From positions 67,968 to 102,018 of the forward strand of contig CAIPHS010000005.1 of assembly GCA_903864915.1 (NCBI GenBank): 34,051 nt of DNA. Reading direction: 5' to 3'. The notes below the pieces were generated by a model, which was not told the origin of the DNA, searched no databases, and saw only the letters and a program-made list of their open reading frames with translations. Positions within the stretch are counted from its first letter, which is position 1; each line of letters begins with the position of its first letter. This document shows, piece after piece, positions 1-34,051 of this stretch. Source of the DNA: an uncultured Candidatus Woesearchaeota archaeon (GTDB lineage Archaea > Nanobdellota > Nanobdellia > UBA10117). The position numbers and the translations under genes are program-made.

Positions 1-1025
1 GTCATATGCTCTGTCTCGGGCACGATGTAATTCTGCGCATCTATGACATTATCAAGGAAATGAATGCTCTTGCGTATGGTTTCCTGCAAAAGATTCCAGT
101 TAATCTCGAAATTCTTGCCGACTTTCTTCAACATTTTTGGCAGGTTTATCGATCCAAGGTTGCATGATTCGTATGGATGCAGTGGCTGCTCGCCGCAGGG
201 GTTTGTAGCTTCTATATCCCCAATGTGGCTTGTAGGATTTCTCCTGTTGATTTCATCCAAAAATATTACTCCAGGGTCACCAGTCTGCCACGCGCGGTTG
301 ATGATCATATTCCAAACGCCTCTTGCATTAAGACTGCTAACCACTCCATTTGTTCTCGGATTAATCAAATCATAATCCTGATTTTTTCGCACAGCTTGCA
401 TGAATTTATCCGTGACTGCAACTGACAGGTTAAAGTTCCTTAGCTCGCATGGCTCGGATTTTGCAGTTATGAACTCTATTACGTCTGGATGATCCACTCT
501 GAGAACGCCCATGTTGGCACCCCTGCGTTTTCCGCCTGCTTTAATGACCTCTGTTGCCTTGTCAAACAAAGTTGCAAATGATACTGGGCCGGATGCCACA
601 CCTTTTGTGCTGAGAACCATATCACCTTTCGGCCTTAATCTTGAGAACGAGAAGCCTGTGCCACCAGCACCTTTCTGAATCATTGCTGCGTCATGCAGGG
701 ATTTGAAAATCTCATCCAAAGAATCTGGAACAGGGATGACAAAACAGGCAGACAACAGGCCCAATTTTGTACCTGCATTCATTAATGTTGGCGTATTAGG
801 TATAAACTCCAAGTCAGCCATCAGCTCAAAAAATTCTTCCTCGGTTTTCCTGATTTCTGCAGAGCTGACGCCATAGTTCTTATCAACTACGGCAATTGCC
901 TTGGCAACACGCCTGAAAAGCTGCACAGGAGTCTCTATTATGTTGCCATCCTTGTCTTTCAAGAGATATCTTCGCTGGAGAACTGTAAGAGCGTTAAGAC
1001 CTAAGTTAAGCTCGTCACTGGCCAT
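1..1025 (-). CDS. nrdJ: Adenosylcobalamin-dependent (class II) ribonucleotide reductase, partial (C-terminus beyond window start)
   Basis: Not in the ORF track because it runs off the window. My reverse-strand translation gives MASDELNLGLNALTVLQRRYLLKDKDGNIIETP...FIPNTPTLMNAGTKLGLLSACFVIPVPDSLDEIFKSLHDAAMIQKGAGGTGFSFSRLRP...KRRGANMGVLRVDHPDVIEFI...NPCGEQPLHPYESCNLGSINL, typical class II RNR motifs. Confidence 0.93.
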   Translation of the reverse strand, partial: MASDELNLGLNALTVLQRRYLLKDKDGNIIETPVQLFRRVAKAIAVVDKNYGVSSAEIRKTEEEFFELMADLEFIPNTPTLMNAGTKLGLLSACFVIPVPDSLDEIFKSLHDAAMIQKGAGGTGFSFSRLRPKGDMVLSTKGVASGPVSFATLFDKATEVIKAGGKRRGANMGVLRVDHPDVIEFITAKSEPCELRNFNLSVAVTDKFMQAVRKNQDYDLINPRTNGVVSSLNARGVWNMIINRAWQTGDPGVIFLDEINRRNPTSHIGDIEATNPCGEQPLHPYESCNLGSINLPKMLKKVGKNFEINWNLLQETIRKSIHFLDNVIDAQNYIVPETEHM

Positions 1026-1056
1026 GCATAAGAAACGAAAAAGCGGAATTTAAAGC

Positions 1057-1674
1057 TTACTTACTGCTCAACGATGCAAGTAATTTTTTCTTGTCTCTGC
1101 CAGGGACATCTTGGCCCCAGCGGACGAAGATGTAATTGATATCTGCCCAGTATTTCTTTGGCACGAACTTTTTCAGCTCCCTTTCAGTCTGCTCGGGTGT
1201 TTTTGTTTTTACCAGGCCAAGAACATTTGACAGCCTGTGAACGTGCGTGTCAACCGCGATAGCTGGCTTTCTATGGACTTCAAGAATCACTATGTTTGCA
1301 GTCTTCCTGCCGACGCCAGGAATTTTTGTCAGTTGCTCCATTTTGCTAGGAAGCTTTCCTTTGAACTTGGAAATTATAAATTTTGCAGCTTCAATTACGT
1401 GCTTGGCCTTTGTTTTGTTATAGTTTAAACTTTTGAATATCTTAAGAACATCCAAGTATTTAGCGCCAGCCAGCTTGGATAGTGTTGGGTATTTTCTAAA
1501 TAAGGATTCAGCAATCGGGATTGTTGTAGTATCGCGGCTTTGGGCAGACATTATAGTTGCAATCAACGTCTGCCAGTGCTCTTTCCAGTCTTCTGCTGCA
1601 AGCCTTCGCTCATCAAGCCCATATTTTGCCTTGGCTTTCCTGAAGATATTCAGAAAGTAAGCCTGCTTATCCAT
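1057..1674 (-). CDS. nth: Endonuclease III-like DNA glycosylase/AP lyase (HhH-GPD)
   Basis: HhH motif with catalytic Lys and Asp: LTKIPGVGRKTANIVILEVHRKPAIAVDTHVHRLSNVLG. C-terminal Fe-S cysteines absent. Confidence 0.9.
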   Translation of the reverse strand: MDKQAYFLNIFRKAKAKYGLDERRLAAEDWKEHWQTLIATIMSAQSRDTTTIPIAESLFRKYPTLSKLAGAKYLDVLKIFKSLNYNKTKAKHVIEAAKFIISKFKGKLPSKMEQLTKIPGVGRKTANIVILEVHRKPAIAVDTHVHRLSNVLGLVKTKTPEQTERELKKFVPKKYWADINYIFVRWGQDVPGRDKKKLLASLSSK

Positions 1675-2444
1675 CAGACTCCGAAAAATTCACTAAGAGC
1701 AACCATGATTGCTATGCCTGCAATCATTATTATCGTCTGGACTATTATATCTTGGAGCTTTACAGCTTCGTGTTTGAGTTCAGGCATCAAGTCAGATGCT
1801 GCGATGTAGATGAAACCACCAGCTGCAAAGGCTATGAGGGGATAAAGTTTTGCCTGTACTAAATAACTTGAGAAAAAGACTACGAATGCGCCGACGAACG
1901 TTGCCGATGCAGATGCGAAATTATACCAGAATATCTTATTCTTTGGATATTTTGCGTGCAGCATAACGCTGAAATCGCCAATCTCCTGGGGCATTTCATG
2001 CAAAAATACTGCAAGTGTAGTTATCAGACCTAAAGGCGCGCTGAAAAGATAAGTTGCTGCGATAATAACTCCGTCTATGAAATTATGTACTGTATCGCCT
2101 ATCATCAACAGAGGAACGTAATATGCTAGGGGCTTCTTCAAATGATGTTCTCGCTCGTGGTTATGGTGATGATGATGCCAAACTAACGCTCTTTCCGTTA
2201 TGGAAAAAACAACTATGCCCACCAGAACATAAAGAAAAGCATACTTGCTCAACCCTGCTGCTTCAGGTATTAAATCAAATAGTGCTGAGCCTAACAAAGC
2301 ACCAACTGCGAATGATATGAAAAAATGAGAAAGTTTTCGTGCCCACGCTTCTTTCCAAAGCAAAATGACGCCGCCAATCAGGCCGCAGAAGCTTCCTAAA
2401 AAGCATAATGCCAGCATGTACGGTATTTGTGCAAGACTAGTCAT
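1674..2444 (-). CDS. ZIP family metal transporter
   Basis: Multi-TM protein with His-rich loop (HHHHHNHEREHH) and ZIP motifs HNFIDGVIIAATYLFSAPLGLITTLAVFLHEMPQEIGDF. Its stop overlaps the nth start by 1 nt (TGATG). Confidence 0.9.
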   Translation of the reverse strand: MTSLAQIPYMLALCFLGSFCGLIGGVILLWKEAWARKLSHFFISFAVGALLGSALFDLIPEAAGLSKYAFLYVLVGIVVFSITERALVWHHHHHNHEREHHLKKPLAYYVPLLMIGDTVHNFIDGVIIAATYLFSAPLGLITTLAVFLHEMPQEIGDFSVMLHAKYPKNKIFWYNFASASATFVGAFVVFFSSYLVQAKLYPLIAFAAGGFIYIAASDLMPELKHEAVKLQDIIVQTIIMIAGIAIMVALSEFFGV

Positions 2445-2482
2445 GATTGAACATCAAAAAGTGAATTAATAAATCTAACCCA

Positions 2483-4939
2483 CTAGCCGCATCTTGAGAA
2501 ACCACAGCCGTGGCATACCATGCAGCCTTCGCTCATTTCAAGTATTCCCTGGCATTCTGGGCATTCCGGCAATACGCCCGCGTCTGCTACGGAAATGCGG
2601 CCATTTTTTGGCTTTGCTTGCTGCTCCAGTTTCTGCTGGTTTGGGTTTTCCTCTGCAAATTCAGTTATCTGTGTCTGCCCCTTGTTGACGTGCATCGCAA
2701 GAACTTTTGAAATGGCATCAGGTATCGAATGGATTATTCCCATCTTGCTGACAGTTGGCATGGGCCCGCGTATGCCTTTGATCTGCTCCACAATCTCTTC
2801 AGGGTTTATGCCTGACCTCAGCGCAAGAGACACCAGCCTGCAGATTGCCTCGCACTTTGCAGACAGGACGCCACCACTCTTGCCAATTGTTGCAAAAAGT
2901 TCGAAGGGATTTCCCTTATCATCATTGTTAATTGTGATGTAAAGATTTCCATAACCAGTCTTGACCTTGTAGGTCTTCCCAGTCATGACTTCAGGCCTGT
3001 CTTTCGGCGTGGAAGTTATTACTTGAGGCTGCGGCACGGCAGTGGGCGCATCTTTCTTGACAGTTATTACCTGGACCTGTCTTGAGCCATCCCTGTAAAC
3101 AGTGAGGCCTTTGCATCCGCCAGTCCACGCAAGCAAATATGTTTTCAAAATGTCTTCTTTTGTTGCTGAATTCTGGAAGTTAATAGTCTTTGAAACTGCA
3201 TTGTCTGTATACTTCTGGAAGGCTGCCTGCATCCTTATGTGGTCTTCCGGCGTCAAATTGTGAGCTGTCACAAAAACCTTGCGCACATCCTCAGGAATTT
3301 CCTTCAGGTTCTGCACGCTGAACGTCTTTGTAAGCTCTTTCATCAATTCCTCAGAGTAGAATCCCCTTTCCTTAGCAATCCTTTCAAAATAAGGGTTGCA
3401 CTCATATAATGTAAAAGTCGGAGTGTGCCTTTCATAAGCGATTGCAAACAACGGCTCCACACCTTGTGAAGCATTTGCTATTACAGCAATTGTCCCTGTC
3501 GGGGCTATGGTTGTACAGGTGGCATTTCGCTGGCCATGCTTGGCAATCTGCTCTCTGACAAAATTCCAGTCAAGCTGGGAATCAGACCTTCCATACATCC
3601 CTTTTAGGACTTCAGGATCCTTGAACACTGAATTTTCAAAGTTCGGGAAGGCTCCCCTATCCTTTGCCAGCTCCACAGAAGCCAAGTGAGCATGATAATT
3701 GATGAATTCCATAACCCTCTCGCCAAGCTTGAAAGCCTTGTCAGAGTTGTAAGGTATTCCCAGAAGAATCAGCATGTCTGCCCAGCCCATTATACCCATG
3801 CCTATTTTCCTATTACCATTTTTGGTTAATTGCCTGATGACGGTAAGAGGATAATTATTCATGTCCACAACATTATCCATTATCCTTACAGCCATGTACG
3901 CTGTGTCCTTCAGCTTGTCCCAGATTATTGTTCCATTCTCAACAAACTTTCCAAGATTAATTGAACCTAAATTACAGGACTCGTAGGGCAACAAGGGCTG
4001 TTCACCACAGGGGTTTGTGCTTTCAATAATGCCTATTGCAGGGGTTGGGTTTGTCTCTGGCATGTTGAGCTTGTCTATGAAAATAATTCCAGGCTCACCA
4101 TTAAGCCAGGCATTCTCTGCAATCAACCTAAAAACCGCCCTTGCGCGCTTCCTGCCGACAACCTCTTTCTTATGCGGCGAGATAATTTCATATTCCTCAT
4201 CTTTCTCAAAAGCATCCATGAATTTGTCAGTTATCGCGATTGAGATGTTGAAGTTTGAAATTTCCCCTTCAGTGTTCTTGCATGTCACGAATTTCTCAAC
4301 ATCGGGATGATCAACTCTCAAAATACCCATGTTGGCTCCCCTTCTTGTTCCACCTTGCTTGATTGCTTCTGTTGAAGCATTGAGAACTTTAAGCCAGGAA
4401 ATCGGTCCGGAAGCCTCCCTTCCTGTTGACTTTACAATTGCGCCAGATTCCCTGCATCTTGAGAACGAGAATCCTGTGCCTCCTCCGGTCTTGTGGATTA
4501 CCGCAGTGTTTTTTACGGTGTCAAAAATGGCATCTTTTGATTCCTCATCACCTATTGAATCTGCAATCGGCAGGACAAAGCAGCCTGATAACTGCTGCAT
4601 CTTCCTTCCCGCATTCATCAATGTAGGGGAATTCGGAAGGAATTCCATAGACATCATCAGTTTGTGGAACTTGTCTGCCCATTCCTTCACAAGCTCCTTC
4701 TTTTTCGGGTCCTGGTCAATCAGCTTGTAAAGCTCTTCCTTGGGCATATCTGTATCAAGATTGTATTTATAGAAAACCTCTGCGCTTGCAAGGTTCCAGG
4801 CAACGCGCCAAAACATCTCTTCCGGCGTTTCAACAACTTCTCCGTCGTTATTTCTTCCCAAATACCTCTTTTCCAGAACTGTTAATGATGAAGGAGACAA
4901 TCCTAACAAGTTTTCGTATTTTTCAAGGCTAAAGGCCAA
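2483..4939 (-). CDS. nrdJ: Adenosylcobalamin-dependent (class II) ribonucleotide reductase, full length
   Basis: LPNSPTLMNAGRKMQQLSGCFVLPIADS, GGGTGFSFSRCR, RRGANMGILRVDHPD, NPCGEQPLLPYESCNLGSINL, C-terminal Zn-ribbon CPECQGILEMSEGCMVCHGCGFSRCG. Probable TTG start preceded by GGGGGTG. Confidence 0.95.
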   Translation of the reverse strand: MAFSLEKYENLLGLSPSSLTVLEKRYLGRNNDGEVVETPEEMFWRVAWNLASAEVFYKYNLDTDMPKEELYKLIDQDPKKKELVKEWADKFHKLMMSMEFLPNSPTLMNAGRKMQQLSGCFVLPIADSIGDEESKDAIFDTVKNTAVIHKTGGGTGFSFSRCRESGAIVKSTGREASGPISWLKVLNASTEAIKQGGTRRGANMGILRVDHPDVEKFVTCKNTEGEISNFNISIAITDKFMDAFEKDEEYEIISPHKKEVVGRKRARAVFRLIAENAWLNGEPGIIFIDKLNMPETNPTPAIGIIESTNPCGEQPLLPYESCNLGSINLGKFVENGTIIWDKLKDTAYMAVRIMDNVVDMNNYPLTVIRQLTKNGNRKIGMGIMGWADMLILLGIPYNSDKAFKLGERVMEFINYHAHLASVELAKDRGAFPNFENSVFKDPEVLKGMYGRSDSQLDWNFVREQIAKHGQRNATCTTIAPTGTIAVIANASQGVEPLFAIAYERHTPTFTLYECNPYFERIAKERGFYSEELMKELTKTFSVQNLKEIPEDVRKVFVTAHNLTPEDHIRMQAAFQKYTDNAVSKTINFQNSATKEDILKTYLLAWTGGCKGLTVYRDGSRQVQVITVKKDAPTAVPQPQVITSTPKDRPEVMTGKTYKVKTGYGNLYITINNDDKGNPFELFATIGKSGGVLSAKCEAICRLVSLALRSGINPEEIVEQIKGIRGPMPTVSKMGIIHSIPDAISKVLAMHVNKGQTQITEFAEENPNQQKLEQQAKPKNGRISVADAGVLPECPECQGILEMSEGCMVCHGCGFSRCG

Positions 4940-4991
4940 ACTACTAGCACCCCCAATTGACCTAACTTGAACATCTAAAATTGTTTATAAG

Positions 4992-5126
4992 CATTTATTC
5001 ACTCAAGTACACAATTCGCAATTGTTTGTTCAAGCATACAAGTTTTAGCGTCTCTGCGGACCTGTTTTAAAACACAAATTGAAAATCGGACAACGTGACT
5101 TCAAAAAAATCCAATTGTTTACTCAA
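4992..5126 (-). promoter_or_regulatory. nrdJ upstream region with three related 15-mers and a TATA-like box
   Basis: Minus-strand copies: TTGAGTAAACAATTG (5112-5126), TTGAACAAACAATTG (5019-5033), TTGAGTGAATAAATG (4992-5006). The last abuts GCTTATAAAC. Confidence 0.45.
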
Positions 5127-5134
5127 AACTACAC

Positions 5135-5443
5135 TTACTCTATGATTTGAATCTCTATGTTGACATCCTGCGGTATGGGGACTCTCATAACCAGATGCAA
5201 TGCCCTCTCATCTGCTGCCAAATCAATCATGCTCTTGTGGATTCGCATTTCCCACCTGTCGTAAGTCTCTGTTCCTTCACCGTTAGTGCTTTTTCTGGTA
5301 GATATGACTAGCTTTTTTGTAGGAAGATGAATAGGCCCGGAAAAGGCAACGCCGACTTTTTTTGCTATCTCGGTGATCTGATTAACTACACCGTTCAGTT
5401 TGTTTATGTCTGTGCTGTAAAGCTTTATTCTTGCTTTCGGCAT
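5135..5443 (-). CDS. rpsJ: 30S ribosomal protein S10
   Basis: MPKARIKLYSTDINKLNGVVNQITEIAKKVGVAFSGPIHLPTKKLVISTRKS...RWEMRIHKSMIDL; follows EF-2/EF-1A as is common in archaea. Confidence 0.97.
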   Translation of the reverse strand: MPKARIKLYSTDINKLNGVVNQITEIAKKVGVAFSGPIHLPTKKLVISTRKSTNGEGTETYDRWEMRIHKSMIDLAADERALHLVMRVPIPQDVNIEIQIIE

Positions 5444-5580
5444 ATTTCCTTCAAACTACGCATATGTCTATGCGAAGCTGAATTAGCCTAAATTTGACGT
5501 TTTAAAAGGCTTTTGGAGATGGGTAAGATAAAGCTTAAAATAAACTATTAAGCTTCTCGTAATACTAGAAAGTGTGAGTA

Positions 5581-5778
5581 ATGGCAAAAAAATCAACCAA
5601 TACAAAATATAAAGGAATAATACTTGTAATAGCAGCCGCACTCCTGGTAATAATTGTGGACGTAAACTATTTTCGTGGGGCATCAATGTTTTACAGCCGT
5701 CTCGCATTCAATGTTGGTGTAGCTATATGTATGATAATTATCTATTATAAAATAATCTTAGGTAGCAAAAGAAAATAG
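5581..5778 (+). CDS. Small membrane protein, 65 aa, two predicted TM segments
   Basis: MAKKSTNTKYKGIILVIAAALLVIIVDVNYFRGASMFYSRLAFNVGVAICMIIIYYKIILGSKRK: charged ends, two hydrophobic stretches. TATA-like CTTAAAATAAA upstream. Confidence 0.6.
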   Translation: MAKKSTNTKYKGIILVIAAALLVIIVDVNYFRGASMFYSRLAFNVGVAICMIIIYYKIILGSKRK

Positions 5779-5809
5779 GTTAAAATAAAATGAAAAATAA
5801 GTGAAGAAC

Positions 5810-7084
5810 TTACTTCTTCACTAAGTCTATGACCATTCCTGCAGCTACAGTCCTGCCCATGTCTCTGATGGCGAACTTGGCCATCTGTGGGAAGTCACTG
5901 TGCTTTTCTATGCAAAATGGGGTCAATGGTTCCACTACAATCTCAGCCATGTCTCCATTCTTGATGAAGTCTGGCTTTTCCTGTGAGGTCTGTCCTGTCT
6001 TAGGGTCAAATTTTCTCTTGATTTCCTTTATTCTGCAGGAAACCTGCGCAGTGTGGCAGTGGAATACCGGTGCATAACCAGGAGTTATAACAGTTGGGTG
6101 GTTTAACACAGCGATCTTTGCTGTGAACTCTTTTGCAACTGTAGGTGGGTTGTCGGGGTGTCCCATAACGTCGCCACGCTTCATGTCTTCCTTGCCTATG
6201 CCCCTGATGTTAATTCCAACATTGTCACCAGGTTCTGCCTGAGGCATTTGTTCGTGGTGCATTTCTATGGATTTCACTTCGCCCTGCTTGCCAGAAGGCA
6301 TTACAATAATCTTGTCATTTACCTTCAAGATGCCTGTTTCAACTCTTCCTACAGGAACTGTTCCTATACCGGTTATGGTATAAACATCCTGTATTGGCAT
6401 TCTCAAAGCCAGGTTGAGTGGTTTTTCAGGAGGAGCCAATGCGTCAAAGGCACCTAATAGAGTAGGGCCCTTGTACCAAGGCATCTGTGCTGATGGCTTG
6501 TCGATGTTCTCTCCAAATTGCGCTGAAATTGGTATAACTGGCACTTTTGTTATGTCCCATCCAATTGTTTTCAGCAACTTCTGGACATCTGCCTTGACTT
6601 CATTGTAACGCTTCTCGTCGTATTTGGCCATGTCCATCTTGTTCAGAGCCACGATCATCTGAGCTACGCCCAATGTCTTTGCAAGGAATACGTGTTCCTT
6701 GGTCTGTTCCATTACACCTTCGCCTGCATTTGAAGAAATTACAAGCAAGGCTGCATCAGCTTGTGATGTGCCTGTAATCATGTTCTTGATGAAGTCCTTG
6801 TGCCCTGGTGCGTCTATAATTGTGAAGTAGTATTTTGGTGTCTCGAATTCCTGGTATGACAAGTCTATAGTTACACCACGTTCACGCTCTTCCTTGACTT
6901 TGTCCATTACGAACGCAAACTCGAAACCAACTTTGCCGTATTCTGCAGCCAGCTTCTTCAGGTCTGCCAGCTCTTTTTCTGTCAGCTTTCCGCTGTTGTA
7001 TAAAATTCGGCCTACAGTGGTCGATTTTCCATGGTCTACATGACCTATAACTACCAAATTGACGTGTGGTTTTCCTTTTGCCAT
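5810..7084 (-). CDS. tuf: Translation elongation factor 1-alpha
   Basis: [28 protein letters not shown]; archaeal-type EF-1A. Confidence 0.98.
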
Positions 7085-7159
7085 TTTCAGTTCCTCTTAC
7101 AGTATGACTAAGTTAGAGTTGCTTTAAAAGGGTATTTTTTAAGCTTTGTGGATGGCCTA

Positions 7160-9364
7160 TTAGTCGAAAATCGGCTTAGGCAGTTCCTTAGGTAGACCCT
7201 TTCTTTCCCTGATTCGCATGACTGTCTGCAGCTGAAGATCCATAGGCAGCTTCTTGTAATTGACATCTATCAACGACTGGAAGCCTCTTCCGCCTGTTGC
7301 ACTCTTTAGCGCAGCTTCAAAGCCAAACGTTTCCGAAATAGGAATGTCTGCAATTACGACATATCTTGTTCCTTGCTGTGTCGTGTCCATAACAAGGCCA
7401 CGCCTTCCGCCAATCAGCTTTGTTGTTTCCGTCAGATATTCTGTGGGCGTATCTATCCTTGTTGTCTGTACAGGCTCATATAGAACAGTGCCAGCCAAAA
7501 GCATGGCGTTCATGATGGCTTGTCTCGAACAAGGAATCATCTGTCCCGGTCCCCGATGGATTGAATCCTCGTGCAATTTAGCATCTGTGATTATGATTTT
7601 CAAACCATAACATGGTTCTCTTGCCATAGGTCCCTGGTTTACGATTTCTTCGAAGCCTTCCATTACCATCTCTATGATTTCCCCGATGTGCACAATTCCC
7701 CTCGTGGCCTCAACGAGAACATTGCCGCCATAAATCTCAACAACTTGTTTTGCCTGGTCGCGGTCCATTCCGGCTGCAGACAAAGCATCTATTATGTCTT
7801 TCTTGGTTTTCTTTATCTTGCCTTCGGGAATCTTTCCTGACTTGATTGCTTTGTAAACACCTTCTTCCAGAGGCTCTGCCCTAACAAACAGTCTGTTATG
7901 CCTGTTTGGAGATTTGCCTTCCACTTCTTCAGATGGTTTTGCAACAGTCTCAGTGTAAACAACAACGGGCGGGGAAACAATTATGTCAAGCCCTTTCTCC
8001 CTGATCTTTCTTTCGACTTTCGCATCCAAATGCAATTCGCCCAGGCCTGAAACTAATGTTTCTCCGGTTTCAGGGCTGATTTTTATTCTTAGAGTCGGGT
8101 CTTCTGCACCCAAAATCTTCAAGTACTCAATCAATTTCGGCAAGTCCTGCGGATTCCTTGGCTCTATGGCCTTTGTAACTACAGGCTCGAAAATGTGCTT
8201 TATGGATTCGAATGGTTCTATGTTTCTGCCAGAATCGCAGATTGTTTCACCGACAGCGCCGCCCGATAATCCAACTATTCCCACGACATTACCGGCAACT
8301 GCTTTCTGTATTGCAATTCTTCTCAAAGCTATGAACGTGCTCAATTGCTGTATCTTGACATCCTTGTTAGCCTTCACGAGATGAACCTGCTGCCCCTCCA
8401 GGATTTGTCCTGAGAATATTCTTGCTGTTGCGATCATGCCTGCATGCGGGTCGTATGTGATTTTTGTCAGGCCTGCAGCCAGCTCTCCATTAGCATCTGC
8501 TTTCAGCAAACTTTTTCCTAATTCAGACTCATAATCGCCTTTCCACAATCTTGGAATCCTGTATTTCTGCGCTTCCAGAGGCGAAGGCAGGTGCTTGGCT
8601 ACCATGTCCAGCACAACTACATGCGCAGGAGCCCTTTGTGCAAGCTCTTCATCCCTGTCCTGGGAGCAGAGTTCTATGATATCCTTGAATGTTATCTTGA
8701 ATTGCTTCATAGCAGGCACTGATATTGCCCACTTTCTCAACGCGGAACCAAATGCAACAGTTCCCTCTTCAACAGAAAGCATCCACTTGTCCTTGAATTC
8801 GGGCTCTACATTTTTCAAAATGAACTGGTTAATTTCATTAACTAAATCAGTTAATCTTTTCTGAAGTTGTACTGGCGTTAATTTCAATTCTTTTATTGCC
8901 CTGTCAACTTTGTTTATGAAAAGTATTGGCTTTACCCTTTCTGACAGTGCCTGGTGCAACACGGTTTCAGTCTGTGGCATCATGCCTTCAACTGCGCATG
9001 CCAGAACCACTGCGCCATCAACAGCCCTTAGTGCCTGCGTGACATCCGCGCCGAAATCGACGTGCCCTGGCGTGTCCATCAAATTGACCAGAAAATCTTC
9101 ACCTTTGTACTTGTGCGCCATCGTTACTGTGGCACCGTAGATTGTCATCAATCGCTCATGTTCCTGCTTGTCAACCCACGTAAGCATCCTTTCACCAACA
9201 AGCTCTTTGGACATCATGCCTGCTTCTGCAGCAAGGTTGTCTGTGAGGCATGTTTTGCCGTGGTGGATGTGCGCGACTATTCCGATATTCCTGATATTTT
9301 TCTGGTTAAGCATCAATTTCTGAACGTTTTCTGAGTGCTCAATTTCTTTTCCTGTTGCTGCCAT
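7160..9364 (-). CDS. fusA: Translation elongation factor 2
   Basis: IVAHIHHGKTCLTDNL, DTPGHVDFGADVTQALRAVDGAVVL, NKVDR, and the diphthamide-region motif LHEDSIHRGPGQMIP. Confidence 0.98.
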   Translation of the reverse strand: MAATGKEIEHSENVQKLMLNQKNIRNIGIVAHIHHGKTCLTDNLAAEAGMMSKELVGERMLTWVDKQEHERLMTIYGATVTMAHKYKGEDFLVNLMDTPGHVDFGADVTQALRAVDGAVVLACAVEGMMPQTETVLHQALSERVKPILFINKVDRAIKELKLTPVQLQKRLTDLVNEINQFILKNVEPEFKDKWMLSVEEGTVAFGSALRKWAISVPAMKQFKITFKDIIELCSQDRDEELAQRAPAHVVVLDMVAKHLPSPLEAQKYRIPRLWKGDYESELGKSLLKADANGELAAGLTKITYDPHAGMIATARIFSGQILEGQQVHLVKANKDVKIQQLSTFIALRRIAIQKAVAGNVVGIVGLSGGAVGETICDSGRNIEPFESIKHIFEPVVTKAIEPRNPQDLPKLIEYLKILGAEDPTLRIKISPETGETLVSGLGELHLDAKVERKIREKGLDIIVSPPVVVYTETVAKPSEEVEGKSPNRHNRLFVRAEPLEEGVYKAIKSGKIPEGKIKKTKKDIIDALSAAGMDRDQAKQVVEIYGGNVLVEATRGIVHIGEIIEMVMEGFEEIVNQGPMAREPCYGLKIIITDAKLHEDSIHRGPGQMIPCSRQAIMNAMLLAGTVLYEPVQTTRIDTPTEYLTETTKLIGGRRGLVMDTTQQGTRYVVIADIPISETFGFEAALKSATGGRGFQSLIDVNYKKLPMDLQLQTVMRIRERKGLPKELPKPIFD

Positions 9365-9436
9365 AAGTGCGACTTTAAAGCATCATTTATAAAAGCTTTG
9401 ACTCGCGGAAATATGTAAAACCAGCCTGCTTTGCCT

Positions 9437-10915
9437 CTACTTTGCAAACTTCTTGTAAAAGTAGCCGCACAAATCCTTGATTTTGACCCTTTCCTGCTTC
9501 ATAGTGTCCCTGTTTCTCACAGTAACGTCTTTTTTCTTCAAGGAATCAAAGTCTATTGTTATGCAGAATGGTGTTCCGATTTCATCCATCCTTCTGTATC
9601 TTTTTCCAATCGAGCCCGATTCGTCATAGGAGCATTTGTAGCAGTTTTTCAACTCATCATAGACTTCTGTCGCAAGTTCGGGGATCTTTTCCTTGCTTAC
9701 CAACGGGAAGATTGCAACTTGAATTGGTGCTATTTTTGGGCTTAATTTCAGCACAATTCTTGTTTCCTTGTCAACAATTTCTTCTGTGTAAGCGTTATCC
9801 AGGATTGCAAATACTGTCCTATCGACACCAAATGAGTCTTCCCAGACCCAGGGCAAGACTTTCTCATTCGCATCAATTACTGACAGGTCCTGGCTGCTTC
9901 CTTTGCTGTGTGATTTCAGATCATGGTCTGTTCTGTAGTGATTTGCAACAATCTCTGTCCAGCCAAATGATGTCAGAACTTCAAAATCCCATGCAGATTT
10001 TGCGTAGAATGGTTTCTCCTCAGATCCAATTTCCCGCAAGCGCATATTTTCTTTTTTAATTCCCAATGATTCGTAGAATTGCATCAGCAATGCAAGATAA
10101 TATGCTTCGATTTTGCTCTTGAAGTATTTTTTCTTCAGCGCTTCTTCTATGGAAATTGTGATAATCTTTTCTTCCTTACCTAGAAGAGCCAATCTTACTT
10201 CATGCTTCTTGTATTGGTCATATTTTTCGAACGCGTCTTCATTCTTGGGGTTGAAGAAAACTTCAACTTCCATTTGTGTGAACTGTCTCATCCGGAATAA
10301 TCCCTGTCTTGGCGAAATTTCGTTCCTGCAAATCAAACCGACCTGCGCCAACCCTATTGGAAGCTTTGCGCGCATCGAATTGTAAACTTTTTGGAAATCT
10401 ACAAAAATAGACTGGCAGGTCTCTGGCCTGAAGTACATTAATTCAGAATCCTTGGGTCCAAAGAAAGTCTTGACCATCAGGTTAAACATCTTCACAGGCA
10501 TCAATTCACCCTTGCATTTCGGGCAATGAATTTTGTTTGCCTTGATTAGCTTGTCAAACTCTTCCGGCTTCATGGCCTCCGGGACAATTTTCTTTGTGAC
10601 TTCTTCAATCAATTTGTCCGCTCGGTATATGCCTTTGCACTTGTGGCATTCGGTCAAAGGATCCTGGAAGCTTGTAAGATGGCCTGATGCCTCGAAAACT
10701 TTAGGAGGCATTATTGGGCTTCCATCGATTTCAAGCATCCCGTCTTTTTCAACAAACTCCTTTCTCCAAAGTTCGATTACATTTCTCTTGAGAGCCGCGC
10801 CTATTGGGCCATAATCATAGAAGCCTGCAGGGCCTTTGTAAATCTCGGAAGCGGGAAAGAATATTGCCTTTCTTGTGGCAAGGTCTAATATCTTGTCATA
10901 TTTGGTTTCGGCCAT
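9437..10915 (-). CDS. glyS: Glycyl-tRNA synthetase (dimeric archaeal/eukaryotic type)
   Basis: ATRKAIFFPASEIYKGPAGFYDYGPIGAALKRNV; RQGLFRMRQFTQMEVEVFF; SFGVDRTVFAILDNAY. Confidence 0.96.
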   Translation of the reverse strand: MAETKYDKILDLATRKAIFFPASEIYKGPAGFYDYGPIGAALKRNVIELWRKEFVEKDGMLEIDGSPIMPPKVFEASGHLTSFQDPLTECHKCKGIYRADKLIEEVTKKIVPEAMKPEEFDKLIKANKIHCPKCKGELMPVKMFNLMVKTFFGPKDSELMYFRPETCQSIFVDFQKVYNSMRAKLPIGLAQVGLICRNEISPRQGLFRMRQFTQMEVEVFFNPKNEDAFEKYDQYKKHEVRLALLGKEEKIITISIEEALKKKYFKSKIEAYYLALLMQFYESLGIKKENMRLREIGSEEKPFYAKSAWDFEVLTSFGWTEIVANHYRTDHDLKSHSKGSSQDLSVIDANEKVLPWVWEDSFGVDRTVFAILDNAYTEEIVDKETRIVLKLSPKIAPIQVAIFPLVSKEKIPELATEVYDELKNCYKCSYDESGSIGKRYRRMDEIGTPFCITIDFDSLKKKDVTVRNRDTMKQERVKIKDLCGYFYKKFAK

Positions 10916-10965
10916 GGCTCTGTTAACTAAACAATACTTAAAAGATTTTGCTGTCCCTAAAAAGC

Positions 10966-11334
10966 ATGCTAGAAGCTATTCTAAGGGCTTGGAAACACCC
11001 TTCAAAGGACGAACCCGATGCGGCTAAATTAGCGAGCGCAAGAGCCTGTGTCCTTAATGTGGCCAAATACCTGAGCAATCATACTGCATTTATCCTTGAC
11101 CATTACCTGCTGAAAGAATTTGTTGATGCTGGTGGAAACAAAGAGACGCTTTATGCAATTTTATTGCCGGTTTACGAGCAGGCTTACAAAGATCAATTTA
11201 GACTTGCTGAAGAGTTCAAGAAAATATCTGGAGGCATTTATTTTGAAATGGTCATGAATTACGCCAGCGCCTATGCTTCAGAAGTAAAACGCATAAAAAG
11301 TAAATTAGAACAAAAAACTAAGGCATCCACATAG
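10966..11334 (+). CDS. Hypothetical protein, predominantly helical
   Basis: ORF divergent from glyS. The track begins at an in-frame TTG (10948); the ATG at 10966 (MLEAILRAWKHPSKDEPDAAKL...) is more likely. Confidence 0.65.
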   Translation: MLEAILRAWKHPSKDEPDAAKLASARACVLNVAKYLSNHTAFILDHYLLKEFVDAGGNKETLYAILLPVYEQAYKDQFRLAEEFKKISGGIYFEMVMNYASAYASEVKRIKSKLEQKTKAST

Positions 11335-11382
11335 CTTTCTTGTAATTGAACACCTTAGGGACTATAAAACAAAATAAAGAAT

Positions 11383-12072
11383 TTATTTCTTAAGCTTTTT
11401 TTCCAAATCAGAGCGCACCCCAACCATACAGGCATCAAAGTCGAGATTCTTGTTGAAGAGAAAGGATGACCTTGGGTAGAAGTAGCCTATGCTGAAGGTA
11501 AAAACCTGCTGTGTTGGCACATCTGACTCGTCTGCTAGACAAATACCCATTGCAGGTTCGGAATTATGTTTCTTGAATGCTGCATTAACATGTTGCTGCA
11601 ATAATTTCTTATTGCCTGCAAGTGCCCGCCAGACAGGGTGTCTCAAAACCTTGTTTTTTGGCAGGTAGTTATTTCCACCAAATGAGGACATGCCTGTTTT
11701 TTCCAAATATTCTCGGGCAAATATCTTGCCTTGTAAATTATTAAATTGCTCTTCTGTCAAAATTAATGCGCCGTCCTTAAGTTCTGGATTTTTAGGCATG
11801 GAAAAACCTTCACCAATCTTTACTTGGCCTTTGTAACAAGCAATCCATGTGCTTGCATCATAACAATTGCTCCAAGCAAGCTCTATTGCCGGCGTATAGC
11901 CTGATTTTAAAGCATACAACCTAAATTGCATCAAATTTTTAACTGATGCTTTTTTCCTGTCGTCTTGATCTATGGCAACCTCAACATCGATTCTTCGCGG
12001 ACCTTTAAACACCTTATATTTTGGTCCCTGAGGTGCGAAATAAACATCTTTGGTTTGAACTCCTTCTGCCAT
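11383..12072 (-). CDS. Hypothetical protein (no recognised family)
   Basis: ORF extends to 12141, but the internal ATG at 12072 (MAEGVQTKDVYFAPQG...) has GCTTTAAAAAGC upstream at near-leaderless spacing. Confidence 0.65.
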   Translation of the reverse strand: MAEGVQTKDVYFAPQGPKYKVFKGPRRIDVEVAIDQDDRKKASVKNLMQFRLYALKSGYTPAIELAWSNCYDASTWIACYKGQVKIGEGFSMPKNPELKDGALILTEEQFNNLQGKIFAREYLEKTGMSSFGGNNYLPKNKVLRHPVWRALAGNKKLLQQHVNAAFKKHNSEPAMGICLADESDVPTQQVFTFSIGYFYPRSSFLFNKNLDFDACMVGVRSDLEKKLKK

Positions 12073-12167
12073 CTTAATTTTTAAATAAAGATGTAGCTTT
12101 TTAAAGCTTGTCAATATAGCAGTTATTGGCTGATCTTTCAACTAAAAATTATATCATACATATAAAT

Positions 12168-12812
12168 TTAGGGCTTCTTCCAGCTGATTTGATAATAAGT
12201 TATTTCTCCTTCAGCATCCACAATACCCACCATCAGATTCTTTCTTGTGCTGTGTGCAACCCGATTCATTGCTGCAAACTGCCTCCAGGTATAGGAATCG
12301 CCTTCTGATGTTGCGAATAGCACCCACATTGCATGAGCCTGGCCTGGCTTTACGCCTCTTGGGTAAACCCGGTAATCAGCGCCAAACTTCAATGCAGTCT
12401 TTGTTATGTAACCTCTTGTCCTTATATCGCGATAAACCTGATAGCGAATCCAAAAATTCTTTTCTTTCTTGCTTGCAAAATTGACAAACTGCGGGAATTT
12501 CAATTGCTTCTTGCCATCAAAGATTTTTAATTTTCCGCGCTCCATCAAATAAAGGGCCTCATCCAAGGCGAATTCCAGCCTTTTTTCTTTTATTCCATGT
12601 ATCTCGCCAAAAGAACTTCTGTCAAAGAACTGCTGGGCCAATTGGAAGTCCTCAGTCACGGCAACTTTGTTGCCAATCAGGTGGCCTTTTACAGCCCTTG
12701 TAAGCTTGACTTCATCCATAGCTGGAGCTTCGGGGCTATGTCGTTCTAAGTCAATCTTTTCTATGTCTGATTCTTCAGTCTTAGATACCTTAGGTACTTT
12801 CTTTTTTCCCAT
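12168..12812 (-). CDS. endA: tRNA-splicing endonuclease
   Basis: YQVYRDIRTRGYITKTALKFGADYRVYPRGVKPGQAHAMWVLFA...STRKNLMVGIVDAEGEITYYQISW with the conserved Tyr/His/Lys triad. Confidence 0.93.
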   Translation of the reverse strand: MGKKKVPKVSKTEESDIEKIDLERHSPEAPAMDEVKLTRAVKGHLIGNKVAVTEDFQLAQQFFDRSSFGEIHGIKEKRLEFALDEALYLMERGKLKIFDGKKQLKFPQFVNFASKKEKNFWIRYQVYRDIRTRGYITKTALKFGADYRVYPRGVKPGQAHAMWVLFATSEGDSYTWRQFAAMNRVAHSTRKNLMVGIVDAEGEITYYQISWKKP

Positions 12813-12910
12813 ATTTCAGCTAGAACTACGCGCCTGACAGCTTCGCTGACAGACTGAGCGTGTCCCTTAAACAGAGAAAGCTTTTAGAGGTTTAAAAATC
12901 TACTGTACGC

Positions 12911-13348
12911 ATGGTTGTGACTGGCGATATTATAGCATTAGCTGCTGTCATCGGACTTGTTTTGATTGAAATTATCCCTGAAAAACCTCAGCGAATAACG
13001 TGGGGAATTATGCTTCTTATCCTGGGGCTTGTGCCAGTTTTATTTATGATGAATTGGATAGCAATTGACATATTTTCATACCCATTAACAGGCTTTGTTG
13101 CAATGTTTATAGCCATTGTCGCTGGAGAAATGTTATTTACCGAAGGATTAAAAGAAGCGAATATCGCGCTTAAAATACTAAGTACTATTATGGGCTTAGT
13201 CATTATCATAGTAACGTCAATACCTTGGCTGGGAGATTTCAACGCCATAAGCTTTCAATTACCTTCTTATTCTCCAGTTATTGATTTTGCCATATATCTC
13301 GTTGCAGGCATACTAACGATAATTGGCGGGTTTAAAGCCAGCGCTTAG
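12911..13348 (+). CDS. Small integral membrane protein, about 4-5 TM segments
   Basis: 145 aa with hydrophobic segments (IIALAAVIGLVLIEII, GIMLLILGLVPVLFMM, LSTIMGLVIIIVTSI, AIYLVAGILTIIGG). Confidence 0.7.
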   Translation: MVVTGDIIALAAVIGLVLIEIIPEKPQRITWGIMLLILGLVPVLFMMNWIAIDIFSYPLTGFVAMFIAIVAGEMLFTEGLKEANIALKILSTIMGLVIIIVTSIPWLGDFNAISFQLPSYSPVIDFAIYLVAGILTIIGGFKASA

Positions 13349-13387
13349 CTTCAAAACCTTTTTAGAGGCTTAACATATAATTTAGGC

Positions 13388-14290
13388 ATGAGAGCTGTAA
13401 TTTTGGGGACTGCATCGGCATTTCCTACACGGGAAAGGGCGCATTCAGCGACATTCCTAGATATAGGAACGGAGGCGCTGCTGTTCGATTGTGGCGAGTC
13501 TGTCCAGAGGCAGATGACATTTGCAAAGCTCAGCCCCATGAAGATTTCGAAGATATTCATAACGCACTGGCATGGCGACCATGTCCTTGGTCTTGGCGGT
13601 TTATTGCAGAGCATGCAGTTGAATCAGAGGAAAAAGCCAGTTGATATATGCGGGCCTGAAGAGACCAGGCAGCGGTTTAACTATATGATGAAGGCTTTTG
13701 AGTTCAGGACTCAATACCCAATTAATGTCTATGAAATAAAGGCTGGCCAGAAGCCGTTCAAGATTCTTGAGAAAGAAAATTATGAAATCTGGGCAATAAG
13801 GTGTAAGCATCCGCTTGCATGCATTGCATTTTCTTATGTCGAGAAGCCAAGGAGAAGGATTGACATCACGTGCCTAAAGAAATTTGGCCTTGTGAATGAT
13901 CCTATTATAAAAAATCTGCAGGCTGGCAAAGACATAATGTGGAAGGGCAAGAAAATTGCCGCATCCAAAGCAACATACATGCAGAAAGGCAAGAAATTTG
14001 TTTACATAGTTGATGCGGGCTATTCAGAAAACCTGGTAGGATTTGCAAAAGACGCTGATGTCCTCATATGCGAAGCCACATTCACAAAGGATTTGAGTGT
14101 GGAGGCCAGAGAGTTTGGCCACATGACTTCAACAGATGCCGCTATGCTGGCAAAGAAAGCCAATGTAAAGCAGCTGGTAATAACACACTTCAGCCAGAGA
14201 TATAGGGATGCGACAGAACTTTTGCAGGAAGCCAGAAAAGTTTTCAAGAACACTGTAGCTGCAAAAGATTTTATGGAAATTAAAATCTAA
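13388..14290 (+). CDS. rnz: Ribonuclease Z (metallo-beta-lactamase fold)
   Basis: GTASAFPTRERAHSATFLDIG, FITHWHGDHVLGLGGLLQS, FGHMTSTDAAMLAKKANVKQLVITHFSQRY. Confidence 0.95.
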   Translation: MRAVILGTASAFPTRERAHSATFLDIGTEALLFDCGESVQRQMTFAKLSPMKISKIFITHWHGDHVLGLGGLLQSMQLNQRKKPVDICGPEETRQRFNYMMKAFEFRTQYPINVYEIKAGQKPFKILEKENYEIWAIRCKHPLACIAFSYVEKPRRRIDITCLKKFGLVNDPIIKNLQAGKDIMWKGKKIAASKATYMQKGKKFVYIVDAGYSENLVGFAKDADVLICEATFTKDLSVEAREFGHMTSTDAAMLAKKANVKQLVITHFSQRYRDATELLQEARKVFKNTVAAKDFMEIKI

Positions 14291-14324
14291 GGGCCCCAAT
14301 TACTTAACTTATTTTTCATCATAA

Positions 14325-15224
14325 TTATTTCGGGACGCATTGATTATTTATAGTGGCCATCTGCTCAGGGGTGCAATCAATGCCGGGGATGCAGTCCAGG
14401 TCGAACCCATCGTTGCATTTGTAGCCGTCTTTGCAGTTGAATCTATTGATACAGTCCATGCACTTACTGTTGGTTTGTTCGCATAACTGATGCCCCAATA
14501 TACATCCATCGCAGGTCTTTGTGCACTGGGAATCATCTGAACATTCGCGAGGTGCGCTTTCCCCGGTCACGACCACCGTCTTGGACACCTGTTTCAGCGG
14601 CTGGATTCCTTCAAGCTCATCCAATGTTGCTTTATTGCAGTCTTTGTTCAGTTCGCTCTCGACAGTAAAGCAGTCATAGACCGCCATCGAATAGGAATAT
14701 GTTCCTGGATTGGTAAAATGGTCGCCTCCTGGCACCTGCAGCGTCATGTCCATCATACCGCGCTTGTCTGGATTGTCAAAGTCTATGTCATTGAAGGTTC
14801 CGGAAAGTACCGCACGAAGATCCGGTGCATAGCTGACGCCCGGGCTGTACGCGCCTTGATTCGGATAGGTATACATTACGAGTCCTTTGAACGGTGAACC
14901 AGTGTACTTTATGTAATATTCGCCGTTCACCTTTTCATCAACAACATATGTGGGATTTATTCTAATGTCTAAATCCAATAGAGAACTGGAAGGTGCTTGC
15001 TGTTCTGGCTGTGTCTTGTTCTCAGAAGCTGCAGTAGGTTCTGTCAGATTTTCTGGGGTGTTCTCTGGCGTCTGCTCTTCTGTAGATGGTGCTGCCTGCG
15101 TTTTTTCCTTTGTAGGTGTGGTTACATTACCCGAAGATTTGCTAAATGGAAGTGTGCATCCGCTAACTAAGAATAAAGCAACAATCAATACAAATACTAT
15201 TGGAATTAGTTTATCTTTTATCAT
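14325..15224 (-). CDS. Putative lipoprotein with Cys-rich C-terminus
   Basis: Signal sequence with lipobox-like LFLVSGC, Pro/Thr/Glu-rich linker, and about 12 Cys in the last 75 aa. Confidence 0.75.
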   Translation of the reverse strand: MIKDKLIPIVFVLIVALFLVSGCTLPFSKSSGNVTTPTKEKTQAAPSTEEQTPENTPENLTEPTAASENKTQPEQQAPSSSLLDLDIRINPTYVVDEKVNGEYYIKYTGSPFKGLVMYTYPNQGAYSPGVSYAPDLRAVLSGTFNDIDFDNPDKRGMMDMTLQVPGGDHFTNPGTYSYSMAVYDCFTVESELNKDCNKATLDELEGIQPLKQVSKTVVVTGESAPRECSDDSQCTKTCDGCILGHQLCEQTNSKCMDCINRFNCKDGYKCNDGFDLDCIPGIDCTPEQMATINNQCVPK

Positions 15225-15280
15225 TCCAGTCAGTGCTCCATATAAGCAAGTTCTTAGTATTTAAATCTTAGTTAAATGCA

Positions 15281-15308
15281 AATTAAATAAAAATTTAAAA
15301 TAAAAAAT
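15281..15308 (-). terminator. Probable T-rich archaeal terminator after the 820-aa gene
   Basis: Minus strand reads GATTTTTTATTTTAAATTTTTATTTAATT just after the stop. Confidence 0.45.
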
Positions 15309-15311
15309 CAA

Positions 15312-17774
15312 TTACTTCTTCTTGCTGTTTTTCTTCTTCTCTTCAGCATCCAAAATGTCCTGGGCTGTTGGCTTCTTGCCGTTTCCGTTCTTCTTTTCGT
15401 CTTTTGGAGCTTCAGTATCTTCATCCAGGAACTTGTTGAACTTGTTGACCAAGTCCTTCCTTCTCAGCAAGTAATTTGCAAATGCAACTATCACTATTAC
15501 AAGCACTATGAACAGCCAGTTAGGTATGAAGTAAGTTGTCGCTGTCAGGAAAGCTGTAATTGTGCTGAATGCACCGCTCAAACTGCCCAGGCTTGACATG
15601 AAGCGCTCTTTTGCTGACTCTGCCTGCACAGTCTCGTTCTTAGCTTCTGCCAGCTTTGCCTGTAAGGCTGCTGACAACAGGCCCGAGACATTCTCTGTAG
15701 GTGCAGTCTCATTGGTTTCATTTGAGACAGCTGTTGTCTGGTTTTCTTCCTGCACTATCGGTGCCGTTTCGTTAGTTTCATTAGTTACTGTAATATTTTC
15801 AACAGGTGCTGTCTCGTTTGTTATTGTAACGTTTTCCGGAATAGTTTCGTTTGTTATTGTGATATTCTCAGTTGGCGCAGTTTCATTCTCAGTTATTTCG
15901 GTTATATTTTCTGCAGGTGTAATATTTTCTTCACCCTCTATAACTGGTTCTGAAACATTTATCCCGCTTTCATTTACAACTGGCTGTCCTTCAGTCGTTG
16001 TGGCATTTTCAGCAGGAACTTGCTTGACGAAAAGAGATTTTACCTTTGCGACAAAGCTGTTCCACCAGCCAACTATCTTGTCCTTTATTGCCGAAAATCT
16101 TTCAGACACAGGTGCTGCAGAAGTTACTGTCTTCTCAGTCGCATTAGTCTCTTGAGACAAGACTATGTCAAAGCTTGTTGTTGACATTGTTGTAGCCTGG
16201 TCTTTCAACCTGGCCGCAACTGTGACTTTGTATGAATCCTTGGCTGTCCCTTCTGGCACTGCAACATAGGCATATACCGTCTTTGATGACTTGCCTTCCA
16301 ATGTCAGGGAAGCTGGATTTAATTGTACAAATGCAGCGCCTGTTCCGCTGACTTCCAGATTATAAGTGGAGTTTTCCACGCCCTTGTTTTCTACAACAAT
16401 AGGGACTAGTGCTGGCTCGCCAGCTGCAACATCGATGCTGGTCAATGCAGATGTTGTTACAACACCGAAGCAGCTCTCCAGTGATGCAACTTCCAAATTC
16501 AAGTCGGAAGAAGCTGATGCCTTGCTTGCATCCTGCGCTTCAGCTGTTACTGTTATGGTCTGCTTGCCAGTTATTGCTCCCCCTTTCGGGGCCACTATCA
16601 AATTAATAGATGTAGCTTCGCCAGCCTTCAAGTCTGCAAATGACTTGTCTGCAGAGGCGAAATCTGCGCCTTGTACGAGTATTGAGTATCGCGCGTCAAA
16701 TTGCCCGGTATTGACTAATGAAACCGCATATGCCTTCTCAGTGTTAGGGCATATCACATCACTAGCTTCTGATATCTTGACGTCCGCGGAATTGCAAGTC
16801 TTCACATTTGCGATCACTGTCTGTTCTGTCTTTGTTCCCTTGTCTGGCGCAATCGTGACCTTTACGCTAAAGTCACCTGCTATGCCATAGCCAGGGAATA
16901 ACACTAAGTTTGTGAAACGTGCCTGGTCTGCAGGGACTTCAACTTTTGTATTTTCAACGGTGGCCCATGCAGGCCCATCAACAGAAAGCGCGTAAACATT
17001 ATTGACTGAACCTGCGTTCTCTATTGCTATTGGTATCTTGGCTTCTGATGCCTCGCAGAAACTCAGGTAATTAACGTCTGGCTTTGCGTTGAAGTCATAG
17101 CATTGCTTGCTTTTCAGCTGTAGTTGCTGCGACGCTATCGCTTTGGAGTTTTGCGAAGCTGCAGTCACTGTCAGTGCAAAGTCTCCGGTTTGGTCAGCAG
17201 GCGGCGTGCTGTATACACTAATGTCTTTGGTCTGCCCTGCTGTGAGCGTGACTAAATCTTCAGAAAGGATGCTGAATTTTCCAGGTACTCCATTGATTGA
17301 CAGGGCAAAGTTCTCGGTGTATTTGCCTGTGTTCTTCAAATGTAACGAGTAATCTGCTCTTGTTGCCGCACAGATGTCCTGTGATGCGCTGTCTACAACA
17401 AGTTCTGCGGAATGGCAGCCAAGGACCTTCAAGTTAAGCGTTTGTTCCTCTGTTTTACCGACGCTTGAAACTGTGGCCTTGATGCTGTAGTTTCCTGCCA
17501 GGGCAACTATGCTCGGCGTAACATAAACGTAAATCTGTTCGGATTCTCCCTGATTAAGGGAAAAGCCTGCTGGTGCCGCAACTGCCCATTTGGCCGCATC
17601 TCCGCTAAGAGAAACGGTATAAGAATCCTGGAAGTTCCCGTCATTGGTCACAGAAGCCACAAAGACTGCTGTGTCGGTGGCACAAAGAGCCATCGAATTG
17701 GAGCTAAATTCCAGCGCACAGACTGGAGCTAAAACAAAAAGCAGTGATAGTACTGCCAGTAACAGTTTTTTCAT
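15312..17774 (-). CDS. Secreted, C-terminally TM-anchored protein with about 5 tandem Ig-like (NEW3/COG1470-like) domains and an N-sequon-rich stalk
   Basis: Signal peptide MKKLLLAVLSLLFVLAPVCALEF; repeats of about 102-108 aa; stalk NETAPTENITITNETIPENVT...; TM WLFIVLVIVIVAFANYLL; charged tail. Confidence 0.88.
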   Translation of the reverse strand: MKKLLLAVLSLLFVLAPVCALEFSSNSMALCATDTAVFVASVTNDGNFQDSYTVSLSGDAAKWAVAAPAGFSLNQGESEQIYVYVTPSIVALAGNYSIKATVSSVGKTEEQTLNLKVLGCHSAELVVDSASQDICAATRADYSLHLKNTGKYTENFALSINGVPGKFSILSEDLVTLTAGQTKDISVYSTPPADQTGDFALTVTAASQNSKAIASQQLQLKSKQCYDFNAKPDVNYLSFCEASEAKIPIAIENAGSVNNVYALSVDGPAWATVENTKVEVPADQARFTNLVLFPGYGIAGDFSVKVTIAPDKGTKTEQTVIANVKTCNSADVKISEASDVICPNTEKAYAVSLVNTGQFDARYSILVQGADFASADKSFADLKAGEATSINLIVAPKGGAITGKQTITVTAEAQDASKASASSDLNLEVASLESCFGVVTTSALTSIDVAAGEPALVPIVVENKGVENSTYNLEVSGTGAAFVQLNPASLTLEGKSSKTVYAYVAVPEGTAKDSYKVTVAARLKDQATTMSTTSFDIVLSQETNATEKTVTSAAPVSERFSAIKDKIVGWWNSFVAKVKSLFVKQVPAENATTTEGQPVVNESGINVSEPVIEGEENITPAENITEITENETAPTENITITNETIPENVTITNETAPVENITVTNETNETAPIVQEENQTTAVSNETNETAPTENVSGLLSAALQAKLAEAKNETVQAESAKERFMSSLGSLSGAFSTITAFLTATTYFIPNWLFIVLVIVIVAFANYLLRRKDLVNKFNKFLDEDTEAPKDEKKNGNGKKPTAQDILDAEEKKKNSKKK

Positions 17775-17789
17775 GTTGCATGCACCTCC

Positions 17790-17817
17790 GAGTTATAACA
17801 CTCGATTGTTATCACTC
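17790..17817. promoter_or_regulatory. 11-bp inverted repeat abutting the Shine-Dalgarno of the 820-aa gene
   Basis: gagttataaca-ctcgat-tgttatcactc (10/11 paired) directly next to acctcc (GGAGGT SD at 17784-17789); TATA-like GCTTATATTG at 17831-17840. Confidence 0.5.
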
Positions 17818-17869
17818 TGACTTAGCAACTCAATATAAGCATTTCTCTACTGGAGTGTATATATTATAA

Positions 17870-17897
17870 GAAACGAATGAAAAGAAAAAGAAAAAGG
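17870..17897 (-). terminator. Probable T-rich terminator after the 130-aa gene
   Basis: Minus strand reads CCTTTTTCTTTTTCTTTTCATTCGTTTC after the stop. Confidence 0.4.
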
Positions 17898-17901
17898 CTT
17901 T

Positions 17902-18294
17902 TTACTTCTTTATCATTGAACCTACTGCGCCGCCTATTGCACCCAATACAGCCCCTATTACGACCGCATATATCAGGCTGGCTACTAAGCCTCCCGAGAA
18001 CATGCAACTGGTGCACAAAACTTGGAGTCGTTCTGTACCGGCAAGGTTTAGTGTTTTGATCAGCAATACTATTAAGGCTGCAACTACGCCTGCCGCTGCT
18101 CCTGTCTTTGCGCCTTCTTCATACTTCTTGTCCTTGGCGACGTAAGCAGCTACGGCTCCGCCGATGATAAATGCTACCGCCAGTAAATACATTTGGGGTA
18201 TGAATCCTACAACAACCGCTCCTACGATAATAGCTGCTATCGCACCGATTATTGTCGCTTTTAGGTCCACTTCACAACATATTTTTTTTGCCAT
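17902..18294 (-). CDS. Gly/Ala-rich small multi-TM protein (DUF5518-like)
   Basis: IIGAIAAIIVGAVVVGFIP...AKDKKYEEGAKTGAAAGVVAALIVLL...GAVLGAIGGAVGSMIKK; resembles the neighbouring 113-aa protein. Confidence 0.75.
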   Translation of the reverse strand: MAKKICCEVDLKATIIGAIAAIIVGAVVVGFIPQMYLLAVAFIIGGAVAAYVAKDKKYEEGAKTGAAAGVVAALIVLLIKTLNLAGTERLQVLCTSCMFSGGLVASLIYAVVIGAVLGAIGGAVGSMIKK

Positions 18295-18350
18295 GCTAGC
18301 TATAAGTCCAAAAAGAACAATAAAAGCTAGTGCTGTTACGCAGAGATAGA

Positions 18351-18371
18351 TAAAACAAAAGAAAAAGAAAC
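18351..18371 (-). terminator. Probable T-rich terminator after the 113-aa gene
   Basis: Minus strand reads TTTCTTTTTCTTTTGTTTTA after the stop. Confidence 0.4.
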
Positions 18372-18374
18372 AAT

Positions 18375-18716
18375 TTACTTCTTGCTTGATATCGCAACGC
18401 CTATCAGGCCACCAATCGCGCCAAGTATGAATCCTAGTATTAACGCGACTACAACTGCAATCATGCCTATCACGCCGCCGAACATTGTTCCCAAGCTTCC
18501 AAAGATTGAGCCGAACAAAGTGGATCCCATTAAGGCTACGATTCCGACTATTAGGCCAGCTATCGCGCCAGTGATTCCACCTATAATAGCGCCGTCTTTG
18601 TAGTTCTTTGTTCGTGCAAGCACTGCAGCTATAAAGCCTGGCAATAGGAAGGGTATAAACATTCCTACTATGGCCATTACAATTGCAATTACTATTGCTT
18701 TCCAGTTTAATGCCAT
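18375..18716 (-). CDS. Gly/Ala-rich small multi-TM protein (DUF5518-like)
   Basis: FIAAVLARTKNYKDGAIIGGITGAIAGLIVGIVALMG...GFILGAIGGLIGVAISSKK; paralogue of the 130-aa protein. Confidence 0.75.
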   Translation of the reverse strand: MALNWKAIVIAIVMAIVGMFIPFLLPGFIAAVLARTKNYKDGAIIGGITGAIAGLIVGIVALMGSTLFGSIFGSLGTMFGGVIGMIAVVVALILGFILGAIGGLIGVAISSKK

Positions 18717-18755
18717 GTTTCCTCTAAGCAGGAAAGAGAAATGATATATTAAAAA

Positions 18756-18773
18756 TTAGTATTGTAATACTAA
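18756..18773. promoter_or_regulatory. 18-bp palindrome upstream of the 113-aa gene
   Basis: TTAGTATT-GT-AATACTAA: perfect 8-bp arms, just upstream of an A/T-rich TATA-like stretch. Confidence 0.45.
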
Positions 18774-18775
18774 AT

Positions 18776-18808
18776 AAAGCAAATAAAAATTAAAGAGAAT
18801 AAAAAAGG
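18776..18808 (-). terminator. Probable T-rich terminator after the 397-aa gene
   Basis: Minus strand reads CCCTTTTTTATTCTCTTTAATTTTTATTTGC after the stop. Confidence 0.4.
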
Positions 18809-18813
18809 GAAAT

Positions 18814-20007
18814 CTAGTAGTACAAGGTCTTTGCTGTCTTGCCGTTGTTGTTCTTGTTGTACTGCATGAATGCTACTATGGCTGCACCAATTATGGCCAG
18901 ACCGACAAACAAGCCAGCGAATCCTGACAATCCCTGAGTCACATCTGCATTAACTGTCATCTGTGAGATTGCGTTTCCGCCCTCTGTAACAGTTATGGTT
19001 GCTGTCTGTGCGCCAGTTGCTTCAGGAGTCATTTCGATTGAAACTGTCCTTGATTGCGCTGGAGCCAGGCTAAACGTGGCTGGGGTTACAGTTGTCTTTA
19101 TGTTGTCTGCTACAACTGCAACTGCGTATGTCTTGGTTTCTGTTCCCTTGTTTATAATGTTCAACTGCACAGAATCTGTCTGTGCGAACTTCAAGCCTTT
19201 TGTTATGGTTGAAGTTGGGGTCTTTGTTGCGTCCACTTTTGCAGGCACTTCAACAATCAGGTTTGCACTTGCTGTGTTCTTAGCCAGGTTGTTTGAAGCT
19301 GTTGCTGTCAAAGTGTAGATGCCTGATGCATCTTTTGGCAGGTTAAACGTGAAGTATACAGTCTGCTCAGTTCCTGAGTACAGGTCGCCGAACAGCTTGA
19401 CTGACTTCAAGACGTCGAATTCTGGGACTGCTACTGCAATAGCAACATTTGACAAGTCGTCCTTGCCGTTGTTCCTTACAGTAACTGCTACATCAACTGT
19501 GTCGCCAGCTTTGTACTGTGTCTTTGACAACCTTACATCAGTTACGTAAACAGAGTCATCCTGACCTTCAACTTGAAGTGTTTTCCTTGCTTCAACAGTT
19601 ACCTTTTCACCGGCAACTGCGAATGGTGCTTCGAATCTGCCGCTTGCCTGGATTACTATTGTGTAATCGCCGGCTTCAACATCGGCAGGCACATTCAATG
19701 TTAGTGCCAAGTCTCTGTCTGAGTTCTGCTGAACTACCAGACCAGATGCAATAGCTTTGTCTGAAACTCTCTCGCCGAACTTGTTCTCAAGCCAAGCCTT
19801 GACTTCGATGTTCTCTATGTTCAAGGTTGGGTCTGAGTTTGCAAGAGTCATCTCAACAGGTATGCTTGTACCCGGAGCTACGTTATCTTCATAATCTATA
19901 TGATTGATTGCAAATTCTGAGGCTTTGCTGTCTGTTGCTGCAAAAGCGGCTATAGGGGCAATTAACAACAGAATTGCCAACGCTGTAAATATTTTAGTGG
20001 CTATCAT
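18814..20007 (-). CDS. Secreted, C-terminally anchored CARDB-like surface protein
   Basis: Signal peptide MIATKIFTALAILLLIAPIAAFAA; CARDB-like YKAGDTVDVAVTVRNNGKDDLSNVAIAVAVP; C-terminal TM GLFVGLAIIGAAIVAFM. Confidence 0.85.
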   Translation of the reverse strand: MIATKIFTALAILLLIAPIAAFAATDSKASEFAINHIDYEDNVAPGTSIPVEMTLANSDPTLNIENIEVKAWLENKFGERVSDKAIASGLVVQQNSDRDLALTLNVPADVEAGDYTIVIQASGRFEAPFAVAGEKVTVEARKTLQVEGQDDSVYVTDVRLSKTQYKAGDTVDVAVTVRNNGKDDLSNVAIAVAVPEFDVLKSVKLFGDLYSGTEQTVYFTFNLPKDASGIYTLTATASNNLAKNTASANLIVEVPAKVDATKTPTSTITKGLKFAQTDSVQLNIINKGTETKTYAVAVVADNIKTTVTPATFSLAPAQSRTVSIEMTPEATGAQTATITVTEGGNAISQMTVNADVTQGLSGFAGLFVGLAIIGAAIVAFMQYNKNNNGKTAKTLYY

Positions 20008-20012
20008 TTTTT

Positions 20013-21290
20013 TTACTTTCCCCTCGCCTTAATAATTAAAGGCTTGGCTGCGCCTTTTGACATGGCGTCCTTGCCAACCCAAGCAATTATTCCAGCAAGT
20101 ATCAAGACAATTGCGCCCAGTGCTATCTCAGTAGTTGGTAAAGGTGTGCTTGTCTGTTCAGCAGGTTGCACAACAGTCACTGTTGACTGTGGCTGTACGA
20201 CAGTTACGCCGTCTATTGCCAATATGAACCTCTGTATTGTAGAGACACTTCCATATACAACTGATACTATAGTATAGTACTTGCCCGACTTTGTGTTTTC
20301 AGGGACAACAAAGTTCAGGTACTGGGTTGATGTGTCGCCTTGGTTTAATGTGAACGTAGCGCTTGTAGTCTGCACGCCGACATCGCTTACCAGAGTCACC
20401 TTAACAGTCTCGTCGTTTGAGCCTGTGTTTACCATTGAAACAGCTATCTGCACAGTGTCGCCAGCCTTGTAGCTGGTCAAGTCTTCCTGTGTGCCTGTTA
20501 TCAATACCTGGTGCTTCAGCTTTGCAACTTCCAGTTCAACAGTGTTGCCTGTTGCCGGATATTTTGCAATTTGCTGTTTGCCGGATGCATCTTCCCACTT
20601 CAGGTCTACAGTCACTTTGTAAGTGTCTGCGTCTACCTGTGCAGGTATTTCGATTGCGAATGTTTCATCTTGTGAACCGCCAGCGCTTAAGCTGCCTATA
20701 CTTATTGTAGAGGTAACATCTTCGCCGCTATTCAAGTTCTGAACTGTTAATTTTGCTTCAACATGTTTTGCTGTGTAGTTGTTTGCTTCCTTTGCGTCAA
20801 CTTCAAGCTTGAATGTTACTGTGTCGCCAGGGTATACTGTGTCCTTGAAGTCTAAGTTTCCAACATACAAATCAGTACTTGTGCCTGTTGAAGTTCCACT
20901 TGATCCGCTACCGTTGTTTGTGCTTCCATTATCGTTAGAAGCTGGTATAGGGGTCAAGTCGTATGATAATACTCTTATAGGACCGAAGTCGTCATTTACT
21001 GAGACGCCCTTCATTGACCATGCATTGTAGCCTGTCTTTTCTATTGTGATGTCGTACTTGCCGTGTGGCAGGTAGAATGTCATGTCTGTCAGGCTGCCTG
21101 GGTTTGTCCAGGCATGGTTTTCGGTTCCAGTTATGGTTATTTTGTCAGGAGCAGGTGTTGATGCGCTATAAGGCTTCAATTCCAATGCGTGTATAGGTAC
21201 AGCTGCAGCTCCAACTGCTGAACCTACTATTGAAAGCAGGAACAACAGTGCAATAAACAATCCGTTTATATTTTTCATTTTCCTTTTCAC
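20013..21290 (-). CDS. Secreted, C-terminally anchored protein with PEGA-like and CARDB-like domains
   Basis: Signal sequence; PEGA-like LPHGKYDITIEKTGYNAWSMKGVSV; YKAGDTVQIAVSMVNTGSNDETVKVTLVSD; TM EIALGAIVLILAGIIAWVG. GTG start overlaps the upstream stop (GTGA). Confidence 0.83.
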   Translation of the reverse strand: MKRKMKNINGLFIALLFLLSIVGSAVGAAAVPIHALELKPYSASTPAPDKITITGTENHAWTNPGSLTDMTFYLPHGKYDITIEKTGYNAWSMKGVSVNDDFGPIRVLSYDLTPIPASNDNGSTNNGSGSSGTSTGTSTDLYVGNLDFKDTVYPGDTVTFKLEVDAKEANNYTAKHVEAKLTVQNLNSGEDVTSTISIGSLSAGGSQDETFAIEIPAQVDADTYKVTVDLKWEDASGKQQIAKYPATGNTVELEVAKLKHQVLITGTQEDLTSYKAGDTVQIAVSMVNTGSNDETVKVTLVSDVGVQTTSATFTLNQGDTSTQYLNFVVPENTKSGKYYTIVSVVYGSVSTIQRFILAIDGVTVVQPQSTVTVVQPAEQTSTPLPTTEIALGAIVLILAGIIAWVGKDAMSKGAAKPLIIKARGK

Positions 21291-23341
21291 TCCTTTATAT
21301 TAGCCGCAGCAGTCTTGTACTCTGCGTCTGTGGTTATACGGCCTTCAACATATTTGCCGTTCTTGAAAGCAGCTATTAATGTACCTTCTTTTCCATCCTT
21401 GTCGTCTTTAGCGTTTACAAGGTTGTAGAACTTTACAGTTGCGCCGTTGTCAAGGTATTCCCTTGTCCAGTTCTTTGTCGCATTTGAGATGCTCTCATTT
21501 CCGTAAAAGTTCATCATCTTTGTTACATTCGTACCGCTATCAATTGCAAAGAATGAGTACATATCAGGGTGTATGCCTGCATTGACTTCCCACTGGTTTA
21601 GTGTGCCGTTTGCAGCATCGCCAGCCAGGTAGTTTGCATGGCTTACGTTGAACAGGTCAGATGTTATGTTACCCATCCACTGGTACAGTCTTGTTTCCTG
21701 CAGTCCGTGTGTATAACCAGCATCCTCACCCTTGTCATAAATGCCCTTCAATATCTGGTCAAGTGTGGCATGGTCCTTTACGTCAACGCCGTCCCTGACT
21801 GCAATTGCTATTGCATCATTGACTGCATCCTGGAAGCCAGCATCGCTGCCCTTGCCCAGTGTCTTGTCATATAATATGTTTAGTATCTTAGTCCTGTTTG
21901 CATCGCTTTCTGTCATGTTCTTTATCAATGACAGGTTTGTCTTGTCCATGTTTGGTAATTTTGTAAGGACATAGTCTCTCAAGCCATTGAATGTCACAGA
22001 CAGGCCATCAGTGTCAGCCATTGCGGCTAACTCTGCCAGCAATTGTGTGTTGTTCAGGCCATGCAAGTATGTTATATTGACTTGCGTGTTGTGACCGCTT
22101 GCCCAAGTTTGGACGTAGCTAATTAAGCCGTCCTTGGTTGTCAAGTTGTCCCAGTCTGAGCCTATGTTCAGGTTGTGTTCACCTGCAATCTTGCCCAGAG
22201 TGTAAGTTGTGTTCCAATCATCCCTCTGTGCCGATTGTGCAGCATTCCAAATTGGATGTGCTATCTGGTCGAGCGTGTCTACGACCTTGCCGAAGTGATC
22301 AACAGCTAAGTCGCCATCTTCGACGTAATTGAAAGCCTTTTCGACTTTTTCCTTGTCAACAGAAATTGCTTTTCCATCACTGCCGTAAACTGTGTAGGAA
22401 ACAGTTCCCTTGCTTACCTTAACTTCTATGGCTTTTGCATCGGTTACGCCTGTGTATTTTGAGACTTGTGCGACATCTTCTTTCGCAATTGGCCTTAACC
22501 AACTCAATTCCTTGCCGTCAAAGACAGGAGTTGTGTAAACGTTAACGTCTCCGGCGTTGTTGCCATCAGAGTTGTGGTGGCCTTGTGAAAGCGCAAATGC
22601 GTTCCTTGCCTTTTCAGGTGAAAGAGTCTTGACATTTCCGTCATAGTATTTCACGACTCCGCCATCTTTCATGTCCAGGGTTATATTTACATTGCCTGTT
22701 CCGTCTTTAGCAAGTATATAATTTACATTAGAACCTACAACGTTTGACCAGTTTATGTTTAAGCCAAGGTAGTCTGTCAAATCCTTTGCAGTTGCAGTAT
22801 CATCTACATGGTAAGTTTGACCAAGGTGAGCTTCCAAATCTGCTGGATGATCGTGGGTCACCGAAATAGTTGTCTTTTTTACTGGGTGAGTTAATCCATA
22901 AGCTGCTAGAAAACCTGCAACTGGACCAACAGCTGGTCTTGCAGCGCTTACTATAGCTACACCTAATCCAGCCGCAGCTCCAAGCAAAACGCCTTGTGGT
23001 CCTGGAACTGTTGAAACAACATACGTGAATGTGGCTCCACCACCAAGAACTGCGCTACCTGCTCTTGCAGCCTTTGTTGTTTTAGGGTGTGCTAAGAACC
23101 AATTATTATAACCATCTGTTAAATCTTGCAATTTGTGAGAATTATCATACCAGTTTGCAAAACTTCCAGGTGCTTGAGTGACTGTAATTATCGGAGCTGG
23201 AGCTGGTGCTCCTGGAGCTGGTGCGGGAGGGGCAGACATTGTTGAACTCCAACCTCGCTTGTTTGCCCAACTTCCGGGTGTTATAGAACCATCTGTATTG
23301 AATCCCAATTTGCGTTTTATCTTCTCTTTTATTTGAACCAT
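21287..23341 (-). CDS. Membrane-anchored protein of unknown function with a large sequon-rich C-terminal region
   Basis: Basic N-terminus, Pro/Ala-rich linker (SAPPAPAPGAPAPAP), hydrophobic Gly/Ala-rich segment (about aa 95-150), then about 500 aa with roughly 16 N-x-S/T sequons. SD GAGG before the ATG. Confidence 0.82.
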   Translation of the reverse strand: MVQIKEKIKRKLGFNTDGSITPGSWANKRGWSSTMSAPPAPAPGAPAPAPIITVTQAPGSFANWYDNSHKLQDLTDGYNNWFLAHPKTTKAARAGSAVLGGGATFTYVVSTVPGPQGVLLGAAAGLGVAIVSAARPAVGPVAGFLAAYGLTHPVKKTTISVTHDHPADLEAHLGQTYHVDDTATAKDLTDYLGLNINWSNVVGSNVNYILAKDGTGNVNITLDMKDGGVVKYYDGNVKTLSPEKARNAFALSQGHHNSDGNNAGDVNVYTTPVFDGKELSWLRPIAKEDVAQVSKYTGVTDAKAIEVKVSKGTVSYTVYGSDGKAISVDKEKVEKAFNYVEDGDLAVDHFGKVVDTLDQIAHPIWNAAQSAQRDDWNTTYTLGKIAGEHNLNIGSDWDNLTTKDGLISYVQTWASGHNTQVNITYLHGLNNTQLLAELAAMADTDGLSVTFNGLRDYVLTKLPNMDKTNLSLIKNMTESDANRTKILNILYDKTLGKGSDAGFQDAVNDAIAIAVRDGVDVKDHATLDQILKGIYDKGEDAGYTHGLQETRLYQWMGNITSDLFNVSHANYLAGDAANGTLNQWEVNAGIHPDMYSFFAIDSGTNVTKMMNFYGNESISNATKNWTREYLDNGATVKFYNLVNAKDDKDGKEGTLIAAFKNGKYVEGRITTDAEYKTAAANIKE

Positions 23342-23427
23342 TTTGTTTACCTCATGAGATGCTTAGCATCATTTTTTACTTTATAGTAGCTAATGCCTAT
23401 TTAAACCTTTCGATTTGTTGCTACTTC

Positions 23428-25188
23428 TCAATTACTAAAGTATTGGCCTAAATCTGGCGCACCCTCGACGTGCTTGGCGCCCGAATAGTAGGGCAATATG
23501 TCTGCTATTGCTTTTGCAGTCTTGACGTCCTTTACTGGCAAGCTAACGTAATTCCTGCCATCCCCTACTATAATATTAGTATAGTCTTTTGATGTTGATA
23601 TGGCAAAGATATCTGGCTTGTCCCCTGGATACTTATCCATGAACTTTTCTTTGGCCCTTTCGTAAAGTCTGGCAAATTTTGCCGCAGCCTTAGGGCTTGT
23701 TTCTGACACCTTCCTGAAGGTAAGGGCTGTTGACAGCTCGCTATATGGAAAATCGTTATGCGTTTCTTGCAGTCTCTTTGCATTTTTAGCACTATGCTTG
23801 TAATGAAGGGTTTCGTTGCCTTCCCCTGATTCTGCCTTTGCCTGGAAGAATTTAACTATGCCACTATCGCTTTCTGGATCGTAAGAATTCCAAAGTGATT
23901 TTGCTTGATCGACTTCAGACCTTTTGTGGTAAATATCCCGCAGGTACAAAATTGTGTTTGCCCATATCGCACGGGCTGCATCTTTTGCATCATCATTGTT
24001 GACTAAATCCACATCTTTTTCGTTTGCAATGCTTTCGTTATTGTTCTGCATTGAAACATTTGTTTGGTTGAGTACATTATCCAAATATAAGTCGCAATTA
24101 GTGTCTGCGCCTTTTGCGTTTGCAATACTTTCCAAGTCTTCCAGTGCAGCATGTGCTGCCAGCGCATATTCATTCTTTGGATCAAGGCAACTCAACCTGT
24201 CAATAGTATTGTGCAACGTTCTCAATCTCAACGCACCCATATTTTTCAGGAGTGTTGGGATGAGCACCATTTTCTTTTCTTTGGTGTTTGGCGTAACACT
24301 CTCGCCGATAGTATCATAATACCATTGCAGAATATTTCTCGCATCCTTTTCTTCAACACGGTCTTCGCCCGCATATACGCAGAACAATTCAACCATCTCA
24401 TTTACGTTTTCGGGAATTGCAAAGCTCAATATGTCTTCAAGCTGCTTCTGCCTTGCAACCGTGTGCGCTAGTGTCTCATTTTGAGCGCCGCCGTTTGGTA
24501 TTGCTGTATTTTCTATCTGGTTAATGGTATCACATCTTTTCAGATACAAAGGCACGACGTGCTTTAATTTGATTGACTCTAATTCTTTTCCAGCAGCATC
24601 GTAATCAATTTTTGTGTGCCTGCACGCGAAAGGGTCACAAGTGTCTGCAAACTCTGGGTGCTTTCCAAACAATTTCTTTTGTATACATTTGCTATTTTGG
24701 TCTGGATAAAATTCACAATCATATGCGGAGACTGGTAAATTTATGCCAAATTTTCTGACTGCTTCCTTTCCGGATATCCATGCATCCTGTGCCTGTTCCC
24801 ATAAGAATTCCTGCAGCACGCCAGACTGCAATTTATCTAAAACATAATTCACATCTGATGTATCGATGGTGTAAAAAATATCTGAAGCATTGACTGTTGA
24901 AGGTGCATATTCAAAGCCTTTGACCTTGATTATGGCAATATTTTCATCAGGCGTTTCAACAGAATAGTTCAGCTGTCCGGGCCACTTTACAGCCACACCT
25001 TCAGGGCTTACGTGAAAATCTGCGCGATTTAACGCCCTCGGATTTGTAGGTTCCCAGTACTGATCTTCGTAAAGTTTTACATTTTCTAAGTACTTAATTA
25101 GATTATTAACACCATCAGATATTTTTTTCTCGGCAATAGTATTGACTGCGATTTTGCCTGGTTTTGAGCTTACGACCATTTTCACCAC
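23428..25188 (-). CDS. Hypothetical 586-aa protein, no recognised family
   Basis: Long ORF with protein-like composition; strong TATA-like TTTATATA at 25216-25223. Start is GTG at 25188 or ATG at 25179. Confidence 0.8.
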   Translation of the reverse strand: MVKMVVSSKPGKIAVNTIAEKKISDGVNNLIKYLENVKLYEDQYWEPTNPRALNRADFHVSPEGVAVKWPGQLNYSVETPDENIAIIKVKGFEYAPSTVNASDIFYTIDTSDVNYVLDKLQSGVLQEFLWEQAQDAWISGKEAVRKFGINLPVSAYDCEFYPDQNSKCIQKKLFGKHPEFADTCDPFACRHTKIDYDAAGKELESIKLKHVVPLYLKRCDTINQIENTAIPNGGAQNETLAHTVARQKQLEDILSFAIPENVNEMVELFCVYAGEDRVEEKDARNILQWYYDTIGESVTPNTKEKKMVLIPTLLKNMGALRLRTLHNTIDRLSCLDPKNEYALAAHAALEDLESIANAKGADTNCDLYLDNVLNQTNVSMQNNNESIANEKDVDLVNNDDAKDAARAIWANTILYLRDIYHKRSEVDQAKSLWNSYDPESDSGIVKFFQAKAESGEGNETLHYKHSAKNAKRLQETHNDFPYSELSTALTFRKVSETSPKAAAKFARLYERAKEKFMDKYPGDKPDIFAISTSKDYTNIIVGDGRNYVSLPVKDVKTAKAIADILPYYSGAKHVEGAPDLGQYFSN

Positions 25189-25201
25189 TATATGCTAGTA
25201 A

Positions 25202-25221
25202 TATATACAATATGGTATATA
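25202..25221. promoter_or_regulatory. Dyad overlapping the TATA box of the 586-aa gene
   Basis: TATATAC-AATATG-GTATATA: 7-bp perfect arms overlapping TTTATATA (minus strand). Confidence 0.35.
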
Positions 25222-25250
25222 AAGGTTATGGTGGCTTTGTTAAGTTAGTT

Positions 25251-25274
25251 TAAAATAATAAATAAAAAGAAAAG
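25251..25274 (-). terminator. Probable T-rich terminator of the tubulin-like operon
   Basis: Minus strand reads CTTTTCTTTTTATTTATTATTTTA after the 243-aa gene. Confidence 0.45.
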
Positions 25275-25277
25275 GGC

Positions 25278-26009
25278 TTACTTGCCCTTCATGCCCTTAA
25301 AGTATTCTTCCTTTATGCGTTCTAAAACTGGCTTAGCCAGCTTTTCAGCATTTGGTCCCGTGACTTTTCCGCCGAAAGCAGAGTATTCGCCTATTTTCTT
25401 TCCGCCATCGTAAACAGCCACATATGCTGACCAGAAACCATCCACGAATTTATATTCCATATCCTTGGCAGGTGCTGGAGCAGCAGTTTCCACTTTGGTT
25501 TCAAGATTGTCTTCCATCTGCAGATCTTCAGCATCTTCCTCTTTTGGAGTTTCGGTAGGAGGAACTGGCTTTGGTTCGGCTGATTTTTTTGCAGCTTCCC
25601 TTTCCGCAAGCAATTGGTTTAAGCTTGTTTGGTAAAGATTTGCCCTTTCGACAGCTTGCTTTTCATTCTTATAGGGACCTTCTTGGTCGCTTTTAACTAC
25701 CCAGGGCCCCTTTTTTCGCATATACATTACACCATCTGTTGAAGGTGCTTTTGGATCTTTAGAAGGAAACCTTGCGGCATAAGCTACAATTTTATTAGTA
25801 ACAGGGTCTGCATAAACTTTGGTGGGTTTGACTGTTCCATCTTTTCCAGTAACCCGTAATTCATATTCGACTAGGTCGCTAAGTTCAGGTAATTCATCTT
25901 CATCTGCATCGTCAGTTTCTGTTGGAGTTGGCTGTTCGTCTTCACTAGGCTCTCCGCCTAATCCAGCAAACGTCTCTTCTTCTTTTGATTTTTTATCTTC
26001 ATCTGCCAT
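25278..26009 (-). CDS. Acidic hypothetical protein, third gene of the tubulin-like operon
   Basis: Acidic low-complexity N-terminus (EDEQPTPTETDDADEDELPEL) and two ordered-looking segments. Start lies 2 nt after the upstream stop (TAAAAATG). Confidence 0.8.
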   Translation of the reverse strand: MADEDKKSKEEETFAGLGGEPSEDEQPTPTETDDADEDELPELSDLVEYELRVTGKDGTVKPTKVYADPVTNKIVAYAARFPSKDPKAPSTDGVMYMRKKGPWVVKSDQEGPYKNEKQAVERANLYQTSLNQLLAEREAAKKSAEPKPVPPTETPKEEDAEDLQMEDNLETKVETAAPAPAKDMEYKFVDGFWSAYVAVYDGGKKIGEYSAFGGKVTGPNAEKLAKPVLERIKEEYFKGMKGK

Positions 26010-26011
26010 TT

Positions 26012-28561
26012 TTATTTACCTCTTGTGCCTTTGACTTTAGCCGCTGCTTTGTTGGCCAAGTCCTTGAACTTTGACAGTCCCTTTGCCCAGTATGATTCCT
26101 TCTTAGGAGGTTCAGCTACCCGTATAGGTACAGGTGTGGCTGCAGTTACTGGTGCAAATACGATTGGTTTTGGCTTTCCGAAATCATAGAAGTTGCCTTC
26201 TGGCGTCCTCAATGACTCTCTATCATAAATTGCATTATACATGTAAGCAAACGTCTTCAGAACATTGTCACCAGCATACAGTCCTTTACCTCTTACAGCG
26301 TCTGATGTTGCTGCGATGACTTCCAGCTGGGCCTCTGAGTTCTCGACGTATGGCAACTCTTCCTCATCAAGGATTTGCCATGTCAAGTTCTTGTCGCCGT
26401 TAGCAAACACTTTACGGAACGTATCTTTGTTAAACGAATTGTAAACTGTCTTTGTATTTTCATACAAAACTATTAAATCTTCAGTCGTAACTGTTGAAGG
26501 CCCGCCTATCAACACAGATGTGGCTTCGTTCTTGCCTGTTCCTGTGTAGCTTATAGCTGTTGCATGACGCCAGATTACGCTTGCTTCGTCAACCAGATAC
26601 TTTGCTTCATACTGATATGAGTCTGGCTTCTGCTGTCTTGACGTCAATGCAAACATGACTTGTGTTGGAGTCAGGTATTCAATAGGAACTTTTGCGTCAG
26701 GAATATCTTTCTTTATTTCTTCCTTCGTCTTGCCCATCTTCAAAGCGGCAATTACTGTATCAACGTACTCTGAAGGTGTCATTCTGTTGTCAAAGAATTC
26801 CTTGCCTTCAAATTGTTTCGTGAACAAGCCGTTGAATACATCCCTTTGTATAATGACATCTTTCTGTTCACCTTCTTTGCCAATCTTGTGCGCTTCCTTG
26901 TACACTGCATGCGAAACTGGCTTTGCTAATACGCGAAGTTCATCCAATACCGCATCTCTCGTACTAGGTCTCCTTAGCTCATTAGCATGCTCATAATAGC
27001 CTGCTATGGTTCTGCCAGACATAAAACGTATGAATTCCTTTACTTCAGAATCCTTTGTTCCTCTGGCACCCTGCAATGGCTTGTTCAAAGCACTTGCAAA
27101 GTTCATTATTATATCAACAAGAGATTTGTCTGTGACTGCAACGTTATTCACTTTAGGGGCTTGGCCTGTTGCTTTTACAGTTGCCTCGCCTGCAGCGTAA
27201 ACTGCTGCTGTGCTTACTACAATATCTGTATTAATTGCTGGCATGAATTGTTCACCAGATACGCCTTTTGCGACTCTCCTGCTCTTGTTCATAATACCGA
27301 GCAGGTTAACTACCGCATTTGGAGCATCTGAGCCGACCAACGACTGCGGATATGTTCTGCCAGCCCATGTCAAAAAGGCAGGTTCTCTCCTAATAGGTAT
27401 ATTTTCCCAGCCATATTTCTTCATGTCATAAAGCAAATCTGCAATACCATCGGTGATTGCACCGCCTGTTCCGCCGCTCATAGAACTTAACAAAATGACA
27501 AGTCGAATATCTGCATCTGCCAAATTGTAATTGTCAGTGATGCATTTTTCGCTGTCCACTTCGCGACCAACCATCCTGTATCTTATTGGTATCTTGATTG
27601 CACTATTTACTAAATCAACATCAATCTTGCCTGGTATGTATATCCATCCGCCTTTCAAGTCGACAATCTGTTTATGTGCTATGGCATAGTCAAGGTCAAT
27701 TTGCTTATATTCAGGACTCTTAGGATCCTTCTGATTGCTAAGTGCGAACTTCATGAATTCTGGCAATGAATATGCTATGGCTGCAATGTCTTCTTTTCTT
27801 ACCTGCATGCCCCTCATGAATGCATGGCCTACTGCAAGGCTATTTCCAGTGTGCAATTCCTCGCCCTTGCCAGTTAAGCTTTCATCAGTATCGCTATAAG
27901 TTATGCAAGACCAGCATGGAAATTTGTCATCAAGGGTTGTTCCAAAAGATGGGTGTGGCACTGTCGTTCCTGACAAAGTAACGCAGGCATTTGGTGCTCT
28001 GTTTGTTAACCTTAAATCGCCTGACCAGTCAATCGTATATGGCTTGACATCCAAGCCCTGGAAGTTCAAAGAAACATCAACATATTCTTTATTTGCATCA
28101 CCAGTCATGATTTCCCGGCGTATTTGGTCTCTGTTTTTTCCTACAATAGCTCCTCTTACATCCAAGTCTGCAATATTATTAACATCAACTGTTCGCGTAA
28201 CTACTGGGCCAACAAATTCTTTCAAAACATCATTTACAATTATTTTAGCGCCGCTTCCACCACATCCAAAAATAGGAATAGTAGGTGTGCGTATGACACC
28301 TTTTGCACCGTTTTGTTTATCCATCTCACCTTTAATTTGATTACCATATAGTGGTGATAGTTTATTAAGAGTTGTGCCAGGTTTTTCGTCAACTTGAGGT
28401 GTCTCGCTATGACCTTGGCCTTCTGCGCTGGCAATTGCCACAGACGTCGTTTTAGCCCTGCCATCATCCTCTAATATTTCTGTCAGCACATCTTTTGGTT
28501 TTTCTTCCTCATCGAGTTTCTTGCGCTGCAATGGAACGGAGGGTATCAGTTGGTGTGGCAT
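26012..28561 (-). CDS. Divergent tubulin/FtsZ-superfamily GTPase-like protein, 849 aa
   Basis: T1-like TPTIPIFGCGGSGAKIIVNDVL (FtsZ VxGxGGxGxN); T4/signature ADIRLVILLSSMSGGTGGAITDGIADLLYDM (FtsZ [29 protein letters not shown]); possible T7-like INTDIVVS. Confidence 0.72.
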   Translation of the reverse strand: MPHQLIPSVPLQRKKLDEEEKPKDVLTEILEDDGRAKTTSVAIASAEGQGHSETPQVDEKPGTTLNKLSPLYGNQIKGEMDKQNGAKGVIRTPTIPIFGCGGSGAKIIVNDVLKEFVGPVVTRTVDVNNIADLDVRGAIVGKNRDQIRREIMTGDANKEYVDVSLNFQGLDVKPYTIDWSGDLRLTNRAPNACVTLSGTTVPHPSFGTTLDDKFPCWSCITYSDTDESLTGKGEELHTGNSLAVGHAFMRGMQVRKEDIAAIAYSLPEFMKFALSNQKDPKSPEYKQIDLDYAIAHKQIVDLKGGWIYIPGKIDVDLVNSAIKIPIRYRMVGREVDSEKCITDNYNLADADIRLVILLSSMSGGTGGAITDGIADLLYDMKKYGWENIPIRREPAFLTWAGRTYPQSLVGSDAPNAVVNLLGIMNKSRRVAKGVSGEQFMPAINTDIVVSTAAVYAAGEATVKATGQAPKVNNVAVTDKSLVDIIMNFASALNKPLQGARGTKDSEVKEFIRFMSGRTIAGYYEHANELRRPSTRDAVLDELRVLAKPVSHAVYKEAHKIGKEGEQKDVIIQRDVFNGLFTKQFEGKEFFDNRMTPSEYVDTVIAALKMGKTKEEIKKDIPDAKVPIEYLTPTQVMFALTSRQQKPDSYQYEAKYLVDEASVIWRHATAISYTGTGKNEATSVLIGGPSTVTTEDLIVLYENTKTVYNSFNKDTFRKVFANGDKNLTWQILDEEELPYVENSEAQLEVIAATSDAVRGKGLYAGDNVLKTFAYMYNAIYDRESLRTPEGNFYDFGKPKPIVFAPVTAATPVPIRVAEPPKKESYWAKGLSKFKDLANKAAAKVKGTRGK

Positions 28562-30006
28562 TACTCAAACTCCTCATCTATGACTTTCGAATCTCTACTC
28601 TTGTAAACTTTAGTTGCTGGCTTGTGTGGTGCTGGTGAATCCATTCGTACTACTGGAATTTCTTCTGGCTTGGCTTTAGGCGAAGGTGCTGGCTTTCTGG
28701 CCATCCAAGCCTCGTAGTCTGCATAAATTGCGCTCTCCTGCTCTGCCTTCGTCTCAACTGCCTTTTCCCCAGCCATCCAAATCTTGTAGGCTGCGTACAT
28801 GCCTATCAGGCCGCCTATCAGGCCGCCAACAGCATTTGAATTATCTATCTGGTGCAGCTTGTCTGCATAATCTGCCAGCCAGCTCGCACTTGGCAAGTAA
28901 TTGTTAATCACATTCTCTATCAAATGAGCTTTTTCAACGAGATAGCCAATAACCATAGAGACTGGAGCGCTGCTTGCTGCAGCAGCCAGCCATCTTCTGG
29001 CATGCCTGCTAGGTTCATTGCGCTTCTCTTCAATTAAATCATTACAATGCGTCTCTGACAGTTTCAGCTTTTCTTCCAAATCTTCGACATTTCCTTTTGC
29101 AAGTTTTTTCTCGAGAGACTTGATTTTTTTCTGCGAACCAATTACTTGTTCGGCAGCTACGAGATAATCTTTAATATCTTTAGCAGGCATCTTCTCTGGC
29201 GTGTAAATTACGTCTTTGCCTTCATCATTAAAATATGCAAAACGGCCATCTTTCCTTTGGTGTACCCAAAGCTTCTTGTCTTTCGCTTTAGAGTATACCA
29301 TAATTTCAACTTTGTTATTGTGCTCTCGTATAGCCTTACCACTAGCTATAACGACGTGCTTGAGATGTATGGTTGTGATACGTCTATCGTAATTTCCCGA
29401 TAAGCTTTCTTTCTGCTCGTCCAGGCGTGCATCCAAATCTGCCTGTGAAATGCCTGCTCCAGTTTTTTCATCTGCTTCCAGTTTGCTTTTCAAGTCTGCA
29501 ATTTCTTCTGCTTTCTCTTCGAGCTCTGCTTCCAAACTCTCACACTCCGCCTGATAATTCACAGAAGGAGATACTGGTTTTGCAGGTGGGCCAACAGGTT
29601 TTGCAACTGGCTTCTGGTACTGCGGAGGCACATATGGCTTTGCTTGTGCTGTAGCTGGCTTTGGTGCTTCTGCAGGTTTTGGTGGTTGAGGAGGAGCTTG
29701 CGGCGATGACCCATATAATTCGGCAATCCTTTGCTTTACAGCAGCCACAGCCATGCCTGGCACTTCACGTATAAGATCTGAATTAGAGTCATAAACAAGC
29801 CCTGCATTAGTATTATAAAATCTAGTTGGGTTTGTCAAGCTGTCTGGATAAATCTTGCAAACAGACGTTTCCAGCCCATCGCCGGATTTGCGGAAGACTT
29901 CAAAAACTGGCTTCTTATCCATTACCTCAACTGTTTTCTCTGCACGGAAAGTTAGTTTGCCAGAACTCTGTCCCGTAACAGGTTTTTTCTTTTTTTGGAC
30001 AACCAT
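28561..30006 (-). CDS. Coiled-coil protein with putative TM hairpin, first gene of the tubulin-like operon
   Basis: Pro-rich linker, coiled coils (ECESLEAELEEKAEEIADLKSKLEADEK; KKIKSLEKKLAKGNVEDLEEKLKLSE), hydrophobic segments WLAAAASSAPVSMVIGYLV and VGGLIGGLIGMYAAYKIW. TAATG overlap with the next gene. Confidence 0.82.
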   Translation of the reverse strand: MVVQKKKKPVTGQSSGKLTFRAEKTVEVMDKKPVFEVFRKSGDGLETSVCKIYPDSLTNPTRFYNTNAGLVYDSNSDLIREVPGMAVAAVKQRIAELYGSSPQAPPQPPKPAEAPKPATAQAKPYVPPQYQKPVAKPVGPPAKPVSPSVNYQAECESLEAELEEKAEEIADLKSKLEADEKTGAGISQADLDARLDEQKESLSGNYDRRITTIHLKHVVIASGKAIREHNNKVEIMVYSKAKDKKLWVHQRKDGRFAYFNDEGKDVIYTPEKMPAKDIKDYLVAAEQVIGSQKKIKSLEKKLAKGNVEDLEEKLKLSETHCNDLIEEKRNEPSRHARRWLAAAASSAPVSMVIGYLVEKAHLIENVINNYLPSASWLADYADKLHQIDNSNAVGGLIGGLIGMYAAYKIWMAGEKAVETKAEQESAIYADYEAWMARKPAPSPKAKPEEIPVVRMDSPAPHKPATKVYKSRDSKVIDEEFE

Positions 30007-30060
30007 ATTGTAAGCTACTAAAGTATGATAGTTTTTTAAAAGAAGCGCACAAAAAACTGA

Positions 30061-30083
30061 AAATTAAAAAATAAAAAGAAGAA
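30061..30083 (-). terminator. Probable T-rich terminator after the 619-aa gene
   Basis: Minus strand reads CTTCTTCTTTTTATTTTTTAATTT after the stop. Confidence 0.4.
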
Positions 30084-30086
30084 GAT

Positions 30087-31946
30087 TTAGTCTTCTTCGC
30101 TGTTTCGTTTGCCTTTATTGCCGTAGACTTTAACGTCACTTCTTCCGGCAACTCTCTTGCCGATGACAATCAGGGCGAATGCTGCCAATACTCCAATCAG
30201 CACGATGAACAGCAATCTCTGCTCGTCAGTCTTCAGTCCGGCCAATGGGTTTATCAGTACACTTGGTTTTGCGCCCATCTTTACATTTATTGTGCTTGAG
30301 CTTACAACCAGATTTCCTGACTTCACATTCAGGACTGCAGTTTGGTCACCAGTGGCAGTTGTTTTAGGTGTTATGTAAACCAAAACATCAGTTACTGCCC
30401 CTGAGGCTAATGTAACTGTAGCTGGCTCGACATAACCGCTTGCCCAGTCAGAAGTTCCAACCAGTTCCAAGGTGTAAGTTGCAGTTGTGCTGCCTGTATT
30501 CTTTATTGCAGCTGAAACTTTCAACTGCTGACCTTGTGTTCCTTCAACAGAATTTGTTGAAAGGGTCAGTATGCCTGTTCCGCCAGTTGTTGGAGTTTCT
30601 GTTGTAGTGGTTGTGCCTGTTCCTGTGCACAGCACTTCAAGCTCTGCGGATGCTGTCTTGGCATCGTTTCCATCGTTGTACTTGACAGTGACTTCCAAAG
30701 AATGGTTGCCAGCCTTTGCATCAGCAGGTATCAGGACTGTCATGGTCTTTGTAGCTTCTGCTCCTGAACCCTGGTAGTTAAGGTCGAACGAACCTGAACT
30801 TTGCGATATGCTTAGGTCGCTATCCCTAACTATAATCTCAACTGTGTCTTGATTTGAGCCGGTGTTCCAAAAGTGTGTTACAACATCAACGGAATTCCCA
30901 CAAACTACTGTTGCGGGATTCATTGCAACGCCGTCTATGTATGTGTCGTAGTCGTTACGTTCAACATCCACTGAATAAGTGTAGAGGTCAGACTTTTCTG
31001 TGTCGTTCGCATCCTTTCCGACTGCTTCCAGCATCAAATAGGCTTTGCCAGCCTTAGTTTTCGGAGGGACTTGTAATTTTATGGTGAAATCATTGCTGTC
31101 CTGTCCATCAAGGCTGAATGAATCCAATGAAACCTTGTCAGTCAACCTCGTGCCTGCTGTATTCTGCAGCCATGCTCTCACATGGATGCTCTTCATATTA
31201 GTTGAGATTTTATTTTCAACGGTGAATGCAGTGTCAAGGAAATCGCCAGGCACTAATTGCGAATCATCGTCTGTTACATCGTCAACTGTAACATCGGTTA
31301 TGGCAAGCTTGCCGTCATTCGATGCCCTTGCAACGATGAAATATGTTGTTCCGGTGACAGTCAATCCGCCAGAATCCGTAACAGTTATTGTAACTGCGCG
31401 TATGGTGTTTATGTCTGTATCTTGTGCATTAATTGTAATCAAGCCAGTGTTTGAATTTATAGAGAATGCACTCCAGCTGGCTGCATCTGCAGAATAGGTT
31501 GCAATGTTACCATCAACATCGGATGCAACTTTTGTCAAGTCATATGTAAACGCTGAGCCTGCATTCACTTCAATTTCTGAAGGCAAACTCAAAGTTGGGG
31601 CATCGTTCACAGGCACTACTGTGGCTTTGAATGTGCTAATCTTGCTTACGCCTGAGTTGTTTGTCGCATTTACAGTAATTGTTTCTGCGCCATTCCAGTT
31701 TGCTTTCGCGCTGAAAGACAACACGTTGTTTGCAACAGTAACGTAGACATTTGTATTTCCAGTAATATTATAGGATGCTATACTTTCGCCTGTGGAAAGC
31801 GTTAGCTGGCCTGTAGAGACCAAATCAACGGTTTTAGCGGAGTCTTCATTAAAACTGACAGCATTTACGCTGAGTTCGAATGCCAGCGCTCCAGGTATTA
31901 ATAACAACAATGCCAGTATCGGCAATAACTTTTTCATTATTTTCAT
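30087..31946 (-). CDS. Secreted, C-terminally anchored surface protein with cadherin-like/Ig and CARDB-like domains
   Basis: Signal peptide MKIMKKLLPILALLLLIPGALAFE; VVPVNDAPTLSLPSEIEVNAGSAFTYDL cadherin-like repeat; CARDB-like segments; TM LLFIVLIGVLAAFALIVIG. SD GAGGTG. Confidence 0.87.
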   Translation of the reverse strand: MKIMKKLLPILALLLLIPGALAFELSVNAVSFNEDSAKTVDLVSTGQLTLSTGESIASYNITGNTNVYVTVANNVLSFSAKANWNGAETITVNATNNSGVSKISTFKATVVPVNDAPTLSLPSEIEVNAGSAFTYDLTKVASDVDGNIATYSADAASWSAFSINSNTGLITINAQDTDINTIRAVTITVTDSGGLTVTGTTYFIVARASNDGKLAITDVTVDDVTDDDSQLVPGDFLDTAFTVENKISTNMKSIHVRAWLQNTAGTRLTDKVSLDSFSLDGQDSNDFTIKLQVPPKTKAGKAYLMLEAVGKDANDTEKSDLYTYSVDVERNDYDTYIDGVAMNPATVVCGNSVDVVTHFWNTGSNQDTVEIIVRDSDLSISQSSGSFDLNYQGSGAEATKTMTVLIPADAKAGNHSLEVTVKYNDGNDAKTASAELEVLCTGTGTTTTTETPTTGGTGILTLSTNSVEGTQGQQLKVSAAIKNTGSTTATYTLELVGTSDWASGYVEPATVTLASGAVTDVLVYITPKTTATGDQTAVLNVKSGNLVVSSSTINVKMGAKPSVLINPLAGLKTDEQRLLFIVLIGVLAAFALIVIGKRVAGRSDVKVYGNKGKRNSEED

Positions 31947-32016
31947 TATAGGTGCACCTCTTAAATGGTGTAACTACTGATTGGTTTAAATATATTTGTT
32001 CACTTTAGAATATCGT

Positions 32017-32523
32017 TTAAAGGTTGAAATCGGCGGGCACCAGCACATATCTTGCAAATGGATTAGTTTTAAGGAATGTCGCTATAGCTTTAGAATTATT
32101 GATAGCGACTTGTCTTGCAGCCTTGACTTTTAGGTGGTTATTGCCGCAAAGTATAACCTGATACGATTCTAAATCACCATCGTGGTTTGCAGTTAACATC
32201 CGGTCTGCAGGTATGTCAATGCCCAAGTTCTTATCAAACATCAAGAATGCCAGTGCGTAAGGGTGCGCAATTACTGATTTTTCAGCGTTAAGCCCTTTAT
32301 AGAACAGCATTCCTTGGATGTAATCCGGATCTTTGACTGCGTTTTGGTAAAGTATTGGGACTTTATCTGTGGCAATTTTGGCATTTTGCAAAATACTTTT
32401 TGTATGCTTGTCTTTTTCAAAAGTTTCTTGTATTCGCTTCTCGAGAGACGGCTCTGCAGCACGCTTGCAACCTTCGCACTCTAGGCTTAGCACCAGCATA
32501 CCGCATTTTTCGCAGAATCCCAT
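32017..32523 (-). CDS. Hypothetical protein with N-terminal zinc ribbon
   Basis: MGFCEKCGMLVLSLECEGCKR (CxxC...CxxC). The track starts at an upstream TTG (32535); the ATG at 32523 is an alternative. Confidence 0.7.
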   Translation of the reverse strand: MGFCEKCGMLVLSLECEGCKRAAEPSLEKRIQETFEKDKHTKSILQNAKIATDKVPILYQNAVKDPDYIQGMLFYKGLNAEKSVIAHPYALAFLMFDKNLGIDIPADRMLTANHDGDLESYQVILCGNNHLKVKAARQVAINNSKAIATFLKTNPFARYVLVPADFNL

Positions 32524-32600
32524 ACCTTGATTCAAACAAATAGGACTAAAAGGTTAGCGCCGAGGGAGTATTGACTAATGTTTCTATCGGCTTTGAATAC

Positions 32601-32674
32601 GCCCCCGAAGGGATTCGAACCCTCGACCCCTAACTTAGAAGGTTAGTGCTCTATCCAGGCTGAGCTACAGGGGC
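32601..32674 (-). tRNA. tRNA-Arg (anticodon TCT)
   Basis: GCCCCTGTAGCTCAGCCTGGATAGAGCACTAACCTTCTAAGTTAGGGGTCGAGGGTTCGAATCCCTTCGGGGGC folds as a cloverleaf; anticodon loop CTTCTAA; no intron, CCA not encoded. Confidence 0.95.
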
Positions 32675-32735
32675 ATAACTTAGTTGTGCTATAATAATAT
32701 ATATAAATATAGCTGTAGGGTGTTTAAGCAGAAAC

Positions 32736-34051
32736 ATGGCACTTGATTTTGCTCACATTGAGGCTAAATGGCAAAAGGCCTGGGAAAAGGCTAAGGTTTT
32801 CGAAGTAAAGGAAGATTCGAAGAAAAAGAAATTCTATTGCCTTGAAATGTTTCCCTACCCAAGCGCAAGCTATCTGCACATGGGCCACGTCCGCAATTAT
32901 ACCATAGGCGATGTCTTTGCTCGTTTCAAGCGAATGCAAGGATTTAATGTTCTCTATCCAATGGGCTATGACTCATTCGGATTGCCTGCTGAAAATGCTG
33001 CCAAAAAGCAACATATCAACCCAAAAATTTACACAGAAACTGCGATAGCCAAAATAACTGAATACCTGAAAAAGCTAGGCAACAGCTATGACTGGAGCAG
33101 AAGGATTGCAACTCATGAACCTGAATATTATCGATGGAATCAGTATTTCTTCCTGAAATTCTACGAAAAAGGCCTTGTTTACAGGAGAAAGGCGCCGGTA
33201 AACTGGTGCCCAAAGTGCACTACGGTTCTTGCAAACGAGGAAGTTGAATCTGGAAAATGCTGGCGTTGCCATGCTGAAGTCATCCAACGAGAACTTGAGC
33301 AGTGGTTCATGAAAACTACAGCGTACACTGATGAACTACTAGCTGATTTGGACAAACTAAAATGGAGCGACAGGCTGAAGACACTGCAGAAAAACTGGAT
33401 TGGAGAAAGCGCAGGTATTCTGATAGATTTCCAAATCAAAGGTTCAAAAGAAAAATTACAAGTATTTACAACCAGGCCAGATACCATTTATGGCGTAACT
33501 TTTGTAACTATCTCTCCAAAGCACAAACACATTGACATTCTTGCAACCAAAAACAAAAAAGAAATTGAAGCGCTTGCAAAGAAAGTTCAAAGCGAGGAAG
33601 AAAAAGACAAGGATGGATTTTTTACAGGCAGCTACGTGATAAATCCGCTGACGAAGGAAGAAGTTCCTGTTTACGCCGCTAATTTTGTTGTTGCTGAATA
33701 CGGAACTGGTGCAGTCATGGCTGTGCCTGCTCACGACCAGAGGGATTTCGAGTTCGCAAAGAAGTACAAAATTCCAATAAAAGTAGTCATAGAACCAAAA
33801 AGCCAAAAACTTGACGCTAAGAAAATGAAAGGTGCATTCACGGAAAAAGGCTTCCTTGTGAATTCAAAACAATTTGACAAATTATACAGCATTGACGCTA
33901 TACGAGAAATTTCAGATTTCATAGAAAAGAATAGATTGGGCAGAAAAACAACACAATACAAGCTAAGAGACTGGCTTATTTCGAGACAACGATATTGGGG
34001 CACACCAATCCCAATAGTTTACTGCAAAAGATGCGGAATAGTGCCTTTGAA
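32736..34051 (+). CDS. leuS: Leucyl-tRNA synthetase, bacterial type, partial (C-terminus beyond window end)
   Basis: Not in ORF track (no stop in window). FYCLEMFPYPSASYLHMGHVRNYTIGDVFARFKRMQGFNVLYPMGYDSFGLPAENAA; NWCPKCTTVLANEEVESGKCWRC; FTTRPDTIYGVTF; YGTGAVMAVPAHDQRDFEFA; LRDWLISRQRYWGTPIPIVYC. Confidence 0.95.
   Translation, partial: MALDFAHIEAKWQKAWEKAKVFEVKEDSKKKKFYCLEMFPYPSASYLHMGHVRNYTIGDVFARFKRMQGFNVLYPMGYDSFGLPAENAAKKQHINPKIYTETAIAKITEYLKKLGNSYDWSRRIATHEPEYYRWNQYFFLKFYEKGLVYRRKAPVNWCPKCTTVLANEEVESGKCWRCHAEVIQRELEQWFMKTTAYTDELLADLDKLKWSDRLKTLQKNWIGESAGILIDFQIKGSKEKLQVFTTRPDTIYGVTFVTISPKHKHIDILATKNKKEIEALAKKVQSEEEKDKDGFFTGSYVINPLTKEEVPVYAANFVVAEYGTGAVMAVPAHDQRDFEFAKKYKIPIKVVIEPKSQKLDAKKMKGAFTEKGFLVNSKQFDKLYSIDAIREISDFIEKNRLGRKTTQYKLRDWLISRQRYWGTPIPIVYCKRCGIVPL

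Follow-up and report, generated by a model that had tools for sequence, protein, structure and literature searches.

A probable, very divergent tubulin/FtsZ-superfamily protein encoded within the S-layer gene locus of a Woesearchaeota archaeon

The window analyzed here, a stretch of 34,051 nucleotides from an uncultured Candidatus Woesearchaeota archaeon, encodes an 849-aa protein (P0001) that we regard, with somewhat more confidence than doubt, as a very divergent tubulin/FtsZ-superfamily protein with a putative GTP-binding N-terminal half, acting as an envelope organizer at the membrane face. Its superfamily membership, as judged from sequence comparison, is a probability and not a result, and a divergent form within this well-known superfamily is a plausible description of it. 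The protein probably serves as a scaffold that is switched by nucleotide and associated with the membrane or envelope, being neither a canonical FtsZ nor demonstrably a Tubulin_2 protein. The open reading frame that the first-pass annotation had placed at 26012-28561 was confirmed as real and lies on the minus strand, and the two motifs on which that annotation relied were found where it had described them, IFGCGGSGAK at exactly aa 97-106 and ADIRLVILLSSMSGGTGGAITDGIADLLYDM at aa 350-380. The host genome, available as a draft of 0.65 Mb with 82.65% completeness, carries two ordinary FtsZ genes (L002 and L003) elsewhere; therefore, P0001 represents an addition to them. The features discussed below are collected in Table 1.

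Table 1. Positions of P0001, its segments and the adjacent genes in the window.
Feature	Position	Strand	Basis
P0001, putative tubulin/FtsZ-like protein, 849 aa	26012..28561	minus	ATG at 28561, stop at 26012; T1/T4 tests
P0001 N-terminal ~92 aa, charged	28286..28561	minus	sequence
P0001 S1-T1-H1 block, aa 93-115, with IFGCGGSGAK	28217..28285	minus	best FtsZ block match in P0001
P0001 T1-to-T4 stretch, aa 116-351, with PCWSC	27509..28216	minus	spacing count; no Pfam match
P0001 S4-T4-H4 block, aa 352-381, SGGTGG at aa 362-367	27419..27508	minus	ORF comparison, Pfam on fragment
P0001 candidate H5-S6-T6, aa 435-455	27197..27259	minus	best in-order block, weak
P0001 candidate H7, aa 473-496	27074..27145	minus	best in-order block, weak
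P0001 aa 677-706, IGGPSTVTTEDL, resembling the FtsZ_C GGPDMTLDE segment	26444..26533	minus	not significant
P0001 candidate C-terminal basic amphipathic helix, aa 822-843	26033..26098	minus	hydrophobic moment
P0002, 481 aa, operon gene 1; proline-rich, coiled-coil-like, hydrophobic patches near the C-terminus	28561..30006	minus	sequence
P0005, 243 aa, operon gene 3	25278..26009	minus	sequence, gene spacing
Terminator-like hairpin, P0005 end	25271..25290	minus	sequence
P0003, 586-aa orphan	23428..25188	minus	TATA-like TTTATATA upstream
P0004, 684-aa orphan; one hydrophobic segment near aa 116, many N-glycosylation sequons	21287..23341	minus	sequence
Conserved S-layer protein (NF033506), island flank	30087..31946	minus	NF033506 above cut-off
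Opposite island flank: pair of Ig-like surface proteins of 397 and 425 aa, retained across the order	18814..21290	minus	Pfam, synteny

The nucleotide-binding loops T1 and T4 were both found in P0001. The GxGGxG loop (T1) follows a strand in the S1 position, with its FtsZ block matching best at aa 93, and a consensus variant of the (G)GGTG(S/T)G signature between S4 and H4 (T4) occurs as SGGTGGA at aa 362-368, with its block match at aa 352. In a comparison with 746 other ORFs from 40 stretches of the host and related genomes, the P0001 score for the FtsZ S4-T4-H4 block was equalled by none (0/746), while the score for the T1 block alone, T1 being common to Rossmann proteins, was reached by eight, and that for T1 and T4 in order by one, a Rossmann dehydrogenase-type protein without the GGTG motif. 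The Gumbel p-value of P0001 for T1 plus T4 was ~2e-3 against natural pieces and 4e-4 against shuffles. Additionally, in a scan with FtsZ T1 and T4 profiles covering nearly all of the host genome together with the islands of its relatives, P0001 (14.2 bits) ranked third behind the two true FtsZ proteins (153.9 and 147.3 bits), the next score being 6.6 bits. With hhalign, using a profile of 39 FtsZ proteins of related genomes, P0001 also gave two collinear local matches, scoring 30.5 at T1 and 28.5 at T4, whereas five shuffles gave 20.6 at most; the top match covered aa 79-104, and several FtsZs aligned at aa 93-115 with E-values of 1-3. When the whole protein was compared with Pfam, Tubulin was the sole family returned (E 0.038, 14.7 bits, aa 347-380), and a 44-aa fragment around T4, compared with 24,736 families, returned only Tubulin (E 0.0017, 19.1 bits) and Tubulin_2 (E 0.13, 12 bits). 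No Pfam model reached its cut-off on the whole protein or on the T4 fragment, PF00091 (Tubulin, 33 bits) included, the cut-off of PF13809 (Tubulin_2) being 27 bits. The FtsZ profile gave no support to the earlier assignment of VVTRTVDVNNIADLD, after T1, to the S2/T2 region.

The same glycine motifs could belong to some other Rossmann-like nucleotide-binding fold, of the ThiF or dinucleotide GxGGxG type, with GGTGG being coincidental. This explanation draws on the eight ORFs that reach the T1 score, on the dehydrogenase-like protein that reaches the T1 and T4 sum, and on the E1/ThiF proteins that occupy the same slot in sister genomes. However, neither the whole P0001 nor its T1 fragment was matched by the ThiF or Rossmann families of Pfam or NCBIfam, and its T4 proved specific to tubulin families in Pfam and was unmatched in the 746 ORFs, so that a Rossmann-like identity is considered fairly unlikely.

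As regards the remainder of the fold, T1 and T4 are separated by 263 residues in P0001 versus a constant 88 in FtsZ, corresponding to ~175 extra residues, and aa 116-351 had no Pfam match. With boundaries taken from FtsZ, the best matches of the S5, H5-S6, H7 and S8-H10 blocks occur in order and are weak, those for H5-S6-T6 and H7 after T4 starting at aa 435 and 473, respectively. Within aa 386-520, a region picked post hoc, an equally good ordered S5/S6/H7 series was given by 9 of the 9102 natural pieces. The T7 catalytic motif NxDxx[D/E] is absent throughout the P0001 sequence, the T7-H8-S7 and S10 blocks were not found by the FtsZ block scan, and T7, S8-H10 and S10 combined were at chance level; no FtsZ C-terminal domain was detectable, with S8-S10 blocks not significant. 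The earlier proposal of a tubulin-superfamily branch is partly supported: superfamily membership, based on T1, T4 and the weak collinear S5/S6/H7 signals, is the reading of the N-terminal half with the best support, and T7 and the C-terminal domain were not found. Some candidate readings were rejected: TKDSEV, picked by eye as T7, was unsupported by the block scan and the T7 motif search, a by-eye FtsZ_C domain was unsupported by the block scan, and a full-length gapped DP alignment with FtsZ was discarded, which outscored 1000 shuffles under relaxed gap settings yet was a patchwork driven by T1 and T4. Among FtsZ genes, a separate observation concerns that at L196:858-3095 (G048:C18), which is split inside the T4 signature (GGG / TGTG) by ~370 aa; this insert carries LAGLIDADG-like motifs, its ends (CLTGDS... 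VVHN) resemble those of inteins, and it is a putative intein in the GTP-binding loop.

Homologues of P0001 were found neither in its own family and order nor in the genomes of the phylum (two overlapping draws, 371 and 377), and none was recovered from GTDB contigs (searched twice), viral contigs, phages or plasmids. One of the GTDB searches used a motif-degenerate alignment in which invented variant rows solely steered the choice of patterns. Two weak matches among the phylum genomes were, on inspection, a coiled coil and a subtilase-like protein, and no PDB chain matched, tubulin-family chains included. Since homologues were not found, AlphaFold was limited to the single sequence and performed poorly, with pLDDT values of 30.6 (whole protein) and 31.3 (aa 88-563) and no usable model.

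P0001 could also be a true FtsZl1/Tubulin_2 member that drifted past the Pfam model and takes part in an FtsZl1-type membrane-remodelling complex. In fact, P0001 shows FtsZl1 traits (PMC2875224): it is long, carries an insert between T1 and T4, has no identifiable T7 or C-terminal domain, coexists with ordinary FtsZ and lies in the same type of operon. Besides Tubulin itself, Tubulin_2 is the one Pfam family that the T4 fragment matched. On the other hand, the possible placement near Tubulin_2 suggested by the first-pass annotation was not shown, PF13809 giving no whole-protein match and 12 of 27 bits on the fragment; moreover, PF13809 members were absent from all 371 genomes of the phylum, though the model controls were detected, and neither Pfam nor NCBIfam identified any gene of the window cluster as encoding a vWA protein, a kinase or a P-loop GTPase. 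True membership is therefore regarded as unlikely. A motif search of viral contigs for Tubulin_2 examples returned chance matches only.

The P0001 gene belongs to a tight run in which the P0002 stop overlaps the P0001 start (TAATG) and a gap of 2 bp precedes P0005, an arrangement predicting a three-gene operon with P0001 in the middle. Neither P0002 nor P0005 matched a Pfam or NCBIfam family above cut-off, and a domain common to both was unsupported. A TATA-like TTTATATA is found ~30 bp upstream of the P0003 GTG (region 25188-25268), which suggests a promoter of its own with a short leader, and P0003 is therefore probably a separate transcript. GC3 is lower in P0001-P0005 than in four housekeeping genes, and their codon usage resembles that of the host less closely, the codon correlation of the host S-layer gene being lower still. 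The S-layer gene side of the island also carries tRNA-Arg and LeuRS, and P0003, P0004 and the two Ig-like genes lie on the opposite side. Regarding the surface genes themselves, the products of 18814-20007, 20013-21290, 30087-31946 and 15312-17774 are Ig-like proteins with a C-terminal transmembrane segment, predicted at the surface and probably secreted; that of 30087-31946 matches NF033506 (PACE-CTERM), a name which seems to point to Pacearchaeota and hence suggests a DPANN host, that of 18814-20007 matches this model below cut-off, and three degenerate 26-nt direct repeats lie at 15775-15869, within the gene of an 820-aa surface protein.

The operon sits in an island of unrecognized genes within a conserved S-layer gene block, whose flanking genes (S-layer, Ig-like surface proteins, RNase Z, GlyRS, EF2) keep largely the same arrangement across the taxonomic order. 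The content of this slot varies, with three genes in G006, ~20 in each of G001 and G002, and little or nothing in G009, G010, G014 and G016. In G001 (L147, L148) and G002 (L149, L150) the slot is syntenic with 21287-30006, and its cargo, unrelated to the P0001 island, comprises ThiF/E1-like, Prok-JAB (only in G001), paired AAA+, transglutaminase-like and giant TPR proteins, one of the two AAA+ having a sub-threshold MIT match. In a small archaeon, this island may encode a ubiquitin-like or membrane-remodelling system; an ESCRT-III identity, suggested by eye for two of the sister-island proteins, had no support from Pfam. No counterparts of the sister-island genes were found in the host genome apart from generic AAA and TPR matches, and P0001-P0005 had no significant match to the sister-island proteins; P0004 shares position and architecture with 698- and 700-aa sister-genome proteins, with homology not significant. 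That P0001 came from a mobile element or virus, as a protein with the tubulin fold that forms TubZ/PhuZ-like filaments for partition or centring, and settled among the surface genes appears very improbable, for although the orphan genes, the variable slot, the adjoining tRNA-Arg and the codon and GC3 deviations (surpassed in codon correlation by the S-layer gene) would fit it, no viral, phage or plasmid match to P0001, and no integrase or replication gene in the window were found, the sequence examined showed no duplication of the tRNA end, and the relatives' slot holds non-viral-looking genes.

Under the preferred reading of P0001 as a divergent superfamily member, GTP would be bound by the T1 and T4 loops of its N-terminal half, with the ~175 extra residues between them, and the ~92 aa before T1 are probably disordered. 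In an FtsZ-type cycle, the T7 loop of one subunit hydrolyses the GTP of its neighbour. Since the T7 catalytic motif is missing, P0001 probably lacks such a cycle, and it may hydrolyse GTP poorly, perhaps as a filament, use another loop or be a GTP-bound scaffold. The hydrophobic moment of aa 822-843 (~0.51) is among the highest values in the protein, and membrane association could occur through this basic amphipathic C-terminus and P0002. A location at the cytoplasmic membrane face is most likely, because P0001 is co-operonic with P0005 and with P0002, a coiled-coil protein with hydrophobic patches, and has the basic amphipathic end. From there, it may organize or remodel the envelope beneath the surface proteins of adjoining genes, the adjoining island genes being orphans. 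More tentatively, P0001 might represent a previously undescribed DPANN branch within the tubulin superfamily: a long nucleotide switch, T7-less and tethered to the membrane, which organizes the envelope and occupies the slot of the sisters' AAA+/E1-like/JAB/TPR system. If the fold is confirmed, the superfamily would come to include a protein that lacks the T7 catalytic motif, in a lineage whose genome is so tiny that any additional cytoskeletal gene is notable; it would also suggest that the archaeal envelope is scaffolded by a cytoskeleton apart from division. The variable slot in the conserved S-layer locus is also a site at which to seek more envelope-associated machinery in these archaea.

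Compared with known systems, P0001 has only the general superfamily signature in common with CetZ, TubZ, PhuZ and tubulins, its whole-protein match to Pfam Tubulin lying below cut-off and tubulin-family PDB chains giving no match. It resembles the FtsZ1 and FtsZ2 of its host in the order and context of T1 and T4, with the best local alignments at T1, and differs from them in its double length, T1-T4 distance (263 versus 88), score on T1 plus T4 (~14 versus ~150 bits), missing T7 NxDxxD and lack of a detected FtsZ_C domain. FtsZl1 is a long protein with an FtsZ-like N-terminal domain and T1-T4 inserts (Makarova & Koonin 2010, PMC2875224), which has no recognizable T6-T7/T6-H7 region or C-terminal domain, coexists with ordinary FtsZ and is found in operons of lineage-specific genes (PMC2875224). 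P0001 departs from FtsZl1/Tubulin_2 in not reaching PF13809, in GGTGG replacing GGTG(S/T)G, in the ~92 aa before T1 and in having no recognized vWA, kinase or GTPase partner, which is not a strict requirement. Since Tubulin_2 proteins are sparse and poorly alignable (PMC9871819), the failure of PF13809 weakens membership more than it weakens the likeness, which comprises the long sequence, the T1-T4 insert, the unrecognizable T7 and C-terminal domain, the presence beside FtsZ and the lineage-specific operon.
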